From: Prorocentrum cordatum
Lineage: Eukaryota > Sar > Dinophyceae > Prorocentrales > Prorocentraceae
Length of the DNA stretch: 64,000 bases
Assembly (NCBI GenBank): GCA_963575745.1
Contig: CAUYUJ010018318.1
Coordinates: 1-64,000 of the forward strand
Direction: 5' to 3'
Shown here: one piece after another, positions 1-64,000 of the stretch
How the letters are laid out: each line of letters starts with the position of its first letter
How positions within the stretch are numbered: the stretch's first letter is position 1
Made by a program: the position numbers and the translations under genes
Notes under the pieces: model-generated
The model's database searches: none
The model's input: the letters and a program-made list of their open reading frames with translations, nothing else
What the model was told of the DNA's origin: nothing

Positions 1-558
1 CCGGGCGTGTCCGAGCGTCCGAGCGTTCCGGCGCCTGGGCGCCCAGGCGTCTGGGCGCTTCGGGCGCCCGGGCGCCCGGGCGCCCCTGGGCGCCCGGGCG
101 TCCGGGCGTCCGGGCGTCCCGGCGCCCAGGCGTCTGGGCGTCTGGGCGCTTCAGGCGCTGGGGCGTCCGGGCGCCCCGGAGCCCGGGCGTCTGGGCGTCT
201 GGGCGTCCGAGCGTCCGGGCGCCTGCCGGTGCTCGCGGGCGGTTCGCGCGTCTGGGCGCCCGGGCGCCCCTTGCGTCCGTGACTCCGTGCGCCCGGTCCC
301 CGCGGCGTCTGGGCGTCCGGGCGCGGGGCGCCCGTGGGCGCTCCCAGCGTCCGGGCGTTTCCCGGGCGCCCGGGCGTCCGGGCGTCCGCGGGCGTGGGCG
401 TTCCCGGCGCTTCTGGCGCCCGGGCGCCCGGGCGCCTGGGCGCCCGGGCGTCCCGGCGTCCGGGCGCGGGGCGCTCCCAGCGTCCGGGCGTTTCCCGGGC
501 GCCCGGGCGTCCGGGCGCCCGGGCGCGGGCGTTCCCGGCGCTTCCCTGAGGTTCCATG
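1..558. repeat. GC-rich octamer tandem array (first copy)
   Basis: The stretch is an almost uninterrupted array of 8-bp variants of GGGCGTCC and GGGCGCCC, with occasional CTGGGCG or TTCGGGCG variants. Units containing GGCGCC are self-complementary, so the array can fold heavily. All frames stay open on both strands, which creates long Arg/Pro/Gly-rich open frames with no coding character; none is annotated. The array runs off the left edge of the window. A second array of the same family lies at 20118-20775, and both sit next to a shared GGATCTATCTGGATAGAT boundary block. Confidence 0.9.
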
Positions 559-855
559 GATCTAATGGTTAGATCCGCATCTTACGGATCTATCTGGATA
601 GATACCTCTCAAGTCGTATCTATCCATGCATGTTTCAGGATCTATCCGTGTGCAATCGCCAAACGATGTTAGGAGATTATATACATCCCAGTGTGAATAT
701 GTATATCTATATATATGTATATACGAAAAGAATCCTCATCTTCTCCTTCTTCGGCAAAAACTCACTTTCTCTCAACCCCACTTCTCGATTTCTCCTCCTC
801 CCCCCCCCGTCATCCGTGCCTTCAAATGTGGGCGCCCCGCGCGCAATTGCCCATG
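546..855. other. Array boundary block and AT-richer spacer
   Basis: From about 553 to 602 the sequence carries imperfect palindromes built on GGATCTA and TAGATCC (GGATCTATCTGGATAGAT). The same block, with the same TATGGTTAGA-like neighbour, borders the second octamer array at 20041-20103. The remainder to 855 is AT-richer, with a short TA-rich run near 700-725. I see no gene here. Confidence 0.6.
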
Positions 856-857
856 AA

Positions 858-1947
858 ATCCCACCAGCCCTCTGGGCGTGGGTGGTCTAGAACAGATCCT
901 CTTCCACCCCTCTCTCTGCCCCCTTGGGGAGGGGTTTACCCTCCCCCTACCCCCTCCCCTGAACCTGGACGGAGGGTTTCGCGAGCGGTCGGACGGCTCT
1001 TTTGGGCCCAAGATGGTTCCAAGAGCGCCTCAGCGAGCCCCAGATAACCTCCAAGATGGCTCAAGATAGCGCCAGATCGCTCGAGATGGCTCCTAAGATG
1101 GTTCCAAAAGGCCCAAAGACGGCCCCAAGACGGCTCCAAGTGGCCAAAGAGCTCCCCAAGGAGGCCCCGACGAGGCCCAAAATCGTTCCAAAACCTTAGG
1201 AAAATCAATGTTTTGTTTGCTTTCTCCCCGTTTCGCTTCCGATGGCCATCCAAGGTCTCAAGATGACTCCAAGATGGCCCAAGGGGGCCCCGCCAGAGGC
1301 CCAAGAGAGCCCCAAGACGGCCCCAAGACCGCCCAAGAGCGCTTCAAGATCGCCTCACGTCAGGCCCAAGAGGCGATTTGTGGAGCTCCTGATGGGGGAG
1401 GCTAGTTAGGGAACCCTCCTCGTTGATCGATCTCCTCCAAGATGGCCCCAAGAACGCCCCTACAGCCCCCAAGAGCGCCCCAAGAGCGCCCCAAGAGGCG
1501 CCCAGCCGGCCCCAAGAGGCGCCCAAGAGGCCTCCAAGAGGCTTCCAAGAGACCCCCAAGAAGCCTCAAGCGGATCCCCGAAACGCATTTAAGACGCGTC
1601 TGACTCTTCAGTTCGCCGTCCTCTTCAATTTCTCATCCCCCTCTTCCTCCTCCTCATCCTTCTCCTCCATCTCCTCCTTCTCCTCCTTCTCCTCCCTCTC
1701 CTCCTTCTCGTCCTCCTCGCCCTCTCCCTACACCACATCCTCCTCCTCCTCACTCTCCTCCTCCTCCTCCTCCTCTCCTTCCTCCTCCTCGTCCTCCCCC
1801 TCCCCCTCCGACGAGGATTCCGTCTCCATCCTCCCCCTCTTGGGGTACGTGACAGCTTCCCCCGCCCGTTGGTATTCTGCATGCCCCCCGACTTCCCTGA
1901 TCACCTCAACTCCCCTGGGCGCCGTTTCTGGATGGGCTGGTGGGGAT
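858..1947. repeat. Dispersed repeat family A, copy 1
   Basis: A 1.09-kb repeat that starts ATCCCACCAGCCC and ends GGGCTGGTGGGGAT, so its ends are inverted repeats differing by one inserted base. The first two thirds are a degenerate ladder of CCAAGATGGC and CCCAAGAGGC modules. The last third is a TCC-rich tract followed by a conserved segment around TTGGGGTACGTGACAG. A second copy lies at 18621-19664, and a third, split by a Copia element, at 50775-58151. Open frames inside it (Trp/Leu/Gly-rich on minus, Pro/Lys-rich on plus) are by-products of the modules. It could be a non-autonomous DNA element or an introner-like unit; no transposase is present. Confidence 0.75.
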
Positions 1948-2187
1948 ACGCGACGCGTCAACACTTTCCGAGGGCAAGGGAGGAGGATGGGAGGACATGA
2001 GGCGGAAAAGAATGGGAGGACAGAGATGGAGAGCGGTGCGGAGGAGGGAGGGGAAGAATGAGACAGGGAGAAGCAGGGAGGCAATAACGATAGAGAGAGG
2101 GGGAGAGAGAGAGAGAGAGAGGCCGACACGCCGCTTCGTTGATCCGTTTGAGTTCGGGCCCGAGTTGTTTTTTTTTGTGATTTGGAT
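1948..2187. other. Purine-rich 5' flank of gene A with GA microsatellite
   Basis: The segment is purine-rich, with a (GA) run at about 2095-2121, then a T-rich stretch (ten T, one G) at about 2168-2178 just before the first ATG of gene A at 2188. Dinoflagellate messages usually receive a trans-spliced leader. The T-rich run is a plausible polypyrimidine signal, but no obvious AG lies between it and the ATG, so the leader acceptor is not located. Confidence 0.4.
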
Positions 2188-2364
2188 ATGGCTCGGGGCA
2201 AGCAGGCCGTGTGCGATGGCGATGGCCTGAAAGATTCCCTGGCTGCCGTGTTCAAGAAACGTTTGAGCTCGCCCACGTGTATTGAATACACGACGGAGCT
2301 GGACGACCCCGTGAATGGGGACGCGCTGTTGGAACACAAGCGGTTGATCAACGACATCCGCAAG
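2188..2364 (+). CDS. Gene A exon 1, lineage-specific protein
   Basis: An ATG at 2188 opens 59 codons beginning MARGKQAVCDGDG and ending at a clean AAG|GTGACC donor (intron 2365-2533, GT...AG). Third positions are mostly G or C, unlike the flanks. I do not recognise the protein. It joins exon 2 in phase 0, and later exons chain with matching phases, which is the main reason to believe it. The start could be later if translation begins at another Met, but this ATG follows a T-rich run and an in-frame-open leader. Confidence 0.55.
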
Positions 2365-2533
2365 GTGACCAGCGGGGTTGATGTTGTTGGGGGGGAGACA
2401 TAAGAAGAGTAATTCAGACGATGAGGAGGAAAAAAACGAGGTGGAGAAGGGAGAGGAGCTTGAATGGGAGACGCAGCATGATGAGACGGGAGAGGAGGGG
2501 AGGAGAAAATGGAAGAGGCGGGGTCCGCCGTAG

Positions 2534-2733
2534 GTGATCAGCCCCCACGACCAGATCACCGTGGCTGGCCTCACCGCGCCGCTCAAGAAGACGGCCAAGG
2601 ACAAGTCCGACGAATGGGACTTGGGGTCAGAGGTGGACGCGTGGTGCCGCGAGCAGTCGTACATGATTATACTGGCTGTGCCGCCATTCCGCCCCCCATG
2701 CACCTTTCGTGGGCTAATGAACGCAGCGGTTTG
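2534..2733 (+). CDS. Gene A exon 2
   Basis: It follows a GTAG acceptor at 2530-2533 and reads VISPHDQITVAGL onward for 66 codons. It ends in phase 2 at a strong GTAAGC donor (2734), just before a stop would occur in frame. The 169-nt intron in front is purine-rich. No domain is recognised; the stretch is charged and then hydrophobic. Confidence 0.5.
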
Positions 2734-3260
2734 GTAAGCCACCGCGAGGGGGTGTGGTTCTGGTGGCGGCAGGGACTGCAAGCGGTGAAACTGTCGCCAC
2801 TATCGCGAGCTGTTGGGGGTCCTTGGGTAAAACTGTCGCCACTGTCGCGAGCTCTTGGGACTTAAGCTAACAGAGACGGTAGCGCGTGCTAAGTACTCTG
2901 ATATGCTGCACACACGCCCCATGCGGGGCAGCGGATACGTGCGATGCTGCGGCATGTGTCGCAGGGCATATCCAAATGCAGGACACGGGGGACTCAATCG
3001 TACAACGGCCCTCCATCAACCTTCATCCTCGATTAGTCGTCTGTTGCTTCATCATTCGTCTTTCCTATCCTCATTATCGTCCTTCTTCGTTCTCCTCCTC
3101 CCCCTCCTCCTTCTCCTCCTCGCCCTCTGCCTCCTCCTCCTCCTCCTCCTCCTCCTATTCCCTCTGCCCCCGTCGTCCTCGCTCTCGTCCTTGTCCTCCT
3201 CCTGGTCCTCCTCCTCATCCAGCTCCCAGTCATCCCTCGTCGCCCCATTGCTGCTGCCAG

Positions 3261-3384
3261 CCCCCTGCCAACGCCCCGAGGACAGATGGGCGCCCGTCAC
3301 CAGCTTGGCTCACGCCGTTCTACGTGCAGCCCACGGACCGAGGGGAGGGGTGGCGACAGCAGCGACGGCGATGTCGACGAAACA
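3261..3384 (+). CDS. Gene A exon 3 (candidate)
   Basis: A pyrimidine-rich TCC tract leads to the acceptor CTGCCAG at 3254-3260. The phase-2 frame ends GGDSSDGDVDET at an excellent GTGAGG donor (3385). A competing frame across the same DNA (ending TPFYVQPTDRGEG) also has good third-position bias. I prefer the phase-2 frame because its phase matches both exon 2 and exon 4. The following intron begins with an AGG-rich tract. Confidence 0.35.
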
Positions 3385-3638
3385 GTGAGGAGGAGGAGGA
3401 GGAGGAGGAGGAGGAGGAGGAGGACGAAGAGGAGGAGGAGGAGGAGGAGGAAATGACGGAAAAGAGGGCGAGGAGATGAATGAGGAGGAGGATGAGGAGG
3501 AGGACGGCGGAGGATGACGAGGAGGAGGAGGAGGAGGAGGAGGCGAACGATGATGACGAGTAGGAGGAGGAACAGGAGGAGGAGGAGGAGGAGGAGGAGG
3601 AGGATGAGGAGGCCCCTCTCGCCCCATCTCGCCGCCAG

Positions 3639-3683
3639 GACGACGAGTGGATCTACGAGTTCGATCGCCTCCAGAAGGCTGGT
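3639..3683 (+). CDS. Gene A exon 4 (candidate, 15 codons)
   Basis: After acceptor CCGCCAG the phase-0 frame reads DDEWIYEFDRLQKAG, then a GTCCTC donor at 3684. Codons end in C or G in nearly every position, and the segment stands alone between two GGA-rich stretches. The donor is weak and a GC donor at 3678 is possible. Confidence 0.35.
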
Positions 3684-3891
3684 GTCCTCTCTGAGGGACG
3701 AGGGGAGGATGAGGAAGATGAGGAATATGAGCAGGACACATGAGGATCAGTAAGGGAGGATGGGGAGGATGATGAGGATGATGGACGGATGCGGGAGGAA
3801 TCAGCGGATGTTAAGGCATGTGATGAGGATACGGCGAGCGATGGTTATTGGAGGATGTCTGCAGATCCGCCTGAAAGCCATCTGAACCCCC

Positions 3892-4030
3892 TGTCTGAAA
3901 GTAGTCTGAAAGTAGTCTGAAAGTAGTCTGAAAGTAGTCTGAAACTAGTCTGAAAGTAGTCTGAAAGTAGTCTGAAACTAGTCTGAAATCAGTCTGAAAG
4001 TAGTCTGAATGTAGTCTGAAAGTGGTGTGA
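3892..4030. repeat. 11-bp tandem repeat GTCTGAAAGTA, block 1
   Basis: About a dozen near-identical 11-bp units (GTCTGAAAGTA with GTCTGAAACTA variants) lie inside the putative intron 3684-4155. The same GTCTGAA core with a different 3-bp tail recurs at 10316-10482 and 15593-15800. Eleven base pairs is close to one helical turn. Confidence 0.85.
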
Positions 4031-4155
4031 ACATCGTCTGGTGGCCCTGACTCGCCTTGGACATCGTCTCGGGCTCTGGGGTCCGTCGCGTGGTCATCGG
4101 CGGTTGGGCGGGATCCGGTGTAGAGTGGGTGGAGTTGTAACACCGCCCTCCGCAG

Positions 4156-5271
4156 GCGGTCTACCGCAAGAGGGCGGCGGCGGGCAACAAGAAGAAGCCA
4201 GTGATCGAGTGGGCCCAGCCGCTGAGGCTACCATGTGGTGACAACGATGGTGCCATGGTGACAGCTGTGTTCGAGAATGGTGACACGTGGGAGGTGCCTG
4301 GATTAACATCGCAGTTGTTCAAGGAGATGCAGCAGACTGGTGTTGGTCAGCAGAAGCATACAGTATTGTGGGAGGGATCGTCGGCTTCAGATGCCGACGT
4401 CAAAATATGGGCGGTTCCTTACGCTCGGAAGGATACACTGTTCCTTGCGATATGGGAGAAAAAGTATGGATGTGGTCAGAAGATGGTTTGCCAGATGCAG
4501 ATCAAAGGCCACCACAACATGAACGAAGTGGAGTCGTTATTCAAGCGGATGGCACCGCGATACGCAAGTGGGCAGGCGAACAAGAGCGACTTGGAGCAGA
4601 TGAAGAGCGCTTGGCTGCGCGAGCACACCCCGCCGACCGAGGGCGATACCGTGCGGAAGAGGCCAGCTGCCGCGACACCGAAGTCAGTTGGTGCAGCTGC
4701 AGAGGACACAGCAGCACCAGCACCTGTGGGCAAGAAGCCTGCTGCTCGTACACATGATGATGATGATGATGATGATGCTGGCGGTCTTTCTGGTGACAAC
4801 AATTCGGACATCCTGTATCATTCTGGCGCCGCTGGTGATACGGGCTCGGAGGCGCAGGTGTCAGACTCCCCAGGCGCGACGGCTTGTGATGAGCAGCCGC
4901 AGGAGCCACCATTGAAGAAGCGGCCGAGTGCAATGCAGAAGCGGCCGAGTGCAGTGGTTGAGGACACGTGCGTGAGCTTCGCCAAGCCACCAGCAGTGCA
5001 GCCACCAGCAGTGCAGCCATCACCGAACATGGAAGACAGCGCCAGCAGCAGCAGCACGCCAAAGCGGAAGAAACCCACTCCGAAGGCAGCACCGACGCCA
5101 GAGCGGAGGATGCCCACTCCGACGGCAGCACCGACGCCAGAGCAGCCGCCAGCACCAGCAGCGCCATCAGCACCAACACCAGCAGCGCCATCAGCACCAG
5201 CCACAGACCCAGCCCCACCGCAGCAGGCATCCTCGTCCGACGTGTTCGTCGTCGGCTCTGGCTTCTTCTAG
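4156..5271 (+). CDS. Gene A exon 5, main basic/Pro-Ala-rich exon
   Basis: After acceptor CTCCGCAG the frame reads AVYRKRAAAGNKKK and stays open for 371 codons to a stop at 5269-5271. Residues 1-150 look globular, with motifs such as GDTWEVPGL and LFLAIWEKKYG and a charged helix near WLREHTPP. The rest is low-complexity: an Asp run, two KKRPSA-type basic repeats, and duplicated PTPKAAPTPE-like units. From memory the globular part resembles an unannotated dinoflagellate-expanded family; no function can be assigned. The last codons contain in-frame GTGTTC (5232) and GTCGTC donors. The exon may therefore be spliced onward in phase 0 to 5580, making gene A and the next exons a single gene, or terminate here. 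Confidence 0.65.
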   Translation, partial: AVYRKRAAAGNKKKPVIEWAQPLRLPCGDNDGAMVTAVFENGDTWEVPGLTSQLFKEMQQTGVGQQKHTVLWEGSSASDADVKIWAVPYARKDTLFLAIWEKKYGCGQKMVCQMQIKGHHNMNEVESLFKRMAPRYASGQANKSDLEQMKSAWLREHTPPTEGDTVRKRPAAATPKSVGAAAEDTAAPAPVGKKPAARTHDDDDDDDAGGLSGDNNSDILYHSGAAGDTGSEAQVSDSPGATACDEQPQEPPLKKRPSAMQKRPSAVVEDTCVSFAKPPAVQPPAVQPSPNMEDSASSSSTPKRKKPTPKAAPTPERRMPTPTAAPTPEQPPAPAAPSAPTPAAPSAPATDPAPPQQASSSDVFVVGSGFF

Positions 5272-5579
5272 CTGCGCGTCGCGAGGACCTGCGGGGATGC
5301 TCGATGTGTAACTCGGGGAGGAAAGGAACGGCGGATGATTTACGAATAGTTGAGGATGAGTGGAGGAGGGATGATGACGATGGACAGGCGAGGGAAGGGT
5401 GGAGCGGGCACGGATGGGGAGCGGACGGAGCAGGAGGAGGAGGGAGAGGAGGAGACGAGGAGGAGGAGGAAGGAGGAGGAGGAGGAGGGGGAGGAGGAGG
5501 AGGATGAGGAGAAGCAGGAGGAGGATGAGGAGGAGGAGGGACGGCCACGAATGCCCCTCCTCCACGAAGACCCAGCCAG
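5272..5579. other. AGG-rich tract between exon 5 and exon 6
   Basis: The segment moves from mixed sequence to an AGG/GGA-rich tract (about 5425-5545) and ends in two possible acceptors (CCCAG at 5575, CCAG at 5579). It is either an intron of gene A or the spacer between two genes. No other gene is visible. Confidence 0.5.
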
Positions 5580-5695
5580 GACATCATCGCGAACAACGGG
5601 GTGATCCACCCCGACCAGCTGGGCCCGCGCCCGTGCTCGCTGCCGCGGGCTGGCCAGACATTCGAACATCGCCTCGTGGCTCCGTGCTTGGAAAC
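5580..5695 (+). CDS. Gene A exon 6 (or first recognised exon of a second gene)
   Basis: The frame reads DIIANNGVIHPDQLGPRP and on to APCLET, ending in phase 2 at a GTGTTC donor (5696). Codon third positions are strongly G/C and no frame competes well. Phase 0 at its start matches possible donors at the end of exon 5. Phase 2 at its end matches the acceptor at 6251. Confidence 0.5.
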
Positions 5696-6251
5696 GTGTT
5701 CCCAACCTACTCCATCGTCATAGTCGTCGTCGTTGTCGGATTCGTAAGCTTATATAGTCATCGTCGTCGTCGTCATCGTCATCGTCGTCATCGTGGTCAG
5801 CGTCGCCGTCATCATCGTCGCCCTCGCCATCGTCTTCGTCGACGTCGTCGTCATCCTTACCCTCTCTCATCACGTTCCCCTCATCGCTCCCACCTCCACC
5901 AAGGACATCCTCAACCTCGTCCTGGTCACTTCACCCGCCCTCCCCTCCGACGTCGGCTGTGCTCCTCGACCTCGGCCCCACCCCCTCTGGGTAGATCCCC
6001 ACCTCCATCCCGTCCCCCCTCAGCAGGCCCGCCTCCGCCAGGGACACGCAATCTCACCCTCAACCTCGTCCAGGTCACTCAGGGCCCCCCCCCTCCCCTC
6101 CGACATCGGCAGTGGTATTCGACCCCGTCCCTACTCCATATGGAGGGTCAACACACGCAGCGTGGGGTCGCAGGGATCAGAATCCGAATGAAAAGCGGGG
6201 TCGCGGGGATCCGACTCAGAATGGGGGTAAAACGGAGGTCGAGCGCCATAG
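5696..6251. other. Putative intron with TCG/CAT-rich tract
   Basis: The 556-nt stretch begins GTGTTC and ends CATAG. It holds a TCGTCATCG-type run (about 5717-5860), then CTC/CCC-rich sequence with two near-repeats around ACCTCGTCC at about 5905-6080. No coding segment is apparent. Confidence 0.45.
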
Positions 6252-6413
6252 CTGTATCGGGTCGAGTCGAATGGTGAAAAGCCCACCTGTCGATAAGACT
6301 CGGTTTCACGACATCCGAACGTGGGTGCACTTCGTCCCGTGCGCGTCCGCGCTGATGGCGAGCAGCTGGCAGCGCGACGCAGGGGCAGCAGAGGACACTC
6401 TGTATGGGGGCAA
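6252..6413 (+). CDS. Gene A exon 7
   Basis: The exon begins one base before TGT (phase 2) and reads CIGSSRMVKSPPVDK onward through SALMASSWQRDAGAAE to LYGGK. It ends in phase 2 at a GTGTAT donor (6414). Third-position G/C bias is clear from about 6290. Both phases match the neighbours. Confidence 0.5.
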
Positions 6414-6738
6414 GTGTATTGGAGGATGGAGATGTTTGGAGGCATGGAGGAAGAGGCATGTCAGGAAGAGAAAGGGGGAGAAGAGGCGTTGCACGCAGAA
6501 GGGTTAGGAGTGGAGGAGGAGGAGGAGGAGGAATGACAGGATAGAGAGGGGATGGTGTGGAGTGGAGGAGGGACAGCAGCGAGGAGGAGGAGTAGGAGGA
6601 GGAGGGGGAGGAATGTCAGACAGGAGACGTGGGGGACAAGGAGAAGTGGATGAGGAGGAGGAGGAGGAGGAGGAGGAGGAGGAGGAGGAGGAAGAGGAGG
6701 AGGAGGAGGAGGAGGAGGAGGAGGAGTGACAGGGGAAG
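6414..6738. other. Putative intron dominated by a GGA tract
   Basis: A 325-nt GT...AG interval whose second half (about 6500-6728) is nearly pure AGG/GGA repeat. It is one of several introns of this gene built from purine repeats. Confidence 0.5.
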
Positions 6739-7675
6739 AAGATGTGGCATTTTCATGAAACAGAATCCCCAGGATCACCCCCTCCAGCCGATCATCGCGG
6801 TGGACGCGTCCAGCGACGACGGCGCCCCGCTGGTCCGCCCCGAGAGCCAGGTCGGCGGCGACGAGGCGCCCCTGACCAGCCTGGTGCCCAACGCGCAGCG
6901 CCTGGCCAACACGCTCGCCAAGCTGGAGGCCGCCTCGGTGAAGGACGCCGAGTCGCGGCACACGGAGGAGCTCGAGCAGCTGGAGCGCTCCGCGCGTGGC
7001 AGCGATGGCGGTGATGACAGTGCTGCGCCCTCCTCGCCAGCAGCCGCAGCACGTCCGCCAGCAGAGCCAGGCACGGACTCCCTGGATCCAGGCGGCGGGT
7101 TCGGCCAGTCGGAGCTCGAGGACCACCAGAGGCGCAAGTCGCTGGGGGCGCAGCTCGGCAGCATCCCGCAGGTGCCCGATTCCTCGGACGACGACATCAT
7201 TCGCGACCTGGAGGAGGAGGCTCGCAAGCTGGAGGAGAATCTGAAGTCGGAGGCCGCCGTTGAGGAAGCCCGCGCTCAGGAGGCTGAGGCAGCTGCACAG
7301 CGCATCGAGGACGAGCGCGTGGCGGCAGAGGCAGAGGCGAAGCGCGTGCAGGACGATCACAGTAGTTGGCTGAGGAAGCAGCAAGAGGAGTGGATTCAGG
7401 AGCGCGAGGCTCGGCAGCAGGCTGCGAAGGAGCAAGTCGAGGAGAGGATGAAGCAGTCTGTAGATGCCGAGGAGAAGCAGAGGCAAGAAGCACGCGAGAT
7501 GAAGATCAAGGCGAAGCAGGAGGAGATTGTGAAGCGCTTGGAGGACATGAGACAGAAGCATGACGCTGCTCGGAAGTGCGCCGAGGCAAGGGTGGCCCAG
7601 GCAAGTGCGAGGATGTCTTCGGCAGAGGCTGGGATCAAGACAGCAGCGCATACCATGCAGGAGAGCCTTAAGCTG
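6739..7675 (+). CDS. Gene A exon 8, coiled-coil segment
   Basis: After acceptor GGGGAAG the frame reads RCGIFMKQNPQDHPL and continues for 311 codons. The first half is acidic and Ser/Pro-rich. From about 7190 onward it is a long charged helix with Ala/Glu/Lys/Arg heptads, such as LEEEARKLEENL and QEEIVKRLEDMRQK, typical of a coiled coil. The frame is abandoned at 7675: the downstream coding frame is shifted by one base (see finding on the 28-nt gap). Function unknown; likely structural or scaffold-like by inference from the coiled coil. Confidence 0.65.
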
Positions 7676-7703
7676 GTCGCGTCGTCCCCCTTTCCGCCAC
7701 GAG

Positions 7704-9083
7704 CAGGCTGCGCTCAAAGGCGAGGCGAGCACCGAGGTCGGCCCGACAGTTTTGGACACGCAGGCCGCACGTGAGGCAGGAGTTGACGTGGAACGTGCTG
7801 GAGGTGACGACGATGGAGACGACATCTTGAAGCAGTGCGACAGGCAGCTCCACAGGAGTCGGAGCCGCAGCCCCAAATTAGCACTCGGCGGAAAGGGCTG
7901 GCTACAGGGCGACGGCGGTCAGACACCTGAGACGCAGCCCGTAGCACAAGAGCTTAGGGAACGCATGGTGCCGCTTGCAGAAGCTACGAAGAAGGACCTC
8001 ATTGATCAGATCGAGGTGGAGACGTCCCTCATCACCAAGGACATCTGCGGCGGCGCCGAGGCAAATGAGGCCTCCATCGAGTTCGCTACCCAGCGCCTCG
8101 TGCAGCTGTTCAACTCAGATTCGGTGCAACGACTTCACCAACTTCGTGCTGCAGATCCTATGTGGGCTTTGGAGCAGCGCAAAGCCACAGGCATGAGTGA
8201 CCAGGAGCAAGACGAGGAGTCCGCCGAGTTCTGGAAAGAGATGCAGGGTAAGAACTTCTTCTTCGACCTGGACGAGTCGTCTTCAAATCCAGCAGCGGCA
8301 AAGTGGAGGAGGGAAAAAGCCATCAACGCGGACCTGGCTGATAAGTACAAGCAGAAGAAGGGGTGGCCCGCGAAAGCGGACTTCAGGGCTGAGTGGTTGA
8401 AAGGTCATTTCGAGATCTGGAAGAAGAAGACGGAGTTCCGACGTGGCGACATCAACGAGAAGACCGAGGCCATGGACGGCCAGTACATCTCGCTGGCTAA
8501 GATCGTGATGGAGGAAGGTGGTGGGTTGGCGGGCCTGCGCGCAGGCATCAACTGGTGCCAGAGTTGCGTCATGATGGGCGGGGACCAGCTCGAGTACTGC
8601 TCGAAGTCCAAGCAGCTGAAGTACCTGCACGTCGTCCACAAGCTGAAGGACAAGTACAAGAAGGTGATGGAGAAGTGGACTTCCTGGGTCAACGAGGAGC
8701 CATCGCAGGCGGAGGCGAGGATCGCCGCGGCAAAGGCAGAGGAGGCGAGCCAGGGGCAGCAGGGGCGGCCAGGATCCGCGGCCGACGGGGCGGTGGCGCT
8801 CGCGGACGCAGCTGGCAGCGCGGCTGACGGGGCGGCGACGCCCATGCCAGAGGGCGCGACCAAGAAGCGGAAGCACGGCCAGGAGGCGGCGGCGAGTGGC
8901 GGGGCGCCCGCTGGCGGGCCGCCCGCTACGGTGCTGAAGCCCAAGCCCAAGAAGAAGAGCAAGAAGGGCGCTGGTGACGGCGGAGACGGAGGCGATGGTG
9001 GAGATGGCGGTGGAGATGGAGGCGGAGGCGACGGACCGAAGAAGTCGAGCAAGCAGCCGCCGTTCCTTCTGGAGTTCAAGAAG
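7704..9083 (+). CDS. Gene A exon 9, helical C-terminal module
   Basis: The frame reads QAALKGEASTEVG and stays open for 460 codons. It contains an SR-like patch (RSRSRSPK) and a helical module with WALEQRKATG, FFFDLDESS, AINADLADKYKQKKGW, GQYISLAKIVMEEGGG, GINWCQSCVMMGG and YLHVVHKLKDKYKK. Then come Ala/Gly-rich, Lys-rich and GGDGG repeats. From memory the module (Trp-rich helix, EGGG turn, then a long helix) resembles a large unannotated dinoflagellate family. An AAG|GTCATC donor at 9084 leads in phase 0 to 9535; without splicing the frame stops at 9099-9101. Confidence 0.7.
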
Positions 9084-9534
9084 GTCATCGGAGGCGTTTG
9101 AACCAACACTGATCAGGGGGAGGGAAGAGGAATAGTGATGATGATGATGATGATGATGAGGAGGAGGAGGAGGAGGAGGAGGAGGAGGAGGAGGAAGATG
9201 AGGAGGAAGAGGAGGAGGAAGAGGAGGATGAGGATGAGGAGGAGGGGGGTGAGGAGGAGGATGAAACGGATGAGGATGCAGAAGACGATGGAGGAGTCAT
9301 CGATCCTCCTTCTCGTATCCCCCTTCCCCCGCCCCTCTCATCTTCTTCATCGTCCCCGTCCCCATCCTCGCCCCATCCTCTCCTCGTCCTCGCCTCATCC
9401 TCGTCGTCGTCGTCCTCATCCTCGTCATTCGCCATCCCATCCCCATCCTCGCATCCGAAAGAGGATCGTCAGACTAAGAAGACCCTGTCGGATAAACGGT
9501 CGACTTGCGATCCCATGTTCCCCTGTCCCACAAG
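9084..9534. other. Putative foldback intron
   Basis: A 451-nt GT...AG interval. Its first half (9130-9300) is GAT/GAG/AGG-rich and its second half (9300-9440) is CTC/ATC/GTC-rich, so the halves are imperfect reverse complements and the intron can fold on itself. Confidence 0.5.
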
Positions 9535-9690
9535 TTGAAGAACATGTACAACGCGGTGTCGGGACAGGCGAGCACGGTGAGCTCGAGCATCAGGAGCGAC
9601 AAGCTCTGGTCATGGGCCCTCGCAGTGGTGAAGCTCCCAGACGGCACCGAGGAGGCTCTGACGAAGCCTTTTCAGGATGCCCTCCAGAAG
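9535..9690 (+). CDS. Gene A exon 10
   Basis: After acceptor CCCACAAG the frame reads LKNMYNAVSGQAS and on through WSWALAVVKLPDG to QDALQK. It probably leaves at a GC donor at 9691 (phase 0, matching the next acceptor); a GT donor at 9698 exists in the wrong phase. Dinoflagellates are known to tolerate GC donors. Confidence 0.5.
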
Positions 9691-9811
9691 GCCACCAGTG
9701 CCCCCCACCTACTCGATCTCCCCCTCTCTCTATATCTCTCTCTCCCTCCATCGTACCCCCCCCTCGTTCATCGATATCCTCGTCTCCCCCCCTTCCGCGG
9801 TTAACTCGGAG

Positions 9812-10000
9812 ATCGTGGGTGATCCGCAGCTGGGCCAGCTGTTCTCGGTCGAGCTGTCCGAGTTCAAGCGGTCGGTTGACGAGGATGCGTTCGAGCCAGC
9901 GCTGAAGAATGCGAACCACAAGCTCAAGAAGCCTATCGAGCGCCTGGCCAGCGAAGTGAGCAGGCTGCTCAGGCAGCACGCGGAGCGCACGAAGGATTAG
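9812..10000 (+). CDS. Gene A terminal exon
   Basis: The frame reads IVGDPQLGQLFSVELSEF and on through LKKPIERLASEVSRLL to a TAG stop at 9998-10000. It is an amphipathic helical segment with strong G/C third-position bias. The preceding 121-nt interval is pyrimidine-rich (CTC and TCTC runs) and ends in GGAG. Confidence 0.6.
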   Translation: MVGDPQLGQLFSVELSEFKRSVDEDAFEPALKNANHKLKKPIERLASEVSRLLRQHAERTKD

Positions 10001-10315
10001 GATGCCAGCCAGCACACGCATTCGAACAAATGAGTGTATGCGCAGCGATTCAACGCAATCGATATACCGATTTGCACATGATGGTTCGAAAACTTCGCTT
10101 GCATCATGTAATTGACAGGTGGGGAATAACAACGGCAACTGATTTGAATCGCATGCATACGCTCAATTGTGAAATATTCTCAGATCCGCCGACCCCCCTC
10201 GAAATATCTGACCTCGGGGCCCGTCCGAACGGCGGCGACGGCAAATTCTGCAGCCCATGACCCACAACACGGTCGGGCACCAGAATTTTCACGGATTGCA
10301 ATGTCCGCGACCGTG

Positions 10316-10482
10316 TGTCTGAAACCCGTCTGAAACCCGTCTGAAACCCGTCTGAAACCCGTCTGAATTGGGTCTGAAAGTTCACAATACCTGTAAAATA
10401 ACAATGTTTGGTGCCGTGTCTGAAACCCGTCTGAAACCCGTCTGAAACCCGTCTGAAACCCGTCTGAATTTGTCTGAATTTC
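10316..10482. repeat. 11-bp tandem repeat GTCTGAAACCC, block 2
   Basis: Two sub-blocks of GTCTGAAACCC units (10317-10365 and about 10416-10470) are separated by a short unrelated segment. They share the GTCTGAA core with blocks at 3892 and 15593 but have a CCC tail. Confidence 0.85.
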
Positions 10483-10979
10483 ACGACCCTTGGAGACGGC
10501 GGTGTGCGACCAAAAAACCCCGAAATGCCGCGTGTGGGCAGCTCCTGCACAGCCTGGTTGGCTCCTCCGTTGAGCCTGGCGGTGGTCTCTGCAGGGATAC
10601 GGCCCGTGTTCTGGCTTCGCAGAACAAGTTTGCTGTTTCTCGGAAGCCAGGTACCGACAGCGATAGCCAGAACAGCGTGCAAGCCCCGAGTATGATGATG
10701 CGCCACATGATCCAATGATGAATGCACATGGCGAGCCAGAGATGAGATGGTATCGATGATTCTGGGATAGCACACGATATGATGTGACGGGTGGCGACGT
10801 ATCGGATGCCGAATATGAGGACGATGAATGATGAGGTGGGGCGAGTTAGAATGAGTATTTTGAGGAAGAGGGTGCGATACGGCACAAGTCGACCCCGCAA
10901 CAAACAACAAAGCACGCATACTGGCATCGCAGCACGACTCAGCCCTGACCAGCTGGCGCGCCGCATGGTCTAGCCAGGG

Positions 10980-11006
10980 TGACACACGCGCGGTGTGTCA
11001 TATATA
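10980..11006. promoter_or_regulatory. Perfect palindrome followed by TATATA
   Basis: TGACACAC and GTGTGTCA form an 8-bp perfect inverted repeat around a short GC-rich centre, followed directly by ATATATA. It could be a protein-binding or promoter site upstream of gene B (450 bp away). Canonical TATA boxes are not typical of dinoflagellates, so this is only a candidate. Confidence 0.25.
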
Positions 11007-11459
11007 GGCCATGTGGCGGTGGGGTGCCAGTTTGTTTCAAGCAGTTTATACAGCTGTTGTCGTGCCCACGTTTTTCTGCTCGACTTTGGACGAGCACGCA
11101 GCTGGGTGGCACGTGGTGCGTCTTGCCTCGCGACACGTGGTGGTCAATGACATACTTCCGAGCGTCCCTTGGTGCACCGTCTTGTGATTGGGGTGGTCGC
11201 GTGGTGCTTGGGGGCGGTCGTGCATACATGGCGTTGGGTTCTCGACGAGAAAACGTCGCCATAGAGCGCCGTGTCATCGCCAGGAGCGGTGCACGGGGCA
11301 TCATGTGTGCGATAGTGAGACAATAGTCCGACGATCGTATCGTGCGTGCAACGTGCTGGCAGGGGTTTGAAGCGCCACGTGCACAGCACCGATGGTAGTC
11401 CTCTCTCCACTCACCTTCATTCAACCATCCGTCGCTAGGCATACTGGCCCAATGTCAAC

Positions 11460-11993
11460 ATGCCTCGCAGATTTGTTCGTTTCAATCGAAACTGGACCAG
11501 CAGCGCCAGATTGGCGTCTGGGAAATTATTTGACACCCTTCTCGCAATCTATGGGGGATGTAAGCGGATGTCCTCGAAAGACCTATGCATTCTCGCTCAC
11601 TACGCCGTTCGAGCTGGGGTACCTGGGGCGAATTTCCGACGGATAGCTCTGCCACCTGGATGCCAGACGGGGCGATATTCAAAGCATTTGAAGCGGCAGT
11701 TCCCTAAAGGAGGTCCTTTCTACAGAGCTCAGATCCCAGTTCATATGAAAGAGGACCCTTCGATAAAATCAAGAGATGTTATTTTCAAAAATATTTACCA
11801 CGCGGTTTCGAGAGAGTTCGCGGAAACACCTTGGTTGGCAGATGTGCTCAAACGTGGGGGCGCTGACAATTTCGATAGCGTCATGTCGTTGCCATCGTAT
11901 CGATCGAACCCATTGGTGCAGAAATCGCTGGATGAGTCGGGATCCTTTCCTCTCCCACTCGGTCTTTACGCGGATGGCATCCGATACACGCCT
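11460..11993 (+). CDS. Gene B exon 1, transposase-like dinoflagellate family
   Basis: An ATG at 11460 opens 178 codons: MPRRFVRFNRNWTSS onward, an HMKEDPSIKSRDVIF segment, and finally LGLYADGIRYTP. It ends at a GTATCA donor (11994). The Leu-Tyr-Ala-Asp-Gly turn is characteristic of an abundant dinoflagellate protein family I remember as unnamed, with a layout like the D-D-E part of CACTA/Plavaka-type transposases (an Asp-Gly early, then an Asp-Trp-Ala-Glu motif, then an Asp-x-Leu-His motif). Codon use is less GC-biased than gene A. Naming it a transposase is inference. Confidence 0.65.
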
Positions 11994-12277
11994 GTATCAG
12001 CAGGCCGCATTGATACACGTGGCTGCCGCTTCGTCCGCCCCCGCGCTCGGTTGAGGCCGGTAGACCCGACTGCGCCCCACTCCGCCCGAACCCCACCCGC
12101 CCTATCCCACTCCATACCATCCCACTCCACTTCACTCCACCCCACTCCGCTTCTCCCCAGCCCATCCCACTCCACCCCACCGCGCATCACCCCACCCCAC
12201 CCCAACGCTCACGACGAACTCACCCGTCTGACAGACACATTGCCGCGCGCCAGTGCAGTCTCGGACACGTAGCCGAG

Positions 12278-13593
12278 GCAGCGGATTCGTTGTTAGGAGT
12301 AAGCGTGATCAATCTTTTGACCAAAAAACGGCATCTTCTCGGCTTCCTTCGAACCTCGCAATATTGTGAGTGCGGTTGCGGCGGTCACTGCAGCATTCAC
12401 GCGATGTTTCTCGTGGCAGCTTGGATGTTAGAAGCTCTCGTCAACGGTGAAGTGCCAGCTAGACGGCACGACATGACGCCATGGGACCCCTTCGATGATA
12501 TGAACAAGCCTGGGGACTCTCTGGGAGGTTTTCGGTGCATGGTCCTGTATTATAAAGGAGACTGGGCCGAATATCAGAAGAGTTTCGGTTTATCGTCGTG
12601 GGCAAAATCATACAACCCATGCCCAATTTGCGATTGCCCCCTGGACTGTATGCACGTCACAGGGCCTGGCTTCATCACGAGTGACGGTATGTTGTACAAT
12701 GATAGGGCCGAGGAGGAATACGAGAGGGCATGTTTGTCGTGTGAGATTCGCGTCGTGGTGGACTCGGAGGCCCTCCGATCAGCTATCGTTCGAAATTTAA
12801 CATATGACATCAACGGGAAATCGGCGAAGGGGCGAGTTTTGGTAGGCCCCATCCCTGAGTATCCTGGGCTCGGCCTTGCTCGGCTAGACAGGCTAGAACC
12901 ATCTGCGTCGGTGGTGAACCCGAATCTGTTCGAGAAGTACCCGATACCATTTGAAGCCACTTTCTGGAGGTCACATTATGATGTCGGTGGGAAGAAAACC
13001 ATTGATTGGGTCACCCATAGATCGCCAATTTTCTCGAAGTCTCTGGGTACCAGCCCCGCCAGAACTCTTGCGATAGACTCCCTGCATACCGTTTACTGCG
13101 GGGTCATGATGACCCTGGTTGGGGCAATTTTCATGCGTCTGCTTCGAGCGAACCCCTGGCACGCCCCAGAACATGCGAAGCTTCAGCGACTGGTTCACGA
13201 TTTGGAAGGGTGGTACGATTATGCAGATATACCCCCCGATATGCGGATGGGCGGCATCACAGAAAAAATGCTCCCGCGTCCTGGTGCTGACCCCCACCCT
13301 GGTGGAATGATGAAGGTGAAAGCTGCCGAATGTCATATGCTGCTGAACTTTGCCATACATATGAGCAGGAAGCACCTCGCTGTATTACCACGAGGGGTGA
13401 ATTTGCATCAGGCATCGGTGTCGCTGGAGGAGTGGTGCTTGACGTGCCGTGGAGCGCGAACACGCCTAACGGTATCGCAGTACCAACGGTTGCTGGACAC
13501 GTGTCGAGTGTGTATCTTTCAATCGCAGGACGCTGGTATCCACTCGTTACCCAAACACCACAGCTTTGGCCACTTAACAATCAGGACACATGG
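12278..13593 (+). CDS. Gene B exon 2, core of the transposase-like protein
   Basis: The exon starts AADSLLGVSVINLL (phase 0 after GCCGAG) and runs 438 codons plus 2 nt. In order it contains LLTKKRHLLGFLR, a Cys-rich CECGCGGHC motif, RRHDMTPW, LYYKGDWAEYQ, a Cys knuckle (CPICDCPLDC), CLSCEIRVVV, TFWRSHYD, IDSLHTVYCGVMM, and LPKHHSFGHLTIRTHG. The GDWAE, DSLH and KHH blocks line up with the remembered family. A GGTACA-type donor (GT at 13594, phase 2) ends it. The intron before it (11994-12277) is C/T-rich with CCCACTCCA repeats. Candidate acidic residues for catalysis are Asp of ADG (exon 1), Asp/Glu of GDWAE and Asp of DSLH. Confidence 0.75.
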
Positions 13594-13870
13594 GTACATA
13601 ACTAGAGAGGCTCCTGGGGGGGAGGAGATGATGATGAGGTTGATGATTGAGGTGGTGAGGAGGATTGTCGGGATCAGAGGAGCCGAACGGCGGAAAAAGG
13701 GGTTGTAAGGGGGAGGGCGTGCCAACCGTCGGGTACTTGGACAAAACGGCCGACAACGTTCCGCGGGGACCGCGTTGCGATTTTGATGGCGGGCCCCCGA
13801 GGGGCCCACAACCCACCCCTCCCCCCAGCACCACCCACCTACCCAGCCAACTCCAAACGAATTCCTAGAG

Positions 13871-14012
13871 GACCTGGGACCAAGGCAACCCGAAAGAAAC
13901 AGCGACCTTCACGGACGAGCATCTGAACTTAGCCCTCAGGTTGTGCGCTCAGGCCGCCCACAAGCGAACGATGGAGTCATCTGTATTTTATTGCTTTGAA
14001 CTTCTGGGCCAA
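13871..14012 (+). CDS. Gene B exon 3
   Basis: After the acceptor CCTAGAG the phase-2 join gives GTWDQGNPKETATF and then TDEHLNLALRLCAQAAHK, which matches the remembered C-terminal Asp-Glu-x-Leu-Asn block of the family. Beyond FELLGQ (14012) the frame decays. Either it runs on to a stop at 14304-14306 through sequence that is really gene C in another frame, or a 61-nt GT...AG gap (14013-14073) joins it to gene C. The intron before it (13594-13870) is purine-rich in its first half and C-rich in its second. Confidence 0.65.
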
Positions 14013-14067
14013 GTCGGAGGGAACACCCACATTTTCGCACCGCGGACCGCCCTCCCGCATCTTGGCG

Positions 14068-14308
14068 ATGGAGGGCGAGCAGCGGGGGGTGCCCGCGTGG
14101 GTGAAGTCGAGGGCGAGGGAGCTGGCGCCGACCTGGAAGCAGAGGACGCTGAGCAGCACGAACATGATGAGCATCGTGAGGATGGGCCAGGAGGAGGTGG
14201 CGCGGATTCAGATCGAGAGTCCTCCCGATCGGAACCTCGACCTGTTCGAAATGTTCTGCGGGAGCGGGGAGACGAGCGACCTCGTGCGAAACGCAGGAGG
14301 CGCTAGTC
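14068..14308 (+). CDS. Gene C exon 1, methyltransferase-like family
   Basis: An ATG at 14068 opens MEGEQRGVPAWVKSRAR and runs to LDLFEMFCGSGETSD, LVRNAGGAS, ending at a GTAAGT donor (14309, phase 1). The Phe-Cys-Gly-Ser-Gly turn after an Asp-Leu-Phe-Glu strand matches the motif I (FxGxG) of S-adenosylmethionine-binding C5-cytosine methyltransferases, and a large unnamed dinoflagellate family. Codon third positions are almost all G/C. It either starts its own message here, or is fused to gene B through a 61-nt gap. Confidence 0.65.
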
Positions 14309-14432
14309 GTAAGTTCGACAGGACGCGAAGGCAAACCGACCAAGCCCAAGCCAATATCTGCACCATGGCGGTGCGAGCCGCCCTGGTGGTAATATCGGCT
14401 TGGGCTCGGACGACTTGCCTTCGATAGGAAAG
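14309..14432 (+). other. Intron consisting of one long hairpin
   Basis: The 124-nt GTAAGT...AAAG intron is filled by a foldback from 14326 to 14423. The outer 32-bp arms (beginning CGAAGGCAA and ending TTGCCTTCG) pair with five mismatches, and the inner arms ACCATGGCGG / CCGCCCTGGT pair with one, leaving a 6-nt loop. Only about 17 nt at the donor side and 9 nt at the acceptor side lie outside the hairpin. It looks like an introner or MITE acting as an intron, or a structured RNA precursor. Confidence 0.7.
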
Positions 14433-14607
14433 GCAATGCTTCCGAGAATGCGTGCACCCTGGAGGGCGTGATCTGGGCTGGGTTTTCTGTGCTGCAGCTC
14501 CGTCCTGGGGCAACCGTATTTTTCGAAAATGAGTGCAGCAGCTGGATAAACATGACTCGGCGTTCGAGCGGGCGCAGGCGAGACGACATTCTCGGAAACG
14601 AGCGAGT
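14433..14607 (+). CDS. Gene C exon 2
   Basis: The exon continues the phase (AGT C|GC) as RNASENACTLEGVIWAGF, then LRPGATVFFENECSSWINMT and ILGNERV. The Cys-Ser-Ser-Trp block corresponds to the active-site loop position (motif IV) in the family resemblance. A true C5-methyltransferase has Pro-Cys there; this protein has Glu-Cys, so the catalytic Cys may be conserved with a changed neighbour. The GTGATC donor at 14608 is placed directly before an in-frame TGA at 14609-14611. Confidence 0.6.
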
Positions 14608-15022
14608 GTGATCTGTTCTGGAAGCGAACATGTGTGCCGTGGTCATGTGGGGGCCTCGGAGCCATTCAACGGCCACATCCCGATCACCCTATCCCTCCTC
14701 TCCCCCCTCTCCATCCTCCTCATGTTCCTCCTGCTCCCCTCCGCCTCCAAACCTCAGCCCCCTCGTTAAGTTCATCTTGCTCCTCCTCGCCCCCCCTCCT
14801 CATGTGAGCGCTATTGATGCTCTCATCCCTTAGAATGCAAGTCTCGCCCCGACACAACCCACGCCTTGTGCCACCCCTGTCCCTACCCACCGATGCGAGG
14901 GGTACAATGGGAAGGGGGAGGTGGTGGATGATGAGGCGGAGAAGGAGGAGAGGTGAGGATATGCATAGGATGAGGATGAGAAGGATGAGCAGGAGGATGA
15001 GGGAACAAATCCTGACGATAAG
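14608..15022. other. Putative foldback intron of gene C
   Basis: A 415-nt GT...AG interval with CTC/TCC-rich sequence at 14685-14800 and GGA/GATGAG-rich sequence at 14905-15000, again complementary in character. A frame through 14612-14660 also looks partly coding, so the donor is not certain. Confidence 0.4.
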
Positions 15023-15530
15023 ATGCTCAGCATTGTTACTTGAGACTTGGTGTATGCAAATCTGGACCACTGTGCAGCTAAGGTCGTGGCTGATGACATT
15101 GGCGTGCGCTCGTGGTGTATACAGCTTGCTGGAGAATCCAATCGCGTCCAGCTTATTTAAGTGCCCATGTGTGAGCGTTACGTTGCGCGCAGTTTCTTCC
15201 CAGAAGTTTGTTACATATTTGGGAGGATTTGGCGGCGCCACGCTCAAGCCGCTCGGTCTCTTTTCGACCCACAAGCAGGCTCTCGTACGGGAACTGCTGT
15301 GTGTAGATATCAAGGCCGCCAGGCGCAGATTGGCCCGTGCCCCTGTGCGACGGTTGTTTACAGATGTGCCCCGCGTTTCGAAGGGTACACGGTGCAAGCG
15401 CTCGACCCAGACAGGCTGGAGGCCAGATGTGTGGGTCAATGGGAACCACAAGCGTCTGGGGGCGTCGGCCACATATCCGACAGCATTTGCGGAGGGCGTT
15501 TGCTCCCTCGTGCTCGCATCACTCCGCTAA
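15023..15530 (+). CDS. Gene C terminal exon
   Basis: The frame reads CSALLLETWCMQIWT, then LRSWLMTLACARGVYS, LLENPIASSLF, FVTYLGGFGGATLK, PLGLFSTHKQALVREL, then a basic tail ending at TAA 15528-15530. LLENP corresponds to the ENV-like motif VI position, and the GGFGGATLKPLGLFS block is the strongest match to the remembered dinoflagellate family. The three exons give 307 residues, with all phases consistent. Product: probable methyltransferase-fold protein; activity and target unknown. Confidence 0.65.
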
Positions 15531-15592
15531 TTGCGTGTGTTCTGCCTTGTTCATGGTGACAGTTGCACCGTGATGTTTGCATGCCTCTGAAC

Positions 15593-15800
15593 ACAGTCTG
15601 CCCACAGTCTGACAGCAGTCTGGAAGCAGTCTCTGAACACAGTCTGAATGCAGTCTGAAAGTAGTCTGAAAGCAGTCTGAAAGTAGTCTGAAAGTGGTCT
15701 GAAAGTCTGAAAGTGGTCTGAAAGTGGTCTGAAAGTGGTCTGAAAGTGGTCTGAAAGTGGTCTGAAAGTGGTCTGAAAGTGGTCTGAAAGTGGCCTGACC
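15593..15800. repeat. 11-bp tandem repeat GTCTGAAAGTG, block 3
   Basis: It starts with looser CAGTCTG units and becomes a regular GTCTGAAAGTG array (about 15650-15795), with one truncated unit near 15706. It is the third member of the GTCTGAA 11-bp family in this window. Confidence 0.85.
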
Positions 15801-16100
15801 GTGTCTGAGAGAGAGGAAGTGGGTCAGGGGGGTGTAATGCGAGATGAGGGGGGGATGGAGGGAGGGAGGGAGGGAGGGAGGGATGGATGGGAACAGGGAG
15901 GGAGATAGGGAGGGAGGGGGAGGTAGGAGGGAAGGAAGGCTGGAAGGACTGACGGAAGGACAGACATATGGAGGAGGAGGATGCGACCGACCAGGAGGGG
16001 GAGGGGGAAGGAGGAGGAATAGAAGGATGATGAGGAGGAGGAGGAGAAGGAGATGAGGAGGATGATGATGATGATGAGGATGAGGATGAGGATGAGGATG

Positions 16101-16142
<42 letters not shown>

Positions 16143-16870
16143 TTGAGGAGAGAGGAGGAGGAGGATGAGGAGAAAGAAGGGGGGAGGATGAGAAGGAGGA
16201 GGAGGAGGCAGAGGAGGATGATGAGGGGGATGATGGGGCGGGAGGATGATGAAGATGCGGAGGAGAAACAGCTGCAGCAGTAGCAGCAACATCCTCCTCC
16301 TCCTCCTCCTCCTCCTCTCCTCCTCCTCCTCCTCCTCCGCATCCTCATCCTCCTCCCTCCTCCTCCTCCTCCTCCTCCTCCTCCTCCTCCTCCCTCCTCT
16401 CTCTCCTCCTCCTCCTCGTCCTCCTCCTCCTCCTCCTCCTCCTCCTCCTCCAATTCCTGTTTCTTCTCCCTCCCTCCCTCTCTCATTTCCTGCCTGTCCC
16501 CGCATGTCCTGCCCGTCTCCATCTGCCTTTCCTGGGGGCGGAGGGGGTGGTGTGATCCCCCCTCCTCCGGTTCCCCTCCTCCTCCTCCTCCTTCTCCTCC
16601 TCCTCCTCCTCCTCCTCCTCCTCGTCCTCCTCTCCTCCTCCTCGTCCCTCCTTCCTCCCTCCCTCCCTCCATCCATCCGCCCCCCCCTCTCCCCCTCCCG
16701 TCCTCCCCCCCTCACTCCCTCCCTCCCGTCCTCCCTCCCTCCCTCCCGTCCCCTCCCTCCTTCCCTCCCGCCTTGCGTGCCTCAATCCCTCCCTCCCCCC
16801 CTCCCTCCCTCCCCCCCCCTCCTTCCCTCCCTTCGCTTCATCCCCGCCTCCACCTCCTACTCCACTACCT
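15801..16870. repeat. Kilobase purine/pyrimidine foldback
   Basis: 15840-16240 is GGA, GGGA and GATGAG-rich, including a (GAT) run at about 16100-16143. 16288-16870 is TCC and CCCT-rich. The two halves are near reverse complements and could form a hairpin of several hundred bp. Long Arg/Glu, Pro and Ser/Leu-rich open frames here are repeat artefacts. A gene D exon begins not far beyond. Confidence 0.8.
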
Positions 16871-17123
16871 CCTCCCCCTCGTCATCACCTCCTCGCGCTC
16901 TGGCGGCTGACCATGACACTTGTTCGCTATCTGCCCCAAACCTTCCCCTGCAGCCACCACCTTCGAAGGACGTGCAGGATTGGGGCGGACGGCGAGGAGG
17001 CGCCATGGCATTCGATCGGTTCCACGCCTTGGCTGTGCCCATGGGGCACATGTGATCCCGTCGCGACCCCTCACGTGATCACCCCCATCGCCGCATCTAT
17101 TCTTCCGTTCCAATTGGCTCAGT

Positions 17124-17399
17124 ATGCCTCCCAATCGGACTGTGACTTCCTCGTTTCAACGCGTGTTGCGAACGCCCGCCCCCGTGCCCACGGTAGACGC
17201 CGCTGGCGAGGCCCTGCCGACGGACGAGTGGGATCGAGAATGGGCCGTTGGTAGAGCATTCGATCGAGAGTGGACTCTCGAGGAGGAGGCCTGTGCGAGA
17301 GAGCTGTCCAGGGTGGAGGAGGAGGACGACGAGGACGAGCGGGAGTGCTTCGGGACCCTCAGGAGGGGGAGGCAGGGCAACTTCGGTTCCACGGGCTGA
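17124..17399 (+). CDS. Hypothetical acidic ORF (gene D, first exon candidate)
   Basis: A true ATG (CTCAGTATGCC) opens 91 codons to a TGA. The protein starts MPPNRTVTSSFQRVL, has a duplicated Glu/Asp-Trp-Asp-Arg-Glu-Trp block (DEWDREWAVG, FDREWTLEEE), and then an acidic helix. Third positions favour G/C. I do not recognise it. It may be complete, or spliced at GTGGAG (17311) or GTTCCA (17387) to exons downstream. Confidence 0.45.
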   Translation: MPPNRTVTSSFQRVLRTPAPVPTVDAAGEALPTDEWDREWAVGRAFDREWTLEEEACARELSRVEEEDDEDERECFGTLRRGRQGNFGSTG

Positions 17400-17575
17400 C
17401 CACATGGGGCCTCGAGTTGATGCGGTTGGGGGACGGGATGATGCATCGACGTTGTATCGCTGAAGTTGGGGCGTGGTCGATTAGGACACGATGCGTCGCT
17501 GATGCATCGGCAATGCGACATGGTCCTCCAACCTCGTCTGCCCCCCCCCCACGTGGACGGCCTGCGGGCTCGGAG

Positions 17576-18286
17576 CCCAAAGAACTCCAAGCGTCATCAT
17601 CGGAAGCCGATCCTGCTAGTCCGTCCGTGCGCAGGCGCAAGGAATGCAAGATCGAGCGTCGCAGACAAGATCTGCCCATCCTCCCCAGACAACCCGTGTA
17701 TGTGATTCCCACCCCTTTTCTGTCTATCTCTCTCGCTCGTGCCCCAATACTTCCTTCCCCGCCGCTTCCTGTTCATGGGGGTGGGGTGGATCATGTTTGC
17801 AGGCGGTCGATCCTGTCCTTGCCAGGATGGCGCAACGTTTTCGGAGGCAGCGGAGGCGGCTCGCCTCGAACAAGACGCCCTGACCCAAGGAGGAACCCGC
17901 GCGTACTTCCATCCACCCCCTTGGCCTCAGCTCGCCGCCGTCATGCAGAACGTGTCGAGGTCTCTCCGACCCAGGCGCGCGTGTCCCCCCCTGATCTGTC
18001 TAATTCCCAAGCGAGGCGGGTGGCGATGAGGAGAGGGGAGGGGGGAGCGGGGGCACTCGCGGTTTCTTCCTTGGGCTAGATTCTCTCGAGCGTTTCGGTG
18101 CGCCTGCAACGTCCAGGCCCCAGGGATTGGTCTCGCGCGCAGGCTCCGAGCGCCGATTCCAGAGTTTGCAAAATTCGTCGGTTGGACAATCGACTCCCTG
18201 ATTGCACGCTGGACGAACTGATCGTTTCATGCCGCCCAGGCTGTCTGCGCGAGCGCTGTCGGTGCCGCAAGCGAGAGCGTCAGTAA
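17576..18286 (+). CDS. Gene D downstream exon region (uncertain model)
   Basis: Three segments show coding bias. At 17576-17697, PKELQASSSEADPASPSV is followed by a basic stretch and a GTGTAT donor. From 17803, after a clean TTTGCAG acceptor, there are three competing frames (one ends at 17883, one reads EAAEAARLEQDALTQGG, one stays open to 18079). About 18164-18286 ends VCKIRRLDNRLPDCT and then a Cys/Arg-rich tail with a TAA stop. I cannot fix the splicing, so the span is given as one entry. No function is suggested. Confidence 0.3.
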
Positions 18287-18299
18287 TCCAATCCACCGA

Positions 18300-18620
18300 C
18301 ATTCATAATTGAAAGCCCATCCCAAACGACACCAAGTGGAAGTAGAAGGACACGGTGGAGGAGGGGGCGACGGGAATCAAGGGGAGGGCAAAGGAAGATG
18401 AGGATGATACGGAGGAGGAGGAGGAGGAGGAGGATGAGGATGGAGGAGGAGGAGGAGGAGGAGGAGGAGGAGGAGGAGGAGGAGGAGGAGGAGGAAGAGG
18501 GGGGGGGCATGAGGGGGGACGGGGGATGGGGGAGGGGGAAGGGGAGGGGGAGGGGAAGAGGAAGGGGAAGAGGAAAACGAGCCAGGCGAGGGCTGGCGAA
18601 GCGCGGCGTCGTTGTTGCAA
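18300..18620. other. Purine-rich tract before family A copy 2
   Basis: GAGGAG and GGA repeats at 18410-18500 are followed by GGGGA-type repeats to about 18575. No gene. Confidence 0.7.
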
Positions 18621-19664
18621 ATCCCACCAGCCCTCTGGGCGTAGGTGGTCTAGAACAGATCCTCTTCCACCCCTCCCTCTGCCCCCTTGGGGAGGGGTTT
18701 ACCCCTCCCCCTACCCACTCCCCTGGACCTGGACGGAGGGTTTCGCGAGCGGTCGGACGGCTCTTTTGGGCCCAAGATGGTTCCAAGAGCGCCCCAGCGA
18801 GCCCCAGATAACCTCCAAGATGGCTCAAGATAGCGTCAGAGCGCTCGAGATGGCTCCTAAGATGGTACCAAGAGGCCCAGATACGGCCCCATGATGGCTC
18901 CAAGTGGCCAACGAGCTCCCCAAGGATGCCCCGACGAGGCCCAAAATCGTCTCAAAACCCTAGGAACACCAATGTGGTGTTGCTTTCTCCCCGTTTCGCT
19001 TCCGATGGCCATCCAAGGCCTCAAGATGGCTCCAAGATGGCCCAAGAGGGCCCCACCAGTGGCCCAAGAGAGCCCCAAGACGGCCCCAAGATCGCCCAAG
19101 AGCGCTCCAAGATCGCCTCGCGTCGGGCCTGAGGGGGGGGGCTAGTTATGGAACCCTCCTTCGTTGATCGGTCTCCTCCACGATGCCCCCAAGAGCGCCC
19201 CTACAGCCCCCAAGAGCGCCCCAAGAGCGCCCCAAGAGGCGCCCATACGGCCCCAAGAGGCGCCCAAGAGGCCTCCAAGAGGCTCCCAAGAGACCCCCAA
19301 GAAGCCTCAAGATGATCTCCGAAATGCATTTAAGACGCGTCTGGCTCTTCGGTTCGCCATCCTCTTCAATGTATCATCCCCCTCTTCCTCCTCCTCCTTC
19401 TCCTCCTTCTCCTCCGTCTCCTCCCTCTGCTCCCTCTCCTCCTTCTCGTCCTCCTCGTCCTCTCCCTACTCCACATCCTCCTCCTCATTCTCCTCCTCCT
19501 CCTCTTCCTCCCCCTCCCCCTCCGACGAGGATTCCTTCTCCATCCTCCCCCTCTTGGGGTACGTGACAGCTTCCCCGTCCGTTGTTATTCTGCCTGCATG
19601 CTCCCCGACTTCCCTGATCACCTTGACTCCCCTGGGCATCGTTTCTGCATGGGCTGGTGGGGAT
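18621..19664. repeat. Dispersed repeat family A, copy 2
   Basis: The copy is colinear with 858-1947. It has the same ATCCCACCAGCCC start, the same GACGGCTCTTTTGGGCCCAA segment, the same CCAAGATGGC/CCCAAGAGGC ladder, the same TCC tract, and the same GGGCTGGTGGGGAT end. Similarity with copy 1 continues about 25 bp past the inverted-repeat end (ACGCGA-GCGTCAACA). The spacing between modules has small indels, consistent with two old copies. Confidence 0.75.
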
Positions 19665-20117
19665 ACGCGAAGCGTCAACAATTTCAGGAACTCGTTCCCT
19701 GCTCTCTCATTCGCCATTTCTCCTACTTCCCCTCCTCTTCCTCCTTCTCCTCCTGCCCCCCCTCCTCCTCCTCCTCCGCCCCCCCCCCCTCCTCCTCGTC
19801 CCCCTCCGCTTATCCTTCTCACCCTCCTCCTCCTCGGACAAACCGATGGCGGACACATGAGTGCATAAACGAATTTCCAAGAAACGCATCCAAAGCAACC
19901 ATATCAACCTCTCTCCTTCCCTCCCTCCTCTTCTCTTTTTTGTTTTGCGACAATTTTGTCCGAAATTGACAACTGCGACACTTTCGGAGAAGCAAGCGCT
20001 TGATTCGGACACACCCAAACTGTCAGATGCTTGATTCGGATCTATCCATGGTGTCGGATCTATCTGGATAGATCCGCCGTAATCCGGATCTTATGGTTAG
20101 AACCGGGGAACCCCTGG
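19665..20117. other. Spacer with TCC tract and array boundary block
   Basis: 19700-19840 is TCC/CCC-rich. Unique sequence follows, and 20041-20103 repeats the GGATCTATCTGGATAGAT boundary block seen at 553-602. No gene found. Confidence 0.6.
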
Positions 20118-20775
20118 GTTCTGGCGCCCGCGCGCCCGGGCGTCTGGGCGTTTCAGGCGCGCGGGCGTCTGGGCGCGCCCGGGCGCCCGGGCGCCCAGGC
20201 GCCCAGGCGTCTGGGCGGTTCGCGCGCCCAGACGCCCTCGGAGTCCGGGCGCCCCGGTGTCCGGGCGTCTGGGCGCCTGGGCGCCCGGGCGCCCGCGCGT
20301 CTGGCCAGGGCGCTGCGTCCGGGCGCCCGGGCGTCCGGGCGTCCGGGCGCCCGGGCGTCTGCGCGGTTCGCTCGTCCGGGCGCCCGCGGGCGTCCGCGCG
20401 CCCGGGCGCCCGGGCGTCGGGGCGTCCGGGCGTCCGGGCGCCAGGGCGCCCTGGGCGCTGGCACCTAGCGTCGGGGCGTTTCCTGGGCGTGGCCCGCCGG
20501 GCGCCCGGGCGCCCGGGCGCCCAGCCCCGGGCGTCCGGCCCCGGGCGCCCGGGCGTCCGGGCGCTTTGGCGCCGAGGGCGTTCGTGCGCCAGGGCGCTTC
20601 AGGCGCCCAGTCCGGGCGCCCAGGCGTCCGGGCGCCCGGGCGTCCGGGCGTCCGGGCGTCCGGGCGCGGGCGCCCGGTTCTGTCGCCTGCATGGGCCTGG
20701 CCCGCCAGGCGCCCGGGCGCCCGGGCGTCCGGGCGCCTGGGCGCTCCGGGCGTCCGGGCGCCCAGCCGGGCCTTG
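20118..20775. repeat. GC-rich octamer tandem array (second copy)
   Basis: About 650 bp of GGGCGTCC/GGGCGCCC units of the same family as 1-558, starting right after the shared boundary block. It holds long open frames in every phase, none coding. Confidence 0.9.
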
Positions 20776-21034
20776 GTAAAATTGCGCCATCCCTGTCGAC
20801 CCGGGGAGGCAGTTCCCGCGGACGCCCACGAACGATGCAAGCGACGGCAGCGCTTTCATGCAATGCCATCAGGTGTTGCTAGAAGTGCCCCTGGTCCAAG
20901 GTTATCCCAGGATTTTCAAGGAGGCCCCCGCGGCCTCCAGAGCACCCCTCACTCGGCGGTGAGCCCAAGGGGGAAATCCGCCGGCCCCCTTGTGGGGCCA
21001 CCAGGCTGTAGGGCGAAGGTTCACAGTTTCCTGT

Positions 21035-21800
21035 ACCAGTTGCAGCTTCCAGTTTCCACTGTTACAGTACTGTTTCTTGCTGCTTACTGTTCCTTGTTGA
21101 TGGACCGCGCGAGGGGGGAGGCCCAAAACGGATATTTTTACTACGCCCTGAGCGTGTGCTCTGAATTGCTGGGGTGGGTAAAAATTAACACCCCTCACGC
21201 AGATGGGCGGGCTCAGGGTCCAAAAACACTTCGGATTAGCCACATTTCTGAAATTCGCTGGCGCCCCTCACGCAGATCGGCGGGATCAGGGTCCAAAAAC
21301 ATAGGATTTGCCACATTTCTGAAATTCGCTGGCGCCCCTCACGCAGATCGGCGGGGTCAGGGTCCAAAAACACATTGGATTTGCCACATTTCTGAAATTC
21401 GCTGGCGCCCCTCACGCAGATCGGCGGGGTCAGGGTCCAAAAACACATTGGATTTGCCACATTTCTGAAATTCGCTGGCGCCCCTCACGCAGATCGAAGG
21501 GGTCAGGGTCCAAAAACATAGGATTTGCCACATTTCTGAAATTCGCTGGCGCCCCTCACGCAGATCGGCGGGGTCAGGGTCCAAAAACACATTGGATGTG
21601 CTACATTTCGTAAATTCGGTGGCACCTCTCACGCAGATTGACATGGTCAGGGTCCAAAAACATATGGGATTTGATACATTTCTGAAATTCGGCGGCACCC
21701 CTCACGCAGATCCGTAGGGTCAGGGTCCAAAAACACAGGGGGTTTGCCACATATCTAAAATTCGGCGGCACCCCTCACGCAGATCCGTAGGGTCAGGGTC
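21035..21800. repeat. 71/73-bp satellite with conserved 150-bp flank (copy 1)
   Basis: Nine units, each with CCCCTCACGCAGATC, CAGGGTCCAAAAAC and TTTGCCACATTTCTGAAATT blocks, run from about 21185 to 21800. The CAGGGTCC starts at 21214, 21287, 21358, 21431, 21504, 21575, 21648, 21721 and 21794 show alternating 73- and 71-bp spacing. On its left lies a 150-bp flank (21035-21184) with CTGAGCGTGTGCTCTGAATT. The same flank plus array occurs in inverse orientation at 37605-38229. Confidence 0.9.
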
Positions 21801-21810
21801 GACAAACAAA

Positions 21811-22487
21811 CAGGTCCCGACACTGCTTCACGGCGGCGCCCAAACCTCATGATTTAGCTTCTGCATCTCCCATTATCCGAGACAGGGGGCCGGCGGCATG
21901 GGGCGAAGCCCTTACGGATTACCCTGTGTCGTACCCGACCCCTTCTATACATGTGGCGATTCTACTCAGGGCCACTCAAAGCTGACTGGCATTCTGCAGG
22001 ACCCGCATTGCGCAAGAAGAGCACCCAGCAGTGATTTCAGAAGAGCGCAGCAAGAAGGGGAACGGCAAATTTACAAAATGGAAACACAGTGGCCTGAAGT
22101 AATTCCTGTCGTGTGGCGTACCTCCGCTGGGCCTCCCAGGAGCCCACGAGAGTGGCGACAGTTGCGCAGATCGCAAGCCCCCCAGGGGGCGGCGAGGTCC
22201 CGAGGTGGTCCGCGTATGGCGTACCTCCGCTGGGCCTCCCAGGAGCCCACGGAGGTGGCGACAGTTGCGCAAATCGCCGCAGCCCGACGGCACGAGAGAA
22301 GAGGAGAGGGGAGCACAATAAACAAGAGAGAAGGAGGAGAGGAGGAGAGGAGGGCGGGAGAAGGAGGGTGGAGACCACACTGCTTCAAGACGAGTACCCA
22401 ACACCACAGGAGGGTTGGGAATAAGAAAGAGAAGGCCTTCTCAAAGGCTCGGAAGCGCGGTCGGGGCCACGGCGAGCCGCGCGGTAT
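21811..22487. other. Region with 64-bp duplication, no clear gene
   Basis: A segment around TGGCGTACCTCCGCTGGGCC occurs at 22115-22178 and again at 22217-22280 (about 102 bp apart, two differences). A 197-codon plus-strand open frame (21898-22491) covers it but has mixed, repeat-driven composition, so I do not call it a gene. Confidence 0.5.
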
Positions 22488-22751
22488 CTAATTAGTGGCG
22501 CCCAGGCGATGGCATCTGAGCCACTCCCCGAGCTCCGTCCCGCAGAAGGCCGCCACGAGCTCGGCCCAGTTCGCTCGAGGCACCGTGAAGTGTCCATCCC
22601 GCAGGCATGTTGGAGCATTATTGAAACTTCGGGGCTCCTCCTGGACAATTCGGCAGAGCGGCTGCCCACGGGCTCCATTGGCCCGGCGGCCGCCCCGAGT
22701 CGGCTGCACGCAGGAGTGGCCCTGCGCGGGCTCCGAAGAGTCGCGGCCCAA
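22488..22751 (-). CDS. Possible minus-strand exon, unknown protein
   Basis: The minus strand reads an 87-codon frame. Its last 60 residues (FTVPRANWAELVAAF, CGTELGEWLRCHRLG and a stop at 22488-22490) have G/C-ending codons and sensible composition. There is no ATG at its start, so it would be a last exon. No family is recognised; it could be chance. Confidence 0.2.
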   Translation of the reverse strand: MGRDSSEPAQGHSCVQPTRGGRRANGARGQPLCRIVQEEPRSFNNAPTCLRDGHFTVPRANWAELVAAFCGTELGEWLRCHRLGATN

Positions 22752-23344
22752 TGGCGGTAGCAGAATGGCAAACTAGATTATAGTTCGCCTTTTCGTGGGC
22801 GACTATATGCCGCCACGCTGGTTCCGGGCAGGCTGTGCTGCCCGGCGGAAGGGGACGAGGAGGGGAGAAGCAGGCGGACGACGACGAACGCCCAGGCGGG
22901 AGGCCAGGGCCGGCGGGGCGGGCGGGCAGGCAGAAGACGGGCCAGGCGGAGACAGCAGGCAGGGAGCAGGAGGAAAGGAAAGGGAGGGAAGCAACGAGCA
23001 GAAGCGAAGGGAGGGGGAGGAGGGGGAGGAGGACAAGGAGGAAAGAAAACAGCGGCCGCAAGCAGACAGGCCGGGCCAGGGGCCGGGAGAGAAGAGCCGC
23101 CCGCGACGAGGCTGCGGACCCTACGGCGGCGACCTGGGCGGGGTGGCCGCCCGAACCCAGCGCGATGCGGTTTGGTGGGGATTGCCCTCTGCGGCATCCA
23201 TCCACCGCCCGTCTGGGGAAAGGCCGGGCGGCGCGTGGGAGGGGTCGCCGGCGCGACGTTGGCGAAAGGGCGAGGGGGGCGCCCGCGCTGCCCAGCAAGG
23301 GCGGGGGGGGGGGGCGGGGGGCGCTAGGCAGCGCAGGGGGCACC
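22752..23344. other. GC-rich spacer downstream of the LINE fragment
   Basis: The sequence is G/A-rich with many open frames on both strands and no coding signature. It lies 3' of the minus-strand LINE fragment. No poly(T) or other tail marks the LINE end. Confidence 0.4.
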
Positions 23345-24947
23345 TCACACGGCGTCTGCCGTGGAGGCCGCCGTGGCCGCGGCCAGGCGGGCCGCTGCCA
23401 CCCCCGCCCCTCCAGACAGGGTCTGAAGGCGCCGCAACACCGCCCGCGCGTTCTCCCTGTGCAGGGAGACGGAAAGTCGCTGGGCATGTTGGTCCGCAAC
23501 CAGTGCGGCGTCTTCCCCCGTGGCGTCAGCCACCCGCTTGGCCAGGACCCCGAAGGCCCTGCGTGCCTCGCGGCCCCACCCGCCGCCGTGGGCTTCCACC
23601 ACCATGGGGAGGAAAGTGAAGCCCTGTGCCGCGCAGAGCCGCGCGGTGTCCTGGTGCTGCCTTTTGAACTCCTCGTACCGCTCCGTCGCTGCGCTTGACG
23701 AAGCGGCCGACGCGGCGAGGAGATCGGCGCGCAACCCTGACGTGGCGGCAAAGTCCCAGGCGGCCGCCGTGCCGTTGCGCCACCGCGGCAGGTAGACGTC
23801 GGCAGGGCGGCGGCCGTTGTCGTCCACCTGGGGCCCGCCCTGCCTCGCCCCCGGGGGTGGCCTCCCCGGCGGGGCGCGCGGGTAGCAGCCCCTGGCGCTC
23901 CAACTCCGCCCCGGCGTGGCCGGCGGCCAGGGCGTCGAAGAAGGCCTGGTTGCGCAGGGCGTTGTGGCGTTTGGTCCGGTCGCCGCGGCAGGCGCAGACC
24001 AGGGCGTGGTCGCAGAAAACGCCCATCACCTCGCCACAGGCTGGGCAGAAGCACTCCTCCTGCAGGAGCTGGACTCGCAGCCGCCTCTGCAGGCCGACCT
24101 GCATGGGGCCGCGCGGGAAGGCGGTGCCGGCGGCCTCGCAGGGCGGCGCCTGGAGCCACGCGGCCGCGCCTGGGGCTTGCACCAGAGAGAGGTGCGCCTT
24201 GCCGGCCAGGGTGGAGCCCGCCAGAAGTCCGTCGAGCGAGGCGCTGTCCACCGCGTCGGAGAGGGCCTTCTGGTTGCCGTGCTGCGCGTGGTCGAACACC
24301 ACCCGGTCGGCGTCCCGCACGACTGCGTTGTGGGCCTGCACCGCAGCCGCCAGGCTACCTCCGTCGCGGTCGGGGTTGTTGGAGTAGCCGGGGTAGAGCT
24401 GCCGACAGAGGTCGGTGCTCTTCGCTCTGGAAGCGATGTAGGCGGCGGCGGCGTGCTTCGCGGCAGAGCGCAGGCCAAGTCCTCCCTTCCTGAGCTTAAG
24501 CTGAGCCTGCTGCCAAGAAGCGCCGGAGGGCGAGCAGCCGCTCAGTTGCTCAAGGCAGGCCCGGACAGCGTCGTCCATGGCCAGCAGGGAGGCGGCGTGC
24601 GCGGTGGGCGGCACCGCGCGCGCGGAGTAGCCCAGCTTGCAGAAGGAGGCGCACTGGCGCAGGAGGTGCAGCGCGACCTGCGCGTTTTCGAGCTCCCCCA
24701 GAGCTTCCAGCAAGTCGGTGGCGCTCGCGACCCGCTGCTCGGTGTGCTCCGCGCAGATGTCCGCGTCCCCCACTGGCGCGCCGAGCAGCTCGAAGCTGCG
24801 ATCGGTGCGGAGGCGGAAGCCCGGCGGGAAGCCGTCCAGAGACACGTCGGAGGCGTCTCCGCCAGTGGGGACCACCTCGCACTTGCCCGGGCCGGTGCTC
24901 AGCTGGAGGCCCACCGCGGCAAGGCTGGCCACGGGCAAGTGGGACAT
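23345..24947 (-). pseudogene. 5'-truncated LINE ORF2 fragment (RT thumb to C-terminal zinc knuckle)
   Basis: The minus-strand frame from 24947 reads FELLGAPVGDADICAEH, LHLLRQCASFCKLGY, RKGGLGLRSAAKHAAA, AHLSLVQAPGAAAWLQA, and a CPACG...H...C knuckle followed by CRGDRTKRHNALRN. This order is that of the post-palm part of a non-LTR retrotransposon ORF2 as I remember it in dinoflagellates. At about 23830-23890 the frame shifts, and the remainder (RRPADVYLPRWRNG, FLPMVVEAHGGGWG, LHRENARAVLRRL) continues in another frame to 23345. The catalytic YxDD part is missing, because the copy starts just downstream of it. It is a dead, 5'-truncated insertion. Confidence 0.8.
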
Positions 24948-25261
24948 GTTCTACGCAACTGGAAGTCGCGCGGTCTTCTGCGACATGTTCTACGCCTTTC
25001 CCCGAAGGCACAGCGCGCCTCCTCGAAGGCCCGAAGGCTTCTGAGAACTCCCGCTGCCTTCCGACAGGGCTGTCTCCCTCTCATCGCCCCCCCTTTCTCG
25101 CCGCCGGATCACGAGGGCCACAGGGCCCCGAGGGCCCAAGCATTGGGCGAAGGGCCGGGGGCGCCGCGGGCAGCGGGCACCAGCCGCAACCCCCGACACC
25201 GCAACAACACGCATGTCATAATAATATCGTGCATAACAGTCGCGAACGAGAAGCCAGGATT

Positions 25262-25263
<2 letters not shown>

Positions 25264-25296
<33 letters not shown>
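25264..25296 (+). repeat. Poly(A) run, 33 A
   Basis: Thirty-three consecutive A lie directly in front of the 25303-25453 hairpin. It could be a retroposition tail of something upstream on the plus strand, although no such element is recognised. Confidence 0.8.
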
Positions 25297-25297
<1 letters not shown>

Positions 25298-25302
25298 GAA
25301 AG

Positions 25303-25453
25303 ATGGCAAAACAAAACAGGAATGCAAAACAAACCCAAGAAGGATTGCAAAACAAACCCTGGATTGCAAGATAAACCATTGTTTTTGTTGTGCAATCCTG
25401 GGTTTTGTTTTGCAATCCTTCGTTTGTTTTGCAATCCTTCGTTTTTTTGCCAT
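25303..25453. repeat. 151-bp hairpin with ~63-bp arms
   Basis: The left arm starts ATGGCAAAACAAAAC and the right arm ends GTTTTTTTGCCAT. The arms share the ATTGCAAAACAAAC periodic element three times and pair over about 63 bp with few mismatches, around a T/A-rich loop of about 22 nt. The arms themselves are tandem repeats of about 20 bp (GGATTGCAAAACAAACC). Confidence 0.8.
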
Positions 25454-25599
25454 CCTCCGAGAGCTCAGGAGAACGCCACGGCAAGTTGGCGCGCTGCGCC
25501 TGCCCGCGGGACCCTCGAGACTGCAGGGGCCCACGGAGCGGGCGTTCCAAGCAGCGCAAAAGGCCTGGCGGAAGCCGAGAAGATCAAGCGCTACAAGTA

Positions 25600-25782
25600 C
25601 TCCAGATCTCGTAATAAAAGGGAGGGGGTCCCAACCCTCCCAGACGAGAAGTTTTAGACCCCCCCCCGAGGGAGAACCCTCCAAAACATCGTCCCCAGAC
25701 CCCCCCAGGCCCTCCAAGATAGCCTGGAAGAGACCCCCCCCCCCGAAATGAGACCCCCTCCCTTTTATTGCGAAATCTGGAA
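25600..25782. mobile_element. MITE copy 1, TA-flanked, ~30-bp terminal inverted repeats
   Basis: The ends CTCCAGATCTCGTAATAAAA and the complement of TTTTATTGCGAAATCTGGA form inverted repeats with about three mismatches, extending through GGGAGGGGGTC. The element is flanked by TA on both sides (25598-25599 and 25783-25784). The TA duplication and CTCC start are typical of Tc1/mariner-type MITEs (Stowaway-like). The interior is C-rich, with a CCTCCAAAACATCGTCCCC block shared with copy 2 at 58368-58547. It encodes no protein. Confidence 0.75.
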
Positions 25783-25784
25783 TA

Positions 25785-26740
25785 CGAAGAATCTCAGCTC
25801 AAGGCCAGGAAAGTCTCTCGGCTACCAACAGACCGCTAGGCAAGCCGACTCCGCCGCTGCGATTGCCAACAGCACTGCGCCAAGGGAGGCTCCACGAAGC
25901 CAAGGGCCGAGTAAGGGCCGTGACAGGAATATAGAGAGAAGGGCAAAGGAAAAGGGAAAGACAAACCGTGTAAAGCGCTCGCCGAAACAAGGGCCTGCTC
26001 GCGTGGCAAAGACTTCTGGCTCGCAAAGAACATGCCTGGCCATCCGTGACGATGGCTGAGCAGGAATATGGGCCAGTGCTGAGATGCTGACGGGACAGGT
26101 ATTATTCTTCATGCTTGCGCTCGTTCACCTCATTAAGAAGATGTCGCGGTGCACGTATCGGCTCATCCGAAAAAGAAGATGTGGGTCTCGGCCCACTGGC
26201 TTAGCCAGTAAAGGCACTTACGCGTGTCCTGCTCCGATGACTAAGGGCTCCCGTGGCTTGCAGCTTAGTGCAGACGACAATTTTTTAACGGTTGAGAAGC
26301 ACCATGCATGTACCCTATGAGTGAATGAGTTTTCCGAAAGGCTGACAAAACTCGTCGCCATCCTCGTTCCATTACAAGCTCTTCCAAGGGAAGTCATCTC
26401 ATTGTTTTGTGGTGCGCCCCATTTTAAAAGTTGCGTCAGGTCTGCGAAGACGGACCGGCGCGTCCTTCGCGTTCGATTACACCCCTCAACTCGAGAACCC
26501 ACCGCCGCTCCGAGGGAGGTACGTCGCCAGCCCGCAGGAGCTGCCTTCGAGTGTAGATGATAGGTGGAGGTTCTCGAGGGCAAAGTACCGACGCATGCTG
26601 ACGGAGTGGAAAGCAGGCCCTGATTAGGCCCTGATTAGGGCATCCGACCTCGCCGACGAATTTCGGCATCTTTGGTTGGAATCCGAGGGAAGGGAAGCGG
26701 TTGTCCCAGGCAGCTCAGCCGCCGCGGGGCGCAAGGAGAG
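25785..26740. other. Unique sequence, no gene recognised
   Basis: Mixed-composition sequence with only short open frames on both strands, none showing coding bias or known motifs. It lies immediately 5' of the Copia-like pol relic and may include its decayed gag or leader. Confidence 0.4.
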
Positions 26741-27794
26741 ATCATCCGTGCATGCACTTCGGATCACTTCGGTTCATAGTTGACGCAGGCTATGGACACA
26801 ATCTCATCGCAGAGAAATTCATTCGCGCTGCAAGCTCAATGGGAATGATCAGGCGCCTCGAAGAGTCGATCACCCTGAATACTGCCGGAGGTTCTTCGCG
26901 GGCCCTCGGTTCAGTTCGCGTCGCATGCCCCAACTTCAGAGATGGAAATTTTGAAGCGTTGGTCATGCCAGAAACACCGGCAGTGATCTCAGTAGGAGAA
27001 CGGCGCATAAATCACGGCTTTAGTTTCGTTTGGCCAGCGGGCCAGCGACCCTACTTACTTCTGCCCAAAGGTCATAGAGTGGACCTGGTCGTTGAGGGCA
27101 ATATAGGTCCCTTACTTGACCCTATCTGGCAGAGGCGCCGGGTCAGTGGATGCGCGCGGCTGCCGCCGGGAAGCCTGCAACTCCCGAGCGGTGGTGATGC
27201 GTGACGTCAGGCGCCGAGACATCTCTGGATGATGCGGAATCTGCGGGGGGCCCTCCGCCCCAATCAATTCTGAGTCGCGTAACCATAGGCCTGCATACAC
27301 AAAAGATGATTGGTAACCGCGGCTATGCGGACGGCAGACCGGCCGCGTCCGATTATCCATTCCCGTCCGACGTAGACGCCATAAACACAGCCACCTATTT
27401 CTACTCTTCGCCTCGGACAGCTCGTGAATGCGGTTGGAGTCGAACACCTACCAGTAGTGTCATGAGCTTAATAAGTCCCTCATCCTCTCCCAACCGCGAC
27501 TCAGTCGTTGGTGATGCCATACCACGCCGCGGCTTAGCCAGAGGCTGTGCGGCTGTGCATAAGAGCCCTTACTTGCACGGGGTCTCCGGATTTTTGCCCT
27601 ACGACATGGATCGCGGACTTGACTCCAACACAACCGCTGCAGCATCCGGCCATAGTGGGGGTGCAGATGAGGGCTCGGGTGGTGTTGACCTTGTTGACAT
27701 CGACGTTCCACCCGATTCCGACCCAGACGATGCCGAGGTCTCTGCGACTGAGCGACTCAAAAAGAGCGCGGCCTCCCTCCCGCACTTACTAACA
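26741..27794 (+). pseudogene. Copia-like pol relic, part 1 (aspartic protease to pre-integrase)
   Basis: The frame at 26750-27200 reads FIVDAGYGHNLIAEKF, then a strand-rich domain with LVMPETPAVISVGERR and FSFVWPAGQRPYLLLP, which is the dinoflagellate Copia protease pattern as I remember it. The active site is Asp-Ala-Gly rather than Asp-Thr/Ser-Gly. The reading frame shifts near 27170-27200 and continues to SAASLPHLLT at 27794, where the pre-integrase zinc-finger motif (HLLTH...C..C) should follow. There the coding sequence stops abruptly at a 220-bp repeat. It resumes at about 36270. Confidence 0.7.
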
Positions 27795-28014
27795 CTTCCG
27801 CCAGCCGCCCGGGCCCTCGCCAGCAGACGTCCACATGCCATCACATACAGGACATATTCCTGCTTCCTGAACCACATCTACCTCCACCCTCCCCTGACGC
27901 GGGCGGAGACACGCGAAGCGTCAAGGAGGGTCGTTGTTCACAGTGGGGAACACATTGCGCATTGCATCCACGGTGCATTCAGCGACGCAAGGGAGGCGGG
28001 CCTCCGTCTACCCC
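27795..28014. repeat. 220-bp direct repeat, outer copy
   Basis: It begins CTTCCGCCAGCCGCCCGGG and ends GGGCCTCCGTCTACCCC. It is about 96% identical to 28556-28774, with one indel in the GTCGTT-TTCA segment. It joins directly to the Copia-like relic at 27794, so it is one terminus of the inserted element. Confidence 0.9.
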
Positions 28015-28555
28015 GTCCGCTCCTCAATGTATGAGGGCGGGTGGGTGGGGTTAAAAAGTGTTTACACCGTGCCTCATCATACCTTGAATTTGCACGGCTG
28101 CGGAACGCGCGCACTCGCGTTGACAAACCGAGTCCGCAACAATCTGCGCGTCCAGGAAATACTTCCGCCAACCCCCGCAAAACTTCCGCCGGCTGTCCAC
28201 GGCACCGTCTCCGTGACATGTGCACGTGCCTCTGCCGACTTCCGCTGGGCATCCGCCGGCAAACCGCCGCGCGCAGTTTGACTCCAACAATTGCCCGAGA
28301 GGCTTCGGCGTTAAAACTGTTAAACGCATTTTGGGGCCATCCTTGGGCCCCAGCCCCGGCACGAAATTGCCACGAAACCTCCCCTGGACTATCTGGCGTA
28401 ACATTGTCGTGCCGTACGGCCCATGTACTGACCTGGCCGGCATATCACTCACATCAGATTTACTCGACCTGTCGCGCCGGCCGGCCCCCCGCCTCTGGGT
28501 GGCCTCTCGGGGCCGGAAGGCTCGGCGGAAGAGGGGCTACTGGGAGTAGAGCCGC
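28015..28555. other. Spacer between the 220-bp repeats
   Basis: A 541-bp non-coding stretch. In PAT/Ngaro-type elements with split direct repeats, a segment here should recur at the other terminus; by eye I do not find it at 36200-36290. No gene is visible. Confidence 0.4.
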
Positions 28556-28774
28556 CTTCCGCCAGCCGCCCGGGCCCTCGCCAGCAGACGTCCACATGCC
28601 ATCACATACAGGACATTTTCCTGCTTCCTGAACCACATCTACCTCCACCCTCCCCTGGCGCGGGCGGAGACACGCGGAGCGTCAAGGAGAGTCGTTTTTC
28701 AGCGGGGAACACATTGCGCATTGCATCCACGGTGCATTCAGCGACGCAAGGGAGGCGGGCCTCCGTCTACCCCC
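28556..28774. repeat. 220-bp direct repeat, inner copy
   Basis: Near-identical to 27795-28014. It lies 148 bp beyond the end of the RNase H frame on the minus strand. Confidence 0.9.
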
Positions 28775-28921
28775 ATCTCCTCGGGCCGCCTCTCATCATT
28801 TGGAAATGCCAGCGTCGAGTCGCATTGCGCGACTGTCGAACGCTGACGGCCTTCGTTCTGGGTCGAGCAAGCCCTGCCGGAACAAAGCTAAGCACGGCAC
28901 GGCCTCCAGCACAACCGCGCC

Positions 28922-31066
28922 CTAGTATCCATCGAACTCCAGGCGAGACGCCATGTCGGCGGGGTTGCCGAGGGAAGGGGCCCTCTCAACCCACGACGCC
29001 GTGCCGCGCGCCATGTCCAACTCCTGCGACCACGAGATGAGCTCTGCACTCGCCTCCACCGGCGAATAGCCCCGGATGAGGCCGAAGCGCGCCGCCTCGT
29101 TGTCAACCTAATGGAGCAGCACTGCCTGTCGGAGCACGTCCGGCCACAGGAGGCGGGCCACGACCGCGGGGGCAAGCTCCGCCTGGCCGATCACCTGCTC
29201 CACAGTGCGCACCCCGCGGTCCTGCCACCTGGCCGCGACCTCACCTGGGACTTCCGCTCCCCGCACGACAGGGGTGGCGCCCGTGCGATACAGTACGGCG
29301 CCGATCGACGCCAGTGGCAGGCGGCCAAGGCGATGGGTGCAGGCCCCATCCGTAAACAGACGCAGCGTCGGGAGGCGTCGGTGGCAGCGCACCTCCCTTG
29401 GCCGGGTGTAGCTCAAGAACCGGCGCCACCACCGCAGCGCCCACTTCACCCTTGGGGTGATTCGGCCGCCCGCTGCGCACGTCTGCCTGAACTCGCCGAG
29501 GGCCTGCAAGGCCGCAGCGCCGCACCGGCCGAATGTGTTTGACCTGGCATACCGGCACTTGCCGATGAGGGATTCCAGCTCGCCGCGGCGGACACGGCCC
29601 CTGGCCTCGATCATCGCCAGGTCCTTGCTGATGGACTCTATCCGGCCCGGCTTGTTGCCAACCCTGAAGCAGCCGTGTTCGACAAGGGGGCTCATGTCGA
29701 AGTGCGCCCCGAGAGCGGAGAACGCTGGCCTCGGCACCCTGTCTTCCGGTCGCTCCTCCTTCGGGGGCCACCCGAGGAGCCCCAGGACCTCCACGGCCGT
29801 GGCGTGGCCCCCAGCAGCCAGAACCTCGGGCTCGAGGTGCGGATAATCATCGAAGTAATTCGTAACAGCGACCCGGATGAGCTTACAGAATATCCACTCC
29901 AGAGGCCGAAAGAAGCGGTTGGCCTGAAACACGGCGCCGGTCTCCCCGAACAGGAGGGAATAAGCCAGGCGGAACTCCACGCGGCGCCTGGACGTAGACC
30001 AGGACGTGACGACTGAGTACCTGCGGTGTTCTGGCCGCTTGGCCAACTGCTTGTAGGCTTTGCTGAGATCCAGTGTCCGGCCTGCGAGGCGCGCCGCCTC
30101 CGCGCGACTCCATTCGTCAGACAGCCTGCCTTCAAGAGCAGCGCCGCCAGGCAGGCGCACACTGACGCGCCGCCGGTCCCAGTCCACAGCTTCCGCCCAG
30201 CATCGGGCCAAGCCGGCGACCTCGTCGAGGCCGAGAACATCGAGCTTTTCGGTCCGCTCCACCATCAAGTTCTCACCGAACTCTGTGGCGTCGTCGATCT
30301 CCCGCGCCTTCCCTCCCTGCCAGAGGCCGAACCTTCGGGCGGGGAGCCAGTCCGGGCCGAGCGCGGCGGAAACCTCCGCCACCGACAGGAACGGCGCAGA
30401 CAAGAGGCCAGCAGCCTCCTGTTCCAGCGTCACTCGCTCGACCTCCGCGTCCAGAGCCGGGTCGGACGATGGCCCTGCCGACTCAACGGCCGCGCGCTGC
30501 GCCTCCGCGGCGCGCGCCAGGACGGCGGCGACGGACTCCTTCGCCGGGGCCGGAAGCGGAGGGAACGCCCCGGTCCTCGGGAGCACTCCGATGACCGCCA
30601 GGCCCGCGGCCGCCTCGGCTGCCAACCCGCAGTCTGGGCAACCCGCAGCCTGCGCCATCTCATCGAGCAGGAGGAGCCGCTTGCCGCGCAGCACGTGCTG
30701 CACGCCGGGCCCCATGGACTCGTGCAGCCTCGCCTCGTCCTGTTCCAAGGCTCGCGCCCGGCGGGCCCAGTGTTTGAACGCCAGCCGGCGGAAGCTCACA
30801 ACTTCAGACGGGCCGCGGGCAAGGACGAAGAACACTGTCTCGAGAACGTGCGAGCGCAGTTCTGGCAGCTGGTCGAAGGGCGCAACTGCCCCGGCTGCCG
30901 CGCGGGCAAACTCGTCGGGGTGCCAGGGCAGCCCGAACTTCGCAGGAACCCATCTTGCCTCGGCCCCGTGGTCACCCCCAGTCTCCTGGCCGAGGAGGAG
31001 CACCTTGGCCCCTGCGGGCGCTTCGCCGTCGCAGTGCCGCACAGGCTCGCGCAGCACGTCGCCCAC
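28922..31066 (-). pseudogene. YR-element pol: reverse transcriptase and RNase H, interrupted by an in-frame stop
   Basis: The minus-strand frame is open from 31066 (and upstream of it to about 31300, though without an ATG). RT motif A is TLDLSKAYKQLAKRP, a motif B region reads LLFGETGAVFQANRFF, and motif C is NYFDDYPHLE (YxDD type). After GHFD-type and SLIGKCRYARS segments, RNase H begins at LRLFTDGACTH. A TAG at 29108-29110 cuts the frame after VLRQAVLLH. The same frame then continues VDNEAARFGLIRGYS and LGNPADMASRLEFDGY to TAG at 28922-28924. The final catalytic Asp therefore lies beyond the stop. The copy is probably inactive unless the stop is read through. Confidence 0.8.
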
Positions 31067-31429
31067 CTGTAAGGCGAAGGCCGCCTCTGGCGGAAGCCGA
31101 ACGTCTGCGAACCCGGAGAATTCCGGAACCAGCGGGGATCGCCTTTGCCTGCGCGGCTGCGTGCCCGTCGCGGCAGTCAGGCGATCGCGGGCCGCTTCGG
31201 CGTGCCCGCCCGCTGCCTCGTCGGGCTCTGGCGCCCCAGGGACGGGCGCGACAGGCCGGCAGGCGCGAATCGCTGACGCCGGATGGTGGCCGCCAAGGGC
31301 GGCCGCGGGCGACTGGGGGCAACGCGCCGTTGCCCCAGGGGCCCGCCTTTCTGGATGCCTATTCCGCTGCTCAGGGTCCGCCTCGTGTACAACCGAGGCC
31401 AGCAGCGGCGCGGCCTCGGCCGGGCCCCT

Positions 31430-32734
31430 TCACTGGTGGCGGGGCAAACAGTGGGGGTCGGAACAACCCACTGCGCCCTTGGGGCAACCTGGCTCGCAGC
31501 ACAAGTGCCACCCCTTCGAGCACCGCTGGCCCACCTGCGCGTGAGGGCACCCGTGCGGGAGGTTGGCGTCGAAGCAATACGGCTGCCCATCCGGCGTCTG
31601 CCGGTTCTTGCCGATCAGGCCCCTGGGCATGGGGGTGCGCTTGCCCTTGCCGGCCACCTTCGGCGCCGCTGCGGCGGGTGCGACCTCTGCTGGCTTCTGC
31701 CGCTTGTTCTCCGCCTGCCTCTGCCTGGACTCCTTGCGCTTCTCTGCCCTGGTCCTTGCCGAGCCCTGGTCGCCCTGCCGGTCTCCGCCGGGAGCGCTCG
31801 CGGCGGCGCCGCCACGCGGCGCTGCGGTCTTCGGCAGAGGCGTCAGGATCATCGCGACGCGCGGGTGATCCAGGATAATAGGGACGAGCTCATCCAGCGG
31901 CCACTTGCCATCAATGCCGGGGCGGATCCCTGTGAGCTCGGTGCGTTCCGCCAGCAAGCGCCACAACTCGACATCCGCCCGCTTGACCTGGTCCAAAGTG
32001 GGCGGATTGTAGGCCGGGTCAGGGCTGCTGCCCGTGAGCTCCGCCAACCAGCGCTGCTGGATCTTCTGGTGCACCTCCAAATGCATCACCCGCCCGGCCT
32101 CGGCCGCCACGCCGCGCCGAACCAGGGCCTGGTACAGGCGGAACTCGGTCCCATAATCGGCCGAAGCTGCCGACCGTGATGGGACGTGTCTGACATACCC
32201 TTGCGCGTCTTCCTGCCATTCCGTGGGTTTCTTGCCCGCGGGCTTGGCGCCCTCGTCTGCGCGCGACGGGATGTCGGCCCAAGGGGCGTACTTGACCTGG
32301 TTGTCTTCGTACATCTGGGCGAACGCAGTGACCGTTGCACGAGCCGGCTCGAACTGATCCCGGATGTTGAGACCAGGGAGAGCCTTCTTCCGCACAGCCT
32401 CGACGCGCACCGCGATCTCTTTGGCTGGGAGAGACATCGGTGGGTCGTCCTCGCGACGGTCGATCTCGCGGCGCATGCTGGCGCAAGAATGGGTCCAGGA
32501 ATCCCAGAACAAGCGTCGGATTGCGGTGGTGCTGCGGGCCCCGGCGGCGCCCGACGGAGTCAGAACCTCTCGTTGGAAAGCCTCTGGGTCTGGGTTGCCG
32601 CCAGCCTGGGCCGGGCAGGCGAAAGCGAACGAGCCCATTGTAGTCCAGCCATGTTCTTCAAACTTCGGCCAGAGGTCTACGAGGCCGAACTTGTCGACGC
32701 GCTCCCGGAAGACGGCCTCGCTGTCGAGCGCCAT
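31430..32734 (-). CDS. YR-element gag-like protein with C-terminal Cys/His cluster
   Basis: A 434-codon minus-strand ORF from ATG (32734). It has a helical N-terminal half (VDKFGLVDLWPKFEEHGW, MRREIDRREDD), a second helical region (HLEVHQKIQQRWLAEL), and a basic linker (KRKESRQRQAENKRQK). The C-terminus reads YCFDANLPHGCPHAQVG, then RCSKGWHLCCEPGC, with at least eight Cys/His. This pattern (a gag-like helical body with a Cys cluster ending in KGxHxCC) recurs in dinoflagellate retroelements as I remember. The RT frame begins within about 130 nt downstream. The ORF is intact. Confidence 0.7.
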   Translation of the reverse strand: MALDSEAVFRERVDKFGLVDLWPKFEEHGWTTMGSFAFACPAQAGGNPDPEAFQREVLTPSGAAGARSTTAIRRLFWDSWTHSCASMRREIDRREDDPPMSLPAKEIAVRVEAVRKKALPGLNIRDQFEPARATVTAFAQMYEDNQVKYAPWADIPSRADEGAKPAGKKPTEWQEDAQGYVRHVPSRSAASADYGTEFRLYQALVRRGVAAEAGRVMHLEVHQKIQQRWLAELTGSSPDPAYNPPTLDQVKRADVELWRLLAERTELTGIRPGIDGKWPLDELVPIILDHPRVAMILTPLPKTAAPRGGAAASAPGGDRQGDQGSARTRAEKRKESRQRQAENKRQKPAEVAPAAAAPKVAGKGKRTPMPRGLIGKNRQTPDGQPYCFDANLPHGCPHAQVGQRCSKGWHLCCEPGCPKGAVGCSDPHCLPRHQ

Positions 32735-32834
32735 CCGGCTAAGCAGAAGCAGGTTGAACTAGGTTGCGAGGCTGCAGAGTAAGCCAAAGCTACAGACGCC
32801 TGAGCCCAAAACTACGGACGCTGACAATATACAC

Positions 32835-32955
32835 CTCCTGGCACGCGCCATTCGCAATGCCAGGAGCTCGGACGACGCGGTGCGGCGGCGCGCCATTCGC
32901 ACCGCCGCACTGCGACATGACGCCATGGGCGCCGCGCCATTCGCAGCGCCCATGG
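32835..32955. repeat. Three perfect hairpins with invariant loop CGCGCCATTCGCA
   Basis: 32835-32866: stem CTCCTGGCA / TGCCAGGAG (9 bp), loop with one extra A. 32880-32910: stem GTGCGGCGG / CCGCCGCAC (9 bp). 32923-32955: stem CCATGGGCGC / GCGCCCATGG (10 bp). The loop is the same in all three, while the stems share no sequence. Each stem is perfectly paired. They lie in the non-coding gap between the gag-like ORF and the tyrosine recombinase. Confidence 0.9.
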
Positions 32956-33039
32956 CCGCCACTGCGCACGAAATAATGTGCCCAATTGCGAATCGGCTCT
33001 GCTTAACATAGCTCTCCATTGAGGGATCCAGGACAAGAG

Positions 33040-33190
33040 AGTTGCGACCGTTTAGATTGCCACGGGACCTCTCGGTGAAGGCCGCCCGACGCCACCACCA
33101 TCCAGGAACCCAGGACAAGAGGAGGCGACCGTTTAGGTTGCCCCAGAGCCTCCCTGGACAGAACAGCCGTCGTCACCCACTGAGGGCGAC
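33040..33190. repeat. Two-unit tandem repeat (CAGGACAAGAG...CGACCGTTTAG)
   Basis: A segment with CAGGACAAGAG, GCGACCGTTTAG and TTGCC blocks occurs at about 33020-33070 and again at 33105-33150. It is non-coding, inside the YR element. Confidence 0.6.
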
Positions 33191-33739
33191 CGCCATTACT
33201 TCCACCTTTTTCCGCACAAGCTCCGCCGGCACCCCAGAAGAGGGGCGCGAAATGTTAACAACAGTCCTGATGTCCCAGGATCGGGGGGGCACGATTTGTT
33301 GACATCTGTCCCGGCTTCGTGGCCGATGCAGCTTCTGCCCCAAGTTATTATTTTCGCTGTCGCGAGCCTGAGGGGTCAGATTTCCTGGCAATCCTCGCAC
33401 CGTGTGCCAATTGCCCTCCGTACCACACGCGTGCGCGCCGGGGGCCCCCGGAGGCCGCCCAGCCGCACAAAAGCAACTCGCCTGTGGGATTTTTGACCCC
33501 TTCAGGGAGGAGTGCGACCACAGGGCCACAAGGACGGGAGGGAGGAGCGAGGGAGGGGCAAGGAACGATACACGGGGAGAGGGAGGGGGGAGAGACATGG
33601 TGGAAGGGAGAGGATGGGGAAGAGGGAGGGGGGGAGGGAGCGAGGGAGCGAATGTAACATTACATGACAATCTTTCCTTTCCTCCCATGCCGACCTCCTT
33701 TTCGGCCGTTGCGCAGCTCCCTGCCGCACTTCATGTTGC

Positions 33740-34370
33740 GCCGCCTCGCAGCAGCGCGTCATTCGCGCCGCCGCTCCGCGAGCTGCAATGCTGGCGCCGC
33801 GCCATTCGCGGCACTAACGGCCCCGCAGCCCCCTTCACAACGGCGCGCATTCGCACCGTCGTTCCGGTGGCCGCTGCCGCCAAGCTACGCATCGCAGCAG
33901 CGCGCCATTCGCGCCGCCGCTCCGCGAGCTTGCGCCCCATGGTGCCGCGCCATTCGCGGCCCAGCAGCCACCCTCGCAACGACGCGCATTCGCACCGTCG
34001 CTTCGGTGGCCGCTGCCGCCAAGCAGCGCATCACAGCAGCGCGCCCTTCGCACTGCCGCACCGCGAGCTATATCCCGGTGACGCGCCATTCGCGGCACCA
34101 CCGGCCCAGCAGCCACCTTCGCAACGGCGCGCATTCGCACCGTCGCTCCGGCGGCCGCTGGCGCCATGTAGTGCGGCGCAGTTGCGCGCCATCCGCACCA
34201 CCGCCCCGCGAGATGCCATCCTGGTGCCGCGCCACTCGCGGAACCAACTGCCTCGCAGCCGCCTTCATAACACTGCGCATTCGCACTGATGTTTCGGAAG
34301 GCTGCTGGCAGCGCGTGGCATGGCAGCCACCGACGCAACAGCGCGCATTCGCACCGTCGCTTCAGTGCCG
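33740..34370. repeat. 139-146-bp array of decayed CATTCGC-loop hairpins
   Basis: The loop core (GCGCCATTCGCG, or GCGCATTCGCA with one C lost) recurs about 13 times, at roughly 45-60-bp spacing, inside four larger units. GCGCATTCGCACCGTC starts near 33846, 33985, 34130, 34276 (degenerate) and 34344. Flanks still pair partly, for example GCAACGG / CCGTCGC and GCAGCAG / CCGCCGC. The mismatches are mostly consistent with C-to-T or G-to-A change at CpG in one arm. It is the same family as the three perfect hairpins at 32835-32955. Confidence 0.75.
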
Positions 34371-34464
34371 GCCGCCATCGTGCATGCAGCCGCCTACGGC
34401 TGCACTCGCCTGTTTTCTCGGGTTCGACGCGGCACGCCCGATCAAAAACTACCGGGCTGCTCAT

Positions 34465-36195
34465 TTATAACTGCGGGAAGCACGCCCCGCAGCGCGGCCA
34501 CGCTGTCACTGGCCACCTGTCCAGGCGAAGGTACGTGCCCGGAGGAGCCCTGGCTCTCGGGCACGCCGGCCTGTCCTCGCCAGCAGCGCACCTCCGGTGG
34601 ATGGTCACGCGGACCGAGTGCTGCACCAAGCCATCGGCCGGGAGGGGTTCCTCCCGCTGCTCCGCAAGCGCCGGCTGCGCACCGCCGGCCTCGTCGCCAG
34701 CGTCCTCGAGGACAGCGCCCGTGAGCTCCGCGGCCATGGCCACCGAATGGCACCGTGCGTCGCTGTCCGCGTTCTCCGTGGTGGCCGCCGACTCGCTAGG
34801 GTCGTCCGACAAGACTGCCGGGCCTTCAACATCCCCGGACGGCATCTCGTCCCCACTGGGCAAAGAGGATGGGGGGCCCGCCGAGGGAGACCTTGGTGGG
34901 TGCTCCTGCTCGCCCGAACTGCCCTCGTTCTCCTCCGCGTCCTCCTCCAGCTCTCCTGCATCCAACACGCACGCGTCCTCGCTGCTCGCGCCGGCCTGTT
35001 TCGCCGCTGCAGCCCTGGCCTCCACCTTCCCAGCAGGGAACATTTCTCCGCGCACAGCGTCCGGGCAGAACGACCCAGCGGCCACAGCATCGAGGACACG
35101 GCCCAGCCTGCGGAGAGGCGCCGCAAGGGCGTCTCGCGAGCACGCGAGGATGGACGCGGTTCCAGGTTTGACGTGGCCCCCGAGCAGTCGTCGCGCATTC
35201 TCGCCGAGGCCGAACTTGGCGGCCCAAGAGAGGAGCGTGGTCTTGAGAGAATGCGAGCCCAGCGCCGTTACGACGGACGGGCTCTCCCCGTAAGCGGCGA
35301 GGATCTCCCGGAGCCACAACGTCGCATCCTCGGCAGACAATCGCCGCTCTCCGAAGCCTCCGCCGACCAGCGGCACAGGCATCAGACACCCTTGCACCGC
35401 AGCGTCCAGCCCAACCTCCTCCCTCGCCCTCAACCACGCGTCGGCCCAGCGCCTGCCGCGTATGCCGAAGGCATGCCCCGCGACTGGGATGAGCTCAGCC
35501 TTCCTGCGCAAACGCCGCACCGTCTTCCATCTGAGAGGGTCGGCCTCCACCTCGATGAAGCTACCCTCCAGGCGTGGTTCCCACGACACCGAAGCACCAT
35601 CACGGCGCCTCGACCGGGTATACAGGAGGAAGAGCTGGAAACCCTTGTCCTCCAAGGCAGGGGCATCCTCCACCGCGTCCTCCAAGATCATGGTCTGGTT
35701 CACGGTGAGCGCCGGGCGTTGCACTCGAGGTGGCTTGGAATTGGCCATCGCCTCCGCTACGCCCCTCGACCGGCGTGTCACCAAGCCGGCGAAGTCATAA
35801 CCAAGCAGCGTCGAGGCCAACCCGAGCGCCTCGAGGAACGAATCCGCCCGTGACGGGGGCGCCCTCACTGCCCGGAGGAAGTTGACGTAGTCGTACACAG
35901 TGCTCTCCTGTGGAGGGACCGCCCACCCTGCGACAGCTCCTGGACGCGTGCGCTCCCACCTCAAGAACATGAGCAGGGAATTCGCCGTTTTGTCCAAGGT
36001 CGATGTCGCCCGGCTGTACAGGGCGTCTCGCAAGACTGGTTGGCGCCTCTCTTCTGGTTCCCTTCGGAGCTGCAATCCCAAGATCGAGCCCGACGCCGCC
36101 TCGGCCACGCGCATCCACTTGGCCAGCGCAACAGCCCGCTCCTCGTCTTCACTATCAGCCGGAAGACCTGCTGCTGCAGCCGGCCGTTTGGCCAC
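34465..36195 (-). pseudogene. Tyrosine recombinase with catalytic Tyr changed to Cys
   Basis: A 576-codon minus-strand ORF. The N-terminal core-binding-like part has SLLMFLRWERTRPGA and STVYDYVNFLRAVR. The catalytic domain has FLLYTRSRRRDGASVS (first Arg), LGSHSLKTTLLSWAAK (His-x-x-Lys box), LLGGHVKPG (second His) and SILACSRDALAAPLR. In the family as I know it the last block reads Tyr-Ser-Arg-Asp; here the codon at 35140-35142 encodes Cys (residue 352). After that comes an acidic, Ser/Pro-rich tail. No ATG is found at the 5' end; the frame opens after a TGA near 36237-36239. The single A-to-G change would abolish strand cleavage, so it is called a pseudogene although the frame is open. Confidence 0.65.
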
Positions 36196-36269
36196 GCGCC
36201 GGAAACAGGCCTGAAACTGGGCAAAGGATTTATGGAGTCAACAGAGAAAGGCGCGCAGCGAGGGGCTTG

Positions 36270-37603
36270 GGGTACCTGGGCCATGCGCGAACCTCATCAC
36301 GTTCGGACACCTGACCACAATGGATCACTGGCTTGCGATGGATGACCCATCGCGGGGGCTCCGCGACGAGACAGCGCGCGTGACTTTTCGCGACCGGGCA
36401 ACATATTTCCTAGCAGCTCAGGGTGCGCATGATGATTATGCGGTCCACGTGTGCAATGTTTGGATCAGCCTTAAAGCTCCGGGAGAGAAGTTACAATATT
36501 GTTACGCTGACGGTGCGAGGGAACTCGCACGCGCGTGCAAATAACTAAATAGAGCACATGATCCTACCATCCCTGGTAACAATCAAACTCATGGCTGTCG
36601 CTGAACGGCCCGCTGGAATCGTTTAAATGGGGCCCGAGCCTCGTTGATGCAGGCCGGCCTTCCCCCACCTTTTTGGACATATGCCGTCCGATACTTGTGT
36701 CTCTGCTATAACGCACGGATCTCTGAGGAAGGTGACTCGCCATGGAAGCGCAGGTTCGGACGCGACTTTGCTGCTCCGCTCCTTCCGTTCGGATCCCACG
36801 TGCGCTTCGTGCCCTCTCTTGAGTCCAGGTTTCGGATCACCAAAACCGGCGGGGCGACGGTCGCGGGGGTTTACCTCGGATATGTACGTCAAGCGGGGGG
36901 CATGGTAGGACTCGAGAGCTACGTGTCACCGTTGAAACAACTTGGCGGACTCATCGAGAAGTCTGACCAAGTCTACAGCAATATTTTAGATGGCGCCGCG
37001 GCTGATCAAGAGCCCAAGTTCCCCGTGAGGGAAGCGCATGAAAAAGCCCAAACCGAAATTGAGAATGCCATCGCACCTCCAGGCGGTTCCTCTGCCGGCT
37101 CAGCCGGGCAGGGGGCCCGAATGGGTTCGCAGACGGCTCCGCCGTTCAACGATCGAGACCCTGGCGAACCGACGCCGCCGCCCCCGCCACGGGGCGAGGC
37201 CGCAACACCACCAAACCTCGACGACGACTCTGATGATGATGGTCCGGGGGGAATTTTTGCGGGCGACGTGCCTGCGGCGCCGGGTGGTCGGGGGCTCGAC
37301 GAAGTCGAGACCAGATATTGACCCAAAAGAAAAGCTTGGTCCCGCCCATGTCGGGCGCAGATTGGATCGACAGTCCAACTTCCCCGTGGACCAGCCGAGA
37401 AAGAGAGTGCCCGGGCCAGGCCAGCTTCTCGCCCGTACCACGCAAAATTTAGGCACTATGGAACGTTATGAAGATCGACGCGTCGTGGCTGGGCTCACCA
37501 ATGATGAGCTAACCGAGAAGCTGCCATTGAAAAGAAGACGGAAACCGCGCAGAATTCGAGTAGCGTTGTACTACGATCCAGATTACGCACCTGTTACTCG
37601 TGA
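36270..37603 (+). pseudogene. Copia-like pol relic, part 2 (integrase)
   Basis: The frame resumes at about 36270 with ITFGHLTTMDHWLAMDDP, then VTFRDRATYFLAAQ (first Asp) and YCYADGARELARACK (second Asp), and stops at 36542-36544. Short frameshifted pieces follow: HDPTIPGNNQTHG, VAERPAGIV (Glu), then from 36644 SLMQAGLPPPFWTYAVRYL, FGRDFAAPLLPFGSHVRF, GVYLGYVRQAGGMVGLE. The D-D-E triad is preserved across at least two frameshifts and a stop. After 37320 the frame changes again and continues as a basic segment (KLPLKRRRKPRRIRVAL) until the satellite at 37605. Confidence 0.75.
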
Positions 37604-37604
37604 C

Positions 37605-38229
37605 CCCGGCGATCTGCGCGAGGGGCGCCAGCGAATTTCAGGAATGCGGCAAATCCGTTGTCTTAGTGGGCCCTGACCCCGCCGACCTGAGTGAGGGGTG
37701 CCAGCGAATTTCGGAAATGTGGCAAATCCTTTGTGTTTTTGAACCCTGACCCCGTCGATCTGCTTGAGGGGTGCCAGCAAATGTCAGATGTGGCAAATCC
37801 CTTGTGTTTTGTTGGAACCTGGCCCCGCCGATCTGCGCGAGGGGTGCCACCGAATGTCAGGAACGTCGCAAACCCCTTGTGTTTTTGAGCCCTGACCCCG
37901 CCGATCTGCGCGAGGGGTGCCACCGAATGTCAGAGATGTGGCAAATCCTTTGTTTTTGGACCCTGGCCCCGCCGATCTGCATGAGGGGTGCCAGCGAATT
38001 TCAGCAATGTGGCAAATCCCTTGTGTTTTTGGACCCTGACCCCGCCGATCTGCGTGAGGGGTGTTAATTTTTACCCACCCCAGCAATTCAGAGCACACGC
38101 TCAGGGCGCGGTATAAATTCCCGTTTTTGGCCCCCCCCCCCTCGCGCGGTCCATCAACAACGGACAGCAAGCAGCAAGAAGCAGAACTGTAACAATGGAA
38201 ACTGGAAGCTGCAAAGAAGCACGATCGGG
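37605..38229. repeat. 71/73-bp satellite with conserved flank, inverted copy
   Basis: Seven units of the reverse complement of the 21185-21800 array (CCCTGACCCCGCCGATCTG blocks near 37602, 37672, 37746, 37817, 37890, 37964, 38035) are followed by the same 150-bp flank (38067-38222) carrying the complement of CTGAGCGTGTGCTCTGAATT. Homology ends at GGAAACTGGAAGCTGCAA in both copies, so flank and array moved as one unit. It interrupts the 3' end of the Copia-like relic. Confidence 0.9.
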
Positions 38230-38783
38230 ATCGGTCGCTTGCGTGGCCCGATGAGTTCGTTGATGATGTAGGCGGCCGCGCGCGCGATGGCGGCTGGGGC
38301 CCTTCGCTGGATCACGCCGACAGGGATGACAACGGCAACATCCAGGGATATTACTATGTTCACACGGATCGCCATCGGAAGATAACAGGCAGTCGCAGAA
38401 CATGGTTCTGGTTCAGCGGGAACGAGTACAATGCAGAGTTCGCAACAGACCGTGAAGATGAATCGTGGGGAGAAAAATGGACCTCCCGTGGGCGAGCTTG
38501 GACAAGATCAGGAGATGTACCCGCGGGACACCCAGTTTCTGATGATCATGCTCGTGAAGCACTGCGAAGTGCCTCTGCATCCTTGCCCGCACCACCGCCG
38601 CCACCTACGCCTAAGGCGAGGCCGGCCGACAGTGGCAAGAGCAAGGACAAGTCTAGCAGCTGGAACACTGACAGAGGAAGAGAATCTTATGACTATCGCC
38701 AGCGAGATCAGTCTCAATGGAGCTGGCGGACCAGCTATGATTGGAACAATCCTCAGCGCCGGGAAGAAGGTTGGCGGATATGA
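38230..38783 (+). CDS. Trp/Arg-rich exon, unknown protein
   Basis: The frame reads KKHDRDRSLAWPDEFVDD, then NIQGYYYVHTDRHRKITG, TWFWFSGNEYNAEF, and a proline run. It then becomes an SR/YD-rich tail with repeated Trp (SQWSWRTSYDWNNPQRRE), ending TGA at 38781-38783. There is no Met in frame, so it needs an upstream exon. The only nearby acceptor (CTGGAAG at about 38209) lies inside the end of the satellite flank. Near 38760 a second frame (VGGYDFVQKDQYDFVG to a TAA at about 38869-38871) also looks coding, so the last part may be shifted or spliced. No family recognised; a WW- or RNA-associated protein is only a guess. Confidence 0.5.
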
Positions 38784-38871
38784 TTTTGTGCAGAAGGACC
38801 AGTACGACTTTGTCGGCATTGGTCCCACGTCGCTTGGTTTCATCAACGTGATGTGGGTGCACCAGAAATAA

Positions 38872-39480
38872 AAGAACTTTGTGGTATGAGCTGGACTTAA
38901 AATTAGCTCTGGTGGGGTTCGTCGGGTTGTGTCGGTCTCTTGCCCCTCGGCAGTCACAGCCGAGCCGTAACATGTTTTGGTGGTTGGTTCCTGTGGCTGT
39001 ACATATGCACAGGCCGGGTGGGTGGGGGGTCGGAGCGACTCTACACACCCCGCCGCGGGGGGAGTCAATGCCGTCCTCTCCGCACCACCATCCCGCTGCC
39101 CTTGCCTTCTCTTCTTTGCACTGCGCTGACATGTTTGACTGCTGCAGCTATTTAGGCTCTAGGATAGCGGAGAAGGAGCGTGCGCGCCCTCGCGCGCGTC
39201 GGCCGGCGGGCCAGCGTCCTCCCTTCAAGGTTATTCTACAGTCAACTTAACGGAACACTCCTTCCTCGCCATGGCTTCGGCGGAGCCCCCTGAACGTGAG
39301 AACTGATGGGAACATATTGCAGGGACTATCGATGTCCAGGCAAAAAGCTCCTCCTCCTCCTCCTCCTCCTCCCTCATTTGCTTTTCCTTGTGAATAACTC
39401 CTCCCTGTCGCATCCCGAGGCCGGTCGAAAGGACGGGCCGGGCGTTTCGCATGAGACACCCTCACCACTTATGACACTGA
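38872..39480. other. Region without recognised gene
   Basis: It holds an AATAAA-like CAGAAATAAAAG just after the exon end (near 38865), a short TCC run at about 39350-39372, and otherwise unique sequence. AATAAA is not a reliable dinoflagellate polyadenylation signal. Confidence 0.4.
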
Positions 39481-40240
39481 GGCTTGAAATCTGCAATGCT
39501 TTCACGGATGGAGGGCGGGTGGCTTTCAAAATGTGGCTCTAGCCGTCGCGCCGCGCACATTCGTTCGAAGTTTGCAGCAATTTCACGGATGTAGGGCATG
39601 TGGCTTCCAAAATGCGCCGGCACATGCGTCTCAAAGTTTGCGAGAGCTTCACAGATGAAGGGCGGTTCTTTTTCAAAATGTGGCTCTCGCCTTAGCGCCG
39701 CGCACATTCTTTTTATGAGTTTGCAGCAATTTCAAAGATTCTTGAAGTTGACTTCCAAGAAATGGTGTTCTGGCAGAGTGTCGCAATGTCAGGGCGCAAT
39801 AGTCACGTTGATTCGCGGTGTTGAAGTCCCAGGAATAGCTCTCTGACGCGATTCAGGATCTTCCAGACGCAGCAGTAACCGTAATTCGCGGCGTCGACGT
39901 GAGTAATGTTCTTGCAGTTCCAGCTTCTCAAACGGTTGTCTTCCAACGGGGCACTTCCCTCAGTGACGATGAACCCTTGCAGGGGCCTGTGAAGAGCGAG
40001 GGTTTATCGCACTATCGTTGGCGAGTCTTGGGTTTGCCCTGGTCCTCCTCCTCCGCCTCGCCTCTCCTCCTCCTCCTCCTCCTCCTCCTCCTCCTCCTCC
40101 TCCTCCTCCTCCTCGGCCTCTTCCTCGGCCTCCTCCTCCTCCTCCTCCTCCTCGCCCTCTCCTCCTCACCTTCCTCCTCCTCCCCCTCGCCCTCTCCTCG
40201 TCCTCCTCCGCCTCCCCGCCCTTCTGCCCTCTCAGCGCCG
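39481..40240. repeat. Dispersed repeat family B, copy 1, with TCC tract
   Basis: About three 80-bp units carry TTTCACGGATGGAGGGCGGG, CTTTCAAAATGTGGCTCT and GCGCCGCGCACATTC (39500-39725). Then come an AAGTCCCAGGAA segment and a GATCGTTGGCGAGTCTTGGG-type segment, ending in CCCTGGTCCTCC and a TCC tract (40045-40230). Copies 2 (49606-50052) and 3 (58556-59400) keep the same order. Confidence 0.7.
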
Positions 40241-40245
40241 CCCGC

Positions 40246-40371
40246 CGCCCGATCGGGGCTGCGGCGCGGCGCCTGCCTCTGGCCGGCTACCCCCGAGCTC
40301 TCTCCAAGTTCGCGCGCCACGCCAGCGACCCTCGAGGCGTCCCTCCCCCACCCCTTCCAGGCGCCATCCTG
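40246..40371 (+). CDS. Possible small exon after the TCC tract
   Basis: The frame reads AARRPIGAAARRLPLAGYP, then RALSKFARHASDPRG. Nearly all codons end in G or C, and there is a CTCAG-type acceptor in front. No partner exon is found on either side. Low confidence. Confidence 0.2.
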
Positions 40372-40379
40372 GCGGATAT

Positions 40380-40980
40380 CCTGAGGATGATGCTGAGGAG
40401 GATGCTGAGGATGAGGATGATGATGCTGAGGAGGTGGTGGAGGAGGAGGACGAGGAGGATGATGAGGCCATAATGCCGACGAGGAAGAGGTGGAGGAGGA
40501 GGATGAGGAGGAGGATGATGAGGACGAGGAGGAAAATGAGGATGATGAGGGTGATGAGGATGATGAGGATAAGGAGGAGGATAATGACGACGACGACGAT
40601 GACGATGATTGATGGACGACGACGATGATGATTGATGATGATCAGGGCGAGGGTGAGAGTGAGGACTATGATGATGCTGCTGATGTTGATTCACATCATC
40701 ACCATCATCATCACCATCATCATCATCATCATCATCATCATCGTCGTCATCGCCATCGTCATCGTCGTCATCATCATCATAATCATAATCATACTCATCA
40801 TCAGTATCATCATCACCATCATCATCACCATCACCATCACCATCACAATCACAATCACCACCATCACCACCACCATCGCAATCACCATCACCATCGCCAT
40901 GACGATCACCACCACCATCCTTATCGTCATCATCACCATCATCATACTCGTCCTCGTACTCATCCTCGTCATGATCCTGC

Positions 40981-41071
<91 letters not shown>

Positions 41072-41200
41072 TATCATTATCACCACCACCATCCAACATC
41101 ATCACCACCACCATCATCATCACCATCATCATCACCAACATCACCATCATGAGCCTCATCCTCACCATCACCAGCATCATCATCGCCATCACAAGAAAAA
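40380..41200. repeat. GGA, GAT and CAT microsatellite complex with palindrome
   Basis: 40380-40600 is GGA/GATGAG-rich. 40610-41200 is built on GAT and CAT triplets. At 40981-41052 a (GAT) run meets an (ATC) run at a GATC centre (41015-41018), forming a near-perfect palindrome of about 70 bp. Open frames rich in Asp or His are artefacts. Confidence 0.9.
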
Positions 41201-41295
41201 AGGCGCGAGGCCACCCAGCGTCCCCCACGTCGGCGTGGGGCCTAAAGAGGGGGGGGCTGCGCCTGCGCGGCCCTGGGGCCCTGGTCCGGCTCACA

Positions 41296-41850
41296 CTGCA
41301 GCGGGGTCGCGCTGGGATCGTGCAGCGATACGTTTGGTCGTCGAAATCCGCCGACTCATTGGCGCATGGAAGACGTCGTCGTCGTCGTCGTTGTCGTCGT
41401 CGTTGTCGTCGTCGCCATCGCCGTCGCCATCGCCGTTGCCGTCGCAGTCGCCGTAGCCGCCGCCGCCGCCGTCGTCGTCGTCGTCGCCGTCGCCCCCCCC
41501 ACTCTGCAGCGGGGTCGCGCAGAGAACATGCAGCGACACGTGTGGTCGTCGAAACCATCTTCTACGCACAGCGACGATGGCCACATAAACTCGGTGAGTG
41601 TCCCACAGGGGCCGTCGCATAGCACGGCCCGAGGAAGCAACGCGGACGAGGGGAGTCCACGGGACGTGTTGAAAGAAGAAAGAGGGGGCCATGATATTCG
41701 GTGAAGTATCATGGCTCTCGCCACGACATGCAACCGACTTAAATCATCACCCCCCGAACGCACAGCGCGCCCGTGTAGCCGGCGGGCCGCAATGGGAATG
41801 CGGGCGCACGCGCAGACGTCAAGGGGAAGAGGAGGGCGGCCGCGGCGGAG
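41296..41850. other. Partial duplication around CTGCAGCGGGGTCGCGC
   Basis: A 70-bp segment (41296-41366) recurs with changes at 41509-41580, the copies being separated by a GTC/GCC trinucleotide run. No gene is apparent to 41850. Confidence 0.5.
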
Positions 41851-42172
41851 GAAATCGGGAGGCGAGGAGGAGGAGGCGGAGGAGGAGGAGGAGGAGGAGG
41901 GGGAGGAGGAGGAGGAGGAGGAGGAGGAGGAGGAGGAGAGGAGGAGGGGGAGGAGGAGGAGGAGGAGGGGGAGGAGGAGGAGGAGAAGGAGGAGCAGGAC
42001 GAGGAGGAAGGAGGGGAGAAGGAGGAGGAGGAGGAGGAGAAGGAGGGGGAGGAGGAGGAGGAGGAGGAGAGGAGGAGGAGGAGGAGGAGGAGGAGGAGGA
42101 GGAGGAGAGGAGGAGTAGGACGAGGAGGAGGGGGAGGAGGAGGAGGAGGAGAAGGAGGATGAGGAGGAGGGA
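41851..42172. repeat. AGG/GGA tract
   Basis: About 320 bp of nearly pure AGG repeat with GGGAGG and AAGGAGG variants. Confidence 0.9.
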
Positions 42173-43027
42173 GCGAACGAGCGAGTGGCGCAGCAGCAGT
42201 CGGATCGATAGCTGAGGCCAGCGAATGGAGATCGGGGGGAGGGTGGGCAGAGATGCCAATCCTCCTGCTAGAATAGGGCGACCGTGAAGGCTCCACGCCG
42301 CGACCGTGGCGAGCACCTCCCGAGGATACAGTGCTGGCCACGCTGTGCTCTCAGCGACTGCAAACCAGTCCCCGAGCAAACACGGCAGCCACATTACGGA
42401 AGGCACAGGTGCCTGGGAAATGAAAAAGGGGGGCCACGAAATCGATTCGCGGCCCCATACATGTTAGTCCGAAGATCCCGCGTCCCCTTCCCCCGCGCCA
42501 CAACCCACAACGATGCTCGAGGCTGCCGCAGCAGCAGACACGTCAGAGCACTGGGCCGTGGCACCCATGTGGGCAGGAGACTTGGTCGGACCCTGGACGG
42601 TTGGGGCAGAAACCAATGGCACTCCAGTGGTTGGGTGCCTGCCCCTCTCGACATTATTGATATTCTTCTTTTGCACCTCGCGCTCGGCTCTGGATTGCGC
42701 GGCACCTCTGCACGCACGTCCAAGCCCGCGGCAGCGCCCAATCTGGCATGATGAGAAACCAAGTGCATGCTTGACATATTATGATTCGGCCGTGCCGAGC
42801 GGGTCTAAGCTGGAGATCTCGAAAAAACATTCCGGCCGTCCTCTTCCGCGCCTGAATAGCCCCTGGAGTCGGAGGCAGAAGTAGAGGTCCCCAGGTCCCC
42901 AGGAGGCCTAGGGCGCAGGGTTCCAGGCACGGGCCCCAGGACCAAATCAGCAAATCCAAAGCAGCGCGCGCAGCAGGGGCAGAGCCGGAGGAAACTTTAG
43001 CTTCTTCGTTGGCGAGCTGCTGAAATG
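42173..43027. other. Sequence downstream of the LINE, no gene
   Basis: No coding signal on either strand. Part of it (42650-43027) is probably the 3' untranslated region of the minus-strand LINE. No homopolymer tail is visible. Confidence 0.4.
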
Positions 43028-46000
43028 TCAAATTCGCTCTCCATGTCTGGATGTGAGTTGGCTTGCAAAAGCGACTTCCCCCGTGCGCATGCCCCGAAGG
43101 GTCAGGTCAGAGCTCGCTGTCGCGTTGCAGCGCTTGCATCTCCATTCAGCGCGAGAAACAGCAAAATAAAGCTCATGGTGCTGTAGTGACAGCTTTGGCA
43201 CCATGCCCGGGTCCATCTTGGGGGGCGGTGGTGGGGCATCCACTTCGTCGCCCGCCATGCTAATTATATGAAACGCACGTGATGGCAAATCCCAAGTGAG
43301 CTGATGCCTTTTGATCTGGGCTCTCTCGGCCTGGGCCGCAGGATCTGGAAACTTCTGCGTCGCTCATCCGAGGCGCGCGTGCAAATGAGCCCATGCATTT
43401 CCAAGATAGTCTTGGATGTCAGAGCTGCTACTACTAATGATATCTGCGGGCCCTCGGTGCGCGGGGGCCCATCGGAAGCGCGGTCTGTCTCTTGCGCCCT
43501 CGTGAAGTTCGAAAATCCTGCGCCACGAATCGGCGTGAACATTTCGTGCCTCACCCAGTCTAGGATCCCAAGAGCTTCCTTCGCGGACGAACTGAGGGTG
43601 ATCCGCGATCGCTTCGGCCCCCTGGGGTGCAACTTCCAACGCGCGAAGCGCCGCGCACCCCTCGGCGCGGGGCACCGTTTGGCGCCCAAGCAAAGGCCCA
43701 CGCAGGGCCCTGCGGGGAACCCCCCGCGGGTCGACGTCCACGATAGCCCATCCACACCGCCTAAGTTCTGGGCTTGAATTCGCAAGCCCTGAACCATCGG
43801 TATAGATGCGCATGCCCGAGGGGCCCTTAGTTGCACCCCAGTGAACCGCCGGGGCCTCGGGGATCTTTGGGAAGCTGAGGGGGTAGAAGGGGGGGCCATG
43901 CGCCAGCCCGAGAGCGTCCCAATCAGCCTGAAGCCCCGAGTACCCCGAGCCCTTAAAATTCTCCCGGTGCTCTAAAATGTCCTCTGGAAGTGGCCCCATC
44001 TCGAGATCCTGCGGGGTCTGAATTACAATTGGGCGCTGGTAAACTTGATGTCCTAGCGTGGCGTTTTGACTGGGGCAGAAGAAATCACTGGACGACGTTG
44101 ATCGGTACCCAGCAGCATATTTCCTCGCTGGCGGCCAGCATCCCGATCCCAGCAGCAGTCTTGTACAACCTCTCCTGGCGTCGTTCTTTATTCGTAGAAT
44201 AGATAGTCAGCCCACGTCTCCCAATAGGCTCCGAGCCGAAGGCCTTAGGAATGTGAGCTAAGATCCTTTCCATATGCCACCTGCCTATTGACTCCTGCAG
44301 TAGACACTTGACCTCCATGGGTGGCGTGTGCAGAAAGGAGATGGAAAACCGCGGTCGTCGATCGCCTGGCGCGGCGACTGCATCATCCATCCTATACGGG
44401 CTAGCGCGAGGCATGCCGCTCCCATCGGTCCATGACATTTGGTCCACCTGGGCTCGTCGCCAAGCCCGTGCTTCATTGAGAGGAATGCCCTTCGAAGGTC
44501 AGCAAGAGAAGACAGATTGTCCCATGTTGTGCTAGCAGACCTGACCACACGCCACCTGGTGGCGTCGAAGATCGGGTCGCAATATTCGTCGGCTTGGGTT
44601 GTCAGCCAAGCCGTTATATATACATGTATATATATATATACATACATGCATACATATACATACATGTTGCCTCGCCCCTGCCAAAGCGGCAGCCACAGAT
44701 CTCAGCGCGTTGAGATGCGCGTCTGTAATACCACTTCCGCCTGCTCCGCGTGCTGCTGCTGGGAGTAGGCCAGTACGCCATAAGACGCGCACCTTATAGC
44801 TGGCTCCTCTTGCCAGCGCTCTCAACTTGTGCTTCCTGGCAGCCAGTCCAGCATGACGTTTCCTCTCGATAGCCCTCTTTGCCCGGGTGCCAGATACATC
44901 GTGTCCAAGGTTCATCATGTGGGCATACATCTTGATCCTGAGCTTCTTCACATATGGTGCGATTACTCGCTCAGTGGCCGCGTTTGTAGCAACGCAGCCG
45001 CTCTTGGATGCTTGAATGATAAGTCCGAGTTCAAATGCTCTGTCCGTGAAGTATTTGACAGCCGAGAAAAGGGTCTTTGCTTGTCGCGGGCCGGGCCCAG
45101 TCCATTGAAATCCCATCATCCATGAGCATACCCGGCACCACTGCCTCGAACAGCTTCCGCATGTTGATCAGGAGGTGGTGTAGCAGTAGGTGCACCATCG
45201 TCGTGGCGTGGGTGCAGCCCGCGAGAATGCCCTGGCAGGACACGTACTCATAGGACAATGACCCCATGTTCGAACCACCCTGAGGCTCTGGTAGCTGGCC
45301 AAGATGAGCCATAGTAATCGCAGTGGGTGCCCCAGGTGGTGGGCAAAATCTATAAGCCCCTGTAACTTTATCATCTCGAAGCACATGTACATGTCGATCA
45401 ATGTTGTGGCGGATATGTGTGCCCTTTCGGCTTCGCCACTTCTGCCTGCAGGTTATGTGAAAAAGCTGAGTCAGATGAAGAGGCTCCTGGTCTGGCCCCC
45501 CCAGAAATCTGGGTTCGTATTATCAATCTCCCATTGCCGTGACATCGGTCTACGTAACCTTGCCCAGATCCGAACAATCGTATGAATCAGTGCAACCAAT
45601 CGGTGTCCGCCTGATGTTTTCGGCATTCTAACCATCCACGTCTGGTCTTTGATCAGGCCAGCAGCATAGCCGCTCACACGCTTGCAGTAGCATTATCAAG
45701 GTCTGCGGTCCATAGTCAGAGCCTACGTCCATTGCCTTGGGGTCGATGTTGACGTGGCCCAGCGCCGAGTTGGTCTTGAACGTGCGTAGCACACGTCTAA
45801 GATCAGCCACTTGTAGCTCAGGTAAGGACGCCATGCAAAGAAATCGCCGGGCAACTGGAGCTGCTTGTCGCCGTGGGTGGCCCAGATCTCCGCCCAAGTG
45901 TCCATGCAACTGTCTGCTAGCTCAAACGGCCGCGGGTGCTGGATATACTCAAGCACCTCCTGCAAACCCCGAACTTTTGGGAGGCGATTGTCGCGCACCG

Positions 46001-47421
46001 CTGTTAAAAGATGATTGGGCCCATTCCGTCCACCCAGCCGTTTTCCAGAATCCGATGGCCTGCGCAACATTCTCCACCTGTTCAAGGATACTCTGCGCTG
46101 TGCCCAGGAGACGATGTTAACAAAACTCGCGATGAAGGTCAACAACGCGCGATCTGCCGCACCGAGGTGCTCAACAATCCAAGGCGCCTTCGAGGCTCTG
46201 TGGGAGAAACCATGGAGGTCCCAGACACGCTTGGCGAATAACTCGAGCTCCTTGTCGCCAGGGCCCTGACGATCGTGAATCTTGATTCTGCCGCAAGATC
46301 CGAAGGTAGATAGTAACCGCGCCCTACTTGAATAATTCCCTATCACAGTGTTAGTGGGCAGCATATGTCTAGGAAACCTCCCAAGGACGTTGACATCGGA
46401 CTGCAACCTTCCCACACAAACGATCATTCGAAGCTTGGTTGGCCTCGTGTGCCTGAACCATATATCATGCAATTTATTCGCCTGGAGTCTCTACGGTGGT
46501 CGCGGCTCAGGTGGCACGACTTGCTTCCAAGTCCAAGTTGGAGGGCCAGCCCTGCCGCGATATCGATCTCGCTCAGCACCCATCACAGCATGTCTGTCCA
46601 ACAGCTCCTCTTCAATCTGCGATAGTACTGCATCCCAGGCTGGCGCCAAGGCGGTGGCGTCGGCAGCTGCCTCGATGAGCTGTCGTGCATGGTCCCATTC
46701 CGTCACAGGCGGGTAACAAGCGCACCCTGGCTCCGGGATCGTGTCAACTGTGGCAGGCTGCACGGGCGCTCGCACCCACGCGACGCGCTCAGCTTCACGC
46801 AGTGGGACCCGCACTGGAAGATGGGGGAACAGGTCAGAGACCGCATGTGCAATTGATCGCCCTGCTCGACATGCTACTTTGGGATGTAGACACATATGCC
46901 CGAGCATGCTCCCAGGCTTAGGTTGCAGACAATTAGGGCAAGTCGGGTGGGCAGCTATGCCTCCAATGGGGTTGAACCAATGGCGTAGATCATCGATTGG
47001 CATGTTACAGCCCCCCAGCAATAAGCCAAGGCTGACCTCTTGCTTCTAACTCGCATACGTAAGCTCCCACTTGCCTGAGGATCGCTACGTTGGGTTATGA
47101 AAAACCTGGGCTGTCATGCAGGCAAATGGAAATCATGGTGATTCCAAGCTTGATGCCCCAGTGTGCGTGCGCTGCTAGCGCTCGCCCAAGGACTATCTCT
47201 GCCGCCGTTCTTCCTGGGCCATGGGAAATTCGTGCTCGAGATGGTGCTAGAATAGCCATGCCGCCACGCGTGCGCCCATTGACTGACTGGGGTGCATGAG
47301 CCCATAGTCCTGAGAAGCCTGCTCGAACAGCGTGATGCTGCACATCCGCAAGTCTAGCTTGATCTGCATGATGCTCTTGGATGCACATTACACAGCATTG
47401 GGCCCACGGTAACTTCAGCAT
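43028..47421 (-). pseudogene. LINE ORF2 relic (EN, RT, RNase H)
   Basis: EN: VMCIQEHHADQARL (catalytic Glu) and RGGMAILAPSRARISHG. RT: LRTFKTNSALGHVNID, MVRMPKTSGGHRLVALI, a palm with CFEMIKLQGLIDF (near motif A), CQGILAGCTHATTMV (motif B) and GMLMDDGIS (DD motif C). Thumb/connection: ASKSGCVATNAATERVI. RNase H: RIYTDGSGLANSS (Asp), TVPRAEGCAALRALE (Glu), FRWAPAHRG. C-terminal knuckle: WRCKRCNATASSDL. The pieces fall in several frames, with at least six shifts, so no functional protein is made. Confidence 0.75.
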
Positions 47422-48044
47422 GTCGATGAGCGGCCCATAACAGAGTTCACCGAGTTGCCGTTCAACGGTTCTGGCGTCCCTGGCGTCGCCTGCTCACGAT
47501 ATGAGGTTGGCGGCGTCGTAGTAGCTGCTGCGCTTGCTGGACGGACATTCATGGTGCAGACCGCAAACATGACTAGCTGCAAATACCTGCAGCTGAGGCC
47601 CTTGGCAAATCTCGGAGCTGGCGTGTCCAGCTGTCTTCCCCAAGTTCTCGGATCCCGAGGTGCGGCGACCATCTGAGGTCGGATCGCTCGGGCGCGCGAC
47701 ACAAGAATCCTCAACACCGGGGCCCCTGCTGGAATCGCGGGGTCTGAGATCAGGGCGCCCACGATCACCCTCGGAACATGGTCTGGCCTTTGGCCTGCAG
47801 CTAAGATTAGACTGCCAATTGTCTGCGTGTTCAGTGGCGCACATGGTCAGCCCCTTGCAGAAGTGCCTGGCGCTGATCGAAAAGAGACGGAGCCGATGAT
47901 GGCCGCGCCGAGAGTTCGCGCGTCGTTCGCCGCAAACATTCTGTGCATCGCGTTCCTGACGTACGTTTTTCGTTAGCTGCATCGAGCCAGAAAAAATGCG
48001 TGAGAAAGATAAACACCGCGATGACATACATGGCGCTGATCATA

Positions 48045-49145
48045 TCATGCAATACCCTGGTCGACCTTGCGTCGCTTAGCCAAAGCCTCTGCGGCTTCAG
48101 CATATCGTTCGCAAGCCTCTCGCACCTCATCGTCGTCCTCAGGGGGCTCATCTCCAGTGCAGGTTTGATAAAACATTCGCAGGCCCTCAATATCATCAGT
48201 ATATATCGGCCCATGCGCTGCGGGTGGTGGTGGCGCGTTCCCCGCGCTGCCCTGTGAAGGGCCAGCTGGCTGCGATGGCTTTGCCTCGGCGTCGTCTCTG
48301 CGTTGATCTGCGCCTGGGGCTGCCTCGGCTTCTGAGCGCGCTTGAAGTTCGCGGAGCGCTTCGAGGCACGCCGTGGCCTGATTGAGCAAGTTCGCGTCGG
48401 CACCTGCAGACTCGAAGAACTTGCCCAATTTGTCGACTGGCAGATCGAGCGCGGGCACCATGGTCTTGAGCGCGTATGATTCAGGGGGCGGCGTCGGCAA
48501 CTGGACCGAGACCTGGAACCTTTGGCGCTCGAGCTCGGCAGTGCAAGTGGCGAGGCCCTTGATCGACTTCTGGACACTCTCGATCTTGGACTCCAGCTCG
48601 ACCTTCTGCGCCTCCAGGGTAGCCAGGGCCCTCTCCTGCTGGAGTCTGCACTTTGCCAGCTCGTCAATGCGCGTGGTGAAATGGTGCATCTGGTCCGAAT
48701 GAGGCTTGCCCCCGACGGTGCGCGACTTGATTGCAGCGCGCTCAGCTTCGAGACCTTCGCGGGCGGCAACGACCGACGGCTCCGCGAGGCCCCCGAGGAT
48801 CGCAGGATCGCGGTGATCTCGGCCAGCCTCTTCTGATCCGCGTCCAACTTGTTGGGGACCTCTGGCTTGGGACCTGAGGCGGGAGCCTTCGCAGCCAGGA
48901 CCTGCTCGCGGAGCTTGGCGATCTCCAGATCCATGACCTTGAGCTGCTTGTCCTTCTCGATGCCAGCATTGGCGATGGGCTCCTTTCTGTCGCTGCCGCT
49001 CCCATTCTATGGCAGGGGCTCTGGCGCTCGGGGGTGCCTGGAACGGCTTTGGGCCGCCAAATGCGGCGCCCTTGTTGCAGTGACAGCTGGAGTACTCTGC
49101 GAGGTCGCCTCTATTCCACCAGTTTTCCCCCGTCCGAGGGTGCAC
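48045..49145 (-). CDS. LINE ORF1-like coiled-coil protein
   Basis: A 366-codon minus-strand ORF without ATG in the first codons. A Cys-rich N-terminal segment (GENWWNRGDLAEYSSCHC) recalls the zinc ribbon of dinoflagellate LINE ORF1 proteins. A long coiled coil (LAKCRLQQERALATLEAQ, then KVELESKIESVQKSIKG) and an acidic Gln/Glu-rich C-terminus follow. It lies upstream of the endonuclease on the same strand with a 620-nt gap, consistent with ORF1. Assignment is from position and architecture. Confidence 0.5.
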   Translation of the reverse strand: MHPRTGENWWNRGDLAEYSSCHCNKGAAFGGPKPFQAPPSARAPAIEWERQRQKGAHRQCWHREGQAAQGHGSGDRQAPRAGPGCEGSRLRSQARGPQQVGRGSEEAGRDHRDPAILGGLAEPSVVAAREGLEAERAAIKSRTVGGKPHSDQMHHFTTRIDELAKCRLQQERALATLEAQKVELESKIESVQKSIKGLATCTAELERQRFQVSVQLPTPPPESYALKTMVPALDLPVDKLGKFFESAGADANLLNQATACLEALRELQARSEAEAAPGADQRRDDAEAKPSQPAGPSQGSAGNAPPPPAAHGPIYTDDIEGLRMFYQTCTGDEPPEDDDEVREACERYAEAAEALAKRRKVDQGIA

Positions 49146-49605
49146 ACACCAGCGACTTAGGCGGGGCGTGGCCCAGGCCGTGCGTGCAGCTGCCCCAGCG
49201 ACGAACTTTGGCGGACGTCAACCATTTGCCATGGGCCAGCTGAGATCGTCGAGGTGCAGAGGATGGGAGGTGCGTTTTCAAAGCAAAAATTTGTGAAAGC
49301 GGCACCTCCAGCCTGGGCAGACACTGGGGGGGTGCGAGAGCGGTGAGGGCCGTCGAACCCCTCTTGCCACAATGTCAACCCTCGAGCGAACCGCTACGGA
49401 CTTGAGCCAAACTGGCTACGGAAAGGAGGAGGAGGAGGAGGAGGAAGAGGAGGGGGAAGAGGAGGAGGACGAGGAGGACGAGGGGGAGGGGGATGGGGGG
49501 GAGGCGGCGGCGGAGGCGGAGGCGGAGGCGGTTGGCACCGGGTCGGCACAAGTCAAGGGACCAGAGCTTGCCGAGACGCACTCCGACGGGCGACGCGGGC
49601 GCATG
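49146..49605. other. LINE 5' region and GAG tract
   Basis: 49146-49380 is probably the LINE 5' untranslated region. 49423-49535 is a GAG/GGA tract. A plus-strand open frame from an ATG at 49372 encodes mostly Glu and then reads through a repeat; I do not call it. Confidence 0.4.
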
Positions 49606-50052
49606 CGCCAACTTCACGGATGGAAGGTGGGCCACTTTCAGGATGTAGCGCCCGCCTTGACGCCGCGCGCGGTCGCCGCGAAAACTTGCAACGGTTTCCG
49701 AGATTCGCGTGGTCGAAGTCCCAGGAAGTGTGTCCTGGCAAGGTGTATTTGTCGGGGCGAAACAATCTCGTTGATTCGCCGCGGAGTTTCAGGAACAGTC
49801 TCCAAGGGCTGTTTGGGCGCAGGAATCGCGTTGATTCGCGGCGGTGGCGTCTGCACACTCGCCATAGGGCTGTCTTCTAATGGGTCACTTCCCGCGAAAA
49901 ACATAAACCATTGTAGGGACCTATGACGAGGGAACCTGGAAACAGGGTTCATTGCAACATCGTTGATGCGTTTTGGGCTTACCCTGGTCCTCCTCCTCCT
50001 TCTCCTCCTCCTCTTTCTCCTTCTCCTTCTCTCCTCACTCTCCCGTGGCCAG
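49606..50052. repeat. Dispersed repeat family B, copy 2
   Basis: One 80-bp unit with TTCACGGATGGAAGG is followed by AAGTCCCAGGAA and GTTGATTCGC segments, then GGGTTCATTGCAACATCGTT, and a short TCC/TTC tract after CCCTGGTCCTCC. The tract ends in GTGGCCAG, a good splice acceptor. Confidence 0.65.
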
Positions 50053-50161
50053 TTGGCAAAATCCACCGCGGCGCCGCCCGGCCGTCGTTCCATGCCTAAT
50101 GAAGGATACCCCTGCGGTTTGAGGCCTTCGCGTTTCAAGCAAAGCCGGGTCAAATTCGCGA

Positions 50162-50640
50162 ATGCTCACCCGCGTGTTCATGTCTGCTCGTGTGCCGCTC
50201 GCGCTCCTCGTGGCTCTCTTCGTGCTCTCGGGGGTGGGCTTCCTGATGGGTGGGGGCTGCTGGGCTTGCAGATGCTCGACCTGCCCATGAGCACCGCTGC
50301 GTGTTCCGATGCATTCCTGCTCGCCCTGGAGCGCGTCGCCGCGGTGGGCAGGTCGTCTCTAGATCGTCGTTGTTCAGTGAATCATGGCCGACCGCGGCGT
50401 GTGGGCGCGGGAACGTGCGCGTGGTGAAGCTCAGACCGACCCGCCCGTGGAAGTGGCCCCAGCCCCGACTTCATCATGGCGCGGTGTTGGCGATGTTGGA
50501 TACTGGTACTCGGGCGGTGCTTTCGTGCCGTGGGCTGTGGACTCCTCGGACACCTGTGGGTTGCGACTTGGCGGCGTTCTGCTTGTCAGGATGGCGTTGA
50601 TTGTCACCATGTGGGCGTTGATGCTACTGGCCATCAGCTA
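50162..50640 (+). CDS. Possible small gene encoding hydrophobic peptides
   Basis: An ATG at 50162 opens MLTRVFMSARVPLALLVALF, a signal-peptide-like sequence. A 38-nt GT...CAG gap (50234-50271) would join it in phase 0 to MLDLPMSTAACSDAFLLALE. Separately, an ATG at 50384 opens an 85-codon ORF (MADRGVWARERARGEAQ) ending in a membrane helix (VLLVRMALIVTMWALMLL) and a TAA at 50638-50640. Third-position bias is good, but the three pieces are in different frames. It lies between family B and family A repeats. One real small gene is possible; its structure is unclear. Confidence 0.25.
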
Positions 50641-50828
50641 ATTACTGTTCGCCGGCTTGTTCTTCGAATTCTTGGAATCGGACGCACACTTGGTCGAAAA
50701 CTGCACGCTGGTGCCCCTGATCGTGGTCGCCTGAGACTTCTTCACTTTTCATCATCCTGAAGCTTGTAATGTTAATCCCACAAGCCCTTTGGGCGACAGG
50801 TGGTCTCAAGAGATTACTCTTCCCTCTT

Positions 50829-50917
50829 TGCAGGGTTTCACAAGTGCCGAGCTGAGATTATGGTTACCGAAACCGTTTGGCTCAAGAAAAGGAATCCAGG
50901 GGCTCCGCCATTCCGCA
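50829..50917 (+). repeat. Copia 5' LTR
   Basis: It starts TGCAGGGTTTCAC and ends CCATTCCGCA. At 89 bp it is very short for an LTR. It contains a stretch ending TTTGGCTCAAG (50876-50886) resembling the 3' end of the dinoflagellate spliced leader. Confidence 0.95.
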
Positions 50918-50934
50918 TGGTAGCGGAGCCTGGT
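50918..50934 (+). promoter_or_regulatory. Primer-binding site, initiator-Met tRNA type
   Basis: TGGTAGCGGAGCCTGGT follows the 5' LTR with no gap. It fits the TGGTAxCxGAGC pattern of sites complementary to the 3' end of initiator methionine tRNA in Copia elements. The tRNA itself is not in the window. Confidence 0.8.
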
Positions 50935-50980
50935 CGAATGCCCACGGCCAGGCTCCCAGTTTATCGTTTCTCGCGAAGAG

Positions 50981-52324
50981 ATGGCAACAGCAGAGGAGGT
51001 TCTGAATAGGATCGTGGCCATGGAGGGCGTCGTAGTCCAGCAGGGAGATCAGATAGCGAGGTTGGAACAACAACTTCGAGATGCGCATCAACGAGCAGCA
51101 GCAGCAGAAGGACCAGCAGACGACCGACCATATCAACCGAGAGCGGAGTCACTAGTTGACACGAAGCTGCTCGGAAAACCAGACAAGTTCTCGGGTGAGC
51201 TCGACGAGAATGCGAAGTACAAGGACGGTGTCACGTGGGAGAACTGGAGTTTCGTCCTAGCGGCCTACTGCATGGCGGTGGATCCTCATATGGCGGAGCT
51301 GATGAGGGATGCTGCGAAGGTCGACGCTGAGGCTTTCGCACACGAGGATCTAAACGAAGAGGCCCAGCGAGTCAACACCAACCTGTACTATATCCTTGTA
51401 CTGACGTGCAAGGACAAGGCTCAGGGCATCGTGAAGAGCGTTCCCTCAGGGGAAGGCCTAGAGGCCAGGCGTCTACTGTGTCTGGAGTTCGAGCCGAAGG
51501 TGCCGTCGATATTCTCAAGTATGTTAGACTCGATACTGTATCCGCATGTGCAGGAGAACGACCCGATCAAAGGCATCGTATCGTGGGAGACGTTGGTCCA
51601 GAGATATGAAGGGCAGACAGGAGAGAAGGCCATGGAGTCGACCAAGAAGTCTGTTCTCAGTACGCGATTAGTGCCGCCAAAGCTTCGAGAACATCTCATG
51701 CTGAACGCTACGAGGTTCACGACATACGCGCTGGCACGAACTGAGGCGTTGAACTATTTGAAGTCGAAGCAGGCGGCAATGGCACTAAGTGGACCTATGC
51801 CTATGGATCCGGATGCGCTCACATTCGGCAAGTTCGGCAAAGACTCGAAGGGCAGGCACGGCAAAGACAAGAACAATGGCAAGGGCTACGACCAGAGCGC
51901 GATGCAGCCTTGCAAGTACTGCGGCAAGAAAGGTCACAAGCTCATGGGGTGCAGGAAGGCCACACAAGACATGAAGGACGGAAATATTACGAAGGATGAC
52001 TTGCGAAAGACCAGCAAGGGCAAGGGCAAGGGTAAGGACAAAAGCGACAAGACGAAGAGCACACCTGCGCCCGGCAAGCCCAAGGATCAAGACATGAAGT
52101 ACTTAGGGTACGATTACGACGCCGAGGAGGGCTACATCTTCATGCTGAAGGGGAACGAGACTGAGGAGATATATCACAGTTCGAGTGTAGACCGCACGGA
52201 GGTAGACGGATACACTGTGAATCTAGAGAGTAAGGAGGAGCCCAATCACAAGTTCAACGAGAATGACGAGAGCTACCTGTTCCAACAGAGCTCGAGAATG
52301 ACAACGACGGTAAGATCGAGGTGA
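50981..52324 (+). CDS. gag: Copia gag
   Basis: A 447-codon ORF from ATG 50981. It has an N-terminal coiled coil (EVLNRIVAMEGVVVQQGDQ), a capsid-like helical domain (KPDKFSGELDENAKY, WENWSFVLAAYCMAV, LLCLEFEPKVPSIFSSML), a CCHC zinc knuckle (CKYCGKKGHKLMGC, about residues 310-323) and a Lys/Gly-rich stretch. It ends TGA at 52322-52324, overlapping pol, which lies in the -1 frame. Nucleocapsid-type RNA packaging is the expected role. Confidence 0.92.
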   Translation: MATAEEVLNRIVAMEGVVVQQGDQIARLEQQLRDAHQRAAAAEGPADDRPYQPRAESLVDTKLLGKPDKFSGELDENAKYKDGVTWENWSFVLAAYCMAVDPHMAELMRDAAKVDAEAFAHEDLNEEAQRVNTNLYYILVLTCKDKAQGIVKSVPSGEGLEARRLLCLEFEPKVPSIFSSMLDSILYPHVQENDPIKGIVSWETLVQRYEGQTGEKAMESTKKSVLSTRLVPPKLREHLMLNATRFTTYALARTEALNYLKSKQAAMALSGPMPMDPDALTFGKFGKDSKGRHGKDKNNGKGYDQSAMQPCKYCGKKGHKLMGCRKATQDMKDGNITKDDLRKTSKGKGKGKDKSDKTKSTPAPGKPKDQDMKYLGYDYDAEEGYIFMLKGNETEEIYHSSSVDRTEVDGYTVNLESKEEPNHKFNENDESYLFQQSSRMTTTVRSR

Positions 52325-55300
52325 TGGTCGATTCATGTGCGGCACGGAGCGTTTGCCCACCTGGTTTCGCACCAAGAATACCGCGAGAAGAAGCGGACGC
52401 ACCACCACTACGACAGGCAGATGGCACTAAGATCTACTCGAACGGCTGCAAGACGGCACAAATGCAGGTGGCTGGGGCACGACAACCAATTCGAGGACAG
52501 TTCGATGTACGAGACGTCCACAAGACGATCATTGCGGTGAGCGACCTGACGAAGGGAGCTCAAGGGGCACGGTTCGACGAAGGCGGTGGAGCAGTGGTCA
52601 ATCCGAAGATCAGCCAGCGGATCAGCGAAATAATCGAGTACGAACACGCGAACAATCAGAGAAACAGACCCCTGTGGATCTCGAAGAGGCGTGGAATCTA
52701 CAGCTTCGACGTGGACGCGAGCACGCTATGCCCCCTTGGGAGTGATGAACCTGAACAAGCTCAGCAGCGGGGGGAGCAGGAGGAAGAGATCGAGACCGAC
52801 GAGGCGCGACTGCCGAAGGTCAAGAAGGAGAGGTACAAGCCCACAGCGGAGGAGATAGCCATCCACGAGAAGACTCACATGCCGTATCGGGACTGGTGCA
52901 AGTGGTGTCTTTGGGGCCGAGGCAAGGAAGATGGTCACAAGAAGTCCAACCCAGAGGAGGCGCCGACGATTCCAGTCATTAGCATGGACTACTGCTTCGC
53001 GAACACCGAGCAGGAGACGGAGATGGTCAACATCCTGGTGATGGTGCAGAAGCCTGAGGACGCAGTTGCTTCCATCATGGTTATCCACAAGGGACCCAGC
53101 GAGTACGTCAACTCAGCGGTGGAGTTCTACTTGGACGTTTGGGGAGCAGCGGATATCATCCTGAAGGGCGACCAGGAGCCATCACTACAAGCGATGATCA
53201 CGGCGGTGAAGAACAGGAGGAAGCACAGCACGCAGGTGGAGAAGGCTCCCAAAGGTTCTCATCAGAGCAACGGTGCGATTGAGAATGCGGTGGAAAGAGT
53301 GGAGTCGTTACTACGTACACTACACAGCGAGCTGGAAGTGAAGTTGGATGTGAAGATCGGACCCAAGAGTTTGATCATGCCGTGGTTGGTTAGGCACGTG
53401 GGGTACTTGCTCACCAGGTTCGCTATCAAGACGGATGGCAGGACAGCTTGGGAACGACTGGGACGTGCGAAGTTCAAGTCAGAGCTTGGGAAGATCGGAG
53501 AGACGATCGACTACAAGATCCAGGCAAAGGACTACTCCAAGCTGGAACCTAGGTGGTGCGAAGGTATCTTCTTGGGCCGGCGCGACGAGAGCGACGAGAT
53601 CATCGTAGGTACGTCGAGAGGGATCGAGCACGCCAGAACGATGAAGCTCAGGGCCACGGAGGACAAGTACAACAAGGAGGTCTATAACACGTTCATAGGA
53701 GTGCCGTGGAATCCCAGGGGCTTAGAGGTGAAGGATCAGAATGAGGTGGTCAGGAGACGGATGTACATCACGAAGGCGCTGATCGAGGAGTATGGACCTA
53801 CAGATGGGTGTGCCGCATGCGAAGGGAACTCAGCAATACACAACGCGAGGTGCAGGACGAGGTTCGCCAAGACCTTCGAGGAGGCCGAGCCGAGGATCGA
53901 GATGACATCAGGAGATCAACCAGGACAAGCGCAACCTGCAGCAGCACCAGCGGCACTTCCAGCAGCACAGACACCACCAGAAAATGCTAGAGTAGCAGAA
54001 CCACGACTTGAAGAAGCAGGTCAGCGAGCTCCAGGTACACCGGTTGGTCATCATTTCGGACAGGAGCTACAGATCGAGCAAGACGCAGAGATGACGGGTA
54101 ACGCGATCGTAGCAGGAGGAGACGTGGCACCTACTACGCCAGGACGGGAAGAGGCGGTGGAGATAGGCATCATCATGTCGATCACGAAGGAGGGGGACCG
54201 CCGCGTCTGCGAGGAGTTGGAGCCGAGGGTGAACTATGACAAACTGGTGGGTGACGGACTCTACAGAGACGCGTACACAGGCGAGGAGTTGTTGAAGGAG
54301 CTGGCCATCAACGGCAGGACGAAGGAGATGAAGAGCATGGAGGAGTTTGAGGTCTTTGAGTGGGTGCCACTTGAGGACTGGATGAAGCCGTTCGACACCA
54401 AGTGGATCGACAGCAAGAAGTACTACTTACAGAACAACGAGTGGATCGTGAGGAGCCGATGTGTTCACAGAAGGTATAGCGACGGGACCGACCCCTCGAA
54501 TTTCGCAGGGACACCCGCACTATGGGCCATTAAGCTGGTGATTTCGAGAGCAGCTTCAACGAGAACGACTGAGTCGAGGAGGAAGAAGCTTGGTCTATAT
54601 GACATCTCAGTGGCGTTCTTTCACGCGTCGCTGAAGGAGCCCCAGTACTGCTGGCCGCCACCTGAACAGCGACGACCAGGGATGCTTTGGAAGTTTCAAG
54701 GAGGAGTTCGAGATAACTTCAGACAGAACGGGTACGAGGAGTTGAAGACGGTGTGCTGCTTGTACTACCATCCTGGCAAGGACTCGCTCTGTGCTGGGCA
54801 CGGAGATGACTTTGTGGTGGAGGCTTACGACGAGGAGCTGGATGAGTTCGATAAGCTCATGGCCAATAGGTTTAAGGTCAAGCCTCAACCGAGAGTGGGA
54901 CCAGGAGGAGCAGCTGAAGGTACGTTTCTCAACAGAACGGTGCTTTGGGGCGAGGAGGGCTTCGGCATTCTACCAGACCCGAAGCTGATCTTGAAGATGG
55001 TGGAGTTGTACGAGCTGAAGCAGGCCAAGCCCGCAGAGACACCGAGTTCGAAGCACACTGCCAAGGGAGTTCGAGAAGCTGAAGACCCAGTAGGACGACA
55101 GGGCTCGATGTTGTACAGGAGTTGCGGTGGCATCGCACAGTATATGGCTGGGGATCGTTGGGATATTCAGGAAGCAGTTCGAGAGCAGAGTTGTTCGTGC
55201 AATGACCCGCGGGTGAAGCACGTACTCAAGCAGAAACGTCTGGTCAAGTATTTGAAGGGCACGGCCGACATCGTGATATTCCACCCGTATCAGCAGGAGA

Positions 55301-56364
55301 CGTTCAACGTGACGGTGTCGGTGGACGCGGACTGGGCAGGACAGGAGGCGACATGCAAGAGTATATCATCAGGTGGAGTTCGACTAGGAGCCCATCTACT
55401 GGAGAGCTGGGTACTATCTCAGGCGACGGTGGCGATCTCAAGTGGGGAGTCGGAGTTCTACGCGATGGGTTCGGGCACAGCCCGAGGTCTCACCATCAAG
55501 CACGTGTTGCAGGAGATGGCGCAGATGAGGAACGAGGAGGTCAAGGTCACTCTGGAGTTGGAGACGGACTCAGCAGCGGCGAAGGGCATGATCCACAGAC
55601 ACGGAGTCGGACGAGTACGACATCTACAGACTAGGTGGATCTGGCATCAAGATCTGGTACGAGGCGGAGACATGGGGGTGGTGAAGGTCAATACGAAGGA
55701 CCAAGTGGCAGACATAGGAACGAAACCGATGGACAAGGACACGCTCAGGAGACACATGAAGACGCTGGGGTTGATCTCAATCAAGGCGACGAGTTTCAAG
55801 GACCCAGAAGTGCTCACGAAGGTTTTGGCGGTAATGACGACCATTTCGGGAGCAGAGGCGACAGACGATTACTACTATGAGGATGGTTTCAGAATCAATG
55901 TGAACATGAAGAGCGGGTTTCACTGGTGGGGTTTCGTTACACACTTGGTGGTTACGATTGTGGCAGTGGTTTTCAGTTACTACGTGTTCGTGGTGAAGGC
56001 GAAGCAGGAAAGGGTTGTGGGTCAATCTTTAGAGACACAAGGTGACTCTGGGTTGTGGTCCACGCCATTTCGACATGTGCGAGCCGAAGGGGACCCGAGG
56101 TGCAACCCCCAGGACCCGAAGTCAGAGTCAGATGAACGATCGCCGTCGAGACAACGCAGGAGAGATGCTTCGCCCGAGGCAGAGGTGCAGTTCAAGAAGA
56201 TGAGGTCAGTTGAAGTCCAAGGGCCAGTGACCTACAAGAGTAGAAGCAAGCTACATTATGAGGCTGACGGTCGGTATACGCCGTTGGGCAATCGAGAGTG
56301 GGGAGCTTGGTTTCAGTGGATGCACGCACCCTGGACAACCAGTACGAGATACCGTCTGGGTTGA
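52321..56364 (+). CDS. pol: Copia pol (protease, integrase, RT, RNase H)
   Basis: A 1347-codon frame. Protease: VMVDSCAARSVCP with Asp-Ser-Cys where Asp-Ser/Thr-Gly is usual. Pre-integrase: HEKTHMPYRDWCKWC. Integrase: SMDYCFANTEQE, ILKGDQEPSLQAM, GSHQSNGAIENAVERV (D, D, E present). RT: LYDISVAFFHASLKEP (motif A) and CAGHGDDFVVEAYD (DD). Between them (at MLWKFQGGVRDNF) the expected Leu-Tyr-Gly-Thr/Leu-Lys segment is missing, apparently by in-frame deletion. RNase H: SVDADWAGQEATCKS, SSGESEFYAMGSG, LELETDSAAAKG, DQVADIGTKP, all four acids present. Near residue 1200 a membrane helix (THLVVTIVAVVFSYYVFVV) precedes a charged tail. Entry needs a -1 shift before 52322, or a restored single frame. 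Confidence 0.92.
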   Translation: MMVDSCAARSVCPPGFAPRIPREEADAPPLRQADGTKIYSNGCKTAQMQVAGARQPIRGQFDVRDVHKTIIAVSDLTKGAQGARFDEGGGAVVNPKISQRISEIIEYEHANNQRNRPLWISKRRGIYSFDVDASTLCPLGSDEPEQAQQRGEQEEEIETDEARLPKVKKERYKPTAEEIAIHEKTHMPYRDWCKWCLWGRGKEDGHKKSNPEEAPTIPVISMDYCFANTEQETEMVNILVMVQKPEDAVASIMVIHKGPSEYVNSAVEFYLDVWGAADIILKGDQEPSLQAMITAVKNRRKHSTQVEKAPKGSHQSNGAIENAVERVESLLRTLHSELEVKLDVKIGPKSLIMPWLVRHVGYLLTRFAIKTDGRTAWERLGRAKFKSELGKIGETIDYKIQAKDYSKLEPRWCEGIFLGRRDESDEIIVGTSRGIEHARTMKLRATEDKYNKEVYNTFIGVPWNPRGLEVKDQNEVVRRRMYITKALIEEYGPTDGCAACEGNSAIHNARCRTRFAKTFEEAEPRIEMTSGDQPGQAQPAAAPAALPAAQTPPENARVAEPRLEEAGQRAPGTPVGHHFGQELQIEQDAEMTGNAIVAGGDVAPTTPGREEAVEIGIIMSITKEGDRRVCEELEPRVNYDKLVGDGLYRDAYTGEELLKELAINGRTKEMKSMEEFEVFEWVPLEDWMKPFDTKWIDSKKYYLQNNEWIVRSRCVHRRYSDGTDPSNFAGTPALWAIKLVISRAASTRTTESRRKKLGLYDISVAFFHASLKEPQYCWPPPEQRRPGMLWKFQGGVRDNFRQNGYEELKTVCCLYYHPGKDSLCAGHGDDFVVEAYDEELDEFDKLMANRFKVKPQPRVGPGGAAEGTFLNRTVLWGEEGFGILPDPKLILKMVELYELKQAKPAETPSSKHTAKGVREAEDPVGRQGSMLYRSCGGIAQYMAGDRWDIQEAVREQSCSCNDPRVKHVLKQKRLVKYLKGTADIVIFHPYQQETFNVTVSVDADWAGQEATCKSISSGGVRLGAHLLESWVLSQATVAISSGESEFYAMGSGTARGLTIKHVLQEMAQMRNEEVKVTLELETDSAAAKGMIHRHGVGRVRHLQTRWIWHQDLVRGGDMGVVKVNTKDQVADIGTKPMDKDTLRRHMKTLGLISIKATSFKDPEVLTKVLAVMTTISGAEATDDYYYEDGFRINVNMKSGFHWWGFVTHLVVTIVAVVFSYYVFVVKAKQERVVGQSLETQGDSGLWSTPFRHVRAEGDPRCNPQDPKSESDERSPSRQRRRDASPEAEVQFKKMRSVEVQGPVTYKSRSKLHYEADGRYTPLGNREWGAWFQWMHAPWTTSTRYRLG

Positions 56365-56602
56365 GCTATGCTGGCTTGTTCAGAAGATATGCGACGGAGA
56401 TTGATCACCTCCCGAAGTCGTGACGCGCGAGAGAGAGAGAGAGAGAACGATATAGAGGCCGATACCACGTGAATGCAGGTTTCCTTTGCCATGGCTGTTT
56501 CCTTACATGAGTCGGAACCGAACGGGTTTCGGCTAGCACTGTTAATTACTGATGTAATTTGAGATGGTGGGCTGACGAGTCCGCCAGCGTGCACAGCGGC
56601 CT

Positions 56603-56612
56603 CGAGGAGGGC
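56603..56612 (+). promoter_or_regulatory. Polypurine tract
   Basis: CGAGGAGGGC lies immediately before the TG of the 3' LTR, the expected plus-strand primer position. Confidence 0.65.
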
Positions 56613-56701
56613 TGCAGGGTTTCACAGGTGCCGAGCTGAGATTATGGTTACCGAAACCGTTTGGCTCAAGAAAAGGAATCCAGGGGCTCCGCCATTCCGC
56701 A
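56613..56701 (+). repeat. Copia 3' LTR
   Basis: Identical to the 5' LTR except for one A-to-G difference at position 15 (CACAAG versus CACAGG). Confidence 0.95.
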
Positions 56702-58151
56702 CTCTTCCAAAACAGAAACCCTCTTCCCCTTACGGGGAAGGGTATACCCCTCCCGTTACCCCTCCCCTGGATTTTTTCGGCCCCCCCCCGCGAGGTGTCA
56801 GGGCGTCCAAAACGGCCTCGGCGAGGAAGCCAACATGAGAAGTTTCACTAAGGTGTTGGCCCCATTTTGGCCTCTGTTTTTTTTGGGGGGGGCTGAAAAA
56901 TATCCCACCAGCCCTCTGGGCGCACGAATCATGATTTTACGTAGGTTTTGGCCCCATGTTGGCATCTTTGGGGGGGCTGAGCGTTATCCCTCCAGCCCTC
57001 CGGGCGCCCATATCATTAGGTTTCGGCCCCATGTTGGCCTCTTTGGGGGGGGGGGGCTGAACATTATCCCTGATCCTCCTTTGACCGATGGCCTGCAAAA
57101 TGGCCCCAAGAGGCCTTTTAGGGCTCCCAAGAGGGCCGCGAGAGAGCCCCAAGAAGGCCCCAAGAGGGCCACAAAACGGCCCCGAAAGGCGTCCAGGAGG
57201 TCTTCCAGGAGGGCACGAAGAGGCCACAATCATTGATTTTCAAGTTGTTGAAAGATTTGGGCATTTGCTTCTTCTCGGCATTCCGAGGGCTCAAGACGGC
57301 CCAAGAGGCCCCCAAGATCGCCCACGAGGCCTCCAAGATGGCCCCATGACGGCCTCAGAGGCCCCCAAGACGGCCCCAAGAGGGCCCAAGAGGCCTCCAA
57401 AACGGCCAAGATGGCCTCCAAAACGGCCAAGGTGGCCCAAAGATGCCTCCAAGACGGCCCAAGATGCACCCCAGACGGCCTAATATGGCCTCAACATGGC
57501 GCAAGACGGCCCAAGAGGCCCCCAAGAGGCCTCCAAGACGGTCCGAAAGGCGTCCAGGAAGTCTTCCAGGAGGGCACGAACAGGCCCAAATCATTGATTT
57601 TCCCAAGGTGAGAGAGTTGGGGATTTGCTTCTTCTCGGCATTCCGACGGCTCAAGACGGCCCAAGAGGCCCCTAAAATCGCACAAGGGGCCTCCAAAATG
57701 GCCCCATGACTGCCCAAAAGGCCCCCTATGACGGCACCAAGAGGGCCCCCAAACGGCAGACAGGCCCTCAAGACGGCTTCCGACCGCGTCAGACAAGCCA
57801 GGAACGCCCCAAGACGACCAAAGAGGCCCCCAAGAAGCCCCCAAAGGCCCCCGCAAACCCTCCAAGGCCACCAAAAAGCTCCCAGGAGGCCCCAAGAGTG
57901 CCCCAAGAGGCGCCCAAGAGGCCTCCTCCCCCTCCTCATCATCGATCATCATATTCTTCCTCTTCCTCCTCTTCCCCTCGCCCCCACGCGGCCCCTAGGG
58001 ATGGCCCGAAGAGGCCTTCCAAGGCCACCCCCTTGCTCCCAAAGATCTCTCGGTTCATCCTGGTTGCTCGTTTTGTTTCCCTAGATGCGTCCCTTCGTCC
58101 CTTTTCCCGTCAGCTCTCGTGGGCAGGGCTTCTGAATGGGCTGGTGGGGAT

Positions 58152-58367
58152 ACTTTCCTGATTCCGAGTGACGCGGAGGCAGCCGCGCACCGTCAAAGGG
58201 TCGAACAGCACAGGGCCAAGGCGTACAGCGCAACTGTCGCCAGCGAAGCGCAGGAAACAGAGGCCACGATGGTGGCGAGAACGACCAGGCGAAGCGCAGG
58301 GGCGAGGGCGAACGAAGAAACAGAGGAAGAAGGCGAAAGAGCGCACAGCAAAGGAAGAAGAGGAATA
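58152..58367 (+). other. Possible coding fragment between family A and MITE 2
   Basis: The frame reads PSDAEAAAHRQRVEQHRA, KAYSATVASEAQETE, ARTTRRSAGARANEETEE with fair third-position bias, then enters the MITE at 58366. It might be an exon cut by the MITE. No partner exon found. Confidence 0.2.
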
Positions 58368-58547
58368 CTCCAGATTTCGTAAGAAAAGGGAGGGGGTCTG
58401 GACCCTCCAAGACAAGCCATTTCAGACCCCCCCCGTGGGAGAACCCTCCAAAACATCGTCCCCAGACCCCCCCAGGCCCTCCAAGATGGCCCGGAAGAGA
58501 CCCCCCCCCGGAATGAGACCCCCCTCCCTTTATTACGAAATCTGGAG
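58368..58547. mobile_element. MITE copy 2, TA-flanked
   Basis: Ends CTCCAGATTTCGTAAGAAAA and the complement of TATTACGAAATCTGGAG pair through GGGAGGGGGTC. TA lies at 58366-58367 and 58548-58549. It has the same interior CCTCCAAAACATCGTCCCC block as copy 1 and similar length (180 versus 183 bp). Its inverted repeats are better preserved than those of copy 1. Confidence 0.8.
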
Positions 58548-58555
58548 TAACACGC

Positions 58556-59400
58556 AAATGCTCAAACGCTCTCACGGACGGGGGGCGGGCCGTTTTCAAG
58601 ACGGGGCTCTCGCCGGAGCGCCGCGCCCATTCGCCTTTTTAAAAGTCTGCACGAGTTCCACGGACGGAGGGCGGTGCCTTTTCAAAATGCGCCTCTCGGG
58701 GATGGACAGACCCCCCTTTCGTAAAACGTGGCTTAGTGAAAACGACCTGAGGCCCAAACCTGGCGGTCGCAGGCCTGGAAAATAACGGCCACGGCGCCAT
58801 CTCGAGAACCGACAACGGGCAATTCACTAATCGACGTGTCACTGATGGGGGTTCTGTCCACCCCCGAGCCTCTCTCTTTAGCGCAGCGCATATCCGTCTG
58901 ACATGTGGGCAAGAGTTTCACGGATGGAAGGCGGATGGTTTTCAGAATAAGGCTCTGGCCATAGCGCCACGCACGTTCGTCTCAAAAGTGTGCGAAAATG
59001 TCACGGATGGAGGGCGGGTGGCTTTCAAAATGTGGTCTTCGCCTTAGCGCCGACGGGTCACGTCTCACAGCGCACATAATCTACTGTAGGGTCCGATGAG
59101 GGGAAAACTTGGAGGGAGGGTTCATTGCAACATTGTTGACGCGCGCCTTGGGTTTACACTGGTCCTCCTCCCTCCTCCTCCCTCCTCCCTCCTCCCTCCT
59201 CCTCCTCCTCCTCCTCCTCCTCCTCCCTCCTCCCTCCTCCTCCTCCTCCTCCTCCTCCTCCTCCTTCCTCCTCCTCCTCCTCTCCCCTCCCTCCTCCCCT
59301 CCTCCTCCTCCCCCCTCCTCCCCCTCCCTCCTCCCTCCCCCCCTCCCTCCCTCCCTCCCCCCTCCCCCCCCCCCTCCCCCCTCCCCGGCGCTTCTCGCCC
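58556..59400. repeat. Dispersed repeat family B, copy 3, with TCC/CCCT tract
   Basis: Four to five 80-bp units (TTTCACGGATGGAGGGCGGG, CTTTCAAAATGTGG, TAGCGCC) lie at 58560-59060. Then comes GGGTTCATTGCAACATTGTT, GGGTTTACACTGGTCCTCC, and a TCC then CCCT tract. The order is that of copies 1 and 2. Confidence 0.7.
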
Positions 59401-60097
59401 GGGCCCGCCTTTCATGCCGCCCGAACATCTGGCGTACATGCCGCCGCGCCCACACGTGCGTGGGCCCGGGCCTCGGACGCCAGCGGGGCGGGCGGGCGGC
59501 GGCCAAGGGACCCCGCGGCGGGCACGACGACGACGACGACGACGATCACGACGACGATCACGACGACGACGACGCCCCTCCCTCCCCCCCTCCCTCCCCT
59601 CCCTCCTCCCCCTCCCCCCTCCCTCCCTCTCTCCCCTCCTTCCCCTCCGTGCTCACGCCGTCCGCTCCTTCGTTCCCTGCTCCCTGGCCCTCCCTCCCTC
59701 TCCTCCCTCCCTTCCCAGCCTTCCCTGCTCACGCCGTCCACTCCTTCGCTCCCTGCTCCCCGGCCCTGCCTGCCGTCTGCTTCCTTGCCTCCCTTCCTCT
59801 CCTGCCTTCCTTGCCTCTCCCCCCTCCCTCTGCCTCCCCTCCCTCTACCCTCTCCCCCTCCCTTCCCTCCCTTATCTCCCTTCCCTCCCTCTCCCCTCGT
59901 CCTTCCAAGAGGGCGTCCAAACAGCCCAGGGATACATTTATATATCTATATTTGTATATACATATACGACCGCCCTGCGGGCGATAAAGAGGTTGGGGGG
60001 ATTGAAATCAAATACCCACCCTGAGTGACCTCCAGCCTGTCACCTTGATATAATATCTCTCTTTCTCTCTGACTCTCTCTCTCTCTCGTTCTCTCGC

Positions 60098-60128
<31 letters not shown>

Positions 60129-60349
60129 ATCAGAACCTCCCTTCACCACAATGATTATCGCGCTGACGATGAGACCCCACTATCTACCTATCCGTCGACC
60201 GACCTATCGGTCAATCTCACTGACGATCTCACTATCGACCTCAAAAGCAAAATTTAAAAGCCCGTCGCAGGCGTCGCAAAACGATTTGTTGTCGGACAAC
60301 CACAGGACAATCATCGGCACAATCACCGGAAAACAATCATGACAATATA
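59401..60349. repeat. Pyrimidine-rich region with (CGA) and (CT) microsatellites
   Basis: A (CGACGACGA) run at 59524-59575 is followed by CCCTCC-rich sequence to about 59900, a TATATA-rich block (59938-59965), and a (CT) run at 60056-60128. No gene is supported. Confidence 0.75.
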
Positions 60350-61050
60350 GGATCAGAAAGGACAATATGGGTTGGATAATGTACGATGGATTGGATTGGA
60401 CAAAGTAGATTGGATAAGATAAGCTGCATTGGGTCAAAAAAAAACCGCCGCAGGTGCCGACAATAATGAATTGATGGATTGGGCCGGGTGGATTGGATTG
60501 GATGGGATAAGATGGATTGGATAAGATAACGTGGGTTGGATGGGAATACATGGATTGGATAAGATAAAATGGATTTGATTGGCCCGCCGCAGGCGGAGAA
60601 AACAAATGAATTGATGGATCGGGCTGGATGGATTGGATTGGGTGGGATACGATAAGATGGGACGATATGGGTTGGATATGATAAGATGGATTGGACTGGA
60701 CAATATGGATTGGGTATGATAACCTGGGTTGGGTAGGAAAACCCGCCGCAAGCGCCGACAACAATGAATTGATATATTGTATTGGGTGGTTTTTATTGGA
60801 TGAGATAAGATGGATTGGATAAGATAACAGGACATGGATGGGAAGAAATGTATTGGATAATATAAGATGGATTGGATTGGCCCGCCGCAGGCGCAGAAAC
60901 AAATGAGTTGATGGATTGGGTTGGATGGATTGGATTGGGTCAGATCAGATAAGATGAAACAAAATGGGTTGGATAAGATAAGATGGATTGGGTTGGACAA
61001 GATGGATTGGATCAGATAAGCAGGATTGGATAAACCCGCCGCAGGCGCCG
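60350..61050. repeat. ~150-bp tandem array of GGATTGGATAAGATAA units with CGCCGCAGGCG boxes
   Basis: The AT-rich TGGATTGGATAAGATAA motif is repeated throughout. GC boxes CCGCCGCAGGCGCC followed by AATGAATTGATGGATT occur at about 60446, 60586, 60742, 60882 and 61035. Spacing alternates between about 140 and 155 bp, so the true period may be a dimer near 295 bp. It is clearly less GC-rich than its surroundings. Confidence 0.85.
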
Positions 61051-61199
61051 AAAAAAATGAATTATGAAATTCGCCGGCCCAACGGGCCAGAGGCGTGTTA
61101 AGATCTCCGGTAACTGGTTAACAATAGTTCTAGTTCGCGCGCGCGGGGCGGCCCCTGGGGGTCCTCCGGCGAAAAGTACCCCGACCGAAGCCCGGGAAC

Positions 61200-62250
61200 T
61201 ATTACTCAGAGATGGTTTCCCTCCTGGGTGCGGCCTTCCACGCCCCCCGGAGCGCACCAAGAGGGCCAAAAGAGGCCCCCAAGACGGTCCAAGAGGGCTC
61301 CGAATCACCGAACGATCGGCCCAAGACGCCCAACACGGCGTCAAGACGGCCCAAGAGGCCTCCAAGACGTCCCAAGAGAGCCCCGACCCTTCCCAAGAGA
61401 GCCCCAAGAGGCAAAAATCCGCCGACCCTTTGGGGATCATCGGCGCGTGAGATGCTCCCCCCTCCCCAAACCCCTCCCTCGGGAGCCCGGTCCGGTCGAT
61501 TTGGAGGGGGGGGGGGGGGGCCGACGAGCGCGCCACGGGCTTTTCCGGGCCCAAGAGGGCTTAAAGATGGGCCAAGAAGGCCCCAAGAGAGTTCCAAGAC
61601 GGCCCACGAGGGCCCCGGGACGCTAAACGAGCGCTACAAGACGCCCAAGATGGCCCCAAGACGGGCCAAGAGGCCTCCAAGGCGGCCCCAGAGGTCCCAA
61701 ACAAGCCTCCCAAGAGGGCCTCGAGAGGCTAAAATTGTTGATTTTCCAATGTTTTTCTGTGTTTTTTGCCTTTTCGCCTTTTCGGATTCCCGACGTTCCG
61801 AGACGGCCCAAGAGGCCGCGAAGACAGCCCCAGACAGAGGCCGAAAGCATGGATTTCCCATTGTTTTTGCAATATCTTAGCGTTCTCGTCTTTTTCGATT
61901 TCCACAAATCCATGACGGCCCAAGCAGCTTCCAGAATCGCCCCAAAACAAATCAAACAGCCCCCAAGAAGGCTCCAAGACGGCCCAGGAGGGCCCCAAAA
62001 CGACCCAAAGAAGCCCCCAAGACGGTCCAAGAGGCCGCGAAGACGGCCCTAGAGGACCCCAAGAGGGCTCCAATGCGGCCGCGAGAGGCCCCCAGGACAG
62101 CCTCCGAGGGGGCGAAACGGCGCAAAAGCGCCAAGACGGCCGAAGACGCCCCGAAAAGGCCCCAAGAGGCCCCCAAGAAGCCTCCAAGAAGCCCCCCAAA
62201 AGCCTCCAAAAGGCCCCCAAAAAGCCCCCCAAAGGCCACACAGCGACTGG
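61200..62250. repeat. CCCAAGAGGC/GGCCCCAAGA module ladder
   Basis: A degenerate ladder of GGCCCCAAGA and CCTCCAAGA modules of the same type as the interior of family A, but without the family A ends. Two TTTTTGCCTTTTCG-like AT-richer segments lie at about 61750 and 61860. Long frames on both strands are artefacts. Confidence 0.7.
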
Positions 62251-62811
62251 AGTGTAATGTTATTTTCCCCCCTCTGGGCGAAATGCGGCGCAGCGCCAGC
62301 CAGGTGGAAGTTGGTCACTGCGGCGCCCATGATTAGAGCTGGCGCTGGAAGGGACGATGGGGAGGGTGCATGAAAAGGAGGGGAAAGGCCCCAAAGAAGC
62401 TCCCAGGAGGCCTCCAGGAGGCCCCCAAGAGGCTCCCAAGAGGCCCCGCGACGACGTGACTGTACGTGCGCCGGACGTGCACCCCGCGAAGCGAGAGGAA
62501 TCCACGTCTGGAGGTGACTTGCTAAGCGGCAGCGTTTCCCAGCGAACATCTTAATGCAACGTATCCAGTGTATCCAAAGATTGCATACTTGCCACGTGCT
62601 GCGTTGTGTTAAATTATTATGTCTCCCCCCCTTACCCCCCCTGGGAGCTGCGCCACAGGAACGGACCAAAGTGCCCCCCCCTCCCGGAGCTCAAAAACAT
62701 ACCCAAACCTATAGAACATGATCGACCCACGAACCCGGAAAGGAATCTAGAAATGTAAGGCATTGCAACATTTCAAAGACACCTGATTGGGCGACGGGCA
62801 CATGCAATGCT
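62251..62811. other. Unique sequence, no gene
   Basis: Nothing recognisable. A short TGTGTTAAATTATTATG AT-rich patch lies near 62610. Confidence 0.4.
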
Positions 62812-63695
62812 GAATGTATCGATGATGACGTACTGTGCCGAGGGCTGTGCTGTGCTACGCCGTGCTGAACTGCGATGTGCCATGCCGCGATTGTGCTCTA
62901 TATAGCGTTGTGGATCGAGTCATCCCTGGCATCCGAGTCCTCACCGAACTGATCTGGAGCGTAAGCTCGAGCTGCCTGAGCAGATGGTAGCTGCCCCAGA
63001 ACTAATCGACAGAGGGAACATGCCAGGAGGACGCGCCGCGGAACGTCCCAAGGGACGCGCCAGGCGACGTGCCAGGGGACGTGCCATGGGGCATGGGGAC
63101 GCACCGCGGGACGTGCCAAGGGGACGCGCTACGGAACGTGCCAATGGACGTGCCGAGGGACGTGCCAGGGGACGCGCCGCGCGACGTGCCAGGTGGACTC
63201 GCCACGGAACGCGCCAAGGAACGTGCCAAAGTGCATAGTTGAGTGTATCGATCTTGATGTACCGTGCCGACGGCTGTGCTGTGCTGGGCCGTGCTGAACT
63301 GCGATGTGCCATGCCGCGATTGTGCTCTATATAGCGTTGTGGATGGAGTCCTCCCTGGCATCCGAGTCCTCACCGAACTGATCTGGATCGTAAGCTCGAG
63401 CTGCCTGAGCCGATGGTAGCTGCCCCAGAACTAATCGACAGAGGGAACATGCCAAGAGGACGCGCCGCGGAACGTCCCAAGGGACGCGCCAGGCGACGTG
63501 CCAGGGGACGTGCCATGGGCACGCACCGCGGGACGTGCCAAGGGGACGCGCTACGGAACGTGCCAATGGACGTGCACCGCGCGACGTGCCAGGGGGACTC
63601 GCCACGGGACGCTCCGCGGAACGTGCCAGGCCGCATGCCAGGCTGCAATGCTAAGGGTATCGATATTGATGTACCGTGCCGAGGGCTGTGCCGTG
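62812..63695. repeat. ~420-bp tandem repeat with GACGTGCCA sub-repeats
   Basis: Two full units (starting near 62812 and 63239) and the start of a third (63656). Each has GTATCGATNTTGATGTACCG, GATTGTGCTCTATATAGCG, GAGTCCTCACCGAACTGATC and GAACTAATCGACAGAGGG blocks. A ladder of 10-12-bp GACGTGCCA/GACGCGCC units follows. The two units differ by a few substitutions and a length change in the ladder. The conserved non-ladder part could encode a small RNA, but no known RNA is recognised. Confidence 0.85.
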
Positions 63696-64000
63696 CCTGG
63701 GCGACCTGAACACATGAAAACACGCGTTTCGCTCAAGACGTTGTCAACACATCCGCATGCTAGACATCGTCGCTGGGCAACCTGGACACGTGCAAACAGG
63801 CGTCTCGCTCGAGACATCCTCAACAAATGCTCATGCTAGACATCCGCCTGGGCGACCTGGGCACGTGAAAACAAGCCTCTGGTTCGAGACATCCTCAACA
63901 AATCCTCATGCTAGACATCTGTCTGGGCCACCTGGAGGCGTCTCGCTCGAGACATCCTCAAGACCTGGGCACGTGAAAACAAGCAATCCACTTGAGAGAT
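63696..64000. repeat. ~76-bp tandem repeat
   Basis: Units with CTGGGCGACCTG, CACGTGAAAACA, CTCGAGACATCCTCAACAAA and CATGCTAGACATC start near 63695, 63773, 63849 and 63924. The array runs off the right edge of the window. Confidence 0.85.

Follow-up and report, generated by a model that had tools for sequence, protein, structure and literature searches.

Hairpins with a shared apex and changing stems, folding largely on the sense strand, between the recombinase-like and gag-like genes of a probable Prorocentrum cordatum retrotransposon

In a 64,000-nucleotide stretch of the Prorocentrum cordatum genome (here called the window), we found a row of about 16 stem-loops, consisting of a tandem array of 13 units and three leader hairpins (the trio), all of them between an open reading frame (ORF) resembling a tyrosine recombinase (YR) gene and a gag-like ORF. 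The fold of the array belongs largely to the sense strand of the genes, as expected of RNA, and covariation and pair-sparing substitutions in the array support the view that selection acted on it. The RNA structure is well supported, and its function is something that we infer: we tentatively favor, at a little short of even confidence, a multi-copy cis-acting RNA signal made up of array and trio, in which many Gag-bound sites would gather the RNA of the element for packaging. The genes of the element are on the minus strand, in the order YR-like ORF, 1.7-kb spacer, gag-like ORF, reverse transcriptase (RT)/RNase H ORF, and repeats. The features are as follows.

34468 to 36237, minus strand: YR-like ORF of 590 aa, the first gene of the element, placed by alignment to relatives.
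33743 to 34365, minus strand: the array, 13 hairpin units in tandem (A, B, and C, repeating every 139 bp), folding as sense RNA.
33500 to 33660, no strand assigned: tract in the spacer that is purine rich on the plus strand.
33016 to 33061 and 33098 to 33142, minus strand: direct repeat of about 46 bp, two copies 83% alike.
32921 to 32957, minus strand: hairpin H3, an 11-bp stem, then G.U and GCG/CGC, with the sense loop AAUGG.
32877 to 32913, minus strand: hairpin H2, with a 13-bp stem.
32833 to 32868, minus strand: hairpin H1, with a 9-bp stem and one extra nucleotide.
31433 to 32758, minus strand: gag-like ORF, with P. cordatum homologues P0002 and P0003 and tblastn homologues downstream of the YR in six of eight flanks (see below).
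28904 to 31429, minus strand: RT/RNase H ORF, with the reading frame open to 29111 and homology to 28904.
27795 to 28773, minus strand: split direct repeats B1 (28556 to 28773), A2 (about 28014 to 28556), and B2 (27795 to 28014).

Homologues, in P. cordatum among others, identify the RT/RNase H gene. The RT ORF was 95% identical to P0002 of P. cordatum across the 371 aa queried, and a relative, P0009, matched Pfam RVT_1 (E = 1.7e-7); part of the window ORF (29108 to 31066) matched no Pfam family at E 0.1. The C terminus of the gag-like ORF is Cys/His rich, as judged by eye. Across seven aligned YR-like proteins (an eighth match, P0016, with 21% coverage, was omitted), the residues R, K, HxxK, H, and Y line up. 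The first H of the motif is found in six of them (P0015 has R), and six also have the presumed catalytic Tyr, the window copy having Cys at that place. Pfam Phage_integrase was matched by one of the seven (E = 0.2), Cre box II aligned in register with the YR-like ORF in hhalign but with an E value of 0.24, and a PDB profile search with the YR-like protein gave no matches. The candidate YR assignment rests on the aligned R, K, HxxK, H, Y pattern, with weak support from the libraries. The Cys in place of Tyr suggests that the window copy of the element is probably inactive, though its YR-like ORF is open over 590 aa.

In a short copy of the element (C10068), the repeats are all direct and lie at 12997 to 13448 (A1), 18168 to 18395 (B1), 18396 to 18839 (A2), and 18916 to 19145 (B2). 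A1 is joined there next to the point matching window position 33512, and the element ends at A1 and B2, with no hairpins at its ends. The copy in C14333 has the same A1-B1-A2-B2 repeats. The C10068 layout is that of the split direct repeats of PAT/Ngaro/VIPER-type elements, as defined in the part of PMC4157794 available to us. Like the DIRS, PAT, Ngaro, and VIPER retrotransposons in the available parts of PMC5890265, PMC4157794, and PMC6681497, the window's element family has gag-like, RT/RNase H, and YR-like genes and the split arrangement A1-coding-B1-A2-B2; one such element from a dinoflagellate is SymbioDIRS-Dnmt3 (PMC5890265, same part). The hairpins occupy the YR-gag gap of what is probably a YR (DIRS-type) retrotransposon, in agreement with the noncoding gap in which the array was originally placed. 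In the available parts of the same three papers, the gag-like gene is described as ORF1, whereas here gag comes after the YR, beyond a spacer of some 0.9 to 2.6 kb that contains hairpin arrays in several families. The word "hairpin" is absent from the main texts of these papers, and open-licence titles and abstract openings yielded no description of such hairpin arrays in DIRS/YR retrotransposons. TATATA-like stretches abut the element ends in C10068 (12997 and 19145) and C15532 (175236); the end in C14333 (14940) abuts an AT-rich stretch, and that in the window (27795) does not. Perhaps these AT-type flanks reflect a loose target preference.

The trio was predicted as three hairpins with a common loop, the first carrying an extra A, and this is what we observed. 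On the plus strand, CGCGCCATTCGCA is common to all three, with one extra A in H1, and folded as DNA the hairpins were better than shuffles (z of -5.7, -5.2, and -4.1; 0, 0, and 1 of 200 shuffles as good). The supposedly invariant 13-nt loop is indeed a shared sequence but not a single loop: the true loop is a 5-nt CCATT closed by GCG/CGC, followed by a C.A opposition and then the stem. On the minus strand this opposition is a G.U pair. The stems, said to be unrelated, are so only in H1, which has no visible relative among the array units; H2-H3 (32882 to 32952) matches array units A-B (33894 to 33963) at 81%, so trio and array share ancestry. Common ancestry thus accounts for the stems in part (H2 with A and C, and H3 with B), but compensating changes are also present. 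Perfect plus-strand pairing was seen in the window and in the identical C10068 trio and was nearly reached in C15532, whereas several plus-strand pairs are broken in C16682, C14333, and C4.

About 13 further relatives had been predicted, and 13 cores are present at 33755 to 34352, arranged as four rounds of A, B, C and one additional C. The sense apex, shared by array and trio, reads 5'-UGCG-AAUGG-CGCG, with variants (AAUG in the C units), and the C hairpins have long irregular stems of 21 bp with a 3-by-3 internal loop. These relatives had been called decayed, a description that does not fit them as sense RNA. The plus-strand A.C oppositions of their stems are mostly G.U pairs on the coding strand: the 360 stem cells of 45 array hairpins comprised 232 Watson-Crick, 83 A.C (sense G.U), 16 G.T (sense A.C), and 29 other cells, which are not independent, as the array units share ancestry. 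This set combines the core-pattern matches from four array copies with one manually added unit, and five further covariance-model units were left out. All but one of the 45 were more stable in sense (mean of -18.8 versus -11.6 kcal/mol). The folding energy of the 641-nt array was -424.6 kcal/mol in sense, against -352.2 for 60 shuffles (standard deviation [SD], 5.4; z = -13.3), and -308.5 kcal/mol in antisense, against -284.7 for 60 shuffles (SD, 7.0; z = -3.4); the shuffles also fold better in sense (-352 versus -285), so base composition explains part of the difference.

The spacer as a whole had 16 strong hairpins in sense versus 2 in antisense. When 28000 to 38500 was scanned in 120-nt segments every 60 nt, array and trio were the structural peaks: the mean z was -3.4 in sense and -1.1 in antisense for the array, about -5 on both strands for the trio, and 0 to about -1 in other parts. 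For 15 trio hairpins from five copies, the counts of A.C and G.T cells were 18 versus 14, and 12 of the 15 were more stable in sense; by z the trio had no strand bias (-7.4 in sense and -8.1 in antisense). Because it folds about equally on both strands, the trio alone does not decide between RNA and DNA. A strand test of this kind (G.U versus A.C) can help to separate RNA from DNA function in a noncoding repeat.

The strand bears on the proposal that the tyrosine recombinase uses the hairpins as sites of folded single-stranded DNA. In integron attC sites, the folded single DNA strand is the recombinase substrate, and the hairpins studied here resemble them in lying near a tyrosine recombinase gene. 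The adjoining YR-like gene and the roughly equal folding of the trio on both strands would suit such a role. Unlike attC, however, the array prefers the strand of the transcript: in the RNA sense its fold is stronger and its pairs are spared more. Split direct repeats are the usual YR substrate; the element carries them as A1-B1-A2-B2, and it is with A1 and B2, rather than with hairpins, that C10068 ends. We strongly doubt that these are recombination sites: for the array the proposal is not supported, the indirect evidence against it being a fold largely on the sense strand, and the trio leaves the matter undecided.

Selection on the fold, as originally predicted, was apparent in the array. 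Stem covariation, suggested as a check, was found in a set of 28 hairpins that omits the H1 rows because of their extra base: the score was 0.323, against 0.132 for shuffles and 0.213 for the best slid structure. The number of cells changed on both sides was 44 (16.4 in shuffles), while the number of pairs so changed (7 of 12) was not above shuffles (6.6). In a set of 18 long C hairpins, 16 of them distinct, the share of paired cells was 89.6%, versus 87.6% in shuffles, and 6 of 21 pairs had changed on both sides, versus 3.6 (reached by 31 of 500 shuffles). Their covariation score was 0.233 (shuffled, 0.201; best slid, 0.158), by margins over shuffles that are small and with a structure favored over the slid ones since it was derived from one of their own sequences. 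G.U cells outnumbered A.C cells both in the long C hairpins (59 versus 8; one-sided variant types, 14 versus 5) and in the 28-hairpin set (43 versus 9; 9 versus 6).

Substitutions between array copies also spared pairs. We compared copies in six combinations, placing the same substitutions at random in 2,000 simulations. Between the window and C16682, 68 substitutions broke 16 sense pairs versus 24.8 expected (SD, 2.7; 3 of 2,000 simulations as low), and between the window and C4, 130 substitutions broke 31 versus 44.6 (0 of 2,000). Sense counts as low were reached in 15 of 2,000 simulations for C16682 versus C4, in 21 for C16682 versus C15532, and in 0 for C4 versus the window; the 18 changes between the window and C15532 are too few (849 of 2,000). 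For antisense pairs the six comparisons gave 499, 1,771, 360, 91, 1,491, and 63 of 2,000, two of them leaning low. Part of this signal could stem from exchange among the array units. In the trio, none of four comparisons between copies revealed pair-sparing, and the copies thus seem to decay after insertion. Across 59 hairpins, own pairing was 326, versus 314.2 after exchange within classes (12 of 5,000, kinship uncorrected); in classes B and H1 it was not above exchange.

Hairpins without function could also arise if tandem duplication and snap-back repair (quasipalindrome correction) made and kept them, as in a passive satellite. The array units are indeed tandem copies, some of their differences resemble CpG-type transitions by eye, and the trio copies decay without sparing pairs. 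Yet in three families the stems change and the apices do not, and a snap-back process, which does not distinguish G.U from A.C, should produce neither a sense-strand bias nor pair-sparing that is stronger in sense; both were seen. This explanation is already weakened, and we regard it as decidedly unlikely. CpG decay as the whole story was dropped, the bias being strand specific.

We searched the P. cordatum genome (4,128,499,153 bases in 21,875 contigs) for further copies. The trio was found in at least six places, namely, the window, C10068 (100%), C15532 (98%), C16682 (93%), C14333 (87%), and C4 (75%), and the array in at least four (the window, C15532, C16682, and C4). All the trio and array places found belong to copies of a single retrotransposon that carries split direct repeats. 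In the stretches read, C10068 and C14333 have A1, and no match to the YR or the array was seen; the trio stays beside gag in both. The window, C15532, C16682, and C4 carry the array and all or part of the YR, with no A1 detected, and are perhaps cut off on the A1 side. As C10068 extends from A1 to B2 but has no array, not every transposition requires the array in cis.

The genome contains 182 occurrences of the loop 13-mer, compared to 41 of its reversed letters. We checked 100 of these 182 places, 3 of which are the C10068 trio; the other 97 gave 88 distinct flanks. By the plus-strand rule, each of the 88 had fewer than 7 of 8 positions paired; by the sense rule, with A.C allowed, 3 had 7 of 8, one of them a C4 array unit. 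Unrelated viral loci, with 109 distinct flanks among the matches listed, had 2 with 7 of 8 and none with 8. As the loop has no paired flanks elsewhere, where read, a dispersed mobile hairpin family was rejected. Viral contigs searched for relatives yielded none. An upstream start codon, read from the AUG of each loop, was another candidate dropped, as inspection by eye showed AAGGG or AGUGG in many units.

The long irregular stems of the C hairpins could recall precursors of small RNAs. In these hairpins, though, it is the apex and not the stem that is best conserved, and no Rfam family was found at its gathering score: Rfam 15 gave no matches in the window, and the 13 weak matches within 32700 to 34480 were each below half of the family's gathering score. 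We give this origin very little credence.

Other element families were reached through the YR. A protein search of the genome gave at least 58 matches, with 74 of 5,089 candidates scored, and for eight divergent YRs (37 to 40% identity to the query) we read the 3.5 kb that follow. A gag homologue followed the YR in six of the eight flanks (L252 to L257), the matched part of gag starting about 0.9 to 2.6 kb behind the YR homology; L251 and L258 had none within the 3.5-kb stretch. The YR-spacer-gag order of the window recurs in these six. L252 and L254 are 98% alike, as are L255 and L256; L251 is related to L253, and L258 is related to L255/L256, which makes four families besides that of the window. 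L258 (C14313:303500-307000) also contains, at 3161 to 3219, a hairpin with a 25-bp stem of about -65 kcal/mol, downstream of its divergent YR.

Three of the four other families have an array of repeated motifs in the YR-gag spacer, with stems that differ yet self-pair in two. L254 has 18 hairpins with the apex CGGAG(N)G and differing stems (GGG/CCC, GAG/CTC, GCGAG/CTCGC, and GGGGA/TCCCC); its own arms paired at 3.72 of 5 positions, versus 3.09 after arm exchange (3 of 10,000), and its near copy L252 gave 5 of 10,000. L257 has 14 distinct hairpins with GCGA(A/G)AGACGC, pairing at 5.07 of 6 versus 4.69 (15 of 10,000 in the most favorable of three registers; 1,165 and 5,357 in the other two). Its core, GCGAAAGACGC, resembles that of the window in its GCG/CGC closure and in a 5-nt loop starting with AA. 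A motif resembling GTCGCC-loop-GGCTGGAC, with constant stems, is present in 14 distinct copies in L255 and 13 in L256, and arm exchange was not significant (2,125 and 2,023 of 10,000). In sense, the L255 spacer (818 to 2395) has 21 copies of GTCGCC-loop-GGC, with a constant stem and a changing loop, the reverse of the window's pattern. No array was seen in the L253 spacer. Sense bias by z was not evident in L252/L254 or L257, and counts of strong hairpins in the eight flanks (sense/antisense, 6/4, 9/7, 13/6, 11/8, 7/1, 5/1, 8/11, and 6/6) had no uniform bias. By a generic recurring-core statistic, the window family scored 6.0, and L257 (5.4), L252 (5.25), L254 (5.0), L255 (4.5), L256 (4.5), and L253 (3.75) were within the range of 68 control tiles; as these reach 5.43, only the window family stands out by this measure.

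A location between YR and gag, an order found in six of eight divergent flanks, and the sense-strand RNA fold of the array are also what might be expected of an intercistronic device, in which hairpins would enable ribosomes or the trans-splicing/3'-end machinery to handle YR and gag-RT separately on a single transcript. We consider this unlikely; the trio persists in short copies without a detected YR, and a common apex on changing stems would point to recognition of the apex rather than to a mere barrier. The constant apex and interchangeable stems instead give the hairpins the look of a multi-site RNA tag for a protein. RNA viruses, including MS2, use stem-loops with a shared motif as dispersed packaging signals, according to the part of PMC6281560 available to us, and the window family likewise has multiple stem-loops with a shared apical loop motif and otherwise variable sequence. 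Unlike those signals, ours are packed into one spacer, and binding by a coat protein or Gag is what we infer here.

Packaging was one of several roles originally proposed for the hairpins and is the one that we favor. The constant apex would be the part read by a protein of the element, the stem merely presenting it and being free to change provided that it pairs. With the array in front of gag, and the trio still beside gag in copies without a detected YR, Gag would be the natural and most likely reader; many adjacent sites would then mark the element RNA and gather it for packaging. The apex would be expected to diverge between families together with their Gag. It is possible, and we put it forward with limited confidence, that dinoflagellate YR elements carry a family-specific RNA code between YR and gag, made up of at least about a dozen stem-loops whose apex is constant within a family and whose self-paired stems change freely, each Gag gathering only its own RNA. 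If the reading is correct, a dense natural series of hairpins with one apex and many stems, matched in sister families by series with another apex, would offer a ready-made binding code, and RNA recognition in DIRS-type elements would become directly testable.

The direct repeat of about 46 bp lies between array and trio and is possibly a further cis element. The window also has two stretches of a 73-bp satellite, oppositely oriented, at 21189 to 21808 (8.5 copies) and 37601 to 38063 (6.4 copies).
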